From an uncultured Verrucomicrobiota bacterium (lineage in GTDB: Bacteria; Verrucomicrobiota; Verrucomicrobiia; Limisphaerales; UBA1412), in assembly GCA_944389455.1 (NCBI GenBank), contig CALXMK010000003.1:62001-126000 (forward strand): 64,000 nt of DNA. The letters are read 5' to 3'. Position 1 is the first letter of the stretch, and each line of letters opens with the position of its first letter. The notes below the pieces were generated by a model. The model was not told where the DNA came from and did no database searches. It saw only the letters and a list, made by a program, of their open reading frames with translations. A program made the translations under genes and the position numbers. Shown one piece after another: positions 1 through 64,000 of this stretch.

Positions 1-1704
1 GGGAAGTTTTTCCAACAATCCGTCTTCATTGCGGTAACCATCAAGGAAGTTGATAATTCCCAGAACGCGGTCTTTCATTTTATCAGCCATTTCGCGATCA
101 CCGGTTCTCTGGACATATTCATCCAGTTCACAGATGAGCCACATACACCAATTGGGGATAAAGGAACCGTCATAATGATCTCCAGGATAGCACATGGCGA
201 CCATGCCGGATGGAATATTCTCAAAGGAATCCGGAAGGAGGTAATTTTCCAGGAAAGATTGCTCGATTAGGCTCTTGCCGGTGAGGTCGTACTCAACACG
301 GGCAGTGAAGAAGCTGTCGCAGAGCCAGCCGGCCCGTTCCCGAGAGGGGCAATCCATAAAGATATCAATAGCATTTTGACGGAAGGTTTGGCGAGCGGCC
401 TCAAAAATCTGATTGATTCGCTCATCGCTGCACCGGAATTGGGCTGCCCAGATGGAGTCATTAGCATATTCCCGCAGATAGGGGGAAGTAATGCGGCAGG
501 TGCCCTTTAGGTTCATAATTTTGAGATACCGTAAGGTGTAGGGTTCAAATGATTCGACCTGGTAGGTACCCGGTTCCAGATTGTATTCTACAATATTAAC
601 GCAGCCGAGACGCTTGAAATCGACATCGTTGTTGGAGAGGATTTCATCAAAGGTGAAGAAGAGTCGGGTGGGTTCGCTTGCATGGATAGTGGCGCCGATA
701 AATCCGGTCAGGTTGGTGCCGAAATCAAGGGTGCGGTATTCCAGAGCCCCCATATCCAAAGAGTGAGCTTGAGGATCCCATACAATATCGAAATCTTTGG
801 AATTCTCATTAGTAATAGTCTGAATTTCCAAGCTGGGGATAACGGTTAGGTCTTTCTCAGGAAAACCGCTGAGTTGGGGACCTATACCGGTAAGAGAACG
901 GTCTTTCCAATAAGAGGAAGGAGTGTGCCCTGTTTTGAGGTCGCCGGCGGCAACAATTTTGACTGGTGCAGCCTCAGAGAAGTTAGAGTAGGGAACTCTG
1001 CGGGGAAGATATTTTTTCTCACTGACGGGAACACTGGGGGTAAGTTTGCACTTTGCGTTGACTTCCCGTTTCCATGCGTCAGAGAGGGGATCGAGGTTAT
1101 AGACCTCTGTAAAGGGACGCTGAAAACTGTAGCGCTGTACTTTCTGTTCACGGGAATTGATACGGAGACTTTCAAAGGGAGTTCCTTCTCCTCCGGTGGA
1201 GGCGAGAACCTTGCCTTTTTTATCTACGACTTCTGCTTGGATAAAAGAGGGCCTGTTGACCAGATAAAAACTGGCAGCATTGTAGCCGGCGACTTCGATG
1301 GCGAGGAGGTTGTCTCCACGGAGCATTTTGTCGTCCAGACTGATTTCATCGACGCGGTAGTAATCGTGCGGACCACGGGCAGGCCCGTGAGCGATAAATT
1401 CACCATTTAAATAAACACGATATAGAGAATGGCCGGTCAGACGCAGAGTAGCTTTACGGGAAGAGGGCCTTTTGAAGACTACTCGGTAGCCGGCGGTAAT
1501 ATTCATTTCTTTTTCCAATCCCTGAAGCCAGACCGGCTGTGCTGAGACAAAGGGAGAAGGAATGCCGGCTTTATCTTCTGCGGTAAGAGAAGGAGTGGGG
1601 GCCGGAGCGGATTCCGCAGCGGTGCCCATTAGTGCAGAAAGGGCTAAAATAGCCGCGCAGCAGGCGGCCTGAATCGATATAATGGAATGGCACTTTAACC
1701 ACAT
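1..1704 (-). CDS. GH78-like alpha-L-rhamnosidase, C-terminus cut off by window edge
   Basis: The minus-strand frame is open from an ATG at 1704-1702 to base 1, giving 568 codons with no stop, so the gene continues beyond the window. Residues 1-31 are a signal-peptide-like segment (hydrophobic, ending GTAAES). An N-terminal sugar-binding-like domain follows, with the motifs LYRVYLNGEFIAHGPARG and NLLAIEVAGYNAASFYL near residues 90-150. This is typical of the rhamnosidase N-domain, where alpha-L-rhamnosidases bind and orient substrate. The motif MDCPSRERAGWLCDSFF near residues 449-465 matches the GH78 six-hairpin catalytic region, in which acidic residues lie in a DCPxRER-GW-D context. Known for the family: hydrolysis of terminal alpha-L-rhamnose from pectic or other glycans. 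It is divergent to rpmH with about 220 bp between. The family call is from motifs only; the missing C-terminal half holds the rest of the catalytic barrel. Confidence 0.85.
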   Translation of the reverse strand, partial: MWLKCHSIISIQAACCAAILALSALMGTAAESAPAPTPSLTAEDKAGIPSPFVSAQPVWLQGLEKEMNITAGYRVVFKRPSSRKATLRLTGHSLYRVYLNGEFIAHGPARGPHDYYRVDEISLDDKMLRGDNLLAIEVAGYNAASFYLVNRPSFIQAEVVDKKGKVLASTGGEGTPFESLRINSREQKVQRYSFQRPFTEVYNLDPLSDAWKREVNAKCKLTPSVPVSEKKYLPRRVPYSNFSEAAPVKIVAAGDLKTGHTPSSYWKDRSLTGIGPQLSGFPEKDLTVIPSLEIQTITNENSKDFDIVWDPQAHSLDMGALEYRTLDFGTNLTGFIGATIHASEPTRLFFTFDEILSNNDVDFKRLGCVNIVEYNLEPGTYQVESFEPYTLRYLKIMNLKGTCRITSPYLREYANDSIWAAQFRCSDERINQIFEAARQTFRQNAIDIFMDCPSRERAGWLCDSFFTARVEYDLTGKSLIEQSFLENYLLPDSFENIPSGMVAMCYPGDHYDGSFIPNWCMWLICELDEYVQRTGDREMADKMKDRVLGIINFLDGYRNEDGLLEKLP

Positions 1705-1822
1705 GAATAAGATTTTGGACTTATTTTTTAAAAAAATAAATCAAAAAGTGAGCTTCTCCTATTTTTAGAGTCGGAAAGGAGAGAATATTGAGATGGAAAT
1801 GGGCTTTTGATAATAGAAAAGC

Positions 1823-1850
1823 TTGACATAAGTGCGAAGTGTGTTATTCT
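1823..1850 (+). promoter_or_regulatory. sigma70-type promoter for rpmH
   Basis: A perfect -35 hexamer TTGACA at 1823-1828 and a near-consensus -10 TATTCT at 1845-1850 are separated by 16 bp. They lie about 75 bp upstream of the rpmH start, in the divergent gap between the rhamnosidase and rpmH. This is the best promoter match seen in the window and fits strong expression of a ribosomal protein gene. Confidence 0.65.
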
Positions 1851-1926
1851 GACAGCCCGTCCATTGGGACGGCGCGTGGGATTCAAATAACTTACACGCG
1901 GACCTATAAGAAGTTCAATTTAAAAA

Positions 1927-2064
1927 ATGAAGAGACAGTATCAACCTTCCAAGATCAGACGTGTTCGTCAACACGGCTTCCGCAGCCGCATGGCTACCAA
2001 GAGCGGTCGTGCCATTCTTTCCAATCGCCGCCGCGTGGGCCGCAAACGCCTAACCCCGGTTTAG
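1927..2064 (+). CDS. rpmH: 50S ribosomal protein L34
   Basis: A 45-residue, highly basic ORF starts with [18 protein letters not shown] and ends GRKRLTPV. It contains the conserved L34 core [18 protein letters not shown]34 is a small protein of the large ribosomal subunit. Its length (45 aa) is normal for bacterial L34, and the stop is TAG at 2062-2064. It leads the rpmH-rnpA-yidD-yidC-jag block and has a strong promoter at 1823-1850. In many bacteria dnaA lies just upstream; here the upstream neighbour is a divergent rhamnosidase. Confidence 0.97.
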
Positions 2065-2106
2065 AAAGTAGAAAGTAAAATCTCTGGTACCATTTTGTTG
2101 GTCCGG

Positions 2107-2499
2107 ATGGGCACTGTTAGAGTGGCATTGAAGCTCAGCAGCTCACACCGTTTTAAGCTCCCTCGAGAGCGTGGTCTGAGACGTCAATCGGATTTTTCCG
2201 CTATTAAGGAGAGTGGAGAAAGAAAAGTAGAACGCTGTTTTATTGCCAATTGGAGGCAAGAACCGGAGCTCGCGGAGTCGCGACTCGCTGTTATTGCGAG
2301 TAAAAAAATTGGCAGTGCGGTTGTGAGGAATCGCTGTAAACGGCTTTTGCGTGAGGTTTTCAGGCTTAATCAACATCGGATAAAAACTCCGGTTTCATTG
2401 ATTCTGATTGCCCGATATACCTTAAGGGGTAAAGGGTTTGAGGGAGTGGAGCGGGAGTTTCATCATTTTTTGAGAAGTTCCAGTTTATGGTTATCGTAA
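2107..2499 (+). CDS. rnpA: ribonuclease P protein component
   Basis: This is a 130-residue basic protein with the RnpA signature [15 protein letters not shown] (RNR motif) and the upstream [13 protein letters not shown] segment. It is the protein subunit of RNase P, which removes 5' leaders from pre-tRNAs. The chosen start is the ATG at 2107; an in-frame TTG at 2095 would add four residues (MLVR), and nothing clearly decides between them. It begins about 40 bp after rpmH, the universal order, and its last 13 bp overlap the start of yidD, implying translational coupling. Length and motifs are normal for the family. Confidence 0.94.
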
Positions 2500-2801
2500 A
2501 TAGACTGTTAGTCTTGTTGGCGATAGGGGGTATTCAATTTTACCGCTGGATACTCTCTCCGATGAAAACCGCTGTGTTGGGGCCCTACGCAAGGTGTCGT
2601 TATTATCCCAGCTGTTCATCTTATGCCTTGGAAGCAATCAGACGCTACGGCTTTTTTCGAGGAGGATGGATGGCACTGAAGCGGTTGGTACGGTGTCACC
2701 CTTGGCATGAGGGGGGCTATGATCCGGTTCCGGAGAGGGAAAATGAGTGTTCTAAGGTTTTATCCGACTCAGTTATCCTCAGCAGAGATACTCATAAATG
2801 A
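2487..2801 (+). CDS. yidD: membrane protein insertion efficiency factor YidD
   Basis: This 104-residue protein has the UPF0161/YidD pattern: FYRWILSPM, then [19 protein letters not shown], then [14 protein letters not shown]. It is a small amphipathic membrane-associated factor that assists YidC-mediated insertion. The conserved Cys, Tyr and Pro positions are all present. The gene starts inside the 3' end of rnpA (13 bp overlap) and is followed 34 bp later by yidC, the canonical arrangement. The C-terminal tail after the conserved core (about 20 residues) is not conserved-looking. Confidence 0.95.
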
Positions 2802-2835
2802 ATAGGAATAAGCGCTTTTAATTTTTAATAATCTA

Positions 2836-4719
2836 ATGGATCGTAAAGGATTTATCATTTTACTGCTGGGAATCGGCTTCGTTTTCGGTGTCTGGAATCC
2901 CTTAATCAATAAGTTATATCCCCCTATAGAACTACCTCCGCAGGAGCAGACGAAGCTTGCGAATTCTACGAATACGAATGGAACCGAGGCGGTTTTATCA
3001 GCGGCTTCGACCAATTCTCTTCTGACAACCAATGAGGCATTCCGTACATCGGGGCAGATTCAGGAGCAGGCGGCGCAGAATAAGAATGCTCAAACCAATC
3101 AAAACGTTTTTACCCTGAGCGACGATGTGGAGGAGAATAACCTGTTGGTTTTGGAGAATGATGAGGCGAAATATACTTTCAGCGGTTTAGGTGGAGGAAT
3201 CCGCCAGATTGAGATGAAGAAGTATCCCTCGGATGTACAGGGTTTTTCTCGTGAAAAAACGCATACGGAGAATGAACTACTGGTTTTGAATGGGGGAGCG
3301 GCGGTTCCTATTCTGACGGTGTTGGGGGATGATACGAATTTGCTTAACAAACCATATCGAATGGTACAAAAGGACTCTTCTACTGTAGAAGCGTCGCAGC
3401 TATTATCCAGCGGGGCTCAGCTGACTAAGACTATCACACTTTCTACCAATTATCTCTTTCATGCGAGTATAACGATTTCCAATTCTACAGATCAGCCTAT
3501 TAAGGTCCCTTCGCTGGAGCTGGTCACGGGCAATGCCGGACCACTTAATAGGGATGACAGGGGAGATTTGGTAAATGTTTCATGGTATAATGGTTCTGAT
3601 TTAGAGCGAATAGGCGAGAACTGGTTTGCCAACCGGACATTGGGATGCTCTGTAAATGAGCGTAGAACTCTCTATACGGGGGGGGATGGCAGAACGAACG
3701 TGATGTGGGTTTCTTGCGCGAATCGGTTTTTCACCGTTGCAACTATTCCTCAGGAGGGAGCGCCTACCGTGGCTATACATGAGGCGGGATTAGCTCCGAA
3801 CTACCAATCTAAAGGACTCAAACATGGATTTCAGGCGTCGTTGATTTATCCAGAGCGACTCTTATCCCCGGGAGAAGAGTTGACGATGAATTATGAGATT
3901 TATGCCGGACCTAAGGAATATAAGACCCTGGCCAAGCTGGGAATTAGTAATGATCTGGATCTGGTGATGGATTTCAATGGTTTCTTCGGCTTTTTCTCTA
4001 AGATGCTCCTGCTAGGCATGAATTGGGTGCATTCTATTTTCCATGTGGGGTACGGATTGGCGATTATCATCATTACCATATTTATTAAACTGATTTTCTG
4101 GCCGTTGACAGCAGCAAGTACCCGTTCGATGAAGCGGATGGGGCAGCTGCAACCGGAGATGAATGCTTTGCGGGAGAAATATAAAGATGATCCCAAGAAG
4201 ATGAATCAGAAGCTGATGGAGTTCATGCGTGAAAATAAGGTTAACCCGATGGGGGGATGTTGGCCTATTCTGATTCAGATTCCGGTCTTTATCGGATTTT
4301 ACAAGATGCTCATGAGTGCCATTGAGCTGCGTGGCGCCAGCTTCCTCTGGGCGGTAGATCTTTCTTCTCCGGATACGATTTTTGTTATTCCGGGAATCGG
4401 ATTGCCTGTTAACCCGTTGCCCCTTCTGATGGGAGCCTCTATGTTATGGCAGACTTCCATGACGCCGGCTTCACCCGGAATGGATCCGGTGCAGCAGAAG
4501 ATGTTCCGCTATATGCCGTTGATTTTTATTGTCTTCTGCTACAGTTTGCCGTCCGGACTTTCTCTCTATTGGACGGTTCAGAACCTTTTTTCTATTCTTC
4601 AAATGAAGTTGACTCATGCTAAAACACAGACCGATGGAGGAGAGCAGAAGCCTCTTAATCACGCTCTGCCGCAGCCCTCGGTACCACAGCTGGTGTCGAA
4701 GAAAAAGAAGAAGCGCTAG
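2836..4719 (+). CDS. yidC: membrane protein insertase YidC
   Basis: This 627-residue protein has the Gram-negative YidC layout. There is one N-terminal membrane segment (residues about 6-22), a large periplasmic domain (about 50-370, starting from a low-complexity N/Q/T-rich linker) and a C-terminal Oxa1-type membrane domain (about 375-590). The conserved stretch STRSMKRMGQLQPEM follows the first Oxa1 helix; its Arg near 428 is the hydrophilic-groove arginine of the family. NPMGGCWPILIQIPVF follows. The tail is basic (KKKKKR), as expected for ribosome contact. YidC inserts membrane proteins alone or with SecYEG. The periplasmic domain argues for a Gram-negative-type envelope. It sits between yidD and jag. 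Confidence 0.96.
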   Translation: MDRKGFIILLLGIGFVFGVWNPLINKLYPPIELPPQEQTKLANSTNTNGTEAVLSAASTNSLLTTNEAFRTSGQIQEQAAQNKNAQTNQNVFTLSDDVEENNLLVLENDEAKYTFSGLGGGIRQIEMKKYPSDVQGFSREKTHTENELLVLNGGAAVPILTVLGDDTNLLNKPYRMVQKDSSTVEASQLLSSGAQLTKTITLSTNYLFHASITISNSTDQPIKVPSLELVTGNAGPLNRDDRGDLVNVSWYNGSDLERIGENWFANRTLGCSVNERRTLYTGGDGRTNVMWVSCANRFFTVATIPQEGAPTVAIHEAGLAPNYQSKGLKHGFQASLIYPERLLSPGEELTMNYEIYAGPKEYKTLAKLGISNDLDLVMDFNGFFGFFSKMLLLGMNWVHSIFHVGYGLAIIIITIFIKLIFWPLTAASTRSMKRMGQLQPEMNALREKYKDDPKKMNQKLMEFMRENKVNPMGGCWPILIQIPVFIGFYKMLMSAIELRGASFLWAVDLSSPDTIFVIPGIGLPVNPLPLLMGASMLWQTSMTPASPGMDPVQQKMFRYMPLIFIVFCYSLPSGLSLYWTVQNLFSILQMKLTHAKTQTDGGEQKPLNHALPQPSVPQLVSKKKKKR

Positions 4720-4767
4720 CAGGTTTATCTGCCGGCAAGTGTAAAGATTTAATTCCTACAATAAACT

Positions 4768-5229
4768 ATGGCTGAACAACCGAAAGAAATCGTCGAGACA
4801 ATTCTGAAAAATCTCGGGTTCGACTGCAAAGTAGAAGAGCACTTCCTGGAAGAAGGCCCTCTGTTAGAGATCATTACTGATGATCCAGGCCGGCTCATTG
4901 GCCGCAAAGGGCAATCTCTGGTCGCTCTTCAATATCTGACCAACAGAATCATCTTCAATACAAATCCAGATGCCCCCAAAGTACTTTTGGATGTATCCAA
5001 TTACCGTCTCAATGCGCGTGAAGAACTTATCCGCAAAGCCAAAGAGGCCGCGGAAAAGGTTCGTCGCTGGGGTGATATTGTTGAACTAGAGCCGATGAAT
5101 GCTTTTGATCGTTATATTGTTCATAATGCTTTGAAAGATGATGATAAGGTGGAGACCTACAGCGTAGAGGTGGAGGGAACCGCCAAGAAAGCGATTTTAT
5201 TGCGTCCTCGGCAAAGCCGGCAGGAATAG
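4768..5229 (+). CDS. jag: Jag/KhpB-type RNA-binding protein (KH-R3H)
   Basis: This 153-residue protein has a KH domain with the GRLIGRKGQSLVALQYL loop (about residues 47-63) and a C-terminal R3H domain with the R-x3-H signature in DRYIVHNALKDDD (about 113-125). Jag/KhpB proteins bind RNA, often with KhpA, and are linked to cell envelope control. The N-terminal Jag_N domain found in Firmicutes homologues is absent, which is common in Gram-negative members. It directly follows yidC and is closed by a strong hairpin terminator at 5256-5300. The mnmE and rsmG genes that often come next are not here. Confidence 0.93.
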   Translation: MAEQPKEIVETILKNLGFDCKVEEHFLEEGPLLEIITDDPGRLIGRKGQSLVALQYLTNRIIFNTNPDAPKVLLDVSNYRLNAREELIRKAKEAAEKVRRWGDIVELEPMNAFDRYIVHNALKDDDKVETYSVEVEGTAKKAILLRPRQSRQE

Positions 5230-5255
5230 TCTCTCCCTGCCTTTATTTTTAAGTC

Positions 5256-5300
5256 AAGCTCCCATTTCTCTGTGTATTAAGCAGAGAAGGGAGCTTTCTT
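5256..5300 (+). terminator. rho-independent terminator after jag
   Basis: The stem AAGCTCCC-ATTTCTCTG pairs with CAGAGAA-GGGAGCTT around a short loop and is followed by TTTCTT. It lies 27 bp after the jag stop and ends the rpmH-jag transcription unit. Confidence 0.85.
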
Positions 5301-5339
5301 GTTATAATCTATCCGAGAAGACCTATTTAAAGTTGTCGG

Positions 5340-5368
5340 GTGACAACAAGTCGGAAAAGAGGTACAAT
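5340..5368 (+). promoter_or_regulatory. putative sigma70 promoter for the IlvD gene
   Basis: GTGACA at 5340-5345 and TACAAT at 5363-5368 are separated by 17 bp, about 43 bp upstream of the ATG at 5411 and just after the jag terminator. Both hexamers are one or two mismatches from consensus. Confidence 0.45.
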
Positions 5369-5410
5369 AGAAGATGAACGATTTGCCGTTCAGATCTGAA
5401 AATTTTTATC

Positions 5411-7690
5411 ATGCGATCAGATATTATCAAAAAAGGTTTTGAACACGCGCCTCATCGTGGGCTTTTGAGAGCCACTGGCGCGATTCTCAGTGAAGAAGAT
5501 TTTAATAAACCCTTTATAGCTATAGCCAATAGTCATATCGATATTATTCCGGGGCACGCGCACCTCAATGAAGTCGGCCAGATGATTAAGAGAGCTGTCC
5601 GTCAGGCCGGGGGGGTTCCCTTTGTTTTTAATACCATTGGAGTGGATGATGGTATTGCCATGGGGCACAGTGGTATGAAATATTCTCTGCCCAGTCGTGA
5701 GCTGATTGCCGATTGTATGGAGACGATGCTCAGAGCCCATTGTTTTGACGGCCTGATTTGTGTTCCCAATTGCGATAAGATTGTGCCGGGGATGCTGATG
5801 GCTTCCATGAGAGTGAATTTGCCGACGATTTTTGTCAGCGGAGGTCCTATGGCGGCAGGTGTTATTAAGCGTCAAAATAACGATACACCCTTTGGTGCGA
5901 TCGGCAAAGCGGGGGATTTGATTTCAATTACCAAGGGAGTTGGGGCTAAACAGGCGGGGATTATCTCGGAAGAGGAACTGGAAGAGCTTTCCCGAGAGGC
6001 GTGCCCCGGATGCGGTTCCTGTTCCGGAATGTTTACGGCTAACAGTATGAATTGCCTTTGCGAAGCTCTGGGAATGGCATTGCCGGGCAACGGGACTATC
6101 CTGGCCACTTCCAAAGAGCGTGAGGCTCTCTATGACGCCGTTGCCAAGCAGATCATGAAATTGATCGAGTGGGATTTGAAACCTCGTGATATTGCTACGC
6201 TGGAGGCCTTTGACAACGCTTTGGCGTTGGATGTTTCTATGGGGGGATCGACCAATACGATTCTGCATACGCTGGCTATCGCGCGCGAAGCCGGGATTGA
6301 GTATGATATTGACCGGATTGATGGTATTTCACGCCGTGTCCCGTGTCTTTGCAAGGTATCGCCTTCCTGTGATTATCACATTCAGGATGTACACCGCGCG
6401 GGAGGTATCCATACGCTGTTGGGAGAGCTGCGCCGTATTGATGAGGCTAATGGTTATGTCAATGGAGAATATACCGGCACGGGAACTCCTTCGGAAAAAC
6501 CGATTCTGAACTTAAAGACAAAGACTGTAACAGGCAAGACTCTGGGGGAGAATATTGATAATTGGGATATGCGCTCGGGCCGCCGTCTGCGCAAAGCCGC
6601 GGCAGTGCGCTGCTCCGGTGCTTGTGCCCAAGCGGATTCCACCGGCAAACTTACTCGCAGACCTACGGCTTTCCTGGAGGATGAACCGGAAGGAATTCTG
6701 TTGTGGAGAATCGCTGCGGCTTGGAACATGGCTGATGCGGAAGCTTTTACGGCTGTTCTTGAGGAAAAAGGTCAACTGAAGCTCTCTGCGGAGAATATCT
6801 GTAAGGGAGAGGTTAATATCCATGCCGGCATTCAGGAATTCATGAAGGCCAATCAGGCTCATATTCGTGCGGAGTTGGCAGCCGGTCCCAATCATTCAGC
6901 CGGAGTGCTGCTTTGGAAGTATAATGGGACTGAAAAGGAAAGGTTTGGTGTCTTCCGTGGAACCTTAGGACGCCAAGATTGTTTCCGCTCTCTGACTTTA
7001 GAACTTGATCCTAAGAAGATGGAGCGCTTCCAGCCGATGAATATTGTTCCCTATGATTCTGATTTTCAATTCAATCCTGCCGATTGTATTCGGGATAAGG
7101 CTCATGCTTATACGGCCGATGGAGGACTCTCTGTTCTTTATGGTCAATTGGCTCCGGAGGGATGTGTGGTCAAGACGGCTGGTATTTCTCAAGGCTTTAA
7201 AGACCATTGCGGGCCGGACTTTGTTTTCCAAGGCTCATGCGTTATCTTTGAGAGCCAGGAAGAGGCCTGCGAAGGAATTCTGGGCGGTAAGGTTAAAGAG
7301 GGCAATATTGTAATTATTCGCAATGAAGGGCCCAAGGGCGGTCCCGGTATGCAGGAGATGCTCTCGCCGACCAGCTATATTGTCGGAATGGGCCTGGGAG
7401 ATAAGGTAGCGCTGATCACCGATGGACGCTTCAGCGGCGGTACATCAGGAGCCTGTATCGGTCACGTTTCACCCGAAGCGGCGGAAGGCGGTCCCATTGG
7501 ATTACTGAAGGAAGGGGATCAGCTGAGGATCGATTTCCCGAATCGTAAAATCGATATTCTGGTTTCCGCTGAGGAGTTGGAAGCGCGTCGTGCCAATTTT
7601 AAACCGGTACAGAGAGATATTGGAGGATGGTTGGCTCGTTACCAGAAGTTGGTGAGCAACGCCAGCAAAGGAGGTATTTTGCAGAGTTAA
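5411..7690 (+). CDS. ilvD: dihydroxy-acid dehydratase with large internal insertion
   Basis: IlvD converts 2,3-dihydroxy-isovalerate or -methylvalerate to 2-oxo acids in valine/isoleucine synthesis, using an Fe-S cluster. Family motifs are intact: [16 protein letters not shown] (74-89), [11 protein letters not shown] (91-101), [16 protein letters not shown] (119-134), [18 protein letters not shown] (198-215), MGGSTNT (277-283), [17 protein letters not shown] (639-655) and [12 protein letters not shown] (669-680). Cys121 and the Cys198/201/204 group are candidate cluster ligands. The PGH at 47-49 and overall pattern resemble the E. coli-type enzyme. At 759 residues it is about 140 longer than E. 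coli IlvD. The excess lies between GKTL (375-378) and HAYTADGG (565-572), where the E. coli enzyme has about 60 residues. The inserted part has a CxxxC at 401/405 and no domain I recognise. The gene stands alone, without other ilv genes. Confidence 0.9.
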
Positions 7691-8171
7691 ACTCTGAACT
7701 GTATTGTTATTTTATTTACTCTTCAAAAACTAGAGAGTAAAGATTAAAACTCCCGAGAGTTCTACCTAGAATTTTCGGGAGTTTTTTTAGGGACCGGCAT
7801 AAGGAATATCTAAAGGGGGGCGTAATCCGTGTGTGTCTTAATAGCGGAAATCATATAGCTTAAAGCAGGGAAGTGACGAGAAGGATTCATCTCCAAAATA
7901 ATTGTTTTTATCTATATGGTAGTTTCTTTAGGTCTTTAACATGTTGCTTTCTGGATTATTTTAAGTAACTGCTCAAAAAATTTTTGTTCTGGGGCGTGTT
8001 TATTGTCTTGTTGGAGATTTGTTTATACGATTTTTCTTCTGAGAGAGAACTGGTTTGCTAAAATAGAAGAGGATATTAGATTCAAATAAGAGGAAAAAAT
8101 CCTTTGCTGATAATGAACTCTGGAAAATAAAATCTCATAATTTGCCTCAGAATGTAGAATAAATTTAGATT
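7691..8171. other. AT-rich intergenic region upstream of the A/B repeat
   Basis: About 480 bp contain the IlvD terminator (7746-7788) and then AT-rich sequence with no ORF, RNA or repeat that I can support. It ends where the tandem repeat homology begins (about 8172). Confidence 0.6.
7746..7788 (+). terminator. rho-independent terminator after ilvD
   Basis: AAAACTCCCGA at 7746-7756 pairs with TCGGGAGTTTT starting at 7775, followed by a seven-base T run. It lies 56 bp downstream of the ilvD stop. Confidence 0.88.
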
Positions 8172-8259
8172 AGTATATTTTTTTCTGTTATTTGGGACAG
8201 ATTTAGAGTATAGATTAATCATTATTTTGTCTGTTTAAGCATATGATTAAAAATTAAAT

Positions 8260-9192
8260 ATGAAGTCGAAATTAAAATATTTAGCGGCGGTGGGATTGCT
8301 GATTGTATTAGCTGCGGCGGCAATTTTATTGAAGAATAAGCTGCCGTTGGCAGATCCTGATGCGGGACAGCCGTTGCTGGTGGAGGCGAAGCAGACGGAG
8401 CAGCAATGGGAGAGATTGGAATTTTTCCCAGTATCGGATACTAACAGATTCTATCATTATCTGAAAGGACTGCCGATTCAAGGGGCGGAATCGCTGACGG
8501 AGGAACAGCTGGAGAAAGTTTATACGACCTTTTTATCAATGGTGCGGGCCTATACGGAAGGGACGTATGAGGCGTATATGAATTTCCGTTTTCCGCCCGG
8601 AGTGAAGTTTATTAAAAATCAGCAAGATGCTGATCTCAGATACAGGTCATGGGATCCGCAAAATGAGTATTGGAAGCAACTGCATCCGGATTCCGATATT
8701 ACGGAACCGACCGATGAGGAGCTTTATCACGCCAGTCTGTTATCCGTCAGCGATGGAAAATATTTTAAAGATATGTGGCAGGGAGTTTGTATTGATCCCA
8801 AAGAGATTTACGAAAAGCTGGGACAGGTGAATCGAGAGGGAAAGAAAGCGAAAGCGGGAATTTATATTTATGAAGGATTGGAAGCGTTTGAGAACTTATT
8901 GGAGAGTTCTTCGTATTTTAGATTGATATCTTCTACGTTTAATGCAGCTGGAGGAATGGCAATCAGTCCTCTGCCTTCCTATTTAAGCAGTACATTTCCC
9001 GGGGTAGGGACAGCGGAGATAGATCCCGAGTGGAGGAGTATGGCGTGTTACTTTTTCGTAAAATCTCCCGGTCAGCCGATAGCCCCTTTCTATTTCTACT
9101 TTTTTTGGGAGAAGGAGGGAGCTCAATGGGTACCGGTAGATTTAGTGTTGGGAACCCTGTTATCGGAAACTTTGATAGTTAGTTTTCTCTAG
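8260..9192 (+). CDS. unknown membrane-anchored protein A1
   Basis: I do not recognise this 310-residue protein. It has a basic N-terminus and one hydrophobic segment (residues about 7-24, AVGLLIVLAAAAILL) with no lipobox Cys, so it is probably an N-terminally anchored or exported protein. The remainder is soluble. Conserved blocks shared with its neighbours are AYTEGTYEAYMNFRFPPGVK (97-116), GKYFKDMWQGVCIDP (166-180), GIYIYEGLEAFENLL (200-214) and FYFYFFWEKEGAQWVPV (277-293). It is almost identical to A2 (10318-11253) up to residue 134, then diverges in patches (158-171, 219-238 and the C-terminus). It is followed 39 bp later by B1, a distant paralogue. No function can be assigned; the repeated aromatic and Trp-Val-Pro blocks suggest a small all-beta or NTF2-like fold, but that is speculation. 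Confidence 0.8.
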   Translation: MKSKLKYLAAVGLLIVLAAAAILLKNKLPLADPDAGQPLLVEAKQTEQQWERLEFFPVSDTNRFYHYLKGLPIQGAESLTEEQLEKVYTTFLSMVRAYTEGTYEAYMNFRFPPGVKFIKNQQDADLRYRSWDPQNEYWKQLHPDSDITEPTDEELYHASLLSVSDGKYFKDMWQGVCIDPKEIYEKLGQVNREGKKAKAGIYIYEGLEAFENLLESSSYFRLISSTFNAAGGMAISPLPSYLSSTFPGVGTAEIDPEWRSMACYFFVKSPGQPIAPFYFYFFWEKEGAQWVPVDLVLGTLLSETLIVSFL

Positions 9193-9231
9193 GGAGAGAA
9201 GAGAGTGAAAGAGAGATTGAGGAGAAATAAA

Positions 9232-10173
9232 ATGAACGGATTAGGAAATAGAATTTTGTTGTCGGTTTTATGTCTGTTTTTGCTCTGCGGAGCAAGAGCT
9301 GATGAAAAGGAGGAAGCTTTTGGAGCGGATATCGTTTTCAAGAATCCGCAGAGACGGTGGATGCAGCAGGAGGATTTAATCGCTTTGCTGAAAGAGCTTT
9401 CATATACAAAGTTTTCCGACACGGAATTTGATAAGAAGTTTGAGGTGATTCCCTTCAGGGAAGAGGTTGAGTTAAGCCAGGAGCAGAGGGATAAATTGAA
9501 GGAGGGAATCAAGAATATGTTTGCAGCCTATAGTGAAGGAGGTTTTGAAACGTATATGAGATTCCGCACTCCTCAGGGGCCGAAATGGAAGATGCCGATT
9601 CCGGTATGGAAAGGAGCCATGTTGGAATGGCTGGATAAGCAGAGGGAGGAAGGCAAAATAGAGGAGGTGAAGAAAACGGGGAAATTGCCCACCGAGCAGG
9701 AGATCTGGAGCTGGCAGTTTGATCAGATAACCCAGGGGAAGGGATATCAGGGGTATTGGACGGGAGTGTGTCTAAAGCCGCTGAGCGCGGAGGAACTGCG
9801 GGAGTACGGAGCACCGAGAAGTTCCGAACTTTATGGGATAAGAGTCTTCGAGTCGGAACGGCTGTTAGATCTGCGCAGCGAATTAACCAAAAGTCAAGAG
9901 ACTAAATATTCAACGTGGTATTGGAATTTTGATTCTTCCGATAATTCTTATATAGAAGAACCGACCGTCAGGCAGATATTGGTTCAGGAGAAGAAGCTGA
10001 TCTATGCGGATTGTTTTCTGATCGTAAGCCGAGAAGGGGAATATGAGTGCCGTCCGGTTTATATCCGTTATTACTGGAATCCGGACTGCGGGATATGGGT
10101 TCCGAGTGAGATGAGATTAGGTTTGGGAGAGCCCTTTGTAGAGAATACTAAAGAAATTTATGAGATGTTTTAA
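9232..10173 (+). CDS. unknown secreted protein B1
   Basis: This 313-residue protein has a clear signal peptide (MNGLGNRILLSVLCLFLLCGARA, cleavage likely before DEKEE). Blocks shared with the A proteins are AAYSEGGFETYMRFRTPQG (98-116), GKGYQGYWTGVCLKP (169-183), YGIRVFESERLLDLRSEL (201-218) and YADCFLIVSREGE ... YIRYYW ... GIWVPSEMRLG (258-298). A and B therefore belong to one divergent family. I chose the ATG at 9232 over the in-frame GTG at 9205 for two reasons: the GTG is GTA in the duplicate copy, and the ATG is preceded by GAGGAGAAATAAA. It has no recognisable catalytic motif. It probably forms an operon with A1. Confidence 0.8.
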   Translation: MNGLGNRILLSVLCLFLLCGARADEKEEAFGADIVFKNPQRRWMQQEDLIALLKELSYTKFSDTEFDKKFEVIPFREEVELSQEQRDKLKEGIKNMFAAYSEGGFETYMRFRTPQGPKWKMPIPVWKGAMLEWLDKQREEGKIEEVKKTGKLPTEQEIWSWQFDQITQGKGYQGYWTGVCLKPLSAEELREYGAPRSSELYGIRVFESERLLDLRSELTKSQETKYSTWYWNFDSSDNSYIEEPTVRQILVQEKKLIYADCFLIVSREGEYECRPVYIRYYWNPDCGIWVPSEMRLGLGEPFVENTKEIYEMF

Positions 10174-10317
10174 GTTTCAGAGTGGATTCAGAGAAAAGAT
10201 AACTTTGGTGAATTGTATTTTTTATCATAAAGGTATTTTTTTCTTTTATTTAAGATAGATTTAGGGTATAGATTAACCATTATTTTGTCTGTGTAAGTAT
10301 ATGATTAAAAATTAAAT

Positions 10318-11253
10318 ATGAAGTCGAAATTAAAATATTTAGCGGCGGTGGGATTGCTGATTGTATTAGCTGCGGCGGCAATTTTATTGAAGAATAAGCT
10401 GCCGTTGGCAGATCCTGATGCGGGACAGCCGTTGCTGGTGGAGGCGAAGCAGACGGAGCAGCAATGGGAGAGATTGGAATTTTTCCCAGTATCGGATACT
10501 AACAGATTCTATCATTATCTGAAAGGACTGCCGATTCAAGGGGCGGAATCGCTGACGGAGGAACAGCTGGAGAAAGTTTATACGACCTTTTTATCAATGG
10601 TGCGGGCCTATACGGAAGGGACGTATGAGGCGTATATGAATTTCCGTTTTCCGCCCGGAGTGAAGTTTATTAAAAATCAGCAAGATGCTGATCTCAGATA
10701 CAGGTCATGGGATCCGCAAGATAAATATTGGAAGCAGCTGCATCCGGATTCCGATATTACAGAACCGACCGATGAGGAGCTTTATCATTGGAGTGTTTAT
10801 ACTCGCTCGGAAGGAAAGTATTATAAAGATGTATGGCAGGGAGTTTGTATCGATCCCAAAGAGATTTACGAAAAGCTAGGACAGGTAAATCGAGAAGAAA
10901 AGAGAGCGAAAGCGGGAATTTATATTTATGAAGGATTGGAGGCTCTTGAAAATCTGTTGGAGAGTTCTTCGTATTGGAAAGTAACCGGATCCACATTTAC
11001 TGCGGCGGGAGGGATAGCACGCGTTTTAATACCTTCCTATTTAAGCAGTACGTTCCCCAAGGTAGGGACAACTGAGATAGATCCCGAGTGGAAGAGTATG
11101 GCGTGTTATTTTTTCGTAAAATCTCCCGGTCAGCCGATAGCTCCTTTCTATTTCTACTTTTTTTGGGAGAAGGAGGGAGCTCAGTGGGTGCCGGTAGATA
11201 GAATTGTGGGGAGTTTGCTGCCGGAAGGTCCCCTGATGCTTAGTTTTCTCTAG
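10318..11253 (+). CDS. unknown membrane-anchored protein A2
   Basis: This 311-residue protein is the duplicate of A1 and has the same N-terminal hydrophobic segment. Residues 1-134 are identical to A1, and the DNA of this part also appears identical, which points to recent duplication or gene conversion. Later differences are clustered: HASLLSVSDGKYF in A1 becomes HWSVYTRSEGKYY here, YFRLISSTFNAAGGMAIS becomes YWKVTGSTFTAAGGIARV, and the last 15 residues differ. Many of these changes are non-synonymous. The family blocks WQGVCIDP and FWEKEGAQWVPV are kept, so the protein is probably functional. Its role is unknown. Confidence 0.8.
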   Translation: MKSKLKYLAAVGLLIVLAAAAILLKNKLPLADPDAGQPLLVEAKQTEQQWERLEFFPVSDTNRFYHYLKGLPIQGAESLTEEQLEKVYTTFLSMVRAYTEGTYEAYMNFRFPPGVKFIKNQQDADLRYRSWDPQDKYWKQLHPDSDITEPTDEELYHWSVYTRSEGKYYKDVWQGVCIDPKEIYEKLGQVNREEKRAKAGIYIYEGLEALENLLESSSYWKVTGSTFTAAGGIARVLIPSYLSSTFPKVGTTEIDPEWKSMACYFFVKSPGQPIAPFYFYFFWEKEGAQWVPVDRIVGSLLPEGPLMLSFL

Positions 11254-11292
11254 GGAGAGAAGAGAGTAAAAGAGAGATTGAGGAGAAATAAA

Positions 11293-12237
11293 ATGAACGG
11301 ATTAGGAAATAGAATTTTGTTGTCGGTTTTATGTCTGTTTTTGCTCTGCGGAGCAAGAGCTGATGAAAAGGAGGAAGCTTTTGGAGCGGATATCGTCTTC
11401 AAGAATCCGCAGAGACGGTGGATGCAGCAGGAGGATTTAATCGCTTTGCTGAAAGAGCTTTCATATACGAAGTTTTCCGACACGGAATTTGATAAGAAGT
11501 TTGAGGTGATTCCCTTCAGGGAAGAAGTTGAGTTAAGTCAGGAGCAGAGGGATAAATTGAAGGAGGGAATCAAGAATATGTTTGCGGCCTATAGTGAAGG
11601 AGGTTTGGAAGCGTATATGAGATTTCGCACTCCTCAGGGGCTGAAATGGAAGATGCCAATCCAGGTATGGAAAGGAGCTTTATTAGAATGGCTGGATAAG
11701 CAGAGGGAGGAAGGCAAAATAGAGGAGGTGAAGAGATCGGGGAAATTGCCTTCCGAGCAGGAGATCTGGAGCCGGCAGTTTGATCAGATAACCCAGGGGA
11801 AGGGGTATCAGGGATACTGGACGGGAGTGTGCCTGAAGCCGCTGAGCGCGGAGGAACTGCGGGAGTACGGAGCGCCGAGAGAATCCGAACTTTATGGGAT
11901 AAGAGTTTTCGAGTCGGAGTGGTTGCTAAATCTACGCAGCGAATTGACCAAAAGGCAAAAGACTAAATATTCAACGTGGTATTGGAATTTTGATTTTTCC
12001 AGCGATTCTAAATATATAGAAGAACCGACCGTCAGGCAGATATTGGCTCAGGAGAAGAAGCTGATCTATGCGGATTGTTTTCTGATCGTAAGCCGAGAAG
12101 GGGAATATGAGTGCCGTCCGATTTATATCCGTTATTACTGGAATCCGGACTGTGGGATATGGGTTCCGAATGAGATGAGATTAGGTTTGGGAGAGCCCTT
12201 TGTAGAGAATACTGAGGGAATTTATGAGATGTTCTGA
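11293..12237 (+). CDS. unknown secreted protein B2
   Basis: This 314-residue protein is the duplicate of B1, with the same signal peptide (cleavage after GARA). Differences from B1 are scattered, for example GGFETYMRF to GGLEAYMRF and PIPVWKGAML to PIQVWKGALL, plus a one-residue insertion near the NFDFSSDSKYIEEP segment. The position matching the upstream GTG of B1 is GTA here, leaving the ATG at 11293 as the natural start. An upstream TTG at 11278 is possible but unlikely. The next gene is the GT-C-like membrane protein, 39 bp downstream, so A2-B2 and that gene may be cotranscribed. Confidence 0.8.
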   Translation: MNGLGNRILLSVLCLFLLCGARADEKEEAFGADIVFKNPQRRWMQQEDLIALLKELSYTKFSDTEFDKKFEVIPFREEVELSQEQRDKLKEGIKNMFAAYSEGGLEAYMRFRTPQGLKWKMPIQVWKGALLEWLDKQREEGKIEEVKRSGKLPSEQEIWSRQFDQITQGKGYQGYWTGVCLKPLSAEELREYGAPRESELYGIRVFESEWLLNLRSELTKRQKTKYSTWYWNFDFSSDSKYIEEPTVRQILAQEKKLIYADCFLIVSREGEYECRPIYIRYYWNPDCGIWVPNEMRLGLGEPFVENTEGIYEMF

Positions 12238-12276
12238 GGGTATTTAGCTAAAGAATAAGAGCTGCCAGACATTCCA

Positions 12277-14175
12277 ATGAAAGAAAAACTGAAATTTTAT
12301 CTATTGATTCTGTTTGCAACAGGGATTTTTTTAACGATTTTCTTTTTTGCCGGAGGAGCGGATTCTGAGCGGCTTTATTCCAGAGGGTATTATCACGCGC
12401 AGGTCCATTCGCTGCAAAACGGAGAACTGAAGCTCTCTCCCCATATAGAGGCCTTGGAGTTTGACTTGGCTTGGTATAACGGAGGGGTGCAGCAGATTTG
12501 GGGCTTGGGAGTGCCGCTCTGGATGTGGCTTTTTGAAAAGCCGGCGGAGGCGCTTGGAGGGTATTGCTCCGATGTGACCATGTTATTGACGGCATTGGGA
12601 TTACTGCTGTTTTATACTTTCAGCGCGGGAGGAATGCTCTATAAAAGAGGTGTTTCGTCGGAAGGAGTTATTCTCTTTTGCGGATTTATCGTTTTCTCTC
12701 CTCCTTTGTGGATATTTTTCTGGTCTCCCAATGGGGTTTATGAGATAGCCGGAATTTATGCTCTGATTTGCGGGTTGGCACTTTTAGTGGGAGTGGTTCG
12801 ATATGCGGCGGAGCGGCGAAATATCGATTTTTTTATCGTCTGTTTTCTGGCCGGTTTTTCGGCCAATATACGGCCTACGTATGGAATTTATGGGGTAGCA
12901 GCGGGGGCTGTGGTATTGTTTCTTTCTCTCTATGAGAGAAGAGCGGAAAATCGAGTCCGGGTGTGGATGAGGACGTTGAGCGGAGGACTCCTGATTTTAG
13001 GAGGATTACTGTTTTTGTGTTGGAGTAATCAGGTGCGGTTTGGGAGTGCGTTTGAGTTTGGACATAATTTGAGCCATTCAGCCGCTAATATCGTTTATTT
13101 GACGCGGTTTGGGAATCCGTGTGAGGAGGCGAGTTTATGGAGTCTGTGCGGAGAGCTTTTTTTCTGGATTTTTACCCAACCTCACGGAGAATGGCTAATG
13201 GCGCCTATCCCTCGCTGGAGGGATATTTATCAGCCTACATTCGGAATGACCTGGTTGGTTATGCTGATTTTGTGCGGAGTTCTGTTTTGCGGGTTTATTC
13301 GGGTCTATAGGCGTGCTTTGCGGGGGAATATGAGGCACGCTTGCGGCAGGATAGGAACGGAGGAGTCAGGCGTGCTTAGCCGGCCGGTCATGGTGTTTAG
13401 CCTGCTGTTTTTCTTCCTACTGCCGTTTCTTGTTTTGGCTCTCTTTTATCTGCGTTTTGCCACTCTTTCCACCCGTTACATACAGGATTTTGCGCCGGCT
13501 CTGACTGCGGGGCTTTATTGTGGGATTTTTTGCGCGGCGGGACGTTGGAAAAAATGGGTTTGGAGGGCGTTGTATCTGTTCCTTTGCTGGAAGCTCTGTT
13601 TTTTGGTCACTACTCCGGCTGCAGAGAGGCGTTGGATAAAAGCGGTTTTAGGGAAAGATGGAATTTTCGCTGCGGAAGGGAAAAAAATTGCCGACTTTGA
13701 TGGAGTTTATACCTTGGAAAATCATCCTGTGCAGACGGAAATGAGTCCTAACGGACAGGGGTGGAATGAGAAGAGCGGAGAGGCGGAGGCTATAGTGCTT
13801 CTGGCAGTGGATCAGCCGGAATATCTGGAGTTGATTTTGGGAAAAGAAAAAGGGGATATAGAAGGCGTTTATCGGGCAAAAATCAATAATATTGAATTGC
13901 CCAGGGAAGAGATAAAAACGATTGCCTATGGAACGAATGAAGCGGTGAGAGTGAGATTTAGTCTTACGGAAGAGATATTGCGGCAAAGAGGAGATCAGCT
14001 GGTGAGCCTCTGCTTTTCTCCAAGTTTTTGGGAAGGGGATATGAAGCGCACACGGCAGCTTTATCAAGTTCGGTGGAGAGATAAAGAGGATATATCGGAC
14101 TCTTCCAAACCAGGGAGTGAGACACAGAATCAGCAGGAAGTCGGAACTCCAGATAACTCCCAATCTCTGCCTTAG
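12277..14175 (+). CDS. GT-C-type membrane glycosyltransferase-like protein
   Basis: This 632-residue polytopic protein has a first membrane helix at about 7-27, a soluble loop containing EALEFDLAWYNGGVQQIWGLG (about residues 58-78), about ten more hydrophobic segments to residue 460, and a soluble C-terminal region (about 470-632). A large acidic first extracytoplasmic loop followed by many helices is the general layout of GT-C polyprenyl-phosphate-sugar glycosyltransferases or mannosyltransferases. I see no family-defining motif, so substrate and reaction are unknown. The tail, rich in Q, S, P and E, is likely disordered. It lies 39 bp after B2 and ends at a strong bidirectional terminator. 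Proximity suggests a link to the A/B secreted proteins, but this is inference. Confidence 0.6.
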   Translation: MKEKLKFYLLILFATGIFLTIFFFAGGADSERLYSRGYYHAQVHSLQNGELKLSPHIEALEFDLAWYNGGVQQIWGLGVPLWMWLFEKPAEALGGYCSDVTMLLTALGLLLFYTFSAGGMLYKRGVSSEGVILFCGFIVFSPPLWIFFWSPNGVYEIAGIYALICGLALLVGVVRYAAERRNIDFFIVCFLAGFSANIRPTYGIYGVAAGAVVLFLSLYERRAENRVRVWMRTLSGGLLILGGLLFLCWSNQVRFGSAFEFGHNLSHSAANIVYLTRFGNPCEEASLWSLCGELFFWIFTQPHGEWLMAPIPRWRDIYQPTFGMTWLVMLILCGVLFCGFIRVYRRALRGNMRHACGRIGTEESGVLSRPVMVFSLLFFFLLPFLVLALFYLRFATLSTRYIQDFAPALTAGLYCGIFCAAGRWKKWVWRALYLFLCWKLCFLVTTPAAERRWIKAVLGKDGIFAAEGKKIADFDGVYTLENHPVQTEMSPNGQGWNEKSGEAEAIVLLAVDQPEYLELILGKEKGDIEGVYRAKINNIELPREEIKTIAYGTNEAVRVRFSLTEEILRQRGDQLVSLCFSPSFWEGDMKRTRQLYQVRWRDKEDISDSSKPGSETQNQQEVGTPDNSQSLP

Positions 14176-14200
14176 GAGAGGCGGCGAGAGATTGGAAATG

Positions 14201-14252
14201 ACTCCTCCCGCCTGTTTATTCAGCTATTATAGCGGGAGGAGTATCGTTTTTT
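14201..14252. terminator. bidirectional terminator between convergent genes
   Basis: ACTCCTCCCGC at 14201-14211 pairs perfectly with GCGGGAGGAGT at 14232-14242, followed by a T run at 14247-14252. It separates the GT-C-like gene (+) from the 747-residue glycosidase-like gene (-). Confidence 0.85.
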
Positions 14253-14255
14253 CTA

Positions 14256-16499
14256 TCAATTCCCCTGTGTAATCGGAAGAGTGTATTCTACACTTTCGCC
14301 TGCTTTGATAGATATTTTACGGTCCCAGTTCAGAAAGGCATTTTCGCCTAGAGGAAGGGAGGCTTGATGAGCGTTTTCGGCCAACAAGGTGACTGTGGCA
14401 TCGTATTTCGTGGGATTTTTCAGACGCAGAATAAGCCGTTCGGTATTCTGATCTATTATTTCGGCTTCTACATGATCAAAGACGAAAAGAGTAGGAAGAT
14501 CGGTTCTGATATAGATTCCGGGGATTTCCAGAGCCATCAGAGCCCCATTGGTTTCATTCCAACCGGTTTTGCCGCCGTCGCCTCTGGAGCCTCGGCTATC
14601 GGCGTCACAATAGGTCAATCGTTCGGTGATTTTGCCGTTAGGCTGAATTCCTTCCGCGTGAGCGTGGATGATATCCCGAAGCAATTCCGCATAAAGAGAG
14701 CTGCCGGTAGCACGATAGATTTTGAATAAAGCATCACCTGATTGGGTGCAGAAACCGGGAGCCCCATGTTTATTCTGAGTGCTGGCCCAGACGGCTCCTG
14801 TCAGATTGGCTCCTAAACGGGCCAGAGGTGTATTCCCCGGCAGCCGATATGGGAACGAGACGGTCCAAGTGGCGCACAGATGGGCCAAATGTTTAGCTCG
14901 ATCCAGATAAAGTTTTTGACCGGTGATTTCATAAAGAGTAATAAATGAAGTGGTTAAAGCAATTGCTGTTTCAGAGTCCGCATTTTGAAGAATATCTCCG
15001 CAGCCGCCGGAGGTAAAGCCGATGAGAGAAAATTGATTCCAGAAGGATTCTGCCGCTTGAGAAGCGACTTCCAGATATTGAGGAGAGTTATAATATTGGG
15101 AGGCCAAAGCTAATCCGGCAGGAGCGATAGCACCGCCGGTCGTGTTGTAAGCCGCGATATTGCCGGATTCCACCTCCAGATAATTTCCCCAAGTATGATG
15201 TTTTTGCCAAGTGTTGACAAAGGCCTCTGCCAGCAGCCGGATATTTTCTTCCCATTCGGGGCGGATGATAGATGTTTTATCCATTGCCTTGAGGAGCATA
15301 AATTGCTTGGTCATCCAATATAGAATATCTGCGTTTCTGCGAGTGAGTGCCATTTTTTTGTTATAAAGGGAAGCATCCCTATAGAATACGTTTCCGTCAG
15401 CACCCAAAACGTCATAGTAATATCCGCTTTTGCCTTTGGCTCTGGGAAGCGCAAAGTCAAAGGTATTTTGGACTCGTAAGTCGTGCTCTTTGTCATTGAG
15501 AGCAAGGATTGGGTAGGTATTGATTAAACCACCGATCCAGCCAAAAGAGATCCAATTCGCATTTTCCGGACAGTAGTATTGCCAAGTATCTCCCGTATAA
15601 TAGCGCTCATCTATATTTTTAACCATCTGAGTGAATACTTCACTCATAGGGATGAGATTTCTGAGCGGGGAGGAGGGAATATGCGTTTTGCGTTCCAGCA
15701 TAAATCGTTCTAGCAGAGCTGGAACATCCGGACAGGAAAAGGAAATTTCGGTTATTCGAAGCGTGATTTGATCTCCCGTTTGGACGGATATGCCTCTGTC
15801 CGGACTTGGGCTGAAACCGATAAATTCAGGTTTTTTCTCACGAACCCCCGGAGCGCTGATGACAATTGAGGCAATACTCCTATCCGGTGATTCTTCTACA
15901 ATGAGGGCGTTATCCAGAATCTGATTCTGATATTCTATTCCTTGATCTGTCAGCAGAATACTCCCTTTCTGATTGGCGCGTTCCAAGAGGACAATAGCCG
16001 GAGTCGCAGTGTTGTTGACTAGCACTTCCAGTCTTGATTCGGCTCCAAATTCGGGGGATAGCTGCGGAATTGGGTTTGAGGTCAGCGCAAGATCCTTTCG
16101 ATAGTAATCCGAGGGATCGAGCCCCGTAGCGTATTGTCTGTTCACAATCCTCTGACGGTTTCCGTTATAAACAGAAGCCGGAATCATCAGATAGTTGTCA
16201 CTGCACCAACTATAGAGGTCAAAAGCGACAGCAACTCCTGCATTCTCCAGATTTTGCTTGGCTGTAAAGGTGAATTGGTAAAGTTTTTTCTCACCTTGTG
16301 ACATGATGTCTGTTGTTGCCTTCCAAGAGGAGTCGGAGGTGATTTCAGTGCATTTTTCCAATTGAGCTTGATTATAAGTGCACTCCAACAGACGGAATTT
16401 CTGTTGAGGAGCTTGTTTTAAGGGAAGCCATTTGGGTGCTGCCAAAGCGGCTGAAGCAGTGGCCATACAGAATCCAAGGAATAAACAAATGAATCTCAT
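14256..16499 (-). CDS. secreted alpha/alpha-barrel glycosidase-like protein
   Basis: This 747-residue protein has a signal peptide (MRFICLFLGFCMATASAALAA). The N-terminal 280 residues look beta-rich. From about 290 to 660 the sequence alternates predicted helices with aromatic turns (WISFGWIGGLINTYPIL, YLEVESGNIAAYNTTGGAIAP, GFTSGGCGDILQNADSETAIAL, WTVSFPYRLPGN), as in six-hairpin glycosidases and some polysaccharide lyases. A small beta domain ends the protein. I cannot name the family, and no catalytic pair is certain. It is the second gene of an apparent operon: the upstream LamG/alpha-galactosidase-like gene stops only 25 bp before it. Joint action on one exported glycan is likely by context. 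Confidence 0.6.
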   Translation of the reverse strand: MRFICLFLGFCMATASAALAAPKWLPLKQAPQQKFRLLECTYNQAQLEKCTEITSDSSWKATTDIMSQGEKKLYQFTFTAKQNLENAGVAVAFDLYSWCSDNYLMIPASVYNGNRQRIVNRQYATGLDPSDYYRKDLALTSNPIPQLSPEFGAESRLEVLVNNTATPAIVLLERANQKGSILLTDQGIEYQNQILDNALIVEESPDRSIASIVISAPGVREKKPEFIGFSPSPDRGISVQTGDQITLRITEISFSCPDVPALLERFMLERKTHIPSSPLRNLIPMSEVFTQMVKNIDERYYTGDTWQYYCPENANWISFGWIGGLINTYPILALNDKEHDLRVQNTFDFALPRAKGKSGYYYDVLGADGNVFYRDASLYNKKMALTRRNADILYWMTKQFMLLKAMDKTSIIRPEWEENIRLLAEAFVNTWQKHHTWGNYLEVESGNIAAYNTTGGAIAPAGLALASQYYNSPQYLEVASQAAESFWNQFSLIGFTSGGCGDILQNADSETAIALTTSFITLYEITGQKLYLDRAKHLAHLCATWTVSFPYRLPGNTPLARLGANLTGAVWASTQNKHGAPGFCTQSGDALFKIYRATGSSLYAELLRDIIHAHAEGIQPNGKITERLTYCDADSRGSRGDGGKTGWNETNGALMALEIPGIYIRTDLPTLFVFDHVEAEIIDQNTERLILRLKNPTKYDATVTLLAENAHQASLPLGENAFLNWDRKISIKAGESVEYTLPITQGN

Positions 16500-16523
16500 T
16501 TTATGATAAGTATTGGATAAAGA

Positions 16524-19481
16524 TTATTGAATTAGGAACCAGGCAGCGCTCTGAGGCTTGATGGAGACAGGAAGTAAAAGGAGAGAATCTTTCTCAAGCG
16601 TGTATGTTTGACTCTGGCCCTCTTCGGAAGTTACCGTTGCTTTCTCTTTAAGTCCCGTATAGTAGAGAGGCAGACGCATCTGCTCGGAGATTGTCCGCTC
16701 GGTTGGGTTAAAGACGATAACCATTCCCTTATGGGAAATAAAGGGATTGACGTGCATAATGCAGTCGAGTCCTCTGCCGGTAGGACGGCCTACATGAATA
16801 ATTTCAGAGGTTAAAATATCTCGATACTGCTTAAACCAGCGAATCCATTTAGAGACCATTTGTTTGGTTTCGGGGGTATCGTAGAGCCTGTTGCCCCGGA
16901 TGGTTAGTTTACAGCCGCTGGCCAAATATTGGATTAACTGCTGTTCATAACGATCCAGATTTTCACACAAAGGCTCCAATCCTACCCGGGGATCATTGGT
17001 ATAGAAACCAACCAGCTGGAGAGTCATCCATCCCATAGTGGGAATTTTATGCCAAGTTCCATCGTAAATATATTGACGTCCCAGGAGCATTTGCTGTTGA
17101 GGAGACAGATTGGCGCTTGCTTCACGATAGCCCATACCGGTGGAACATTGTCCATTAAGGAAATACCAGTCCGGAATGGGAATATACATTCCCCGACGCT
17201 GCAGCTCATGCAGAACTCCGACTTGAGTTTTCCATTGTTCCCATTGTGAATCTTCCAGTCCCCGGTGATGAGGATGCAATGTTGATGCGCAAACATCTCC
17301 ATGGTAAGGCCCATCCATGTTATAAGTCATGATTCCTGTTTGATCGATAAAGTTCCACATTTTAGGATAATAGGTATCCTTCCATTCACTGGCAATACAG
17401 ACGCTTTGACCGAATAGACTTCCGGGTTTTCCCGTTTTGGGATTGATACAGTCTACTTCTTTGCCTCGGCTTCGTGAAGCAATTTGCAATTCATATCCAC
17501 CGATGACAATATTTCTTTCTTTGGCGAAGGAGGCTATATTTTTCCAATGCTGTACATAATCCGGATCCAAATTATCGTGAGTAATTCCAGGCCAAGCCAT
17601 CACATCGAGTTGTTCCAATCCCAGTTCAGCCATTTGTTCGATAAATGTTTTTAAGCGCGTTTCGTCCTGAGTAGAGATACCGCCGCTGATAAGAGATTCG
17701 GTGACTTGCGGAGCCAATTTTCTATACATGCGGCGATGTCCCAGAGATTGCCGTTCACGGTCATCGCTATCCTGAAGAAGTTCAAAGGTGACATAGGATT
17801 TAAAGGGAGTTTGGCGGTCGAGTTTAACACTGGGGCCCATCGGCAGGGTACTGATAAGCAGATTGCGATGGGGAAAATCCAGGAATTTGTCTTCAGCCTG
17901 ATTATGAGTAGCCCATGTATTGTATTCGGAATCAACACGCCATTGTGTAGTAGATCCTCCGGCATGATATTTTTCGGGAACATTTGCGTAATGCATCAGG
18001 GCGCTGCCCCGAATATCGGCATTAACCAGCGCAAAGGAATAATCACTTTCTACATGGATACGCTTAATTTGATCTTGATTCATGGCGAGAATTTCGGTTT
18101 CTATCTCATCCAAAATCATTGAGTTATCTCCTTGATTCTGTATTTCGATCCATTTCGCTAGGACAGGAATATCCTCATAGATTTCATAATTTACTTTTAC
18201 CGTCAGATCTTTTAAAGCCGTGATGGATTCCGGAGGATTATAGGTCATGATGATTCGCAGTCCTTTGGGAGGCCAGTTGGCAGGTTGGGCGTTGAATTTT
18301 TGTTTCCAAGGATAACGAGGAGAGGGGGCAGCGGTTTCAATTCCAGCCAGGGTAAAAGCGTCGGGAGAAGCGTTTAGATTAGAATACCAGGATTCCAGTA
18401 AGTAGGAATATTCGGGTTGTTTTTTTAATCCGCCCACCTCGTACCATACTCCGTCGATGCGGATGCGAGCTTCGGGTTTAACGGCACGCAGATATTCTGC
18501 TTTATTGGATAAATTCTCAAAACCAACGCAAGCGAGATTTTTGCCAACATAAAAGGTTCTTGATACCAGACCATTATTGATTTGGAATAAAGTTGAAGCA
18601 GGATTATCTGATTTGAGAATCTGCAATAGGCAAGGGGTCCCGGGAGGATCAATCAGCCAGTCCTGTTCCTGACGGATATTGCTGAATGAGTTTACGATCT
18701 CTTTTCCTAATCCCGGTTGATGGATTTGTTGAATCAGAGCGAGCCTTTTCTCGAGTTCAATTTTCTTTTCTTCGTTAATCTTTGAGTAGTCTAAGAGAAA
18801 ATCCGTATCAGGGTTGAAAGCTCCATCTTTGAAGGTAGAGTAGCGGATTTCATGTATTTCTCCGTTAAAGGCTTCTTTGCCCTCATCTGAAATGGCGACA
18901 GTAAAGCAGGGATCAAATTTTTGAGTTATCCTGAAGGAGTTCATTTTTTTCCCATTCAGCCAGGTCGTACCACTGCCTTTTTCAACAGACAAGGCTAGAT
19001 GAGTCCATTTGTTTTCATCTACTTTACCTATTTTTACAACCTCTACGCCACCGGATAACAAGACCCATTGAGCACCATCCTGTGCGAGAACATGCCCATG
19101 TTTTCCATTTCCATTAGCGGTTATAAATTGGAGTTCTTTGCGTTTTTCGATGTTTCCAGGTTTAACCCAAACTTCCAGAAGTTGGTTTTGAGTGGGGGTT
19201 CCCAGAGCGTGATCCAGGCGATATCCATCTTGCTTACCATCAAAGAGGATTCCTCCTTCACCCAGCTTTCGCTTGTTTTCCGGAGCATCCGCAAAAAATA
19301 CGGGTTTTCCTACACTGATTAGAGATTCATCACCTGTTACAGGAGGAATTTCTTCTGGAGCGGCGGCATAAGTGACATTGCCGCTTTTGCCTAAGTTATA
19401 ATGTAAAATGGTTTCTACTTCTGCTTGAGATGCTGTACACAATATGGACAATGCGAGAAGACAGATGGTTTTCTTTATCAT
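16524..19481 (-). CDS. secreted LamG plus alpha-galactosidase-like (clan GH-D type) protein
   Basis: This 985-residue protein has a signal peptide (MIKKTICLLALSILCTASQAE). A LamG/concanavalin-like module covers about 75-215 (ILFDGKQDGYRL, LEVWVKPGN, GEIHEIRYST). A large beta-sandwich region (about 285-590) follows, and then a TIM-barrel-like region with LGLEQLDVMAWPG (about 625-640), GIMTYNMDGPYHGDVCA (about 720-735) and WMTLQLVGFYTNDPR. A final beta domain ends in LLLPVSIKPQSAAWFLIQ. The order beta-sandwich, TIM barrel and beta-sandwich, with Asp-containing strand ends, resembles GH36-type alpha-galactosidases; the exact family is not certain. It is the first gene of the two-gene minus-strand operon with the 747-residue glycosidase-like protein. 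Confidence 0.6.
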   Translation of the reverse strand: MIKKTICLLALSILCTASQAEVETILHYNLGKSGNVTYAAAPEEIPPVTGDESLISVGKPVFFADAPENKRKLGEGGILFDGKQDGYRLDHALGTPTQNQLLEVWVKPGNIEKRKELQFITANGNGKHGHVLAQDGAQWVLLSGGVEVVKIGKVDENKWTHLALSVEKGSGTTWLNGKKMNSFRITQKFDPCFTVAISDEGKEAFNGEIHEIRYSTFKDGAFNPDTDFLLDYSKINEEKKIELEKRLALIQQIHQPGLGKEIVNSFSNIRQEQDWLIDPPGTPCLLQILKSDNPASTLFQINNGLVSRTFYVGKNLACVGFENLSNKAEYLRAVKPEARIRIDGVWYEVGGLKKQPEYSYLLESWYSNLNASPDAFTLAGIETAAPSPRYPWKQKFNAQPANWPPKGLRIIMTYNPPESITALKDLTVKVNYEIYEDIPVLAKWIEIQNQGDNSMILDEIETEILAMNQDQIKRIHVESDYSFALVNADIRGSALMHYANVPEKYHAGGSTTQWRVDSEYNTWATHNQAEDKFLDFPHRNLLISTLPMGPSVKLDRQTPFKSYVTFELLQDSDDRERQSLGHRRMYRKLAPQVTESLISGGISTQDETRLKTFIEQMAELGLEQLDVMAWPGITHDNLDPDYVQHWKNIASFAKERNIVIGGYELQIASRSRGKEVDCINPKTGKPGSLFGQSVCIASEWKDTYYPKMWNFIDQTGIMTYNMDGPYHGDVCASTLHPHHRGLEDSQWEQWKTQVGVLHELQRRGMYIPIPDWYFLNGQCSTGMGYREASANLSPQQQMLLGRQYIYDGTWHKIPTMGWMTLQLVGFYTNDPRVGLEPLCENLDRYEQQLIQYLASGCKLTIRGNRLYDTPETKQMVSKWIRWFKQYRDILTSEIIHVGRPTGRGLDCIMHVNPFISHKGMVIVFNPTERTISEQMRLPLYYTGLKEKATVTSEEGQSQTYTLEKDSLLLLPVSIKPQSAAWFLIQ

Positions 19482-19575
19482 AGATAAGTTATCCTTAATA
19501 GGGGATAATAGAAAAAACAGTTGTCTAAAACAAGTCTAAATCTGAATTCTTCTATAAAAGAACTACTTCTTATTG

Positions 19576-20973
19576 TTATTCAGCGGCAGGCGGAAGTGTG
19601 TTGGCTTCTTCAGAGTGTATGACGCGAATCTGTTTCCACCTTTCTGAGCGAAAGCGAAGGTACATAATCGAGGCCTCAAGAACAACACAGCAGGAAGTAT
19701 AAATCCAAACGGTTACAATCCCGGTGCGCAAATAAAGAATTAGCAATAATGTTCCCGGAATCATCACTCCCCAGGCACAGATAAGATTAATAATTACACA
19801 AGCACGGGTATCGCCAGCGCCGCGCAGCACACTCATGATAACAAACTTGGTGGCGTCAAAAAAATTATAGCACAAGGCGCAGCCGAGGAGAATTTTCCCG
19901 GTTTCCAAGAGAGTGTCGAAATGAAGTCTTTCGGTTTCATTATTAGGAGCGAATTGCTCGATTAACCATTCTGGTAACAGAAGGTAGAAAATCGCGATAA
20001 AGAGCATGTATATTACGGCTAAAAACCAGACTCGCTTGACAACTCGATAAACTAGGTTGGTGTGTTTTGCGCCAATGATTTGTCCAGTAAGAATTGCTCC
20101 AGATTCCGCCAATCCAAGCATGGGGAAGAAGGCCAGGTTATTGATAGTGAGTATCACTGTTGTGATAACCATGGCATCCGGATTGATAAAACCAATAAGG
20201 AAGGAGAAAAGGGCAAAGGCTCCGATGTCCGATAAAGCTTGAAGAGCGGAGGGAACGCCGAATTTGAAAAGTCTACGAATTTCCTCAGGAGCATATTGAC
20301 GATTTTGTCGAGTTGGATATTTTTGCTGATTTTGTAAAAGAAAGATTCCTAATGTGATTAAGAAGTTTAATCCGCAGGCAATACTGGTAGCGATACCGGC
20401 TCCGCGGATTCCCATTTCGGGAAATCCGCCTATGCCAAAAATCATCATGTAATCCAGTACACCATTGATTAGCACTGCGATTAGGTTAATGATAGCGGCG
20501 TAGCAAGTGCGCCCCAGACCATTGAAAAAAGAGATGAGCGAGGTAGAGAGGCACATGAAGAACCCGCTTGGGATTAATGTGATAAAATATTCCCGTTCCA
20601 AAAGGAGAATACGGTGTTCATGGGCAGTATGATCGATGATATTTATTCCTATCCAAGGAGCTAGGACGAGCGTAAAAATAAAAAAGGCTATTGCCAGGTA
20701 AAAGGCATTCCAACAAGTGCGGATACAGGATTGAATTTCTCCTCTGCCAAAGTATTGAGCAATAATAGTAGCCGAGTATGCTATCAAAAGCTGGAAAAAG
20801 CAGATAAGGGTGTAAGAAAGTATTCCGGCAGGAAGTGCAGCGGCCACGGCGTCTGATGAATACATGGCCAAAAACTTGCGATCGCAGAAATGCATGATTG
20901 TAAGTCCCACGTTCATAATAATGAGCGGGTAGGCAAGTTTCCAAATACTGGCGAAGGTACAGCGATTGTGCAT
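19576..20973 (-). CDS. MATE family efflux transporter
   Basis: This 465-residue membrane protein has about 12 hydrophobic segments arranged as two similar halves, the MATE pattern: MNVGLTIMHFCDRKFLAMYSSDAVAAALPAG in the first half and ALSDIGAFALFSFLIGFINPDAMV in the second. It also has AAIINLIAVLINGVLDYMMIFG and VLRGAGDTRACVIINLICAW. MATE proteins export cationic drugs or metabolites using H+ or Na+. It starts 21 bp after the 6-phosphogluconolactonase stop, so the two are probably cotranscribed. The substrate is unknown. Confidence 0.88.
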   Translation of the reverse strand: MHNRCTFASIWKLAYPLIIMNVGLTIMHFCDRKFLAMYSSDAVAAALPAGILSYTLICFFQLLIAYSATIIAQYFGRGEIQSCIRTCWNAFYLAIAFFIFTLVLAPWIGINIIDHTAHEHRILLLEREYFITLIPSGFFMCLSTSLISFFNGLGRTCYAAIINLIAVLINGVLDYMMIFGIGGFPEMGIRGAGIATSIACGLNFLITLGIFLLQNQQKYPTRQNRQYAPEEIRRLFKFGVPSALQALSDIGAFALFSFLIGFINPDAMVITTVILTINNLAFFPMLGLAESGAILTGQIIGAKHTNLVYRVVKRVWFLAVIYMLFIAIFYLLLPEWLIEQFAPNNETERLHFDTLLETGKILLGCALCYNFFDATKFVIMSVLRGAGDTRACVIINLICAWGVMIPGTLLLILYLRTGIVTVWIYTSCCVVLEASIMYLRFRSERWKQIRVIHSEEANTLPPAAE

Positions 20974-20993
20974 AGAAGGATGAGGAGGATAGG

Positions 20994-21710
20994 TCAGACT
21001 GTATAAAGGTCCGTAGGATGACCGTTTTGGGACCGAAGTTCTATTAGTCTTGCCAAAGGAAGCTGTGCATAGTTGCTTTTCTTATCAAGAATAGAGGATA
21101 AAAGCTGCCGTTTTTCTGTTCCGACAGCAATAACAAGAACTTGTTTGGCTTGTACCAACGGAGAATAGTTAAGGGTGATTCGCTGTGGAGGAGGTTTGAC
21201 GGCTGTTACGGAACGATAGATGAGGGGAGAATTTTCTGCTTCTCGGATAGAGTCAGGAAAAATAGAGGCAATATGTCCATCCTCTCCCATGCTGAGGAGA
21301 ACTAATCTCAGGGAATCAGCACCTTGTTCTTGCAAGAATTTCCGATAATCACTTTCAGCTTTAGCTGCGGCTTCTACTGGCGAGAGATGAACCGGGATTG
21401 GATGAATATTGGAAGGGTGAATCCGCAGAGGCGTCAGGAGTGATTCATGAGCTAATTTAAAATTACTCTCTTCGTCGGTTAAAGGGACACAGCGTTCATC
21501 TCCCCAAAAGAAATGCACATTGCGCCAGCGGACAGGAATATCAAGTGCCGTTTCGCAGATTTTCTGATATAGACTCTGCGCGGTGCGTCCACCGGTCAGA
21601 GCAATGGAAGCAATATTTCCCGATGGCTGAAGAATGCGCAGACTTTGGGCTGCCATTTCTTCTAAAAGAGGTTCTAAAGAGTCAAAAGTATGTAGTTGAG
21701 GGGTAATCAT
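20994..21710 (-). CDS. pgl: 6-phosphogluconolactonase
   Basis: From the ATG at 21710 this is a 238-residue DevB-type lactonase, the usual length. Motifs are SIALTGGRTAQSLYQKI, FFWGDERCVPLTDEESNFKLAHE and VLLSMGEDGHIASIFPDS, plus RITLNYSPLVQAKQVLV. It hydrolyses 6-phosphogluconolactone in the oxidative pentose phosphate pathway, making NADPH-linked flux possible. An in-frame ATG at 21812 has a better Shine-Dalgarno (GAGG) but adds 34 unconserved basic residues, so the start is uncertain. No zwf or gnd is nearby. It lies between an Hsp70 gene and a MATE gene on the same strand. Confidence 0.9.
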   Translation of the reverse strand: MITPQLHTFDSLEPLLEEMAAQSLRILQPSGNIASIALTGGRTAQSLYQKICETALDIPVRWRNVHFFWGDERCVPLTDEESNFKLAHESLLTPLRIHPSNIHPIPVHLSPVEAAAKAESDYRKFLQEQGADSLRLVLLSMGEDGHIASIFPDSIREAENSPLIYRSVTAVKPPPQRITLNYSPLVQAKQVLVIAVGTEKRQLLSSILDKKSNYAQLPLARLIELRSQNGHPTDLYTV

Positions 21711-21900
21711 TTTTGTTCTTATTTTTACATGTTTATTATGATATTTTCTAAATTGCCGGCCATTCCTCTCGGGTACTTCATCTCTTTTCCACTTCCCGTA
21801 AATTATTCTCATATTTCCTCAAAAGACGCAACTGGAAATTAAAAGCGGAGTCTTTTGCGGGAACAGGGGAATTTTTAGGATTTCTATTCTAATGAACAGA

Positions 21901-23778
21901 TTAAATCAATCCCCGTTTTTTGAGCAATTCTTCCATTGCTTTATCCATAACCAAGTCTGCTAAAGGCCGAGTACAATTATCAAGTGCCGTATTGGCTGCT
22001 TTGAGTTTAAGGATATCTCCTATCTTGGTAAGAGGGTCTTCTGTTTCAAGAACAGATTCAATATGTTTTATGGCAGCTTCAATTTTTTCTCGTTGTTCCG
22101 GAGAAAGTTGATTTCCGCATGCAGACATACCGCTGCGGGTTGCCAGCAGAGTGTCACGAGCACGGATTTTGGTCTCAATCCATTGACGGGCTTTGACATC
22201 ATCTCGGGCATGGTCAATCGATTCTTGAACCATCTTTTTGACATCTTCATCTTTGACATCAATGGTCGATTTGATTGGAACATTGACCTCTTTGCCTGTT
22301 TTCACATCGCGTGCCAATACATGGAGTATTCCGTCAGCGTCAATCTCAAATTGGACTCCAACGCGTGGAACCCCTTTGGGGGCTGGTTCAAAGCTGATAG
22401 TAAAACGCCCCAAGCTCCAATTATCGGCAGCGCGTTCACGTTCACCCTGCAGAACATGGATAAGCATATCCGGCTGGTAGTCCACTGCTGTAGTAAAGAG
22501 TTCTCCGGCCTTGGTAGGAATAGTGGTATTGCGGGGAATGATGACATTCATTAATCCTCCGAAGGTTTCAATACCCAGAGAAAGGGGAGTCACGTCTAAT
22601 AGAAGAAGATTGCTCAAACTTCCTGAGAGAACTTCCGCTTGAATGGCAGCTCCTAGGGCAATAGCCTCATCTGGATGCTGAGATGTATTGAGTTCAGGAC
22701 CGTTTCCTTCCGAGGAATCAGGGTTCTTACAGTGGAAGATTTTTGCTACCATCTGTCGTATGAGCGGCATACGAGTTTGGCCTCCAACCAAAATGACCTG
22801 GTCGAGATCTTCAGGCTGTAAATGAGCGTCTGAAAGCGATTGAAGACAGTGTGCACGTGTGCGCAGGATGATATCGCGGGTGAGTTCTTCGAGCTTATCT
22901 CGGGTTAGAGTATAGTCAAAACTATATTCAGAAGTGAGAAATGGAATGGAAATCCGCGTTTGAGTATATTTACTGAGCTGTTTTTTGGCTAATTCGGCTG
23001 CTTCTCGTACACGGGCCAGTTGTTCCGGAGTTTTTGTGAGATCTAATTTAGATTCTTCGGTGATTTTGCTGAGAATAAAATCGACGACCCGTTTGTCCAA
23101 ATCATCTCCGCCCAGCCGAGTGTCTCCATGGGTGGAAAGTACTTGAAAGACCCCTTTATTCAGCTCCAGGATACTGAGGTCAAACGTGCCTCCTCCAAAG
23201 TCGTAAACGGCTATTCTGGAGCGATCTTTTAATTTATTCAGTCCATAGGCAAGCGCAGCTGCGGTCGGTTCGTTAATAATTCGCTCGACGGTCAATCCAG
23301 CCAATTCTCCCGCTTTACGAGTAGCATTGCGCTGAGCGTCATTAAAGTAGGCGGGAACGGTGATGACAGCACGAGTAACTGGTTCTCCAAAGAATTGTTC
23401 CGCGTCTGCCTTAAGTTTGGCAAGAATAAGAGAAGATATCTCCTCCGGAGTGTGGAATTGGCCGTGAATTTCCACGGTGACCCCTTCATGGCCTTTCCCG
23501 GTAATGGGATATGTAACAAGCATTTCCTCAGCGGAAATCTCATTTCCCCTGCGTCCCATGAATCGTTTAATGGAATAAACGGTTTCTTTAGGTTTAAGCG
23601 CACGAGTGCGTACAGCTTCCTCTCCTACAATTGGTGTGGAGGATTCATTGGGGAAATATACTACCGAAGGAGTTATGCGTCTGCCAGCGGTGTCCGCGAT
23701 TACCAGGGGAATGCCCGAGTCAACGGTTGCTGCCAGAGAATTGGTAGTCCCTAGATCAATACCGATAATCTTACTCAT
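21901..23778 (-). CDS. Hsp70 chaperone, HscA-like C-terminus
   Basis: This 625-residue Hsp70 has an intact ATPase domain: [13 protein letters not shown] (5-17), [36 protein letters not shown] and [16 protein letters not shown]. The substrate-binding domain has [17 protein letters not shown]. The helical end ([17 protein letters not shown] ... [20 protein letters not shown]) lacks the acidic DnaK tail and resembles HscA more than DnaK. A short insertion ([13 protein letters not shown]) sits before the conserved [11 protein letters not shown]. No hscB, isc, grpE or dnaJ is nearby, and no CIRCE element is visible upstream. It is probably a specialised Hsp70 paralogue; general DnaK function cannot be excluded. 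Confidence 0.88.
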
Positions 23779-24412
23779 CAGCAGTGGAGAGTATGCCTAG
23801 AGTTATTCTTTTTTTCAAGAGGGCTCTTTGGATGCTTTTGAGCAGATATAAATAGGAAAAAATAGAGATAGTAAAATATTTAAACGAATAGCAGAAATCT
23901 GTATAAATTTCCCTCAAAATGCAAATGAATAATATTAGGAAGAGAGGAAATGGAATAGTTATGTGTTTTTTTTAAAATATCTGCTTTATTAAAATGAATA
24001 TTTGTTTTCTTTGATAAAAAAGTCAATTGATCTATTTAGAATGTGATTAAAAGAACAACGAAATTAACTGTTAATGTTTTGAATATATATATCAACAGAT
24101 TATTTTTATTGTATAAGTCGTTTGAAATAAGTTAGAAATATATTTTTATGTTTAAAAGTTTTGTTCGCAAATTTTGAGGAAAAATATTTCGAAATATTTT
24201 TTTTAAAGAAAAGTTTACAAATAAAAATAATTCTGTATCCTTTTCTCTTAGATGAGACTACTCCTCTCGTTGAAAAAAGAAATATTTGCAATGATTTGAA
24301 ATTTTAAGAAATTTTATAAAGATTTCTTTGGAGTTTTTTAATTTATTAAAATTTTGGTGATTACAAGTTAATAGAATTTGAAAACAGCGAATATGGCTGA
24401 GAACGGAAATAG
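23779..24412. other. very AT-rich divergent intergenic region
   Basis: About 630 bp lie between the Hsp70 gene (-) and the DUF2628 gene (+), far more AT-rich than the flanking genes. It holds a perfect 22-bp palindrome (24180-24201) and presumably both promoters. I see no DnaA-box cluster, tRNA or convincing ORF. Confidence 0.6.
24180..24201. repeat. 22-bp perfect palindrome in AT-rich gap
   Basis: The half site AAAAATATTTC is followed directly by its reverse complement, then further T residues. It could be a weak hairpin or an operator for the DUF2628 gene about 210 bp downstream. In such AT-rich DNA chance occurrence is quite possible. Confidence 0.4.
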
Positions 24413-24682
24413 ATGCAGATACGAAATAATTTTAAACTGAAAGCTTTTATATTAGGTCCATTCTGGGCACTTTATAAAAAATTATGGCCGGCGGCGGTTA
24501 TTGGCTTTACCTGTTATTTTATTTTGGCGCAGGCAGCTTTTGTTATGAAAAACATCTGGGTTCTAATTTTGGGAGCTCTATTGATGCATTTGGTATATGG
24601 AATATTTTGGAATAGATGGTACACGCGAATGCTGATGAATAAAGGGTATATTAGCCGCAGAAGCAAGGGTTCAAAAGAATAA
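24413..24682 (+). CDS. DUF2628-type small membrane protein
   Basis: This 89-residue protein has the DUF2628 pattern: an amphipathic start, FILGPFWALYKKLWPAAVIGF (about 12-32), a second hydrophobic helix (about 46-62, IWVLILGALLMHLVYGIFW), then RWYTRMLMNKGY and a basic tail. Family members are small inner-membrane proteins of unknown role. It is monocistronic, embedded in very AT-rich DNA. An overlapping out-of-frame ATG at about 24393 opens only a 15-codon frame. Confidence 0.75.
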   Translation: MQIRNNFKLKAFILGPFWALYKKLWPAAVIGFTCYFILAQAAFVMKNIWVLILGALLMHLVYGIFWNRWYTRMLMNKGYISRRSKGSKE

Positions 24683-24854
24683 AAGAATATATCATGATTA
24701 TATTCTAAAATAACCATGCGGTAAGAGGTTGGAGTAAACTTATTTTAATATAAAATCTGTTTTTTGCTTAATTAGAAAATATATTTTAAGAGAAAAGCTT
24801 ATCTTTTTTAAACTTGGCATTGTTTGATAGATTTGATAATATTAATTGTCGAAT

Positions 24855-25898
24855 ATGAGGAGACAAATTTTAATTTTTTTAAGTGTTGCGGCTCTGAGCA
24901 TGAGTGCATTACTTATGCAAGCCGCTGGTAATCCTTTTTTAGGGAGGTGGGCATTAACTACACCTGATGGCCAAGCCGGTTGGTTGGAAGTTAAAGAGAT
25001 GCCTGAAGGCTATCTGGATGGTTCGATTTTGTGGATAGCGGGCAGTGTTGTACCGGTAGATTTTGTTTCGGTTTGTGAGCGTCCCAGCGGCAAAAAATTT
25101 CTATTGGTTTACAGAATGCATGAAGTGTCTCGTAAAGATGAGAATGGCAAAGTTTTTCGCATCCAACGCTATCCTGAGGTGTTAAGCGCTTCTGTAGAGG
25201 AGGATATTACACAGCCGAAAGAGCTTAAATTTTCTCGGATTCTGCTTGATCAGAATGGAAAAGGTCTTCGGAGAGAAGAATTTAAAGCTGTTAAAATGAA
25301 TCCAATTCCCTCTGCTCCGGATTTGAGTAAGGTAAAATACGAGGAAGAAATTACGCTTTTCAATGGAAAAGATTTGGAAGGGTGGCGTTTGACTGATCCT
25401 AATGCGGCCAATGGGTGGTTTGCCCAGGATGGTTTGCTGATTTGTGATCCCAAACAGGAAGAGGGTAAACCTCATAAGTATTATGGCAATTTGCGTACGG
25501 ATAAGGAATTTGAGGATTTTAATCTGACGCTCAAAGCTAAAGTAGATAAGGGTGGCAACAGCGGTATTTATCTACGCGGTGTTTGTGAAATTCAGGTGGC
25601 GGATACTTGCGGAAAGCCGCTGGATCCCCATAATATGGGAGCTCTCTATAGCCGTATCACTCCCAGCGAGGGAGCTGAGAAACCAGCCGGAGAATGGCAG
25701 GAGTTTGATATTACCTATTGCGATGAGCATGTCACCGTTATTTTAAACGGAGTGAAGATTATTGATAATCAGCCGGTAGGTGGTTGTACTGGAGGCGCTC
25801 TTTGGTCAGATATTACTCGTCCGGGGCCTATTTATCTTCAGGGAGATCATACCGGAGTAGCTTATAAAGATATTAAAATTAAGCCTATTAAGAAATAG
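24855..25898 (+). CDS. secreted DUF1080 protein (3-keto-disaccharide hydrolase family)
   Basis: From the ATG at 24855 this is a 347-residue protein with a signal peptide (MRRQILIFLSVAALSMSALLMQAA). Residues about 28-145 form a small beta-rich domain of unknown function (FLGRWALTTPDGQAGWLEV). Residues about 160-345 are the DUF1080 concanavalin-like fold: ITLFNGKDLEGWRL, GNSGIYLRG, EWQEFDITYCDEHVTVILNG and GPIYLQGDHTGVAYKDIKIKPI. DUF1080 proteins include 3-keto-glycoside hydrolases; many are only predicted. A terminator follows at 25990-26027. The ORF can be read from a TTG at 24846, but the ATG fits the signal peptide better. Confidence 0.85.
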   Translation: MRRQILIFLSVAALSMSALLMQAAGNPFLGRWALTTPDGQAGWLEVKEMPEGYLDGSILWIAGSVVPVDFVSVCERPSGKKFLLVYRMHEVSRKDENGKVFRIQRYPEVLSASVEEDITQPKELKFSRILLDQNGKGLRREEFKAVKMNPIPSAPDLSKVKYEEEITLFNGKDLEGWRLTDPNAANGWFAQDGLLICDPKQEEGKPHKYYGNLRTDKEFEDFNLTLKAKVDKGGNSGIYLRGVCEIQVADTCGKPLDPHNMGALYSRITPSEGAEKPAGEWQEFDITYCDEHVTVILNGVKIIDNQPVGGCTGGALWSDITRPGPIYLQGDHTGVAYKDIKIKPIKK

Positions 25899-25989
25899 GT
25901 AGCAGATATGACTCTGTATTGGAGAATTCTATTGCATCGTAAGTGATGATTGCAGTGATGTAATAGGGTGTCTAAGAATATTATAAGTA

Positions 25990-26027
25990 CCCAGAATAAG
26001 CATAGTGAGGCTTATTCTGGGTTTTTT
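25990..26027 (+). terminator. rho-independent terminator after DUF1080 gene
   Basis: CCCAGAATAAGC at 25990-26001 pairs perfectly with GCTTATTCTGGG at 26010-26021, followed by six T residues. It lies about 90 bp after the stop codon. Confidence 0.9.
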
Positions 26028-26193
26028 ATTAAAATAAAGTATGAACTTTTGGCTTGGAAGGTTAAATTTGTTTTCAGAGCGGACTATTTAGAAGAAAAAT
26101 TTACTTCTATTACGGATAAGGTTTTCAGATATCAAAATCTTTAATATACTAAAACCTGAAAATGGATTAGGTATCCACAGAGAGGAATAATAT

Positions 26194-28053
26194 ATGGAAC
26201 AAAAGACTTTTCGAATGATTCAAAGAAGAGTAGCGCTGGGACTTTGTACTGCATTTTTATGCGGTTGCTTTATGATTTCCTTATCGCAGGCTGCAGAAAA
26301 AGCGGAGGTAGCACAAATTGATACGATGAGTGATACTTGGGCGGCCGTTGATGCTCTAGGAAGGGAGCTGCCGCTGGATGAGGCTGTGCCGGCTCCACGG
26401 GAAGGGAAGTTTGTCGGCGTCTTCTATTATTTATGGCATGGAGTCCATAATGGACCGATGCCTTCCGGACAGGGAGTGGTTCCGCTGGAGCAAGTGGATC
26501 CCAATTGCCCTTATGACAATAGTCTTATTTTACGTGATCCGCCGGAAAAACGCAAATGGGGTCCTCATATGGCGTATCATCATTGGGGAGAGTCTCTTTA
26601 TGGTTATTACGTAGCGGATGATGAGTGGGTGATTCGACGCAACGCGCAGCTATTAGCGGATGCAGGAGTGGATGTGATTATATTTGATGTGACCAATGCG
26701 CTTCATTACAGAGATATTTATATGAATTTGCTGAGGATCTATGCAGATATTCGAGCTCACGGTGGCAAAACACCGGCCATTTCTTTTCTGACTAATACGG
26801 GGCATGACCATGTGGTAAAGGCACTTTATAATGATCTTTACTCCAAGGGACTTTATAAGGATCTATGGTTCTTTTGGAAAGGCAAACCTCTGATGATGGC
26901 TAATCCGCAGGGACTTTCAGAGGAATTGAAGTCATTTTTTACTCTAAGGCGTTCTTGGGCTTGGACAAGGGATGGAGATGGCTGGTTTGGAGATGGACGC
27001 GACGCATGGCCTTGGCTTGATCATACTCCACAGGGATACGGTTGGCATGAGTCTCCTGATAAACCAGAGCAGGTTGTAGTCTGTACAGCAGAGCATCCCA
27101 ATAGTGATCGTGGCAAGAGCTTCCATGACGGAGCGAATCCGAAACCCCATCAAACGGAAAAAGGACTCTATTTTGCCGAGCAGTGGAAACATGCGCTGGA
27201 AGTTGATCCGGAGTTTATTTTTGTTACACAATGGAATGAGTGGATTGCAATGAGATTTACGCAAAAGCAGATCAATTGGCAGGAGTATGCCGGGGAGAAG
27301 CTTTCGGATCCGGAGGGGATATTTGTCGATGTTTATAATATGGAGTATAACAGAGATATTGAACCGATGAAGGGCGGCTATGGGGATAATTATTATTATC
27401 AGATGTGGAGCAATATCCGCAAATTCAAAGGAGCTCGGCCTCTGCCTAAATCTTCCGAGCCTATGCCTAAAAATTGGGATAAAATCTCGAATTGGGATTT
27501 GGTTACACCTGTGTATCGGGATGATCAGGGGGATATTTTTCATAGGAATCATCGCGGATATGGGCCACGGCTGGGAAATTATGTAAATCAAAGCGGCCGC
27601 AATGATATTGTTTCTGCACAGGTCACTTCTTCAGGCAATGAATTAGTTTTTATGGCAGAAACGGCTTCTTCTTTGACGCCTCCGGATCTTAAATCCGGTT
27701 GGATGAATCTTTGGCTGACAGTGGAAGGAGACGATTCTCCTTTATGGCATGGAATTCAATATCGTGTACTGCCTTCTATGGATGGAAGCAAAGGAGAGCT
27801 TTGCCGTTTTAATCCTGATTCTTCAAAAAGATGGGAGAAGACAGCGGATGTTTTTGCCAAGGTGCAGGAACGGAGAGTTATCTATAGTTTCAATGCGGAT
27901 TTAATTCGATTTGATTTGAAAAAAACTCAAACACTGCGCTTTAAGTGGAGTGATAATATGCAGAATGAGAACGATCCGATAGATTGGATAATCAATGGAG
28001 ACGCTGCTCCCAACGGAAGGGCAATGTATCGCTGGAAAAATTCTGAAAAGTAA
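26194..28053 (+). CDS. secreted GH99/GH71-like (WbsX-type) glycosidase
   Basis: This 619-residue protein has an N-terminal export signal (hydrophobic core ALGLCTAFLCGCFMISLSQAA after a basic head). The catalytic-type region starts with GKFVGVFYYLWHGVHNGP (about 70-87) and runs through DAGVDVIIFDVTNA (about 160-173) to FVTQWNEWIA (about 343-352). The WNEW/E motif at a strand end, with the early YYLWH, is characteristic of GH99-like and WbsX-like TIM barrels, some of which are endo-alpha-mannosidases or -mannanases. The C-terminal 170 residues look like a beta-sandwich accessory domain. It is followed 33 bp later by coaE. The substrate cannot be read from sequence. Confidence 0.72.
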   Translation: MEQKTFRMIQRRVALGLCTAFLCGCFMISLSQAAEKAEVAQIDTMSDTWAAVDALGRELPLDEAVPAPREGKFVGVFYYLWHGVHNGPMPSGQGVVPLEQVDPNCPYDNSLILRDPPEKRKWGPHMAYHHWGESLYGYYVADDEWVIRRNAQLLADAGVDVIIFDVTNALHYRDIYMNLLRIYADIRAHGGKTPAISFLTNTGHDHVVKALYNDLYSKGLYKDLWFFWKGKPLMMANPQGLSEELKSFFTLRRSWAWTRDGDGWFGDGRDAWPWLDHTPQGYGWHESPDKPEQVVVCTAEHPNSDRGKSFHDGANPKPHQTEKGLYFAEQWKHALEVDPEFIFVTQWNEWIAMRFTQKQINWQEYAGEKLSDPEGIFVDVYNMEYNRDIEPMKGGYGDNYYYQMWSNIRKFKGARPLPKSSEPMPKNWDKISNWDLVTPVYRDDQGDIFHRNHRGYGPRLGNYVNQSGRNDIVSAQVTSSGNELVFMAETASSLTPPDLKSGWMNLWLTVEGDDSPLWHGIQYRVLPSMDGSKGELCRFNPDSSKRWEKTADVFAKVQERRVIYSFNADLIRFDLKKTQTLRFKWSDNMQNENDPIDWIINGDAAPNGRAMYRWKNSEK

Positions 28054-28085
28054 AACCGATAGAGAGTTCTCAGAGAAGTAAGTCT

Positions 28086-28703
28086 ATGAAGAAATATGCG
28101 CTGACGGGAGGAATTGGAATGGGCAAATCAGCAGCGGCGAATTTTTTCTCTCAGGAAGGCATTCCTTTGCTGGATAGTGATGATTTAGCTCGAGAGGTGG
28201 TTGCTCCCGGCCAAGAGGGATGGATTCGGCTTGTTGATTGTTATGGAGATAATATTTTGCTGCCGGATAGAACCTTAGATAGAAAAAAGGTTGCGGAAAT
28301 TGTCTTCAAGGAGGAAAAGGAACGCCGTTTTTTAGAGTCAGTGCTGCATCCACTAATCCGTCAGCGCTGGCAGAAATGGGCTTTAGAGCTTGAGGCCAAA
28401 GGGGAATCTCTTTGTATGGTAGTAGTTCCTCTTCTCTTTGAGAGTCACTTAGAAGCTGATTTTGACGGAGTAATTTGCCTGGTTACGGATCCGGAAATTC
28501 AGCTTCGGAGGCTTCAAGATCGAGGCATGGATTTAGAGGATATACAGGCTCGGATTGCTGCTCAATGGCCAATAGAGAAGAAGATATCCCGCTCTAATTT
28601 ACTTTTGCCCAACAATGGTTCTTTGGAGGAATTATCTGCTCAGGTTCGGATTCTGGCAGCAGATTTGCGCAAATCTGCGGAAATTGTGGAAAATAGAATC
28701 TGA
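28086..28703 (+). CDS. coaE: dephospho-CoA kinase
   Basis: This 205-residue P-loop kinase begins MKKYALTGGIGMGKSAAANFF, with the Walker A at about 8-15, then LLDSDDLAREVV and the VLHPLIRQRW segment (about 86-95). It also has PLLFESHLEADFDGVICL. CoaE phosphorylates dephospho-CoA at the 3'-OH in the last step of CoA synthesis. Length and motifs are normal. Its location between two secreted carbohydrate-active genes is unusual for a housekeeping gene and probably only reflects genome rearrangement. Confidence 0.94.
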   Translation: MKKYALTGGIGMGKSAAANFFSQEGIPLLDSDDLAREVVAPGQEGWIRLVDCYGDNILLPDRTLDRKKVAEIVFKEEKERRFLESVLHPLIRQRWQKWALELEAKGESLCMVVVPLLFESHLEADFDGVICLVTDPEIQLRRLQDRGMDLEDIQARIAAQWPIEKKISRSNLLLPNNGSLEELSAQVRILAADLRKSAEIVENRI

Positions 28704-28749
28704 TTCAAAAGAGTTGCCAAAAAGGTAGGAGATTACTATAATATTGGAG

Positions 28750-29262
28750 ATGAAAAAGTCACTTTTACTCCTTATAGTAATGATATCTTATCTTTTTATT
28801 CCCTTATGGATAGAGAGTGTATGGGCTGAATCGGGTACAGACGCTGGGTACCGTTCTATAATTGGTGTAAAAGCTATTAAGGTAGAGTCTCCTGTGGGAA
28901 CTGTGCCGCGATTGCCCTATCGGGTGTTGGTTGATTATTCTGATGGTCAAAGGGAGTATCGGCAGGTTAGATGGAATAATTCCTCATCGGCAGTGGAAAG
29001 AAATATGGCAGATTCTGCCGTTAATCCGGTGGGTAAAACTTATCGCATAAGAGGATATATTGTAGGTGATAATACCACTCCTAATGGTTATCCTATAATG
29101 GCGGAGGTTGAGGTGGTAAACGGGGGGTATCAGACTCCATCCAGTATTCCAAAGGCAAGACCTTTACCATTAGATAAAGTAAAAATTCTTGGTGATAACC
29201 GTCTTACTTCCAATAGGGATTTGGCTATTGATGAGATTATCAGCTGGGATGTTTCTCAGTAG
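28750..29262 (+). CDS. N-terminal fragment of TAG-interrupted GH127-type protein (signal peptide plus Ig-like domain)
   Basis: This 170-codon fragment starts with a signal peptide (MKKSLLLLIVMISYLFIPLWIESVWAES). A bacterial Ig-like group-4-type domain follows at about 35-125 (SPVGTVPRLPYRVLVDYSDGQ ... YRIRGYIVGDN). The frame ends in SWDVSQ and a TAG stop at 29260-29262. The same frame continues after the TAG without another stop to 32094 and encodes the catalytic domain, so this is one gene broken by a single stop codon. The segment just before and after the stop (DEIISWDVSQ, then LYNYRDTYGLSTEGY) reads as one continuous domain; CAG to TAG would explain it. An alternative TTG start lies at 28744. 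Confidence 0.85.
   Translation: MKKSLLLLIVMISYLFIPLWIESVWAESGTDAGYRSIIGVKAIKVESPVGTVPRLPYRVLVDYSDGQREYRQVRWNNSSSAVERNMADSAVNPVGKTYRIRGYIVGDNTTPNGYPIMAEVEVVNGGYQTPSSIPKARPLPLDKVKILGDNRLTSNRDLAIDEIISWDVSQ
29260..29262 (+). other. in-frame TAG interrupting a GH127-type gene
   Basis: The stop lies in the frame CAG-TAG-CTC-TAT, exactly 108 bp (36 codons) before the next in-frame ATG at 29371. No other stop occurs between 28750 and 32092. TAG is used as a normal stop elsewhere in the window (rpmH, yidC, jag), so a global recoding is unlikely. Confidence 0.9.
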
Positions 29263-29370
29263 CTCTATAATTATCGAGATACCTATGGTTTATCGACGGA
29301 GGGATATACTGTTTCTGATGGATGGGATTCGCCTACCACCAAACTCAAAGGGCATGGTTCTGGGCATTAT

Positions 29371-32094
29371 ATGTCTTCACTGGCTTTGGCTTTTGCCAGT
29401 TGTGAAGGGAGGGAGAAAAGAGATATTCTGCGCAGGAATATCAAAAGAATGGTAGATGAATTGCGCTATTGCCAGGAACGCACATTTGTGTGGAGTGATG
29501 AGTTGGGACGGTATTTTGAGGCAAGAGACTTTGCTCCAGAGGAAGAGCTGTGCCTCATGAAGGGAGAATGGAAAGATTTTGATAATTATAAGAAACAATA
29601 TCGCCAATATGGCTATGGCTATCTGAATGCTATCCCAGCACATCACGCGGTGCTGATAGAAATGTACCGTCCTTATAATAACAGCAGTTGGGTTTGGGCC
29701 CCTTATTATGCGATCCATAAACAGCTGGCTGGATTGATTGATATAGCAACCTATATCGATGATCCTGCGATAGCAGATAAGGCTTTAATGATTGCTAAAG
29801 ATATGGGGTTGTGGGTGTGGAACCGAATGCATTATCGCACTTATTTGGATAGCAGTGGTTCACAGGAGCAGCGCCGTGCCAAACCGGGTAACCGGTATGA
29901 AATGTGGAATATGTACATTGCCGGCGAAGTGGGAGGAATGAGTGAGTCGTTGGCCAGACTTTCTGAGATGGTTGATGATTCGCTGGAAAAGGAGCGTTTG
30001 CTTGAAGCTGCTAATTGTTTTGATAGTCCCGCTTTTTATGATCCACTTGCCGTGGGGATTGATTCTATTCGTACGCGTCACGCTAACCAGCATATCCCTA
30101 TGATTGTGGGGGCACTGCGCAGTTATAGGAGTAATAAAAATCCTTATTATTACAATCTTGCGGAGAACTTCTGGAACATGATACAGGGACGTTATCGTTA
30201 TGCCTGCGGAGGAGTAGGCAATGGGGAGATGTTTCGCCAGCCTTATACGCAGATTCTCAGTATGGCCGGTAACGTTACTTCTGATGGAGAGGGGAATCTC
30301 TATCCTTCACCTACGCTTAATGAAACTTGTTGTGCCTATAATTTAGCGAAGCTTACCAAAGAACTTAATTGTTTTTGTCCCGATGATGCCCGTTATATGG
30401 ATTACTATGAGAGAGTGCTTTATAATCAGATTGTGGGTTCCTTAAATCCGGTTCAATACATGACCACTTATCATTATGCAATGGGATTAAATGCTTCAAA
30501 ACCGTGGGGTAATAGAACTCCGCAGGAGTCTTGTTGTGGTGGAACGGGTTCAGAGAATCATGTAAAATATCAGGAAGCGGCTTACTTTGTTTCGGATGAT
30601 ACCCTCTGGATAGGATTATATTTGCCTACCGAAGCTCAATGGGACGAGAAGAAGGTTACCATTTATCAGGATTGTTTATGGCCGGCCGAGAAGTCAACTT
30701 TAAGAATAAAAAGTGACGTCCGTCCGTCTTTTGCCATGAAGCTGAGAGTTCCCTATTGGTGTACAGCGGGTTTTGATGTGAAGTTGAATGGCGTTTCGAT
30801 GGCTCTGCGTTATGAGCCGGGAAGTTATATAGCAATACCTTATCGAGAGTGGGATTCTAGTGATGTCGTGGAGATAATAATGCCCTTTAGGGCACATGTA
30901 GATTTTGGCCCGGATAAAATGGAAATGGCTGCTGCCAAAAATGAGCCAAAGAAAACTTTTGAGCCAATGTGGGTTGGAGCATTGATGTATGGGCCATTGG
31001 TAATGGTGACTCAGGGAATAGAGAACTGGGAGGAAGCGGAGGTTGATATTTGTTCCGACTGGAGCGATGTACAATTGCTCGGTGCGCAGCCGGGTAAGGG
31101 AAGCGATGCCAACGTATATTCTCTTAGTTTTGTCGGACGAAAATTTTGGCCCGATTACTATATAGACCGGAACTCAACGCATTATCTCAGGATGAATCTT
31201 TTAGGAGATCCATCAAAGGAGACTAGGAAGAGACTGAAGCAGTGTTTGGGAGAGATGTCCTCTTACAATCAGAAATGTTATACAGCGGCTTCTTTTGAAA
31301 AGTTTAAAGAGACCGTTCGAATTGCGGAGCGTTTATATACCGCTAGGATTTTGAAAGAGGAAGAAGCAGAGAACTCAATAGCGGCTGTTCGGAGAGCTAT
31401 GGAAGAACTGGAAACTGTTGGGATAGATAAAGAACCTCTCAGGGAAATACTTGGCCAGGTAAAAAGATTAGAATCTCATTTATATACCGATGAAAGCTAT
31501 ATCGAATTGCAGGAATTTTGTGCTGCAGCAGAACGGCTGTTGAAGAATGAGGTAGATACCCAGCAGCCCTTAGATTTGCTGGTGTATGAACTCAAGAAAG
31601 CCAGAGAGGCTCTTGTCTTTGTGGCTGATATTGATAAGACAGTACTTCAAGAGTTGCTTGAGCTTGCCTCCGCACGGAAGGAGGCTCAGGAAGCATGGTT
31701 GTCTCTTAATAAGAAGGTGCCGGAGTTTCCCCCATGGGCACCGCATGGATATGCTCGGCTGATGACGCAATATCATTTGGCACAGAATGTATATGACAAT
31801 ATCGGACGACGTTATAGTCAGGAGGAGACGGATAAGGCTGCAGGAGCTCTTAATGTCGCGATTAACACAATGCGGCCTGGTAATCTGGCCGAGCTTGAGG
31901 ATCTGACAGAACTATTGAAATTGATTGAAAATTTAAAATCGGATACAAGTTCAGTGGATGAAACTGTCCGAACTGCCATAGAATATGCGGAAAAGGTGGT
32001 GGAGTATGTGAGCGATGGCAGCGGGACTCTGGATATGATTCAGGAGGCGAAAGAAAAGCTTCTTTGCCAAGTTCGAGCCGCAACAGCAGAATAA
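29371..32094 (+). CDS. GH127-type (DUF1680) beta-L-arabinofuranosidase-like catalytic part with C-terminal FIVAR-like repeats
   Basis: This is the downstream part of the interrupted gene. Its open frame begins right after the TAG at 29263, and the 36 codons before this ATG encode conserved sequence (WDSPTTKLKGHGSGHY, the GH127 GHYLSA region). No alternative start codon exists in those 36 codons. Internal initiation at 29371 would therefore give an unexported, truncated 907-residue protein. GH127 metal/nucleophile candidates are present: Glu318 and Cys320 in NETCCAYNL, and Cys388/Cys389 in ESCCGGTG. A beta-sandwich follows (to about 625). The last 280 residues hold three or four FIVAR-like helical repeats (YTAASFEKFKETVRIAERL; YTDESYIELQEFCAAAERLL). 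Known family activity: beta-L-arabinofuranosidase. Confidence 0.82.
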   Translation: MSSLALAFASCEGREKRDILRRNIKRMVDELRYCQERTFVWSDELGRYFEARDFAPEEELCLMKGEWKDFDNYKKQYRQYGYGYLNAIPAHHAVLIEMYRPYNNSSWVWAPYYAIHKQLAGLIDIATYIDDPAIADKALMIAKDMGLWVWNRMHYRTYLDSSGSQEQRRAKPGNRYEMWNMYIAGEVGGMSESLARLSEMVDDSLEKERLLEAANCFDSPAFYDPLAVGIDSIRTRHANQHIPMIVGALRSYRSNKNPYYYNLAENFWNMIQGRYRYACGGVGNGEMFRQPYTQILSMAGNVTSDGEGNLYPSPTLNETCCAYNLAKLTKELNCFCPDDARYMDYYERVLYNQIVGSLNPVQYMTTYHYAMGLNASKPWGNRTPQESCCGGTGSENHVKYQEAAYFVSDDTLWIGLYLPTEAQWDEKKVTIYQDCLWPAEKSTLRIKSDVRPSFAMKLRVPYWCTAGFDVKLNGVSMALRYEPGSYIAIPYREWDSSDVVEIIMPFRAHVDFGPDKMEMAAAKNEPKKTFEPMWVGALMYGPLVMVTQGIENWEEAEVDICSDWSDVQLLGAQPGKGSDANVYSLSFVGRKFWPDYYIDRNSTHYLRMNLLGDPSKETRKRLKQCLGEMSSYNQKCYTAASFEKFKETVRIAERLYTARILKEEEAENSIAAVRRAMEELETVGIDKEPLREILGQVKRLESHLYTDESYIELQEFCAAAERLLKNEVDTQQPLDLLVYELKKAREALVFVADIDKTVLQELLELASARKEAQEAWLSLNKKVPEFPPWAPHGYARLMTQYHLAQNVYDNIGRRYSQEETDKAAGALNVAINTMRPGNLAELEDLTELLKLIENLKSDTSSVDETVRTAIEYAEKVVEYVSDGSGTLDMIQEAKEKLLCQVRAATAE

Positions 32095-32120
32095 GCTGTT
32101 TTGGGTTTAAGATAAAAAAT

Positions 32121-32154
32121 AAAAAAGCCGAACGGATTATCCATTCGGCTTTTT
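32121..32154. terminator. bidirectional terminator between convergent genes
   Basis: AAAAAGCCGAA at 32122-32132 pairs with TTCGGCTTTTT at 32144-32154. It separates the GH127-type gene (+) from the sialidase-SGNH gene (-). Confidence 0.88.
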
Positions 32155-32183
32155 GAATTTTTTATGGGCTTGATAGACTGAAC

Positions 32184-34025
32184 TTATTTGAGGCGAGGAT
32201 CAACCGGCTGGCAGGTGGGACTGTTTTTATCATAGAGATCAAGACGTTTGAAGAATTCTATGGCAAAATGTCTGTGCCCCAATCCGTTTGGATGAATTGG
32301 ATCGTTGAGCCAAGAGTTAAGAATTTCAGGCGTAGTACAATTTTGTTCCCACCATTTCCAGTGATCAACGACGATAACTCCCTGTTCAGCTCCGATCTCA
32401 CGAACGATATCTGAGAAAGCTTCTGTTTCGGCCTGAATAGGAACTTTTTCCAGCTGAATCATATTCATAGTGTTCAGGATAGGAATCGCCCCGATAGCCC
32501 GGACACGCTTGATGAGCGAACGCAGATTTTGGCGGAATTCATCTTTATGACCTGCGCCGCGGCGAGCATCATTCATTCCGATCATTATGGAGACAACCTG
32601 AGGATTAAATTCGGCGACTCGTCGTTCAAATCCGCGGAGAATTCCATCGGCGGTATCCCCACTGATACCGGTTTTGATGACAACGTCCTGAACTCGCCAG
32701 TATTCACCGCGAAGACGTTCTTCAAAGTGTTCGGCATAACTGCGTTCTCCCAGAGTATGAACCATGGCGTGAGTAATGCTGTCTCCAGTGAAGAGCCAAT
32801 TCATCGGTTTGGGGGCAGCCATCATTTTTTTAATTGCTTCTAAGTCTTTGTCGGGATTACCAGGCATGGAACCGGGATAGAATTTGTCCATTGTATCCAA
32901 GTCAAAGCGAACGGATAAAATATAGGGTGGTTCTTTTTCGGTCCAATGACCGTAAGTAATATTGAGCAAAGCTCCGGTCGGCAGTACACAGACAGCCGGA
33001 TAGGCGCAATCCCAAGGATTTTTATTATCTTTAAGTCGGATACGGTATTGGCCTACACGCCCATTATGCAGATCTTCATAATGGCCTACCCAAGCGACCC
33101 AGTCTCCTTGAGTTGAGGAGCTCTTGCCGTTGGGCTGCATATCTCTAAAAGTTACATAGAGCCTCCCATCTGGAGCGTAGATAGGGGTATGGCGATCTCC
33201 ATTAAGTTCATCTGGCAATGAGAGAGGAGAACTCCATGTCTTGCCCTCATCGGAAGAGAACATAACCTGAGAATTTTTGGATCGAGAGTTCTCTCTCAAA
33301 AGCATGGCAATTTCTTTGCCGTCAGGGGAACGAATAACGCCTGGCTCACAAAGATTCATTTCGGATGAGGAATAAATTGCTTTCGGAGTTTCCCAAGTCA
33401 ATCCACCGTCAAAAGTTTCCACAGTGTAGAGGGTAAAGACTGGAGGATTTTTGTAATTGCTTTTTTCTGTAAAGAATCGGCCGTCATCATGGAAAAAGGC
33501 CATATAATGTCCGGGGTCTTTCATCGGGATTTGGCTCGCCATGGCGACAATGCCACCCCAGTTGCCGGCAGGCCGGAGTTCGCTCCAAGTGGCGCCGTCA
33601 TCTTCCGAGAGAGAATAGCGTGCCGGATAAAGAGAAGACCAGACAATGAGCCGTTTTTTCCCCTCTTTGTTGGTCATTCTATACATATGAGGAGTTTCGA
33701 GACTGGTAGACCAACTTTCAGGGACAGTCAGGCGCTGACTCCAATTCCATCCTTGATCATCGCTGCGTTTGAGAATCAAAGCACCTTTGCCGTGTCCTTT
33801 GGGATAGACGCAGTAGATTGTTTTGCCGTCTTCCAGCAGAACAGCACTGGGGTGGCCCAAGTACTGTCCTTGTTCTTTATCTACAATCTGCTGCATCGAG
33901 GTTTCCCGATCCAGGTCAATAGTAGGGATAGAAAAGGAAGCGGTGGTCTCTGTCGTAAACAGGAGGGAAGCCGTAAACGCGGCAGCCGCTCCAAACCAGA
34001 ATTTTAGCTTAGTGGGTATGTTCAT
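32184..34025 (-). CDS. secreted sialidase-type propeller fused to SGNH esterase
   Basis: This 613-residue protein has a signal peptide (about 1-30). Residues 50-380 form a BNR/Asp-box propeller with four S/T-x-D-x-G-x-x-W boxes (88-96, 140-148, 205-212, 257-265) and basic residues typical of exo-sialidase-like proteins. Residues 405-600 are an SGNH/GDSL hydrolase: FTGDSIT (block I, Ser416), ISGDTADG (block II), IGMNDAR (block III, Asn485) and DPIHPNG (block V, Asp575 and His578). The full SGNH catalytic set is present, so the esterase should be active. Pairing suggests removal of O-acetyl groups and a terminal sugar from one glycan, as in sialate O-acetylesterase/sialidase systems. The true sugar is unproven. 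Confidence 0.82.
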   Translation of the reverse strand: MNIPTKLKFWFGAAAAFTASLLFTTETTASFSIPTIDLDRETSMQQIVDKEQGQYLGHPSAVLLEDGKTIYCVYPKGHGKGALILKRSDDQGWNWSQRLTVPESWSTSLETPHMYRMTNKEGKKRLIVWSSLYPARYSLSEDDGATWSELRPAGNWGGIVAMASQIPMKDPGHYMAFFHDDGRFFTEKSNYKNPPVFTLYTVETFDGGLTWETPKAIYSSSEMNLCEPGVIRSPDGKEIAMLLRENSRSKNSQVMFSSDEGKTWSSPLSLPDELNGDRHTPIYAPDGRLYVTFRDMQPNGKSSSTQGDWVAWVGHYEDLHNGRVGQYRIRLKDNKNPWDCAYPAVCVLPTGALLNITYGHWTEKEPPYILSVRFDLDTMDKFYPGSMPGNPDKDLEAIKKMMAAPKPMNWLFTGDSITHAMVHTLGERSYAEHFEERLRGEYWRVQDVVIKTGISGDTADGILRGFERRVAEFNPQVVSIMIGMNDARRGAGHKDEFRQNLRSLIKRVRAIGAIPILNTMNMIQLEKVPIQAETEAFSDIVREIGAEQGVIVVDHWKWWEQNCTTPEILNSWLNDPIHPNGLGHRHFAIEFFKRLDLYDKNSPTCQPVDPRLK

Positions 34026-34152
34026 TTTAATGGATACCTATCAACAGATTTATCCTGCCAGATAAAATAAGTGAATTCAATCAAATAAGTTATTGGTTTG
34101 CCGGAAAAATAACTGGACAGATTTCTTTCGGAACATGATAATTCAGCCGGTT

Positions 34153-34884
34153 ATGGGAAGACAGTGGTTACATGCTAAACGCCAGGTTGCTTCGCTGAAG
34201 AAGACACAGGCGACTGGTAAAATTGTTCGTGAGATTATGGTTGCGGCTCGTATGGGAGGCGGAGATCCTGCCATGAATGCACATTTGGAAGCTGCGTTGG
34301 AAAAAGCCCGTAAAGAGAATGTTTCCAAAGATGTAATTGAAAGGGCGATCAAAAAAGGATGTGGGGTTGGAGATGAGAAAATGGTTATGGATCTGGTTGT
34401 TTTTGAGGGATATGCTCCGCATAAGGTTCCGGTGATAGTGGAGGTTTATACGGATAATCCTAACCGCACGGCTCCCGAGATGAGAGTTTTGTTCCGTAAA
34501 GGAATTTTAGGGACAACCGGCAGCAATCGTTTCCTCTTTGATCAGGTGGGGTTGGTTGAAGGCTATTTGAGTGATGGGAAAGTAGATTTGGAAGAGGTCG
34601 CTATTATGGCAAATGCTAATGAGGTATTTCCTTTGGATCATGAACAGAATAATGATATCCCGGAAGGGGTTCAGGGGGCTCGTTTTGTGACAGATCGTGC
34701 CGGAACGGCAGTGGTTTCCAAATGGCTGCTGGATAACGGATGGAAGGTTGTAACGAGCGAATTGGGGTATATTCCCAAGAGTTATCCGAAGCTGACGGAG
34801 GAACAGCTGATGGAGGTAGGTGAGTTTTTACAAGCAATTGAAGATCATGATGATGTACATCGTGTCTGGGCCGCGGTCAAGTAA
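34153..34884 (+). CDS. yebC: YebC/PmpR family protein
   Basis: This 243-residue protein begins MGRQWLHAKRQVASLKKTQATGKIVREIMVAARMGGGDP, the form seen in Verrucomicrobia-type YebC instead of the usual MAGHSKWANIKHRK. Conserved features are ALEKARKENVSKDVIERAIKKG and VFEGYAPHKVPVIVEVYTDNPNRTAPEMR (about 96-124). YebC proteins act as transcription regulators and, as shown for some members, relieve ribosome stalling at proline stretches. I chose the ATG at 34153; upstream in-frame ATGs (34093, 34135) would add non-conserved residues. It is an isolated housekeeping gene. Confidence 0.93.
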   Translation: MGRQWLHAKRQVASLKKTQATGKIVREIMVAARMGGGDPAMNAHLEAALEKARKENVSKDVIERAIKKGCGVGDEKMVMDLVVFEGYAPHKVPVIVEVYTDNPNRTAPEMRVLFRKGILGTTGSNRFLFDQVGLVEGYLSDGKVDLEEVAIMANANEVFPLDHEQNNDIPEGVQGARFVTDRAGTAVVSKWLLDNGWKVVTSELGYIPKSYPKLTEEQLMEVGEFLQAIEDHDDVHRVWAAVK

Positions 34885-34890
34885 AATTGA

Positions 34891-34963
34891 GAGGAACTCC
34901 TTCCGGTAATCTATTTCTTGTAGACTATAAATAAGGGATTCTAGGGAGGAGTTTGTTTTACGG
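34891..34963 (+). terminator. possible terminator after yebC
   Basis: AACTCCT about 10 bp after the stop can pair with AGGAGTT near 34950, followed by TGTTTTA. The loop is long and partly structured, so this is a weak candidate. Confidence 0.35.
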
Positions 34964-35086
34964 GATAAAAGGTTTTACTTTTTTCTTGAGGAGTGGTATT
35001 TTGATGCGAAGCACGCGAGGTGCTGCAAAAAGAGTGTTTTTTTTGGCAGGTATTCTTTAGATTATCCGGCGCAATTTTGATTTATT

Positions 35087-36673
35087 GTGGATAATATAAT
35101 TTTTCATCGGACTCTTGTTACTTACGGAATTATTATTCCGGTGGTGTTGATAGTGGGGTATTTTATTGGAACCCCATCAGGAGTGACCAGCTATATGGTC
35201 ATAGCGCTGATGTTTGGAGTCCTGCTGCTGCCCATTATGATCAATTACCACCATATTTCATTGGTGGCGGCTTGGAATATGGCTTTTATGGTGGGTTTTT
35301 TGCCGGGAACACCCAAAATATGGTATTTACTGGCTCTCTTAAGCTTGTGTTTCACCCTTGCAGCCAGAGCGATCAACAAACGAAGGATGCTTTCATATAA
35401 GCCATTGAGCTATTGCATGTTGGCAATAGGTGGGGTAGCTATTCTCACAGGTGTTCTCCGGGGAGGTGTGGGTATGCGCGCTATGGGCAGTGAGATGTAT
35501 GGAGGTAAATCTTTTGCTTATATTATTTTGGCTATCATCGGATATTTTGCATTGAGTTCGGTAAAGATTCCCAAACGGAAGGTTTTGATTTATGTTCTCC
35601 TCTTTTTCCTAGGAACACTCACACTGATTAGTAGTAACTTGGTATATCTGCTAGGACCTCAATTCTGGTATCTTTATCTGTTTGTTCCTGTCGATTATGC
35701 TGTAGGTCAGGCACAGGCCGATTTTCTTAAATCGGAGGTGGTTCGTTATGGCGGTGTAGGTTTTGCGCTGATGGGGGTCTATTTCTACATGATGATTCGT
35801 TATGGAATCCGTGGAATTTTGGATTTTAGATATTTGTGGCGGATAATCATTTTATTGATGGTTATTGCAGGCAGTTTAGTAGGAGGATTTCGGTCAACGC
35901 TGATTATTTATATATTGATTTTTGCTATTCAATTTTTCTTGGAAGGACTTCATAAAACTAAATATTTATGGGGAATTATTGGAGCGGCAATTATTGGGGT
36001 AAGCTTTCTTTATCCTTTTGCCAAAGAGCTTCCGTTCTCTATTCAGCGCAGTTTGAGTTTTATGCCTGGATTACAGATTGATCTGGCTGCCAAGGCGGAT
36101 GCAGATGCTTCCATTGAGTGGCGTTTGAAGATTTGGTCTGTGATGTGGCCGCAGGTAGGGAATTATCTGCTATTAGGGAAAGGTTTTGTTTATGATTCCT
36201 CTGATATATATTTAGCGCAGGAGTCAATTAAGCGCGGCTTCATGCAGACGGAGGATTATGCTGTTATTGTAGGTGATTACCATAACGGACCTCTTTCCAT
36301 TTTAATTCCACTGGGAATTTGGGGGTTATTGGCATTTATTGCTCTTAATATAGTGGGATTGAGAATGTTGTATCTTTTTTATAAGAATGGAGATCCGGAT
36401 TTGTACATGTTCAATCAGGGGATGCTGGCGTTATTCATAGCCAGATTGGTTTATTTCTGGTTGTTTTTTGGTGCGGTTGCTTCGGACATGGCGATTTTTG
36501 CGGGAATTTTAGGTCTTAGTCTTGCGGTCAATGGGCCGCCCAGGAATACACCTTGGAATCCGGAAGAAGAAGAGAGAGAGCTTTATGATGAGTCGGAGGA
36601 AGTACCTGCCCAACTTCCGTCGAATTCTAAAACTCCCGCACTTCCGGTAGAGACAGAATTGATACGTCATTGA
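35087..36673 (+). CDS. O-antigen ligase/polymerase-like membrane protein
   Basis: This 528-residue polytopic membrane protein has about 12 hydrophobic segments. It carries the ligase/Wzy-type loop between late helices: EWRLKIWSVMWPQV (about 345-358), LLLGKGF, then YHNGPLSILIPLGIWG (about 402-417). In this family a periplasmic loop with Arg and His joins or transfers glycan chains. The C-terminal 45 residues are acidic and Pro-rich, probably cytoplasmic and disordered. The start codon is GTG at 35087. It is followed 64 bp later by a GT2 gene, so both probably make a surface polysaccharide. Ligase and polymerase cannot be told apart here. Confidence 0.75.
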   Translation: MDNIIFHRTLVTYGIIIPVVLIVGYFIGTPSGVTSYMVIALMFGVLLLPIMINYHHISLVAAWNMAFMVGFLPGTPKIWYLLALLSLCFTLAARAINKRRMLSYKPLSYCMLAIGGVAILTGVLRGGVGMRAMGSEMYGGKSFAYIILAIIGYFALSSVKIPKRKVLIYVLLFFLGTLTLISSNLVYLLGPQFWYLYLFVPVDYAVGQAQADFLKSEVVRYGGVGFALMGVYFYMMIRYGIRGILDFRYLWRIIILLMVIAGSLVGGFRSTLIIYILIFAIQFFLEGLHKTKYLWGIIGAAIIGVSFLYPFAKELPFSIQRSLSFMPGLQIDLAAKADADASIEWRLKIWSVMWPQVGNYLLLGKGFVYDSSDIYLAQESIKRGFMQTEDYAVIVGDYHNGPLSILIPLGIWGLLAFIALNIVGLRMLYLFYKNGDPDLYMFNQGMLALFIARLVYFWLFFGAVASDMAIFAGILGLSLAVNGPPRNTPWNPEEEERELYDESEEVPAQLPSNSKTPALPVETELIRH

Positions 36674-36737
36674 GGATGAAGCCGGGCGAAAATTCAGGAA
36701 CAATCTTAATGGGCCCTTTTAAGGAGGAAAAATAGAA

Positions 36738-37613
36738 ATGTTCGCTCGGAAGTTTACAGTAGTTACTCCTATTTTTAATGGTTCTCCCTGGCTGGAGCTT
36801 TGTATACGCTCTGTTCATGATCAGGAAGGGATTGAGGTGGAGCATTTAATTCAGGATGGAGGTTCCACAGATGGTACGGTTGAGAATTATAGCCAGGATG
36901 CCAGAGTGCATTTTGTTTCTGAACCGGACCAGGGTATGTATGACGCTATTAACCGCGGATTTAGGAGAGCACAGGGTGATATTATTCTACATCTTAATGG
37001 AGATGAACAGCTGCTGCCTGGAACCCTGAAAAGGGTAGCTCATTTTTTTGATCAAAATCCATTAGTAGAAATGTGCTTTGCCTATGCCTTGGTGCTTGAT
37101 ACGCGAGGTGAACTGCTTTGTTATCGCAAAACCTTATTGCCAGGAAGAATTCATACATGTCTTTCTCATCTCTGTACCTTAACTTGTGCTACATTTTACC
37201 GGCGCTCGGCTTTGGAGGAATTCGGACTCTATTTTGACCCTTCTTTTCGTGTCTTAGGGGATGCGGAGTTGATTTGCCGGGCTCTTGAAAAGAGGATTCG
37301 AATGAAAATTCTCCCGATATACACTTCGGCTTTTACCATTACAGGATACAACTTGAGTAATGATGCCCGAGCCGTTCCGGAGAGGAAAAGAATGGCTGCT
37401 GAAGTGAGCAGATTTATTCGTCCTTTGTGTCCGTTGGTCAAAGTTATTCATCGGCTTAAGCGGTTATTAATGGGAGTTTATGCAGAGAGATCTTTGGATT
37501 ATGAAGTCTATACTCTTGAGTCACCTTCCAAACGGATTCATTTCCATGTCAATCATCCTAATTACCGCTGGAAGAATACGATTGCCGCTGTTCAGAGTTC
37601 GGAGAGAAGATAA
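36738..37613 (+). CDS. GT2 family glycosyltransferase
   Basis: This 291-residue GT-A fold protein has FTVVTPIFNGSPWLELCIRSV (6-26), QDGGSTDGT (39-47), EPDQGMYDAINRGFRRAQGD (62-81) and the DxD-like HLNGDEQLLPG (85-95), all typical of GT2 sugar transferases. It transfers a sugar from a nucleotide donor, probably in the cytoplasm, to a lipid-linked surface glycan. It follows the O-antigen ligase-like gene and ends at a strong terminator. Donor and acceptor are unknown. Confidence 0.88.
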   Translation: MFARKFTVVTPIFNGSPWLELCIRSVHDQEGIEVEHLIQDGGSTDGTVENYSQDARVHFVSEPDQGMYDAINRGFRRAQGDIILHLNGDEQLLPGTLKRVAHFFDQNPLVEMCFAYALVLDTRGELLCYRKTLLPGRIHTCLSHLCTLTCATFYRRSALEEFGLYFDPSFRVLGDAELICRALEKRIRMKILPIYTSAFTITGYNLSNDARAVPERKRMAAEVSRFIRPLCPLVKVIHRLKRLLMGVYAERSLDYEVYTLESPSKRIHFHVNHPNYRWKNTIAAVQSSERR

Positions 37614-37651
37614 TTCTGGATTTTGGAAATTTAAAAAGCAGTAAAAGAAAT

Positions 37652-37688
37652 AAAAACCTCCGTTTTTTTGCTAAAACCGGAGGTTTTT
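37652..37688. terminator. bidirectional terminator between convergent genes
   Basis: AAAAACCTCCG at 37652-37662 pairs with CGGAGGTTTTT at 37678-37688. It lies between the GT2 gene (+) and the DUF4838 gene (-). Confidence 0.87.
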
Positions 37689-37728
37689 AAGTGACTATAT
37701 CTTTAATGAGATTGTGGAAACACTCATA

Positions 37729-39987
37729 TTACTTCTCACTCTTTTCGGGTAATTTAACCAAAATGAAGCGGTCTATATAGAGATTCCCAGCTTCTCGATT
37801 GTTGCAGGGAGCAATATAAGCATAGGAGTTTGGAGGAAAGGTTCCCTCAAAGATTTTAATGAAGCTGTTTTCCGAACCGGCAATTTCTTTACCTGTTAAG
37901 GTTATAGGGATATTGCGTTTTTCGGTGTTAGAGTAGATTCCTACTGTAGCTGCAGGGGTTTCAACCGGGTTTTCACATCGGAGTTCGACATAGAGTTGCC
38001 ATTTGCCGTAGGGAAGGTCTCCCAGCTGAATAGCCCATTCAGTATGGGTGTTAGGCATACGGATAATTTTACCGGAGGCCGATGAGGCTGATTCTTCTAT
38101 AAAGACACATCTGTTAGGAAGGTGGAGTCGGGTTTCTACAGTAGGAATATCGCACCATTGAGCTTCTTTGGGAAGAACAGAGGGGTGGGTTCCTATTCTA
38201 TCGAAAATTCCATAGAGTCGATGAAGACGTGAACGGACGGAATCTTCTTTTTCTCCAGGCTCATTGTATATTTGGAGACCAGCTTCACGGGCAGTAGTGA
38301 GAGTTTTGTCAATCAGAAGTTTAATTTCTTCCGAGTTATTAGGCTGTAATTTGAGAAAGCTCTCCGGGCGTTCTAATAAGGCGAAAGTGATAGGAAGAGC
38401 GGCAAATTCCACCCGTTTTTTATATTCCGGCAAATCAGCGGTTTTTACCTTAGCCTGTTCCAAGGCTTTCCATGCGGCAAAAAGATTTTCTTCTGAAAGC
38501 CAATTGAGAGTCGTCGTCTGATAACAGCGCAGGTAGTAAGGATTTTCGGCAATAGATCCACTGGTAATTTCAATATAGCGCAGGATTTCGCCCGCAGCAG
38601 GTCCATAGAATCCATTTAGAAATTCAGAGGTGATTTGTTCAGCATCCTGTTCCGGATTCCACATCAGCTTGGTCAGCAGATAGGCACGGTATTCAGGGAG
38701 ATCTGCGGTTTTCCCAGGGCCCATGGAGCCTTGTTCAAAGAGGCCTCTGGTATTGTGGGCGAGCAGAAAACGGATGTCATTGGCAAGAGATTTCCAATTG
38801 GGATGTGGAAGGTAATATTTGCTGAAGTTAGTAACGTAGTTCCATACATAGAGGAGGGGTGCAATCTTGGACCAAGAGCGGATATCATCTGCAAAAGCAC
38901 GGTTGGATTCGGAATCGAGTGGCTGACTGAAGTCACATTCGATGCTGCAGAGTCGAATGAGAATATTCTTTCTAGGGAAGATGCTTTGAGGAACTTGCCG
39001 GGTGTATTGATAAGCAAGTGTTTCGATTAACAGGTCGGGAAATTCGGGTTCTACGGCTTCTCCAATATAATTGACCAGATCCATTAGCAGATCACTTTGA
39101 TTGCCATGTTCTTTTACAAAAGCACTGCATCGTTCGCATTGACAGAAGGATTGATTGTCATTCTGACTCAGGTCCAGGATTTGAATTCCGGGATTTGCTC
39201 GCAGATGTTCCAGAATTACGTTCTTGAGTGTTTCCCTCATTTCGGGGTTGGTTAGACAGAGCTGCACATAGCCTGACAGCCGCTTTCCGTCTCGTTCAGC
39301 GTACCATTCTGGATGTTTTTCATAATAAACTTTGGAGGGAAGATAGCGTTCAAAAGTGTGGCACCAGCCGTCGATGACAACGCTTCCGCCCCATTCCGGA
39401 GGGAGGATGATGACTTGTCCATTATTGCGACGTTTGGCGGCAAAAGCGGGATTGGCTCTGATAATGTCGTAATAGGCATCCCGGCAGAAGAGGGTTGGGG
39501 CGTAACGGATATCCATTTCCGGTAAGGTAATGGAGCTTGTTTGAGGGATAGTTTCGGCATCATAGCTCCAGAAGCGGATTCCAAGTTCTTTTTCCAGCAG
39601 TTCATAGACGGCGTAGAGTGTACCACGAGGAGCGTCCCCCGTTAGGTAGAGATTGGATCCAAGGGTCTTGAGTATAATTTCGTCTCGGCGAAGGGTGTCG
39701 AAATTGAGTCCGCCGAGGTCGGAAGCGATTTGTGCGGTTTGTCCGATAAAGATGGAATGAGTTCCAGCGGCGGAGGGTTCCGCAATCGGCAAAGTAACGT
39801 TTGCTACTTGTTTGATATATTTTTGCAATTCTCGCGCAGCGGTTACTTCTGCTGGAGCCGGTTGGTTGGGAAGTATAATTTGGTAATCCGATTTGCCTTC
39901 TTGAACCAAGGTTAAATCTGCTTGAGCAGAAGTATGCCCAAAGAAACCGGCGCAAACCGCCAGGGTAAGAATCAGTGTTTTATTCAT
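37729..39987 (-). CDS. secreted DUF4838 glycosidase-like protein
   Basis: This 752-residue protein has a signal peptide (MNKTLILTLAVCAGFFGHTSAQA). The N-terminal domain (about 25-140) resembles the alpha-glucuronidase/GH20-type N-domain: AARELQKYIKQVANVTLPI, SIFIGQT and RGTLYAVYELLEKELGIRFW. The central DUF4838 region has HPEWYAERDGKR, LCLTNPEMRETLKNVI, DLSQNDNQSFCQCERCSAF (CxCxxC) and LLYVWNYVTNFSKYYLPHPNW. A C-terminal beta domain follows. DUF4838 proteins are common in Bacteroidetes and Verrucomicrobia loci and are assumed glycosidases, with activity mostly unproven. It is the last of three minus-strand genes after the two GH106-type rhamnosidases. Confidence 0.82.
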   Translation of the reverse strand: MNKTLILTLAVCAGFFGHTSAQADLTLVQEGKSDYQIILPNQPAPAEVTAARELQKYIKQVANVTLPIAEPSAAGTHSIFIGQTAQIASDLGGLNFDTLRRDEIILKTLGSNLYLTGDAPRGTLYAVYELLEKELGIRFWSYDAETIPQTSSITLPEMDIRYAPTLFCRDAYYDIIRANPAFAAKRRNNGQVIILPPEWGGSVVIDGWCHTFERYLPSKVYYEKHPEWYAERDGKRLSGYVQLCLTNPEMRETLKNVILEHLRANPGIQILDLSQNDNQSFCQCERCSAFVKEHGNQSDLLMDLVNYIGEAVEPEFPDLLIETLAYQYTRQVPQSIFPRKNILIRLCSIECDFSQPLDSESNRAFADDIRSWSKIAPLLYVWNYVTNFSKYYLPHPNWKSLANDIRFLLAHNTRGLFEQGSMGPGKTADLPEYRAYLLTKLMWNPEQDAEQITSEFLNGFYGPAAGEILRYIEITSGSIAENPYYLRCYQTTTLNWLSEENLFAAWKALEQAKVKTADLPEYKKRVEFAALPITFALLERPESFLKLQPNNSEEIKLLIDKTLTTAREAGLQIYNEPGEKEDSVRSRLHRLYGIFDRIGTHPSVLPKEAQWCDIPTVETRLHLPNRCVFIEESASSASGKIIRMPNTHTEWAIQLGDLPYGKWQLYVELRCENPVETPAATVGIYSNTEKRNIPITLTGKEIAGSENSFIKIFEGTFPPNSYAYIAPCNNREAGNLYIDRFILVKLPEKSEK

Positions 39988-40042
39988 GAGATTTCTATTC
40001 CTTTAATTTCACCCGCAACAATATATGAAAAGAGGTTGTATG

Positions 40043-42709
40043 TCAATTTTTAAGAATTAAATTTACGGGAATAAGTTCCGGAGTTGACAGCAAACCGGAA
40101 GGCAGGGGTGAATCTTTGGAAGCGTCAAAGGGTTTGTATTGAATATTGACGAAATTGATTTCATGAAAATTTTTCCAAGGGATTTTATCCTGATCCATCT
40201 TAATAATTCTGTTATAGGAGAGATTGTTTACTTCGATAGAGAGTTTGTTTTGAACCCGAAGCAAGTCCGAGGGAATAAAGAGGGTAAAGGGATGGTGCCA
40301 GAGAAGCGGCAGGGGGGTCTCATTGAGTATTGCTTGTGCACTTTCCCGGACGTCTCCCAGACTAAGGAGAAAGGAATAGCCTTGATATTTCGTTGGGAGG
40401 GTAAAAACGGTGCTGTAGGAGGCTCTGCCACTGTAGTATTGCCAATCTCCGCCCAACAGGGTCCAGTCTTGAGGCTCATCCAGAGAAAATTTTCCATTAA
40501 TAGAGGGATTCCCTTCCACGGAAACGGCTTCCAGAGACCAAGTTTCATTTAGTACCAGAGGTGCAAGATTGGGATCTGGATCCTGGTAATTCCAGAGCGG
40601 GAGGTTAGATTGGAGGGTTGATTCCGCTATCAATTCTTTCAAAAAAGATAGAGAATCAGCGAGTTGCGGAACTGATTTCTCATCCCAGCAGAGGAGGAAA
40701 ATGGTATTGCCAGGGGCAAGTTGAAGACGAAATTCAAGTTGAGAAGATTCTGTGGATGCAATTGAGTGTCTGATTTCCGGAACGGCCAGAGTGAGTGATG
40801 ATTGTTGTGGATCGACGTTAAGAAAAGCTATGCCGCAGCCAGCTTTTGGAAAAGGAAAGAATTGATCTGTATTTTGCGGTGAGAGATTAGCCAGAAAGTA
40901 GATGGTGCAAGAGCCGAATTTTTTGCGGATAAAGTCAATTCCAGCAGATTTAAAAGGCTCCGGATGAAATCCTTTTTGGTTCAGGATTCCGGGCAGGTGT
41001 TCCTGGCTGACAGGAGTACCAAAGCGGCTGAAGAGACTTTTGAGGGTATTTAGTTTAAAGGTTCGTTTCGGATATTGATTTAATCCTGGGACGTCTTCCG
41101 GATATTGGTCGATAAAGAGAACAGGGATTCCATTTTGGGCATGGCGATAGAGTGCCTCCATTGTTTCTATGGGGATGTAAGTAACCCGGGGGACAATGAT
41201 GGCTTTTCTTTTTTCGATTTGAGAGAGTGGAAGCTCCCGCAGCTGGAGGTCGGAGATATAGTCGAAGGTCCATCCCTGTTCCCAGAGAGCGGCGGCGATT
41301 TGTCCGAAGGAGTTGTCCTGTAGGTTCTTATAGAGTCGGTGTATATCAATCATTTTAAGCAAGGGACGGTTTGCGTCGGACCAGAAATCATAGATTGGAT
41401 AGTAGAGCAGAATGTCATTATCTGGGCGAGTCTGTTGAAGGATTTTCTGACATCGGGCAATATAATCGGTCAGGGCGGGAAGCTGATTCCAGAAATGGGA
41501 GGTATGTCCATAATGGGTTGAAGCATAGAAGAGTCTGCCGGGGAATTCCTTCCAATAGGGGGAGTAGGTGGTGCCGTGAAAGAAGATATGGTTGACTCCG
41601 GCGGTAAACATTTCATCGATTTGAGGTTTAATTTGAGAGAGAGCCACACTGAAATGATCTCCAAGCCATGTTGTGGATTCCGAGGAAACTTTGGATTTAT
41701 CCGTTAGGTGTGCGGGGGATGAGGCAAATTTCATCGTCAGCGGGTGAGGTCGGCCAAAGCGTTCTTCTTCATATTTAGGATCATGCCGAAGAATGGGTAT
41801 CTTGATATCGCTCATACCAAAAGATTCCGTTTCGGGAATATCCGCCAGAGCATAGAGATCGAGCAAATTTCCAGGGGAACCGTGTGCTTCGTAGCGAACT
41901 AGCGGAATGCCCATGGCATGGCAATGTTCTATCCACGGGCGTGCGAATTCTTCCCGGAGCAGGTCGGAGAGCGTTTCCCGGTAGTCACAGAGGACTCTTT
42001 CCTTATCCGGATGGGGGAAATCGCTAAGCAGAAGCGGAAGCCAAGGTTCAAGATCGTATCCCCGGAGAGAACGGAATTTTTCCAGAATCGGGAGTGTGCT
42101 GTCAGCGCCGAAGACTTCATAGGAATCGTTATAGAGAGCTCGAGGTTTAAGCTCACATTGGGAAAAAGCCTTGTAAAAGCGTTTACAATAGAAATCAATG
42201 GCTTCTCGGTTGAAGTGGTCTATAACAAAACCTTCTCCGCCGGGAGCAGCGCGTTTGACTTTTTGTCCCGTGGGTATGATAGTTGGAACACCTTTTTGCA
42301 AACGCAGTCGCTGTGCACGCAGTTCTATTGGAATATCAGGCCCTCCAAAAGGCCATCCGGTCCCCAGACTCATATCTACTCCCATTTTGAGTTTATCAGC
42401 TTCCCGGAGGGTGTGTTGGAGCATATCGAGCCATTTTTCTGAGAGATAGGGGATATAGTTTTTCTCATCTCCTTTTTCCCCGTAAATAGGGATGATATGG
42501 ACTCCGCCGATCCCCGCCTTTTGCATTTCCCGGAGTTGTTCGCTGATATCTTGTGGAGAGACGGAACTGCCCATCCACCACCAGTAAGTCCAGGGTTTTT
42601 CCTGAGAACGGAAATAGGGGGCCGCGTCTGGAGAAATGCACCAGCAGCAGGATAGAATGATCGGAAAAACGGCATAGAGAAAACGAAATAGGTAATATTT
42701 GAAATTCAT
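40043..42709 (-). CDS. GH106-type alpha-L-rhamnosidase-like protein
   Basis: This 888-residue protein has an N-terminal hydrophobic segment. It begins catalytically with PWTYWWWMGSSVSPQDISEQLREMQKAGIGGVHI (about 39-72), the GH106 opening (W-W-M-G, then a directive helix and a GG strand). It continues with VDMSLGTGWPFGGP (about 110-123) and GVNHIFFHGTTYSPYW. A C-terminal GH2-like sugar-binding module contains DWTLLGGDWQYYSGRASYSTVF. GH106 enzymes remove alpha-L-rhamnose, for example from pectic rhamnogalacturonan. It is separated by 55 bp from the DUF4838 gene downstream and by a terminator-containing gap from the second GH106-type gene upstream. Confidence 0.82.
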   Translation of the reverse strand: MNFKYYLFRFLYAVFPIILSCCWCISPDAAPYFRSQEKPWTYWWWMGSSVSPQDISEQLREMQKAGIGGVHIIPIYGEKGDEKNYIPYLSEKWLDMLQHTLREADKLKMGVDMSLGTGWPFGGPDIPIELRAQRLRLQKGVPTIIPTGQKVKRAAPGGEGFVIDHFNREAIDFYCKRFYKAFSQCELKPRALYNDSYEVFGADSTLPILEKFRSLRGYDLEPWLPLLLSDFPHPDKERVLCDYRETLSDLLREEFARPWIEHCHAMGIPLVRYEAHGSPGNLLDLYALADIPETESFGMSDIKIPILRHDPKYEEERFGRPHPLTMKFASSPAHLTDKSKVSSESTTWLGDHFSVALSQIKPQIDEMFTAGVNHIFFHGTTYSPYWKEFPGRLFYASTHYGHTSHFWNQLPALTDYIARCQKILQQTRPDNDILLYYPIYDFWSDANRPLLKMIDIHRLYKNLQDNSFGQIAAALWEQGWTFDYISDLQLRELPLSQIEKRKAIIVPRVTYIPIETMEALYRHAQNGIPVLFIDQYPEDVPGLNQYPKRTFKLNTLKSLFSRFGTPVSQEHLPGILNQKGFHPEPFKSAGIDFIRKKFGSCTIYFLANLSPQNTDQFFPFPKAGCGIAFLNVDPQQSSLTLAVPEIRHSIASTESSQLEFRLQLAPGNTIFLLCWDEKSVPQLADSLSFLKELIAESTLQSNLPLWNYQDPDPNLAPLVLNETWSLEAVSVEGNPSINGKFSLDEPQDWTLLGGDWQYYSGRASYSTVFTLPTKYQGYSFLLSLGDVRESAQAILNETPLPLLWHHPFTLFIPSDLLRVQNKLSIEVNNLSYNRIIKMDQDKIPWKNFHEINFVNIQYKPFDASKDSPLPSGLLSTPELIPVNLILKN

Positions 42710-43127
42710 CTTTTGGAGCGGGTTATTGATTTAAGTCTCTGATCTCAATTAGTTGAAGTATAGATTAGAATCCGAGCTGAATCAATTGAATTTATCCTCT
42801 TGAGAGATATTATATTACCATAAATAGTTTAAGCTGTCAGAAGCAGGAGATAGGCAGATCATAACAGTTCAAATTTGGTTAGATTAAAGAGCTCCAAGAA
42901 CCCGGAAGGATATAATTCCCTTCCGGGCTTTTAATTGAAGGCTGGCTTAATCAGTAAAGATTGTCAAACTCCCCGTTAGGATAATAAAAATTACTCTATC
43001 TGGGGTTCCTTTTATTTTTTGGAATAAGAGTACCGCCTCTATCTTCCGCTTTGCAGACGAGAAGACTTGCTTTTTGTGTGGAAAGAGCCTATTGGAGCGT
43101 GGTTATCAGATAGAATATTTTAAGGTA
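42710..43127. other. intergenic region between the two GH106-type genes
   Basis: About 420 bp contain a hairpin terminator at 42901-42932 and presumably the promoter of the 888-residue gene on the minus strand. No ORF or RNA gene is supported. Confidence 0.6.
42901..42932 (-). terminator. hairpin terminator after the 1018-residue GH106-type gene
   Basis: CCCGGAAGG at 42901-42909 pairs perfectly with CCTTCCGGG at 42919-42927. The T tract is better on the plus strand (CTTTTAATT), but the only gene ending nearby is the minus-strand one, about 190 bp away. Confidence 0.6.
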
Positions 43128-46100
43128 TTACGGTTTAATTTTTTGTAAGGTGACTGGGCCCAGAAGTCCGGATTCCAGCAGAGGAGAATCTTTGCCATAA
43201 TGTTTGTAGGTGGTAAAGGTGAGGCGTTTACTGGGACGGGGGGTGCCTTGCAGAAGCCATTCTGGCCATTGTCCATTTTGGATTCCATCGTCAGGAAGTT
43301 GTTCGTCACCGATTAACCTGTTGGGCCAAAGGTTAATGACTTGAATCTCCAGTTTATTTTCTCCTGATTGCAGGGCGGATGTGATTTCAATCTCCCAGGG
43401 AGTAGTCCAGAGAATCCCTATTTCTTTCTCATTCAGGCTTACTTTGGCTATGTTTTTCACGTTTCCTAGATTGAGTGACCAGCGGGTATTCGGAGGAAGT
43501 TCTTCGAGGGAGAATGTTTTGGTATAGAGAGCAGTTCCTGAATAGTACTTAATTCCGGGATTAGAGTGAAGACTCCAGTCCGTCAGAGTGGGGAAATGGA
43601 TCGATTCCGGTCCTCCCCAAGCGGGATCAAAAGAGAGCTGCCAATCATTATTCAAAGTCAGAATGGTTTCTTTGTCGGGGAAGTTATGAGGAGGAAGCGA
43701 CTGGGAATCTCCTTCTTGGTTGAAATAGATAAAGAAGGATTGATAAGGTTCCCATAAAAGAGGGATTTCCACTGTATCTTTTCCTCTGACAAATTCCGGC
43801 AAAGGGCGGATTTCGCCTGTTAGAGGATTCCATAATTCCGGGATTCCTTTCTTTTCAGTCCGGAAAGAGCAGCGAGTTACAACTTTTTGATTTGTTCGGT
43901 TGGAGAGAAAGTAGAGCTCTCCCTCGTTCAGGATACGATGAGCATAGCGTATCTGATCCGATTTGGCAGAAAAATCCGGTTTAATACCTTGTTTGGATAG
44001 GATAAGAGAGGTTTCTTCATAGGGTGGATAGAGATTTTCCGGCGGAACGGAGGGAGTATAGAGAGTGCCTTTCCCTACATGGCGGATGGGTTCCGTTTTT
44101 TCTCCCCAGATTTTCAGAATCAGTGAGGAGAGTTCTGCATCGCATTGAGGATAGTTTTCCAGACCGGGAGCCTGTTTAGGAGCTTTACCGACGACCAGGG
44201 CTCCATTTTGGAGAAGAGAATGAATTTGAGACAGAAGCTTGGGAGTCATCAGCGGATATTCAGGCAAAACGAGCAGTGAATAGGAGGCGCCTCCGGGAAA
44301 ACGGATTTTCCCTTCTTTGACTTGAGCTTGATAGAGAAGACTCGGAGGGCAGGCGTCAAAATTATATCCCTTGCGGTCAGGTAAGAATGAATCGCTGCCG
44401 CCCAGAGCGGATTGAGGGGCTTGAAAAACGAAAGGAGCTTCTTCCGGTATCAGGTAGAGAATATCGGCGGAGTGGTTTCCTTGCTGAAGGAGAAATTGGC
44501 AGCGAGCAAGGTAGGTATGATAAGCGATAGAGAGAGGCCACCAGGTTTGGTTTCTATCCCAATGGACTCCGTAAGGTCCCATGGTCATGCCGGGACGAAG
44601 ATTTTCAGGCAAAGATTGATGTTGAAAGGTATGAAAGAATAACCGATTGATTCCGCCAGCAAGAGCCCAGTCTGTTTGATTTTTCATAGAGGCGGGATGT
44701 TGTTTCCATCCGTCAAGGTGTGCGGTAAAAGCTTCTGCCTGAACAACGGGTTGACCTATTAAATGTGCAGCAGAGGTTCCTTCCATCAGACTGAATGAGG
44801 TATTGAAGCCGAGACCTTGACTCCAAAATTCGCACATGGGGATATCCGCTAAAGAGGCGAGTTCCAGGTCGGAGGTGGGATTCATGTCGTAGGGTTCAAT
44901 AGAGAGTCCTAGTCCAAAACGGCGGCCGTATTCTTTAATGGCAGAGACATGGTTTTCCATAATCAGTTCTTGAGAGGTCATTCTCAGATCCCACAGAAAG
45001 CGTTCACTGGTTTGACGGCTTTGAACAATAAATCCGGCGTAGACCGGGTAATAGGGGAGTGGATCATAGCCGCGGCGCTTCTTAAACTCTTCTCTAAACC
45101 CTTGGGTCCAGTTTTGAGCTCCCATTTCCCAGCTGTCCATATGTAGCATTTTGAGTCCGCCAAAGGTATTGGTATCCAAAGGACCAATGGCTTTCAAGAG
45201 CTTATCGGTGAATTCATTCAGATGAGCTTGGAGCGCGGATTGACTGAATTTATCGCATTCCATGCCGACTCCGGGCAGCGGAGCGGGCCGAGTGACGGCG
45301 CCGTTATTGCAGCAGCCGATGCGCATCAGAGTCCAATTCCCGGGAGGAACCTCCCAGCCAAGGATTCCGTCCGGGGAGAGACGGTCGGTTAAATCAATAA
45401 TTTGATCCGGAGAAACAGCAGCTCCGGAGGGTGTTTCGGCAAGACGGTCTGTCGGAGAAAGATAAGGTTTTACTCCCGGCTGAGAGCTGTAGGGGGCGCG
45501 GTAATAGAGGGCTTTTTCCTCAATATCGGTGATAGAGCCCTCTTTGGGGGTAGGAAAGGCAAGTACAGCGACGTCTTGGTAGTATGTTTCCCATTCTTTA
45601 TACATTTGGGGGGTAAAATTGCCTGTGCCAAAGAAAGGAGGCATAGGGTGAGGAGAGGGAAGAACGAACCGCTGAAGTTCGCTCTCTTCAGTGCCGGTTA
45701 CCTGAATGGAATGATGAACCAGGTGCTGCATGGATTGTTCTCCCTTCACCCAAGGACCTCCGCTGCCGGTCCATCCGGGGCCAACTCCCAGCGTGATTTG
45801 AATACCGAGCCGTTCACATTCCCGAACGGCATGTTTGAATAGATCTATCCACTCCGGACTGAGAAAATCAATTTTTCCGCGAGGAACACCGACATTAACT
45901 TCCAAATAAACCAGATAGCCGATTCCGGCAGCATTCATTGCCTCTAGATCCCGGGTCATTCCTTCCTTAGAGATATTGCCATCCATGAAGTACCAATATA
46001 CGCCCGGGCGAGCGGTTTTCGGTGGGGTGAGAAAGTTCTGGGTCAAGAATGTTTTTTCCTCCTTGACGGAAGATGCCTGTATTATGGAGGATTTTTCAGT

Positions 46101-46184
46101 TATTCCCAGAATCAATCCGGCTGCCAGTAGAAGAGTCGAAATGGCGTTAAAGTTTCTATTTTTCAGGATAGACTTTTTCTTCAT
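43128..46184 (-). CDS. GH106-type alpha-L-rhamnosidase-like protein, large form
   Basis: This 1018-residue protein has an N-terminal export segment (about 13-35). It opens with RPGVYWYFMDGNISKEGMTRDLEAMNAAGIGYLVYLE (about 60-96), the same GH106 pattern as the 888-residue neighbour (W-F-M-D-G in place of W-M-G-S). It continues with ITLGVGPGWTGSGGPWVK and GGINRLFFHTFQHQSLPE. The C-terminal part has a GH2-type sugar-binding domain (DWQLSFDPAWGGPESIHF; GTALYTKTFSLEELP) with a terminal galactose-binding-like fold. The two GH106-type proteins are only distantly similar, so they probably cut different rhamnose linkages. A tRNA-Gly lies 80 bp upstream on the same strand. Confidence 0.82.
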   Translation of the reverse strand: MKKKSILKNRNFNAISTLLLAAGLILGITEKSSIIQASSVKEEKTFLTQNFLTPPKTARPGVYWYFMDGNISKEGMTRDLEAMNAAGIGYLVYLEVNVGVPRGKIDFLSPEWIDLFKHAVRECERLGIQITLGVGPGWTGSGGPWVKGEQSMQHLVHHSIQVTGTEESELQRFVLPSPHPMPPFFGTGNFTPQMYKEWETYYQDVAVLAFPTPKEGSITDIEEKALYYRAPYSSQPGVKPYLSPTDRLAETPSGAAVSPDQIIDLTDRLSPDGILGWEVPPGNWTLMRIGCCNNGAVTRPAPLPGVGMECDKFSQSALQAHLNEFTDKLLKAIGPLDTNTFGGLKMLHMDSWEMGAQNWTQGFREEFKKRRGYDPLPYYPVYAGFIVQSRQTSERFLWDLRMTSQELIMENHVSAIKEYGRRFGLGLSIEPYDMNPTSDLELASLADIPMCEFWSQGLGFNTSFSLMEGTSAAHLIGQPVVQAEAFTAHLDGWKQHPASMKNQTDWALAGGINRLFFHTFQHQSLPENLRPGMTMGPYGVHWDRNQTWWPLSIAYHTYLARCQFLLQQGNHSADILYLIPEEAPFVFQAPQSALGGSDSFLPDRKGYNFDACPPSLLYQAQVKEGKIRFPGGASYSLLVLPEYPLMTPKLLSQIHSLLQNGALVVGKAPKQAPGLENYPQCDAELSSLILKIWGEKTEPIRHVGKGTLYTPSVPPENLYPPYEETSLILSKQGIKPDFSAKSDQIRYAHRILNEGELYFLSNRTNQKVVTRCSFRTEKKGIPELWNPLTGEIRPLPEFVRGKDTVEIPLLWEPYQSFFIYFNQEGDSQSLPPHNFPDKETILTLNNDWQLSFDPAWGGPESIHFPTLTDWSLHSNPGIKYYSGTALYTKTFSLEELPPNTRWSLNLGNVKNIAKVSLNEKEIGILWTTPWEIEITSALQSGENKLEIQVINLWPNRLIGDEQLPDDGIQNGQWPEWLLQGTPRPSKRLTFTTYKHYGKDSPLLESGLLGPVTLQKIKP

Positions 46185-46263
46185 GTGTAATGAGTCTATT
46201 GCAACATGTTCTTTTGAGTCAAGCAGGAAGAAAGGAGTGGAACCAGGAAATTAGACAAAAAAA

Positions 46264-46339
46264 TGGAGCGGGCGAAGGGACTCGGACCCTCGACATTCAC
46301 CTTGGCAAGGTGACGCTCTACCAACTGAGCTACGCCCGC
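46264..46339 (-). tRNA. tRNA-Gly (anticodon GCC)
   Basis: The reverse strand folds as a 76-nt cloverleaf. The acceptor GCGGGCG pairs with CGCCCGC, the D-arm has GCTCAGTTGGTAGAGC, the anticodon stem-loop has CACCTTGCCAAGGTG with GCC at the centre, and the T-arm has GGGTCCGAGTCCC (TC variant). The discriminator is T, and an encoded CCA occupies 46264-46266. It sits on the same strand as, and just upstream of, the large GH106-type gene. Confidence 0.96.
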
Positions 46340-46726
46340 ACCTGATTTAGAAGTGCTTCAGCCCTCAACGGCTGACAAGGGACATGTTAGCTTTTTGAGA
46401 GGAAAAAGCAAGCTGTTTTTGAGCTTTTCTTTACATTTTCTTTTAAGGAGATTTTATTTCTGTATTTTACTAATTGATTTTCAATGAGTTATTTCATTTT
46501 GAAGAAGTTCCGCTGCCGATTCTACTTTAAGTAGATCCGGTGAGAGAATATAGATTAAATGAAATGCTGCAAGAGGGGGTTTTATAGTTTGGATTAAGAG
46601 GCACAGACAGACTTCAGCAGTAAGAAGGAAATTAGCTTTTTTATTTTCCGGATAACTTGGTCGCAGTGTGCGAAGAGAAAATAAGAAGTTGATTTTTCGT
46701 GAAAATATCTTTAATCTTTGGAAGAT
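46340..46726. other. intergenic region, tRNA-Gly to beta-helix gene
   Basis: About 390 bp must hold the divergent promoters of the tRNA (-) and the beta-helix gene (+). A 6-bp stem (TCAGCC with GGCTGA, about 46358-46375) lies just upstream of the tRNA. Nothing else is supported. Confidence 0.55.
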
Positions 46727-48016
46727 ATGAGAATCTGTATCGCCAGTAAATATGTGCTTTGTCTTTTAATGATTTGCTATTTTTTACCCGGCCCGAGAAT
46801 TGAGGGGAAAGAGAACAGCGCCTCAGAAAATAGGGAATCGCTTATAGAATCGATTGTGGATGGTCCGGTGAGCATTCGGCATTTTGGTGTGGAGCCTGGA
46901 AATACTCCTGAGGTAAATCGTGACAATTTGCAGCGGGCCATTGACTGGGCGGCGTATCGGGGGGCGGCACTCTATGTGGAGCCTTCAGAAGAGCCTTATC
47001 CGGTAGCTTCAGGAGTTCTTTTGAAGCAAAATGTTTCTCTTGTGGGTGCGCATGGGCCGACGGGCCGTGGAACATGTCATCCGGAGAAGAGACAGCCGGT
47101 GGGAAGTGTTTTTGCGGTAAGGGATGCAAAAGCTCCATTTATTACCGTGGAGAATGCGACACAGATTCGGGGAATTCAGTTTTGGTATCCGGAACAGACG
47201 CTCAGGGATCCGGAGAAGGTGATCGAGTATCCTCCAACTATTCAAGTCTCGCAGTCTAAGTCTGTGCAAGGAGTTACTTTGAGTTCTTTGACTTTCTATG
47301 GGGAGTTTATTGCAATGGATTTCAATTCACCGGCGCCGCATATATGCGAGCAGATTTTATTTGAGCATTGTTATGGCTATCCGCTCAGCGGAGAGTTTAT
47401 CCGGATAGATCGCTGTTATGATATTCCCAGAGTTTTGCATTGCCATGTGAATCCTTCCAATCAGCGGATTTTTGCAGGAGGATTTAGTCGAGCTGTGGTG
47501 GATTCGGTGATAGCACGAGGGAGCTTTACCTATGCGATCAATCATACCGATAACGCACAGATGATGGATATCTTTACTTTTGGAGTCTACGGCGGGGTGT
47601 ATCTGGGAGCGGCTACATACGGTCAGCTGACAAATTTTAATCTCGACTGCGTAACAGTCGGGATTCATAAATTAGGGGATAGTGTCTTTAACCGAAACTG
47701 GCAGATCGCTCAAGGGAGTATTATTGCCAATGTGGGGAAATCGCTTGATGAAATTCATCCGATCATTGTAGAGGGGCAGGGCCATACCTCTTTTACAAAT
47801 GTGGAGGCATTTTCAGGAGGAAATGGAGCCGTTACGGCGCTTGGAAAGTCACAGGATTTTATGCTGGTGCGTGGGGATAAAAAGCTGACAATTTCACTTT
47901 ATGGAGCGAGAATGAGAAATTATGAAAGTCCTGAACCCATTACCATAGAGAATCCTCAGGCAATCATTCAAGCGACAGATTGTATTGATAAAAATGAGGA
48001 GCCCTGGGAAAGATAG
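46727..48016 (+). CDS. secreted beta-helix (pectate lyase superfamily-like) protein
   Basis: From the ATG at 46727 this is a 429-residue protein with a signal peptide (MRICIASKYVLCLLMICYFLPG). The start of the mature part, HFGVEPGNTPEVNRDNLQRAIDWAAYRGAALYVEP (about 49-83), is the entry motif of pectate-lyase-3/tailspike type right-handed beta-helices. The rest consists of short repeating strands (VENATQIRGIQFWYP, VSQSKSVQGVTLSSLTFYGEF). Such folds are used for pectin and other polysaccharide cleavage or binding; no catalytic Asp cluster of polygalacturonases is visible. It precedes the polysaccharide methyltransferase and GT4 genes, so it may act on the cell's own surface glycan or on an imported substrate. 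Confidence 0.68.
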   Translation: MRICIASKYVLCLLMICYFLPGPRIEGKENSASENRESLIESIVDGPVSIRHFGVEPGNTPEVNRDNLQRAIDWAAYRGAALYVEPSEEPYPVASGVLLKQNVSLVGAHGPTGRGTCHPEKRQPVGSVFAVRDAKAPFITVENATQIRGIQFWYPEQTLRDPEKVIEYPPTIQVSQSKSVQGVTLSSLTFYGEFIAMDFNSPAPHICEQILFEHCYGYPLSGEFIRIDRCYDIPRVLHCHVNPSNQRIFAGGFSRAVVDSVIARGSFTYAINHTDNAQMMDIFTFGVYGGVYLGAATYGQLTNFNLDCVTVGIHKLGDSVFNRNWQIAQGSIIANVGKSLDEIHPIIVEGQGHTSFTNVEAFSGGNGAVTALGKSQDFMLVRGDKKLTISLYGARMRNYESPEPITIENPQAIIQATDCIDKNEEPWER

Positions 48017-48073
48017 TAAAAAATAGATATTTTTCCGTTAAATTAAAAATAATTGATCAAACTTAGATAATTT

Positions 48074-48766
48074 ATGGAAATTGAAGGTCAACTGAATGCG
48101 GAGGAGAGACGCTTGCTGATGGAGGCTGTCGAGCGATTAAAACCTGAGACGGTTCTGGAGGTTGGTACCTATTTGGGCGGAGGAAGTACGATTCACCTCC
48201 TGAAGGCGCTGCACCGGTGTGATTGCGGCCGTCTTTGGGGGGTTGAGGCAGATCAATCTATCTATGAAAAAATGATTCAGAATATTCGGCAGGCAGCTCC
48301 GGATGCTTACGGACATTTTGAGCCTCTTTTTGGTTTTTCTCAGAATGTGATTCCCGAATGGCTCAAAGATCATCCTCAGGTTCAGTTGGTTTTTTTAGAC
48401 GGAGGGAATAATCCTCAGGAGCAGATTACGGAGTTTTGTCTTTTAGAGGCGCATATTCCGGTAGGGGGAGAACTTTTTTCTCATGATGTAAAACTTCGCA
48501 AAGGGAAGTGGCTTCGCCCTTATATGGAGCATCTGGATAATTGGAAGACGACCTTTTACGATATCAGCGATGAGGGGCTTTTCCATGGCCGCAAGATTGC
48601 CGAGAGGCCAACTCCTGCCAGTCGTTCTGCTGCCAAGAGATGTTTGCTGAAGCTTAAACTCCAGCCGGCTGAATTGGCGGCGAGGGTGCTTCCTCACAAG
48701 GTCCGTGCCGGAGTGCTGCGAATACTCCCTTCTAAAATTTCGCGGCGCCTCTCCGATGGGCGTTAG
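48074..48766 (+). CDS. class I SAM-dependent methyltransferase
   Basis: This 230-residue protein has motif I TVLEVGTYLGGGSTIHLL (about 29-46), an acidic ribose-binding position in WGVEADQSIYE, and VQLVFLDGGNNPQEQITEF (motif for metal or catalytic Asp). It resembles the Methyltransf_24/CmcI-like group that often methylates sugars or O-antigens. It is followed 44 bp later by a GT4 glycosyltransferase, so methylation of a surface polysaccharide is plausible. The substrate is unknown. Confidence 0.82.
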   Translation: MEIEGQLNAEERRLLMEAVERLKPETVLEVGTYLGGGSTIHLLKALHRCDCGRLWGVEADQSIYEKMIQNIRQAAPDAYGHFEPLFGFSQNVIPEWLKDHPQVQLVFLDGGNNPQEQITEFCLLEAHIPVGGELFSHDVKLRKGKWLRPYMEHLDNWKTTFYDISDEGLFHGRKIAERPTPASRSAAKRCLLKLKLQPAELAARVLPHKVRAGVLRILPSKISRRLSDGR

Positions 48767-48809
48767 TTAATTTCTGCAAGTTTGTTTGTATTATGGAGGA
48801 CTGAGTCGT

Positions 48810-49820
48810 ATGAAAGTTATTTTTTCACATAATCTCCCGTTTTTTCTCGCTCATGGAGGGATGCAGACATTAAGTGAATCTCTGATGCGTGAAATTGCCG
48901 GGCTTGGGGTCGAGGTTGAAACGGAACGATGGTGGGATGAAAAACAGAAAGGGGATATTCTGCATTATATCATGCGTCCGCCCTATGCTGTGAATGTGAG
49001 TCTGGCTCATGAGAAAGGGTTCAAGGTTATCATGACCGAGAATCTGGATCAGACGGCATCGAGAACCCGATTGCAGCTTTTTTTGCAGAGAAATATTACC
49101 CGAGCGGCTCGACGGCTGATGCCGGGGCTTGTTAATCGGATGGCGTGGGATGTGTATCAACTGCTTGATGCCATGGTCTATGTGGTCCCGATTGAGTTAA
49201 AAGTTGCCCAGTATCTTTTTGACGCGCCGAAGGATCGGGGTTATGTGATTTCTCAGGGCCTAGAAGCTTCGGCCATAGAGCAATTAGGTGCTGCTGAAGG
49301 TATGGGAGAAGGGGATTATCTGATTTCTGTGGCGGTGATCTCGGAACGTAAAAACTCCCTGCTTTTGGCGCAAGCAGCCCAGCTTGCTGGGGTGCCGATT
49401 GTCTTTACCGGAAAGCCGCTGATAGAAGATGATTATTTCAGGCGTTTTTTGAAGGTTGCTGATAGGAAATTAGTCAGATATGCGGGTTTTGTATCGGTGG
49501 AAGAGAAATATCGTCTCTTGCGGAGGGCTCGTGGCTTTGCGTTGTTAAGTCATTTTGAGAGCGGCTGTATTGCTCTTTATGAAGCAGCTGCGGCCGGACT
49601 TCCCTTGCTGCTGCCCGATTTACCTTGGGCCTCCAAAGTTTATGGTCATTTGGAGCATGTGAGTTTGACACGGTTAGCGAAAGCTGAAAATTTGGCTCCT
49701 GTGTTAAAAAAATTTTATGAAGGAGCCCGTCGATATCCGGAACAGACCTTTCCTATTCCTAGCTGGAAACAAGTGGCTGAACAATATGTTCAGATTTATA
49801 AGAAATTACTTGAAAAGTAA
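48810..49820 (+). CDS. GT4 family glycosyltransferase
   Basis: From the ATG at 48810, preceded by a clear GGAGGA ribosome binding site (one of few in the window), this is a 336-residue GT-B protein. The N-terminal part begins MKVIFSHNLPFFLAHGGMQTLSE, with the glycine-rich acceptor-side turn. The C-terminal donor region has DYLISVAVISERKNSLLLAQAA, VFTGKPL and the signature HFESGCIALYEAAAAGLPLLLPD (E-x7-E type). It probably works with the preceding methyltransferase in surface glycan synthesis, alongside the GT2 and ligase-like genes 11-13 kb upstream. Confidence 0.85.
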   Translation: MKVIFSHNLPFFLAHGGMQTLSESLMREIAGLGVEVETERWWDEKQKGDILHYIMRPPYAVNVSLAHEKGFKVIMTENLDQTASRTRLQLFLQRNITRAARRLMPGLVNRMAWDVYQLLDAMVYVVPIELKVAQYLFDAPKDRGYVISQGLEASAIEQLGAAEGMGEGDYLISVAVISERKNSLLLAQAAQLAGVPIVFTGKPLIEDDYFRRFLKVADRKLVRYAGFVSVEEKYRLLRRARGFALLSHFESGCIALYEAAAAGLPLLLPDLPWASKVYGHLEHVSLTRLAKAENLAPVLKKFYEGARRYPEQTFPIPSWKQVAEQYVQIYKKLLEK

Positions 49821-49962
49821 CTTGAACAAAAGGAAATCTGATAATAGTTCAAGTAAAAAGAACTCTCTGATAAATGGTTATTGCCCAGAGGATAGTGAAG
49901 AAATTAAGATGGGCAATTCTTTCTTTGGGCTCAGTTTAGTAGAGGAGAACAGTCATTGTAGA

Positions 49963-51375
49963 ATGAAAAAACGCAGAGTAGGTTTATTTTGGATGGTAAC
50001 TGTGGCGGCATTGTTTCTTTCAGGGGGGGAGTTCTGCGGCGGAGCAGCTGCCGCAGAGCCCTTCCGGATTCAGCTGGTGGATCAGGAGAATCAATGGCCT
50101 GTTCCGCTGATGCAGCTCAAAACCGTTGATAATGTTTCCTATGTGACGGATAACGCGGGTGTGATTGCTTTTAATGAGCCTGATTTGATGGGAAAGGAGG
50201 TTTGGTTCGATATCAGCGGTCATGGTTACGGAGTTTCGGCCGATGGTTTTGGTTATCGAGGGGTTAGACTCAAACCGGTTCCGGGAGAAACTGCGATTGT
50301 AAAGGTGGAACGTCAGATGATCGCCCAGCGAGTGGGACGCCTGACCGGTTCCGGATTATTGGCAGAAAGTCAGAAGTGTGGTCTTTATCCGGAGTGGCGA
50401 GATACCGGGGTATTAGGATGCGATAGTGTGCAGACGGCTCTCTATCAGGGCAAAGTTTTCTGGGCTTGGGGGGATACCTCTTTGGCAAATTATCCTCTGG
50501 GCATTTTTCATACTTCCGCCGCTGTTACTGAACTTCCGACTTATGAAAAACCTTTCCCGGCGCAGCCTCCGCTGATGCCCTATTTTGAACTTTTCCGCGA
50601 CGGAGAAGAAATACCCTGCGGTGTGGCTCCTATGCCTGGGGAGGGACCCACTTGGCTCAGCGGGATGCTTACTCTGAAGAATGCACAAGGGAATGAAAAA
50701 CTTTGTGCGGTATATAGTAAAATTAAGGAATTTCTGACTCCTTACGAGAAGGGATTATGTGTCTGGAGCGATGAGAAGAAACAATTTGAACGGGTTCGAG
50801 TAATTTGGGAGCGTTCTTCCGAGCAGCCAATGCGTCTGTTTCCAGAGGGGCACCCCGTGTATTGGAAAGATGAAAAGGGGAAAGATTGGATTCTATTCGG
50901 CGATCCGCTGCCGCGTTTAAAGTGCCCTGCTAGTTATGAGGCTTGGTTGGATACTAATTCCTGGGAGAAGATTGAGTCTCCTATGGCTCTGCCGGATGCC
51001 GAAAATCCGGAGCAGCAGGTTCGGCTGCACAGCGGTTCGATGCAGTGGAGCGGTTATCTCAAGCGCTGGGTAGGTATTTTTGTGCAGAATGGAGGTAATC
51101 CTTCCGAGTTGGGAGAAGTCTGGTATACGGAAGCGGAGTCTCCTTTTGGTCCGTGGAGTCCGGCAATCAAAATTCTCACTCACCAGCGGTATACTTTTTA
51201 CAATCCGAGATTGCATCCGGAACTGGTGCCGGCGGATAGTCCGTATCTGCTTTTTGAAGGAACTTATTCAAAGCAGTTTTCCTCAGAGCCTGTGGCCACA
51301 CCCCGATGGGATTACAATCAGGTGCTCTATCGCTTGGATCTGGAGGATGTAAAATCGAAACGGAGTAAGGAGTAA
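49963..51375 (+). CDS. secreted propeller-like protein of unknown function
   Basis: From the ATG at 49963 this is a 470-residue protein with a signal peptide (KRRVGLFWMVTVAALFLSGG ... AAAAEPF). Residues about 32-125 form a small beta domain (FRIQLVDQENQWPVPLMQLK, carboxypeptidase-regulatory-like). After that come repeated W-containing strands: VFWAWGDTSLANYPL, GPTWLSGMLTL, EKGLCVWSDEKKQFERV, DWILFGDPLPRL, QWSGYLKRWVGIF and EVWYTEAESPFGPWSP. The pattern is like five-bladed propellers of the GH43/DUF4185 kind, but I see no certain catalytic triad. Longer upstream readings of this frame overlap the GT4 gene and lack a signal peptide, supporting this start. Confidence 0.65.
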   Translation: MKKRRVGLFWMVTVAALFLSGGEFCGGAAAAEPFRIQLVDQENQWPVPLMQLKTVDNVSYVTDNAGVIAFNEPDLMGKEVWFDISGHGYGVSADGFGYRGVRLKPVPGETAIVKVERQMIAQRVGRLTGSGLLAESQKCGLYPEWRDTGVLGCDSVQTALYQGKVFWAWGDTSLANYPLGIFHTSAAVTELPTYEKPFPAQPPLMPYFELFRDGEEIPCGVAPMPGEGPTWLSGMLTLKNAQGNEKLCAVYSKIKEFLTPYEKGLCVWSDEKKQFERVRVIWERSSEQPMRLFPEGHPVYWKDEKGKDWILFGDPLPRLKCPASYEAWLDTNSWEKIESPMALPDAENPEQQVRLHSGSMQWSGYLKRWVGIFVQNGGNPSELGEVWYTEAESPFGPWSPAIKILTHQRYTFYNPRLHPELVPADSPYLLFEGTYSKQFSSEPVATPRWDYNQVLYRLDLEDVKSKRSKE

Positions 51376-51399
51376 ATTTTTCAAATTCGGATAATAAAT

Positions 51400-51437
51400 A
51401 AACCCAGTTCGACAGGCGTCGTTCCGGGTTTGTTTGT
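51400..51437. terminator. terminator between convergent genes
   Basis: An interrupted stem joins AAACCC...CGAC (51400-51413) with GTCG...GGGTTT (51418-51431), followed by a T-rich tract. It separates the propeller-like gene (+) from the alcohol dehydrogenase gene (-). Confidence 0.6.
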
Positions 51438-51462
51438 GTCATTCAATAGATTAAACTCTAAA

Positions 51463-52617
51463 CTAGAGGCAGAGTCGCAGAATTTCAATGACCTCTTTTT
51501 TGCCTAAGTTGGCGTGTTCACCGATCTTAATGCCGCGACGCTCAAAGCGGGAGCCGATCTCTTCGAAGTTTTCGTCTCCAACTCCATATTCGTTCAGATG
51601 AGTTTTCATGCCCAAAGAGCGGAAGAATTCTTCCGTCTTGCAAATGGCTTGATCTGCGATGGCATCATCATTGTCGCCGGAGAGCCCCCAAATACGTCTG
51701 CCATATTGAGCAAGTTTAGCCAGTTTAGATTTCTTTTGGTGTTTGAAGAGCCCCAATACGACGCAGGCAAGAGTTTGGGCGTGATCCATTCCATGGAGAG
51801 CGGTTAGTTCATGTCCAATGCCATGAGTAGCCCAATCCTGAGGAACTCCGCAGGCAATATAGTGATTGAGTGCATTGGTGGCAGCCCACATAATATTGGC
51901 TCGAGCCTCATAATCGGTAGGATTTTTAAGAACTTTGGGGCCTTCTTCAATGAGAGTGTGGAAGATACCTTCAGATTGGCGGTCCTGAAGCGGTGCATTT
52001 ACCGGGAATGTCATGTATTGCTCGCAAACATGAATGAAGGAATCCACAATTCCATTGCGGGTTTGTCTATCAGGCAGAGTAAAGGTTGTTTCGGGGTCGA
52101 GTACACAGAACTGGGGGTAGACAGCCGGGCTGTAAAAAGCCAGTTTCTCTTGAGTAGAATTTCGTGAAATTACCGCGTTGCCATTCATTTCGGAACCGGT
52201 AGCCGGCAGAGTCATAACAGCGCCGATGGGAAGAGCTTTGGAGACAGGTTTGCCTTGAGTCAGTATTTCCCAGGGATCTCCCTCTGTATGATAGAAAGCC
52301 GCGGCGATGAACTTGGTGCCGTCCAGAACGGAACCTCCGCCTACGGCGAGGAGAAAATCGATCTTCTTCTCTCGGCAGATTTCTACCGCTTTCATACAGG
52401 TTTCATAGCGCGGATTGGGTTCGATACCGCCAAATTCAGTTACATCATATCCTTTGAGAGCGGCTTTGACCTGATCATAAACCCCATTTTTCATGATGGA
52501 ACCTCCTCCATAGGTCATAAGAATTTTAGATTGAGCAGGAATATTTGGAGTGATCTGTGCAATGGTTCCTTTACCAAAAATGACTTTAACCGGATTTTGA
52601 AAAATAAAGTTATACAT
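51463..52617 (-). CDS. iron-containing alcohol dehydrogenase, YqhD type
   Basis: This 384-residue Fe-ADH starts MYNFIFQNPVKVIFGKGTI, with the glycine-rich NAD(P)-binding GGGSIMKNG and AVGGGSVLDGTKFIAA (about 91-106). Metal ligands are visible as Asp and His in GIVDSFIHVCEQY (about 187-199) and His residues in HGIGHELTALHGMDHAQ (about 265-281). YqhD/BdhA enzymes reduce aldehydes to alcohols with NADPH, useful in fermentation and aldehyde detoxification. It is a single-gene unit; the next gene on this strand, a flavodoxin-fold reductase, lies 167 bp upstream. Confidence 0.92.
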   Translation of the reverse strand: MYNFIFQNPVKVIFGKGTIAQITPNIPAQSKILMTYGGGSIMKNGVYDQVKAALKGYDVTEFGGIEPNPRYETCMKAVEICREKKIDFLLAVGGGSVLDGTKFIAAAFYHTEGDPWEILTQGKPVSKALPIGAVMTLPATGSEMNGNAVISRNSTQEKLAFYSPAVYPQFCVLDPETTFTLPDRQTRNGIVDSFIHVCEQYMTFPVNAPLQDRQSEGIFHTLIEEGPKVLKNPTDYEARANIMWAATNALNHYIACGVPQDWATHGIGHELTALHGMDHAQTLACVVLGLFKHQKKSKLAKLAQYGRRIWGLSGDNDDAIADQAICKTEEFFRSLGMKTHLNEYGVGDENFEEIGSRFERRGIKIGEHANLGKKEVIEILRLCL

Positions 52618-52783
52618 ATATCAAATATATCTCCTAAAACAGGATAATATCGAAGAGGGAATCCATTGTCAAATAACAATAACAGTTTTCACTGAGGAGA
52701 TTAATCCGTCAGATGAATGAAGAAGAGATGGATTCCCTTCTTGTGTAAAAAGAGAGCCAGATGGATTAGGCTCCGTTCAGAGC

Positions 52784-53407
52784 TTATTCTCGAATAAAAT
52801 TGGTCATGGTTTGCGGTTCTCTCACCGGATGAGGATGAGTTGTCTTGCAAGAATCGATACATTTAAGCAGCCAAGCCATATTTTGCCCCAGTGTACGCAT
52901 GATCTGCAAGCCTTCAGCATCTTTTTTAACCTCTGCGGGAGTCATGCCATGCACTGCGTTCCAATATTGAGAGGAGACGACAGGCATACAGGAGATAGTA
53001 AAATATTTATTGAGCCGGTCAAAAGCGGCGCTGGCTCCTCCTCTGCGGCAGCTAACAACAGCAGCAGCCGGTTTATAAGCATATTTATAGCTTTTCATGA
53101 AGAACATTCTATCCAATAAACTGCAAAGGCCTCCGTTAGGAGCTGCGTAGTAGACAGGAGAGCCAACAATGAGCCCATCGGCTTTTTCCCCGAGCTCGAT
53201 TGCTTGATTGCAAGGGTCATCTTTGAAGATGCAGTAGCCGGTTTTAGCGCAGGCTCCGCAGGCAATACAAGGATGAATTTCTTTGGTGCCGATATGCAGT
53301 TCTGTAGTTTGGATTCCTTCTTGATGAAGCTGAGAGGCAACTTCTTCAAGAGCGGTGTGGGTACATCCTTTAGCGTGGGGACTGCCATTGATTAGAAGTA
53401 CATTCAT
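52784..53407 (-). CDS. flavodoxin-fold NAD(P)H-dependent FMN reductase
   Basis: This 207-residue protein begins MNVLLINGSPHAKGCTHTAL, the FMN phosphate-binding loop. It has a cysteine-rich CIACGACAKTGYC segment (about 47-59), as in iron-sulfur-flavoprotein-like reductases, and GLIVGSPVYYAAPNGGLCSLLDR. It probably transfers electrons from NAD(P)H to an unknown acceptor. It lies upstream of the YqhD gene on the same strand. Confidence 0.88.
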   Translation of the reverse strand: MNVLLINGSPHAKGCTHTALEEVASQLHQEGIQTTELHIGTKEIHPCIACGACAKTGYCIFKDDPCNQAIELGEKADGLIVGSPVYYAAPNGGLCSLLDRMFFMKSYKYAYKPAAAVVSCRRGGASAAFDRLNKYFTISCMPVVSSQYWNAVHGMTPAEVKKDAEGLQIMRTLGQNMAWLLKCIDSCKTTHPHPVREPQTMTNFIRE

Positions 53408-53746
53408 ATTATAATATAAGCTATATCAGTTTTCTCACGGCAAAGAGTTTTAATTTTTATGGGAGCGGCCGTGCAATCGATCCCTTTTATCGAGAGATTA
53501 ACATGATGGAGGTAAAGGTCAATATGTAATTTTTTCAATAAGGAGAATTTTGGGAGGATGAATCCATTCGCCTGAGTTGATTGAAACCGGTGTTGATATT
53601 AAGGAAAAACAGAGAGGAAAATTAGCGGAGTCAGGAATAAAGTTTTTCATGGTTTTCATAAAGTTTGGAGTGGAGTTTATTTGTTCTTTTTAGTATATTC
53701 CGGAGGGGGAGTATATTTACTTGAATTTACTTGAATAACAGTTAGA
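53408..53746. other. divergent intergenic region
   Basis: About 340 bp lie between the flavodoxin-fold reductase (-) and the GH127-type gene (+). It is AT-rich near the GH127 side. No ORF, repeat or RNA is supported; it must hold both promoters. Confidence 0.5.
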
Positions 53747-55768
53747 ATGAATCAGGGTGTTATGGGAAAATTTACATTAACCACGTCGGCCTTAGCCGCT
53801 TGTGTAATTTTTGCCAGTGGAGCAGGTATACAAGCAGCTAATTATGCTGTAAATACAGAGCCTCTTGCTGCAGAGGCTTTTATTGAGTTGCCTCTGGGCT
53901 CTGTCAAGCCGGATGGCTGGCTTCGGAATCAGCTGAAGATTCAGGCTAAAGGATTGACGGGGCACTTGGATGAGTTTTGGGAGCCGTTGTTTGCTTCTGC
54001 CTGGAGAGGTTTAGATGGGGATTCTTGGGAAAGAGGCCCATATTATTTGGACGGATTGGTGCCGTTGGCCTATTTGCTGGATGATCAGCGTCTGATAGCC
54101 AAGGTTCGTCCCTATATCGAGTATATGCTGTTGACCCAGCAGAAGAATGGTTGGTTTGGACCGGTGAAAAATACGGATCGCTGGCCGTTGGCAGTAGCAT
54201 TAAAGGTGCTGATTCAGTATAATGAGGCAACCGGTGATGACCGGGTATTGGATTTAGTCAGAGATTACTTCCAGTATATTGTAGATAATAAACCGGATTG
54301 GCCGGACGATCAGTGGAGGGGCGTGCGAGCGATGGAAAATTGCGTAGCAGCTCAATGGATGTATCGTAAAACTAAGGATCCGATGTATTTAAAGGCAGCG
54401 GAGAGTATTGCCAATAATTGCTATAAATGGGAAAATTGGTTTAGTAATTTTGCTTATACGGATCAAGCAGATACTCTTTGGAAGACTCCTAATAATCCGG
54501 AGGGTAAAGGTGTACAGTTTAATCTCTTCTCTCATGGAGTGAATATTGCGATGGCCCTTAAATATCCGGCTTTAAAGTATGTTCAGACGGGAGATAAGAA
54601 GTTAAAAGAGAGTTTTACCGTGGGACTGGATTCGCTGGATCGCTATCATGGTCAGGTAACGGGAGTATTTGCCTGTGATGAACATCTTTCAGGGAAGAAT
54701 CCCACTCAGGGAACGGAGCTTTGTACAGTAGTTGAGATGATGTATTCCCTGGAGAAATTAATCAGTATTTGGGGAGATCCCGCGTTAGGGGATCGTCTGG
54801 AATCAATTGCTTATAACGCTTTGCCGGGAACGATCACTCCGGATTACTGGACTCATCAGTATGATCAACAAGCCAATCAGGTGCTTTGTACGATTGATCG
54901 CCGTAAATGGTCTACAAATGGAGATGACTCAAATATTTATGGGTTAGAGCCTCATTTTGGCTGCTGCACGGCAAATATGCACCAGGGATGGCCGAAGTTT
55001 GTCTCCTCCATGTGGATGGCTACAAAAGATAACGGATTGGCAGCCGTAGCGCTGGGACCCAATATTGTGACTGCCAAAGTAGCGGATGGCAAGCGGGTGA
55101 ATATTATTCAAGAGACCGAATATCCTTTCAGCGGAGAAATCACTTATCAGATTGCTGCTCAGGAGGCGGTAGAGTTTCCTCTTTATATTCGTATTCCGGC
55201 ATGGGCCACTGGAGCGGAGCTCAAGGTGGGTGAAGATTCCTATCCGGCGGAGGCAGGAACTTTTGCCTGTATCAATCGGACGTGGAATTCGGATGATAAG
55301 GTCCATCTCGAATTGCCGATGAAGCTGCGCAGTGAACGCCGCTATCATGATTCTATATCGATCTTCCGAGGACCATTGGTTTTTTCGCTGGAAATTGGCC
55401 AATATGCTACTCGTCTCAAGAGTCACAATCAAAATTATCCGGATGCTGCCGATTGGGAGTTCCGTCCGGCCAGTGATTGGAATTATGCCTTGCTCTTCAG
55501 CGCAGAAGATTTTGAAAATCTGGATAAGGCTTTCCGTATCAAGACATATCCTGTTTCCGTTATTCCGTTTGCCGCACCGGCCGCGCCGGTTGTGCTTTCA
55601 ATTCGAGCCTGTCAATTGAATGATTGGGAAATGGATTGGAATTCGGCAGGGGATCTGCCTCAGTCGCCTATTGATCCCAAAGGTTTAGATACGGAGAGAA
55701 TTCAGCTGATTCCGTATGGCTGCACGCAGCTTCGTATTACAGAGTTTCCGTTAGCGATCAAACATTAG
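53747..55768 (+). CDS. GH127-type (DUF1680) beta-L-arabinofuranosidase-like protein
   Basis: This 673-residue protein has a signal peptide (about 1-31, ending GAGIQA). The alpha/alpha barrel starts ELPLGSVKPDGWLRNQL (47-63). GH127 metal/nucleophile residues are visible: Glu324 and Cys326 in GTELCTVVE, and Cys406/Cys407 in FGCCTANMHQGW. In the characterised beta-L-arabinofuranosidase the equivalent Glu and three Cys bind zinc and one Cys is the nucleophile. A beta-sandwich follows (LKVGEDSYPAEAGTF; RGPLVFSLEIG). It is clearly a different subgroup from the TAG-interrupted GH127-type gene. It is followed by a terminator and the esterase gene. Confidence 0.86.
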   Translation: MNQGVMGKFTLTTSALAACVIFASGAGIQAANYAVNTEPLAAEAFIELPLGSVKPDGWLRNQLKIQAKGLTGHLDEFWEPLFASAWRGLDGDSWERGPYYLDGLVPLAYLLDDQRLIAKVRPYIEYMLLTQQKNGWFGPVKNTDRWPLAVALKVLIQYNEATGDDRVLDLVRDYFQYIVDNKPDWPDDQWRGVRAMENCVAAQWMYRKTKDPMYLKAAESIANNCYKWENWFSNFAYTDQADTLWKTPNNPEGKGVQFNLFSHGVNIAMALKYPALKYVQTGDKKLKESFTVGLDSLDRYHGQVTGVFACDEHLSGKNPTQGTELCTVVEMMYSLEKLISIWGDPALGDRLESIAYNALPGTITPDYWTHQYDQQANQVLCTIDRRKWSTNGDDSNIYGLEPHFGCCTANMHQGWPKFVSSMWMATKDNGLAAVALGPNIVTAKVADGKRVNIIQETEYPFSGEITYQIAAQEAVEFPLYIRIPAWATGAELKVGEDSYPAEAGTFACINRTWNSDDKVHLELPMKLRSERRYHDSISIFRGPLVFSLEIGQYATRLKSHNQNYPDAADWEFRPASDWNYALLFSAEDFENLDKAFRIKTYPVSVIPFAAPAAPVVLSIRACQLNDWEMDWNSAGDLPQSPIDPKGLDTERIQLIPYGCTQLRITEFPLAIKH

Positions 55769-55800
55769 TCGAAGAAGAACTCGAGAGATTGATTCTAAAA

Positions 55801-55838
55801 GGGGTGCGTGTGTTTAAACATGGCATCCCTTTTTTTAT
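55801..55838 (+). terminator. terminator after the 673-residue GH127-type gene
   Basis: GGGGTGC near 55801 pairs (one G-U) with GCATCCC near 55824-55830, followed by seven T residues. It lies about 33 bp after the stop. It supports the later start (55853) for the next gene. Confidence 0.65.
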
Positions 55839-55852
55839 TTAAAAGGTGGATT

Positions 55853-56887
55853 ATGAGAAAGATTGCAAAGAATAATAGGTTTTGTTGGAATAATTTTTGG
55901 AGAGGATATGTTTATTTGTTAATTGCCTTATTTTGTGCAGGGGCATCTTCTTCGGTGCAGGCTCTGACGCTGGGATTAAAAAAGAATCCATTGGAACGAC
56001 TGGATAAACAGACTTTGCTTTATGCGGTTCATTCCGGAACGGAGTTATATATGGATTGTTATAGAGATCCGGAAGTTAAGATTGAAAAGGAGAGCCCCGT
56101 TCTGCTCTATTCTTTTGGAGGAGGTTGGGAAATCGGCAGTCGTGAAGATCAAATGGCACGGGCCTTTTTTGATTATTTCGCTTCCCGCGGCTATTTGATT
56201 TGTTCCATTGATTATCGCTTATATATGAAGGAGTTTAAAAGTCAGAAGCAGAATACTAATTGGGTAGAGGCTATCCCGACGGCGATAGAAAAAGGTACAG
56301 AAGATCTCTATGCTGCTACGGCTTATCTGATTGAGCACGAAAAGGAATTAAGATGCGATTCGGATAAGATTATTTTAGCTGGCAGCAGCGCGGGAGCTAT
56401 CAATAGCCTTCATGCGGTTTATTGGCAATGCTCAAGGACAGACTTGGCTAAGCAGTATCTTCCTCTGAAATTCAAGTATGCCGGTTTGATTTCTATGGCT
56501 GGGGCTCTTTGGCTGGAGGGAAAGGAAACAGCGTTGGATTGGAAGCACAAGCCTTGTCCGATTCTCTTCTTCCATGGAGAGAAGGATCAACTGGTTCCTT
56601 ATGATGAACAGCATGAGGTCTGGAGTGTTTATGGTCCCAAGTATCTTTTTAAGCAGCTTCGGGAGATGGAGAGTCCGGTTTGGTTTTATGATTTTGAGGA
56701 AGGAGATCATCTGCTGGCGGTTTATCCTATGACGGCTTATTTGGCTGAAATGGAGATATTTTGTCGCAGTTTGGTGATGGAAAAGAAAAAACGTTATATT
56801 CACACACGAGAAAAAACGGCTCGGCCTATTCAATTTAAAAGCAGTTTTTTCCTCGATTGGAATCCTCCCGAAAAAAAGATCGATTGA
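55853..56887 (+). CDS. secreted alpha/beta-hydrolase esterase-like protein
   Basis: From the ATG at 55853 this is a 344-residue protein with an N-terminal hydrophobic segment (GYVYLLIALFCAGASSSVQA, about 18-37). Alpha/beta-hydrolase features are VLLYSFGGGWEIGS (oxyanion GGGW in place of HGGG), CSIDYRLY, the nucleophile elbow LAGSSAGA (G-S-S-A-G, Ser catalytic), ILFFHGEKDQLVP (Asp) and FEEGDHLL (His). This resembles acetyl- or feruloyl-esterases of the BD-FAE group. It is probably an extracytoplasmic esterase that removes acyl groups from glycans. It lies between GH127-type and DUF4832 genes. Confidence 0.75.
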   Translation: MRKIAKNNRFCWNNFWRGYVYLLIALFCAGASSSVQALTLGLKKNPLERLDKQTLLYAVHSGTELYMDCYRDPEVKIEKESPVLLYSFGGGWEIGSREDQMARAFFDYFASRGYLICSIDYRLYMKEFKSQKQNTNWVEAIPTAIEKGTEDLYAATAYLIEHEKELRCDSDKIILAGSSAGAINSLHAVYWQCSRTDLAKQYLPLKFKYAGLISMAGALWLEGKETALDWKHKPCPILFFHGEKDQLVPYDEQHEVWSVYGPKYLFKQLREMESPVWFYDFEEGDHLLAVYPMTAYLAEMEIFCRSLVMEKKKRYIHTREKTARPIQFKSSFFLDWNPPEKKID

Positions 56888-56963
56888 TTTAATCAATTTT
56901 CTAACTGTCAATGGTGTATAAGAGAATCGTTTAGTTTTAGACTTGATGAATTAGCAGTGAGTG

Positions 56964-58427
56964 ATGAAAAGATATTTTATATTATTATTACTGGCCTCTG
57001 TCAGTGCGTATAATATTCAAGCAGTTGATACTGAAGGGAATGCAGGTCAAATACAAGAAGTCAAGATGGTTGATCATCAGAAAGCTCTTGTGAATCCGGA
57101 TATGGGATGGACGATGCATTTTTATTCCAATGTTCCGTCTAATTATGGATCAAAGCTCGAGCCCAGCGATATTGTGGAATATTTCCCAGGGGTAAGTACT
57201 GTTTATTTGCGTCTTCCTTGGTCGTTTATAGAGCCGGAGGAGGATAAGTTTAATTGGGAAATATTAGATACGCCGGCTCAGCGTTGGATACAGAGTGGGA
57301 AGAAAGTGGCTTTTAGAATCACCTCCACCGAAAATTGGGCTCGGCAGGGGACTCCGCAGTGGGTTTTTGACGCTGGAGCAAAATATTATGAGGTCAATGG
57401 TTTCCTGGAGCCGGAATATGATGATCCGATATTTCTCAGAAAATTAGAGGGATTCTTGATGAAAATGGCCGAGCGTTATGATTCGAATCCGAATGTTGCT
57501 TTTGTGGATATTGGCCATTTCGGTATGTGGGGAGAGGGGCACACACTTATGACATCACCTCTTCACGGGCGTTTTTGGGGAATTGAAACGCAAAAAAAGT
57601 ATATAGATTTATATTGCAAATACTTTAGGAATACCCAGCTGTGTATTTCGGATGATTTTGCGGGGCATAATTTGAGGGGAAGTTATTTTCCAATCATGAA
57701 TTATGCCTTGTCAAAGGGAGTAACCATGAGGGATGACAGTATATTAGTACAGCCGGAGCCCAATTGCTGGTATCACAGTGAGATGGCTCAATATTTCTGG
57801 CCGATAATGCCCGTAGTTCTGGAGCATGAGCATTATGGCGGCTCCGTACAGAGGAAGGCTTGGAATAAAGATTTATTATTAAAGGCTGTAGAGGAGTATC
57901 ATGCTGCTTATATGTCAATTCATTGGTGGCCGGAGATTCTGCTGCAGGAGAACAGGGATGTAATAGATAAGATCAATCTGCGTATGGGGTATCGGATACA
58001 GGTGCCTCATGTGGAGTGGCCGAGTCAAGTGAAGAAGAATCAGAGCTTTACTATCAAATCGAGCTGGAAGAATACCGGAGTCGCCCCCTGTTATCCGGGC
58101 GGTTATCCCTGCTTTACGCTGAAAGATTCCAAGGGCGGGATTGTATCGGTTTTAGTTGATGATTCTCTTAATGTACGGAGTTTACCTGTAGATGCTCCGG
58201 GAAAAGCCCAAGAATCACTATTAGAATCGGAATTTACTATAGCCAGAGAGGTCGGGAAACAATTGGGTGATTCTGGCAGAGGATTTGCGCGTTCTTGTCA
58301 GCCGGGAGTTTATGAGCTTTATGTATCGGTTGGAACTTTGGACGGAACGCCCGTATTAGAGTTGCCTTACGATGGGGCTGATTCTCATAAACGATATAAA
58401 TTGGGAGAAATAACGCTCACGGAATAA
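56964..58427 (+). CDS. secreted DUF4832/DUF4874-type TIM-barrel protein
   Basis: This 487-residue protein has a signal peptide (MKRYFILLLLASVSAYNIQA). The N-terminal barrel-like region opens with NPDMGWTMHFY (about 43-53). It contains VYLRLPWSFIEPEEDKFNW, with the WSFIEPEEG-like strand/loop typical of clan GH-A-type barrels, then NVAFVDIGHFGMWGEGH (about 180-196), where Glu could act in catalysis. After about residue 350 an Ig-like C-terminal domain (IKSSWKNTGVAPCYPGGYP) matches DUF4832. Activity is unknown for the family. The GTG at 56961 is an alternative start one codon earlier. Confidence 0.75.
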   Translation: MKRYFILLLLASVSAYNIQAVDTEGNAGQIQEVKMVDHQKALVNPDMGWTMHFYSNVPSNYGSKLEPSDIVEYFPGVSTVYLRLPWSFIEPEEDKFNWEILDTPAQRWIQSGKKVAFRITSTENWARQGTPQWVFDAGAKYYEVNGFLEPEYDDPIFLRKLEGFLMKMAERYDSNPNVAFVDIGHFGMWGEGHTLMTSPLHGRFWGIETQKKYIDLYCKYFRNTQLCISDDFAGHNLRGSYFPIMNYALSKGVTMRDDSILVQPEPNCWYHSEMAQYFWPIMPVVLEHEHYGGSVQRKAWNKDLLLKAVEEYHAAYMSIHWWPEILLQENRDVIDKINLRMGYRIQVPHVEWPSQVKKNQSFTIKSSWKNTGVAPCYPGGYPCFTLKDSKGGIVSVLVDDSLNVRSLPVDAPGKAQESLLESEFTIAREVGKQLGDSGRGFARSCQPGVYELYVSVGTLDGTPVLELPYDGADSHKRYKLGEITLTE

Positions 58428-58450
58428 GCTCGCTCGAGTAAAAAAGAGAT

Positions 58451-58485
58451 AAAAAAACGGACAAATAAATTTTGTCCGTTTTTTT
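58451..58485. terminator. bidirectional terminator between convergent genes
   Basis: AAAAAAACGGACAAA at 58451-58465 pairs with TTTGTCCGTTTTTTT at 58471-58485. It separates the DUF4832 gene (+) from the giant modular gene (-). Confidence 0.9.
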
Positions 58486-58537
58486 GCATTGATAGGAACC
58501 GGATTTTATCCGGTTCCTCTGTAAGAAGTCAGAAGTT

Positions 58538-61500
58538 TTATTCTTTGACTAAGCGATAGAACTCAGCCGGAGAATCGGCAGTGATCTGAATCTGAACCTG
58601 CATTGTATCTCCTACCAGTTCAGCCTCGAGGATCTCCCATTGGTCGGCATCAGCCTGAGAGGAAACTTCCAGAACAGCATTCTCTGCGGCATCCCAACTC
58701 AAGGTTAGAATATCTCCTTCTAATGAGTATTCTAGGAATAGATTTGATGAGGCGATCAGGGTAGGATGTTCAAATCTCACTACACCATCGGTGCTTGTCG
58801 TATTGTGAGAGGTCATCCACATTCCGATGTAGAGCGGCAGGGTAGAACCCAGAGGCCCACCAACCCAAGCAGAGGTATCTTGACTGTTAATTTCTGTCCA
58901 GCGTTGTCCGTCTAGACTGATGGATGAAATGTAGAGATTGCCCTGACGTTCAAGTCTCTGCCAATGAGGATAACTCAAGAGACCTGTTTCAAAGGCCGTC
59001 GATACGTCAGCTCCAAATGAATTTCTCCATTGGGTGCGATACATGCTGTTGGAGGGTGATTTTTCCCTTTGAATGGTAGAGGCGAAATAGCGGCTCGCTT
59101 CGTTATGATTGCCGTTGGCATCTCCTTCACGCACTTGCAGACCTGCTTTGCTCCATCCATCCGTAGAAGCGATGTAGTCCAGAACTTTGGCGGTAAAGGT
59201 GAAGTCTCCTTCTGGAACAGGCATGTAGAGGTAGCTGAAATGATCAGCTGTTCCCCAAATATCAGAGCCATTGCCCCAGATTTCATAGATACCAAGTTCT
59301 GAGTCATAGTCATAGAATCCTACGGCACCATTTTCTTCCTGTCCGATATTAGCGAAGCTATATTCGCTCGGATCAGGAGTTGGCAGAGGCGGTTCCTGAT
59401 AGGCGGTATTATAGCCGCTTACGGTGGCGTGACGCAGATTAACTTTATCCTGTGCTGAATAGACAATACCGATGTAACCGGAATCTGGCATTTGATATTG
59501 AGTATTGCCCGGTACAGAGGTGAAGTCACCTGTTTGGATTAAGGTCCAATACATCCCGTTGAGGGACCGATAAGCGGTGAAGGTAGTTCCTTCCCGTTTC
59601 AGACGGAGCCACTGTGTGGGATAAGTTTCCGAATTGTGGTTGATACTTCCTGCCATTGTGATGGTAGTGGTTCCATTTGTTTCACTGAGTCTGGGCCAAT
59701 TCTCATCTGTTGAGACAGTCGTTGCACCAGAGGGCGGATAAGGTCTCTGAATGGCCTGAACGCGAGTTGGAGTTGCCAGCATAGCCACATGAGGACTGCT
59801 TGCTTCCAGATTAGCTCGGAAACTTAATCCCAGTTTGGTCCATTCATGGTTATTTTCAATCGATTCTACACAAAGAACGACGTCGAAATCCCCTTCGATG
59901 GGTTCATAAAGGTATAGACAGCTGTCTTCAGCAGCGTTCCAGATATCTCCGCCTCCGTTATAGAGTTGGATAACGTCATTGTCTTCAGGAACCGCAAAAC
60001 CCAGCACTCCATTGGGAGCGAGAATCGTTTCTGAAAGAGGACAGTAATATCCTACTACGGTAACAGGTTCAGGCATAGGAACACCGGAGAGATTCTTTAC
60101 ATTGGACACGGTTACTGAGACAGTAGCCTCGGAGTATGCTTCTATCTGTAAAGAGACAGTTAGATCATCAATTAGTTGAGCGGAGAGAACTGTACCCCCT
60201 TCAATACTGTAATTGGCGGGATCAGTCGCGCTTTCTTCATCAACAGGACTATCAAATGTCACTTCTACATTGCCTACTCCGACTACACTTATCGGTTGGA
60301 CAGGAGTAGCGTTTGATTCGACACTCTTGAATGGAATATCGGCGGAACGGGTAGTATTTCCCGGAATAGAGAGTTCACAGTAGGCGATTTTGCCCACATA
60401 TTCCTGCAGAGCAACCAGTGTATAGGTGCTTTGGGTAGCTCCTTCGATAGGAGCGCCATCCATGTACCATTGATATTCGATAGGAGCATTGTAAGGATTA
60501 TCCGTTTGGGCAACGACTTCCAGAGTGACAAAATCACCCTCGGTTGCGTTGACTTCTTCAGTCTGCTCGAGGATTGTGATATTGGCTGTTGTTGGATCCA
60601 CATACATGCCGATCAGGTTACCTTTGAGGATAGGTTCTGTGCCATTGGCCTGCATAGGTTCCGGCAGTAATCTCCAAGTCATGGCTACAAAGTCGCCGCC
60701 GGTTCCTTCTTGCAGGTTAATATTATAATAGTAACGTTTACCTGCTTCCAATGCGACTTGACGTCCTCCCATTTCGGTGACAGCACCGGAACCGGGAGTA
60801 TAATTGTAGATACGGGCGTCAGTGTTTGAGTTTTGCCAGGCGATAGGGTTGTCCCTGTCCAGATTCAAGGGACTTTCATCCGTAGAGAGGAATGCCTTGA
60901 ATGAATCATCGGAAGATCCCGCGAATTCATAAGTTCCGCTGACCTGAGGACAGAGATAGCCGCTGATCTTGGCGACATAGTTATCCAGGTTAAAGGTAGT
61001 GGATGTAATTTCCGTGACTTTACCTGCCTGAGGCGGAACCATGTAGTTGTGATTATGAATATTCCAGTCAATTACTTCACCCAAAAGATCGTAAGAGCTG
61101 GTGGCGGAGAATGCTTCAAATAGAGCATATCCGGGAACCCAGACGAAAGAGGTAAAGCTAGTTTTATTTGCGACAGGGTTCCCTGCCATATCGTAGATGT
61201 TATTCATCGTGATATTATAGACTTTGCCTTCATCTTGACGTGTGGTTTGGAGAATTGTTTTAGCTAGAATTCCGCTTCCATCATAGAATGGAGTTACAGA
61301 GAGAATGGTCAAGCCGTCGACTTGATAATTGGATAACTCTTCTGCTCCAAAAACGCTTTCACTGAAAGTGACGACAATTTCTTCCATTGTATTGCTTCCC
61401 GTGGCGGTGGCTACAGGAGCTTCTGTATCGCTTGTGACATTAAGAGTGATCTCTTGACTTTCGACAACCCTGTCCAAGAGAGTTGCTTCCATACGGTAGA

Positions 61501-64000
61501 GACCGGAGTGGAGAGATGTGGCTCCATTAAATTTGAGCGAAGGGCTGTTATAACCCGAGATAGATTCTCCTAACAGGTCTTGAGTAATTGGGACCCATTC
61601 TCCATTTGTATAATCACTCTTCATATACCAGGTACAGAGAGGCTTATTGAGCGGCCCCATGTCCGAGGAATAATTCAGATCAATATCCAGGGAGAAGATA
61701 CTGTTTTCATAAACATTAACTGTCGCATCGGGCTGATCGAGAATTTCCAGAACTGTCCGGTGAGGTGCGATAATCCACTTAACATATTCAGAGGAGATAG
61801 CTGCCGTATTATCGGCAATGGCGCTGGGGCCTTGGCTGGGAAGAGACCATGCAATAGTGAGGAAATCTCCGCCTGATCTTTCTACAAAGTAAACTTCGAA
61901 GTAGTAGGGGACTCCGGCTTCCAGGTAAATATTAGAAGATTGCTGGTTGCTTTGTGCATCATAATCCCCATAGCCGACAGAACTGTTAACGGAGGCAATG
62001 GCTGTTTCACTGAGGCCATCGGGGGTGCTGTTAGTGCTGAGGAAGAATCGTGAGTCATCGTCAGAGGAGATAGCGAAGCGGTAATCACCTGTTTGCGGAG
62101 GAAGAATCATTCCGCTGAAGAATACTCCGTAATAGTCTCCGATATCTCGTGGGATGGTCATTCCGTTATTATTTTCTTCACGACGGGTGCTATAAGCTCC
62201 GGATTGCACTGCTGCCATAAGCGGAGCGATTGAAGTTAAAGAATCGTCATTTTCATAATATTCTAAATAAATGGGATATTCCTGCAGGATCGTAATTTCA
62301 ATTACCTCATCCACAGTTAGGGGATTCCCGGAGCGATCGACTAAACCGCTGACGTTTAATAGGAATTCGCCGCCTTCGAGGAAATAATCTGATTCCAGAG
62401 TAATGTAGGTAGCATCCTCATTGATATTAACTCCTGTGATCGCAATCGGATTTCCATCCAGATCCGTTAATTGATAGTTAGAGAAATCCAGCAGAGAATC
62501 GATATCCATTCCTTTGCTGAATTGGAGGAAAGGCAATAGTACATCCAGATCGAATCCGCTTGCTACCAATTCAGGCAGAGTAGTATCGGCTGAGACGGTA
62601 ACAACGGTGGGATTAGACATAACGGAGGTTCCTTTGTCGGCAGCACCATGGCCGAAATTCATTACTTCACAGGTATAGCTGCCGGAGTCGGAGGCCGCTG
62701 TATAGGGAAGTGTTAGAGTGGCTTGATCAGCCCCTTCTATAGCAACTCCATCTTTATACCATTGGTAGGTGAGGGGATCTCCATCCGCCACAATCTTGAT
62801 TGTAAGAGGATTAGGCCCTTCCACAGAAACACTTGTCGGAGGTTGAGTTGTAATAGAGACGGGTTTTAGATAAGATTCTTCCCAATCAATGAAGTTTGCA
62901 TAGAATTTAACTGTTGGGTTTTTAAATTCATTTGTTAGACTTTGAGGAAGATTGGTAGAGTCTTCCGCGAAATTGCGGCCTTCAACAGCGTAATGAATTC
63001 CTCCATAGAGAGTCTGATTCAGGTTTTCAAAAACTTTCTCCCCCGTTTTGTGCCATGTAATCTGATCTGTACTGTAGTAAGAGGTGACTTTATCTCCATT
63101 ACGATTGAGTCGGATCCATGTATTTCCCGCCAGTTCAAAAGGATGAACGGAACTACCGTCAGGCAGAAGAAAAGATTCCACCGTAGAAGCATATTCCGAA
63201 GTATCGCCTCCGGTTTCGGCTCGGTGAATATGCCGCAGAATATGACGATAATCGGAGAATCCATCCATATTGGGAACAGGAGCTGTATAAACAGAATTGG
63301 TGGCGTCCCATTTTATCTGCTCAAGGGGTCTATGATGCAGGCCTATATAGCGGCTATGATTGGTCAGAGTGCCTTCATCTAGGGATTCACGGATTTCCAG
63401 TCCCGCACGTGCGTCGTAGGTTGCCGGACTGGAGTCAAGGACGCGGATGCGAATATCAAAATCACCGGTATAGCTCTTGCATAAGAGGGTGTCTTCATCA
63501 TATTTATCCCAGTCGAAAAGACCCTGATTATTTAAACGGAATTTATCGCCGCCCAACAGCTCACCTGTACCGGCTACAAAAGGTTTGCCTGTATTTGCCA
63601 GAAGGAATTCTGCTTCAGCGGTTACAACCGTATCAGCTGCAATGATGTTGCCGGAGAGATCGGCCACATTCTTTACGGTTACTTCCGCATTTCCTCCGAT
63701 ACTGATATCGCTGTTCAGAGTAAGCACGACACGGCTGCTGTCGGTTTGAGTAACGGATTGCACCGTCTTTCCGCTCACACTGTAATTGGCTGCCACAGTT
63801 GCTGTTTCAGCGCTTACAGGTTCGTTGAAAGTAATACCGATGGTTTTATTCAGCGCTGAAGCAGAGGTGATTGTGGGAGGATCATCATCTGTTGTTACAT
63901 CCAGAGTAAAGTTTGCCGAATCATTCGTCTCTGTTCCATTAACTTGATTGCTGACACGGAGTGTGTATTCTCCGCCATCATTTGGTTCCGCTGCAGGGAT
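58538..64000 (-). CDS. giant modular secreted protein (Ig-like, PA14, concanavalin-like modules), N-terminus beyond window
   Basis: The minus frame is open from the stop at 58538 to base 64000, so at least 1820 residues are present and the N-terminus is missing. The order from the window edge is: an Ig-like end; a Big_5/SbsA-type domain (DPPTITSASALNKTIGITFNEPV); a DUF1349-like concanavalin domain; an I-set Ig domain (YQWYKDGVAIEG); a second Big_5; a PA14-like domain (FFSGMILPPQTGDYRFAISSDD); an Ig-like domain; a third Big_5; a second PA14-like (GYLCPQVSGTYEFAGSSDD); an I-set Ig (YQWYMDGAPIEG); a fourth Big_5; and two more DUF1349-like domains. The C-terminus, LTLSWDAAENAVLEVSS and ending AEFYRLVKE, is the small FYRL-ending module common in Verrucomicrobia. 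No catalytic domain is visible; an enzyme may lie upstream of the window. Confidence 0.85.
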   Translation of the reverse strand: MPAAEPNDGGEYTLRVSNQVNGTETNDSANFTLDVTTDDDPPTITSASALNKTIGITFNEPVSAETATVAANYSVSGKTVQSVTQTDSSRVVLTLNSDISIGGNAEVTVKNVADLSGNIIAADTVVTAEAEFLLANTGKPFVAGTGELLGGDKFRLNNQGLFDWDKYDEDTLLCKSYTGDFDIRIRVLDSSPATYDARAGLEIRESLDEGTLTNHSRYIGLHHRPLEQIKWDATNSVYTAPVPNMDGFSDYRHILRHIHRAETGGDTSEYASTVESFLLPDGSSVHPFELAGNTWIRLNRNGDKVTSYYSTDQITWHKTGEKVFENLNQTLYGGIHYAVEGRNFAEDSTNLPQSLTNEFKNPTVKFYANFIDWEESYLKPVSITTQPPTSVSVEGPNPLTIKIVADGDPLTYQWYKDGVAIEGADQATLTLPYTAASDSGSYTCEVMNFGHGAADKGTSVMSNPTVVTVSADTTLPELVASGFDLDVLLPFLQFSKGMDIDSLLDFSNYQLTDLDGNPIAITGVNINEDATYITLESDYFLEGGEFLLNVSGLVDRSGNPLTVDEVIEITILQEYPIYLEYYENDDSLTSIAPLMAAVQSGAYSTRREENNNGMTIPRDIGDYYGVFFSGMILPPQTGDYRFAISSDDDSRFFLSTNSTPDGLSETAIASVNSSVGYGDYDAQSNQQSSNIYLEAGVPYYFEVYFVERSGGDFLTIAWSLPSQGPSAIADNTAAISSEYVKWIIAPHRTVLEILDQPDATVNVYENSIFSLDIDLNYSSDMGPLNKPLCTWYMKSDYTNGEWVPITQDLLGESISGYNSPSLKFNGATSLHSGLYRMEATLLDRVVESQEITLNVTSDTEAPVATATGSNTMEEIVVTFSESVFGAEELSNYQVDGLTILSVTPFYDGSGILAKTILQTTRQDEGKVYNITMNNIYDMAGNPVANKTSFTSFVWVPGYALFEAFSATSSYDLLGEVIDWNIHNHNYMVPPQAGKVTEITSTTFNLDNYVAKISGYLCPQVSGTYEFAGSSDDSFKAFLSTDESPLNLDRDNPIAWQNSNTDARIYNYTPGSGAVTEMGGRQVALEAGKRYYYNINLQEGTGGDFVAMTWRLLPEPMQANGTEPILKGNLIGMYVDPTTANITILEQTEEVNATEGDFVTLEVVAQTDNPYNAPIEYQWYMDGAPIEGATQSTYTLVALQEYVGKIAYCELSIPGNTTRSADIPFKSVESNATPVQPISVVGVGNVEVTFDSPVDEESATDPANYSIEGGTVLSAQLIDDLTVSLQIEAYSEATVSVTVSNVKNLSGVPMPEPVTVVGYYCPLSETILAPNGVLGFAVPEDNDVIQLYNGGGDIWNAAEDSCLYLYEPIEGDFDVVLCVESIENNHEWTKLGLSFRANLEASSPHVAMLATPTRVQAIQRPYPPSGATTVSTDENWPRLSETNGTTTITMAGSINHNSETYPTQWLRLKREGTTFTAYRSLNGMYWTLIQTGDFTSVPGNTQYQMPDSGYIGIVYSAQDKVNLRHATVSGYNTAYQEPPLPTPDPSEYSFANIGQEENGAVGFYDYDSELGIYEIWGNGSDIWGTADHFSYLYMPVPEGDFTFTAKVLDYIASTDGWSKAGLQVREGDANGNHNEASRYFASTIQREKSPSNSMYRTQWRNSFGADVSTAFETGLLSYPHWQRLERQGNLYISSISLDGQRWTEINSQDTSAWVGGPLGSTLPLYIGMWMTSHNTTSTDGVVRFEHPTLIASSNLFLEYSLEGDILTLSWDAAENAVLEVSSQADADQWEILEAELVGDTMQVQIQITADSPAEFYRLVKE

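Follow-up and report, generated by a model that had tools for sequence, protein, structure and literature searches.

A duplicated pair of envelope-protein genes in an uncultured Verrucomicrobiota bacterium belongs to an order-wide family linked to cysteine-rich peptides and MauE-like proteins

The tandem array and the origin of the A-B pair

Four ORFs lie head to tail across positions 8260-12237 of a 64,000-nucleotide stretch of DNA (hereafter, the window) from an uncultured Verrucomicrobiota bacterium, in the order A1, B1, A2, and B2. What are the proteins encoded by this twice-repeated block, and what may they do? The features concerned are as follows.

A1, 8260..9192, + strand: membrane-anchored member of an unnamed, predicted NTF2-like family (ORF; paralogue of B; model pLDDT 79, pTM 0.76)
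B1, 9232..10173, + strand: signal-peptide-bearing protein of the same family as A1 (model pLDDT 84.5, pTM 0.80)
A2, 10318..11253, + strand: second A copy (protein 89% identical to A1)
B2, 11293..12237, + strand: second B copy (protein 93% identical to B1)
Identical tract of the first unit, 8241..8661, + strand: same as 10299-10719, conversion-like (unit-versus-unit alignment)
Identical tract of the second unit, 10299..10719, + strand: same as 8241-8661 (unit-versus-unit alignment)
Multi-span membrane protein of 632 amino acids, 12277..14175, + strand: GT-C-like by inspection

The ORFs in this study were called mechanically, and several contigs ended at the genes of interest. The mechanically listed start of B1 was a GTG at 9205; an ATG at 9232 was preceded by GGAG. 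The offset between the two units, given as a constant 2,058 bp in a sequence-only reading of this DNA, was exact for A1-A2 and true to one codon for B1-B2 (2,061 bp), A2 being one codon longer. A and B showed 26% identity over 252 amino acids by BLASTP (E=2e-15), and hhalign of the A profile against the B profile gave a probability of 99.9% (E=1.7e-33) with the named motifs in register: AY-EG-YM-FR-P-G, W.GVC, and the YYW/FFW..WVP endings, all of which were conserved within the genus. This similarity was far beyond chance and indicated that A and B are true paralogues; the motif order that they had been noted to share was real. As read from the sequence, A begins with a hydrophobic anchor with no clear cleavage site, and B with a signal-peptide-like segment (with a lipobox-like LLFGC in two related genomes). 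The proposed pairing of a membrane-anchored A with a secreted B was supported, and the A-B arrangement was kept in three species of the genus.

Divergence along the two units was uneven: 421 bp were identical (8241-8661 and 10299-10719), and most other coding segments had dS values of approximately 0.3-0.7 (up to 0.68) with dN/dS mostly below 0.35. The overall dS between units was 0.25 for A and 0.17 for B, with purifying constraint. The identical tract suggests gene conversion. These values are better explained by a tandem duplication of older date, overlain afterwards by a conversion-like tract, than by a fresh amplification of the units, which was rejected on dS; the earlier description of the block as "being amplified" was not supported. 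In the maximum-likelihood tree, all A proteins formed one clade (100/99), all B proteins another (100/99), and A and B grouped together (98/92). Judging from these clades, the A/B split predates the species of the genus, in agreement with the view of A and B as ancient paralogues, but falls within the line of this genus: the A-B pair is a derived form of one genus. Further A-B units were found in the same genome on contig C31, where A and B lie at the very end and truncated remnants also occur, and on contig C32, which has two A-B pairs; the related MAGs G002 and G003 (THP_Bin_22) also carried A-B pairs. At the end of C31, a truncated A (L027:8538-9149) and a B fragment (L027:10663-10830) preceded an intact A-B pair, as remnants of more units. 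A single member in G003, an A-B species, was closest to those at L066 and L082 of other families (L106:6504-7544; a possible transfer).

Distribution, conserved residues, and predicted fold of the family

Members of the family were detected in 30 of 320 genomes of the order with profiles built from A and B (A3), and in 31 of 320 with those from a wider set (A4); further matches in the class and phylum samples were all inside the order, except for one weak match. Whereas A-B pairs were present in three species of the genus, members elsewhere in the order were usually single-copy and stood in a gene cassette, a setting that had gone unnoticed when a paired A-B system was pictured from the window only. 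No family in Pfam, NCBIfam, PHROGs, or PADLOC matched A or B, no PADLOC or PHROGs model for anti-phage defence or phage families did so, nothing credible was found among PDB sequences, and a tblastn search of plasmids gave no match to B. The matches to DUF7611 and PepSY_2 were rejected as the identity of the family because they were below the cut-off and not common to its members. Together with the BLASTP and profile comparisons described above, these searches agreed with the initial view that the four ORFs belong to one unrecognised family.

Pairwise identity within the family dropped to approximately 15-20%, and the terminal branches of its tree often exceeded 1.5 changes per site; members were still recognisable by FR-P in the first half, a Trp in the middle, and a terminal YW----W-P. 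The C-terminal residue was Phe in 40 of the 54 members versus 12 of 271 control ORFs, and Phe was within the last two positions in 46 of the 54. A CxxC motif, mostly followed by Trp (YCTQCW, WCTDCW, YCTKCW, and others), was found in the insertion (see below) of about a dozen members outside the genus, at a position corresponding to W.GVC or to no cysteine in members of the genus, which hints at a possible thiol function for some members. Since CxxC was missing in about three quarters of the members, and the A proteins of the C31 and C32 loci were without the W.GVC cysteine, a redox role for the family protein itself is not general.

AlphaFold2 models made separately for A (pLDDT 79, pTM 0.76) and B (pLDDT 84.5, pTM 0.80) showed the same order of elements: an anchor helix, helices, an insertion, and a final three-stranded meander. 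Unrelated folds of A and B, which had been raised as the finding that would speak against their kinship, were not seen. Foldseek gave no match at E 0.001 or better for either model, its NTF2-like matches having E above 0.1; polycystin rows, which topped the results for B, were disregarded (rmsd 18-20). VIA-align 2 returned mostly NTF2-like structures for both models, with best Z values of 6.1 and 5.9 over approximately 105-130 residues (model residues 60-305), although a Z of 5-6 is weak and values of this size also arise without relatedness. A Pfam scan of all 36 members gave no NTF2-like/SnoaL sequence profile up to E 1. Since the two models agree, we consider the fold to be putatively NTF2-like with a long insertion, at no more than moderate confidence. 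The likeness to the NTF2-like (cystatin-like) superfamily, for example Pgp2 (6xj7), 3b7c, and AtzH (6bjt), lies in the predicted core, in which helices pack against a curved sheet, whereas the A/B family adds an insertion of approximately 80-120 residues, a membrane anchor, and a terminal Phe, with no sequence similarity and a Z of 5-6.

Gene neighbourhoods outside and within the genus

Outside the genus, the typical gene order was a cysteine-rich peptide, the family protein, a MauE-like membrane protein, and then pseudopilin and glycosyltransferase genes. The peptide was encoded directly upstream by a small ORF whose product has 6-12 cysteines and a signal sequence of the Sec type. When a signal sequence and at least six Cys directly upstream were taken as the criterion, a peptide was found for 18 of 35 members outside the genus versus 5 of 271 controls (genes of at least 200 amino acids from the same loci; Fisher 2e-15), and a MauE-like protein was found downstream of 19 of 34 members versus 1 of 271 controls (5e-20); the loci are not phylogenetically independent, and these p-values overstate the evidence. 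Of the five control peptides, three looked as if they belonged to the peptide class as well. By this criterion, roughly half of the family genes outside the genus had no peptide, some through a frameshift, a contig end, or the threshold. Because the thresholds had been shaped on the first loci, 13 previously unused loci were fetched as a held-out set: the peptide was present in 6, and MauE in 8. The MauE-like protein carries CxCxG and matched Pfam MauE at three such genes (E=5.5e-13, 2.7e-11, and 2.9e-16). Among the first-set loci, pseudopilins (FTLIELLVV; one with H-X9-DG) occurred in 13, and two glycosyltransferase-type families in 5-7; in several families of the order, a GT1-type glycosyltransferase gene lay beyond MauE together with a second conserved ORF. 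Two further arrangements were observed. At L070:9867-11999, directly after MauE, an O-antigen-ligase-like Wzy_C domain (E=5.8e-10) was fused to a peptidoglycan transglycosylase domain (Transgly; E=3.4e-48); relatives were present at L066:8892-11129 and L081:6548-7315; and a single contig carried one family gene with three MauE-like ORFs around it (L075:3937-9679).

Within the genus, contig C32 had the order A-B, a cysteine-rich ORF, A-B, MauE, the GT-C-like gene, an FAD oxidoreductase, and a pseudopilin. In G002, a cysteine-rich secreted protein was encoded directly before A, and on another contig B was followed by MauE, the GT-C-like gene, an oxidoreductase, and a pseudopilin. The sole MauE found in the genome of the window lay directly after an A-B array, as did both of its only two copies of the GT-C-like gene. 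The GT-C-like protein of the window was 45-54% identical to homologues in the sister cassettes of the genus; it had no Pfam family and no PDB sequence relative, and is labelled a glycosyltransferase by inspection only. Neither the region upstream of A1 nor that separating B1 from A2 contained a signal-bearing cysteine-rich ORF, and the window array consisted of A-B-A-B and the GT-C-like gene, with neither peptide nor MauE beside the copies. Since the GT-C-like gene is present but the peptide and MauE are absent, this array resembles a satellite of the fuller C31/C32 locus. The family was missing from two species, G001 and G004, of the genus, and their MauE, peptide, and GT-C-like genes surrounded another secreted protein of approximately 360-430 amino acids in its place; the partner protein, therefore, seems exchangeable. 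A putative second group of secreted proteins of this size was observed in or near the partner position at L119:4126-5202, L120:3800-5089, L029:3183-4301, and L121:3147-4244, between MauE, the cysteine-rich peptide, and the GT-C-like gene, whether or not the genome also carried the family. Positions 14256-63796 of the window encoded many large secreted proteins resembling sugar-polymer degradation enzymes, and a secreted multi-repeat protein of 1,752 amino acids at 58538-63796.

The window array, which has no peptide or MauE, is compatible with an ordinary duplication, confined to the lineage, of a hypothetical envelope protein that has no functional tie to its neighbours. However, the linkage measured against control genes from the same loci, and its replication in the held-out loci, already disfavour this reading, and we regard it as very improbable.

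Similarity among family proteins was correlated with similarity among their peptides over 22 pairs (Mantel r=0.77, 0/5,000 permutations; rank rho=0.27, p=0.004); four close pairs, including one between two families of the order, accounted for most of this correlation. This co-variation fits cognate pairs or cassettes that may have moved as one, with organism relatedness explaining part of it. Cognate co-variation is also compatible with a toxin-immunity system, in which MauE would mature peptides acting as bacteriocin-like toxins, the family protein would confer immunity from its membrane anchor, and the peptide-less A-B arrays would be orphan immunity genes; the gene order from peptide to partner, the patchy distribution (31/320 genomes), the very fast divergence (with end branches that often exceed 1.5 changes per site), the L065 array with several peptides and partners, and the peptide-less window array are likewise compatible with this explanation. 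We nevertheless consider it unlikely because immunity does not require the recurring MauE, pseudopilin, and glycosyltransferases, neither a bacteriocin leader nor an exporter was seen, and neither the CxxC motif nor the conserved terminal Phe is a hallmark of immunity.

Of the peptide loci, 6 of the 8 that had the GT1 gene, but none of the 10 that lacked it, showed an SGSG-type run after the signal sequence of the peptide, the motif having been picked after looking. A peptide motif that tracks the glycosyltransferase in this manner, the pseudopilins in 13 first-set loci, the two glycosyltransferase-type families, and the GT-C-like gene in the genus may point to a surface glycoprotein or pilus, in which the peptide is a glycosylated subunit or cap shown via the pseudopilin machinery, and the family protein would serve as a subunit for structure or assembly and not as a folding factor. 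Such pseudopilins are, however, abundant in Verrucomicrobia and their linkage may be part background, and neither a secretion ATPase nor a secretin gene caught attention on incidental inspection of the fetched stretches, leaving this explanation doubtful, to a similar degree as toxin and immunity.

Proposed role and comparison with known systems

Genes for MauE beside precursors with at least eight cysteines have been reported as RiPP candidates in Streptomyces (decRiPPter), and MauE has been speculated to aid disulfide formation in the small subunit of methylamine dehydrogenase (PMC7794033). The cassettes resemble these clusters in that a MauE homologue adjoins a small many-cysteine protein that is thought to be modified; they differ in that the clusters are actinobacterial RiPP candidates, whereas the peptides here have Sec-type signals and are accompanied by pseudopilin, glycosyltransferases, and a predicted NTF2-like partner, whose family goes unmentioned in the source's account of the clusters (PMC7794033). 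MauE next to a small cysteine-rich exported peptide was found in the cassettes and not at the window copy. In the maturation of methylamine dehydrogenase (MauA with MauE and MauD), a MauE-type membrane protein is similarly tied to a small disulfide-rich exported protein, but no mau dehydrogenase subunits were noticed among the cassette neighbours, the cassette peptides are far smaller and diverse, and the partner protein is different. Given this likeness of MauE to the methylamine dehydrogenase and Streptomyces cases, the most likely products of the cassette are secreted peptides rich in disulfides. Verru_Chthon and other H-X9-DG pseudopilin cassettes share the FTLIELLVV start, the H-X9-DG end, and a location beside secreted proteins in Verrucomicrobia; the Verru_Chthon model scored far below its cut-off, and, to our knowledge, the cysteine-rich peptide, the family protein, and MauE are no part of the Verru_Chthon description. 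Literature searches on Verru_Chthon and on MauE/DoxX returned nothing, and no text linking MauE, Verrucomicrobia, and pseudopilin was found.

The A/B family comprises undescribed, order-wide envelope proteins of approximately 300 amino acids, for which we propose, at slightly less than even confidence, the role of a dedicated partner that matures or displays Sec-exported cysteine-rich peptides together with MauE; the family protein would help to fold, hold, or display them. With its N-terminal anchor or signal peptide, predicted NTF2-like core, long insertion with Trp-Cys or CxxC-Trp, and C-terminal Phe, the family protein would bind the nascent peptide in its NTF2-like pocket on the outward-facing side of the membrane, and, with MauE, may act in disulfide formation in the peptide, in holding it, or in its hand-over for display. 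In this genus, the partner would have diverged into two forms, A being anchored in the membrane and B secreted or lipid-anchored. Of this picture, the analysis establishes the family and its paralogy, the gene linkage, the co-variation with the peptide, and the terminal Phe, while the fold, the binding of the peptide, and the redox role are inferred. More tentatively, the whole may represent an undescribed system of Verrucomicrobiota, in which diverse Sec-exported disulfide-rich peptides (possibly glycosylated in some lineages) are matured by MauE and a co-varying membrane-anchored NTF2-like partner (with CxxC-Trp or Trp-Cys and a C-terminal Phe) and displayed through pseudopilins, the A/B pair having spread in one genus as peptide-free arrays.

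If this proposal is right, it would open a way towards the function of an unnamed family and of a whole class of hypervariable cysteine-rich peptides exported by members of a little-cultured phylum, and the cognate peptide-partner pairs would offer a built-in test. It would also extend MauE from the maturation of one known enzyme to general peptide maturation, and the cassettes would constitute a new source of disulfide-rich peptides.
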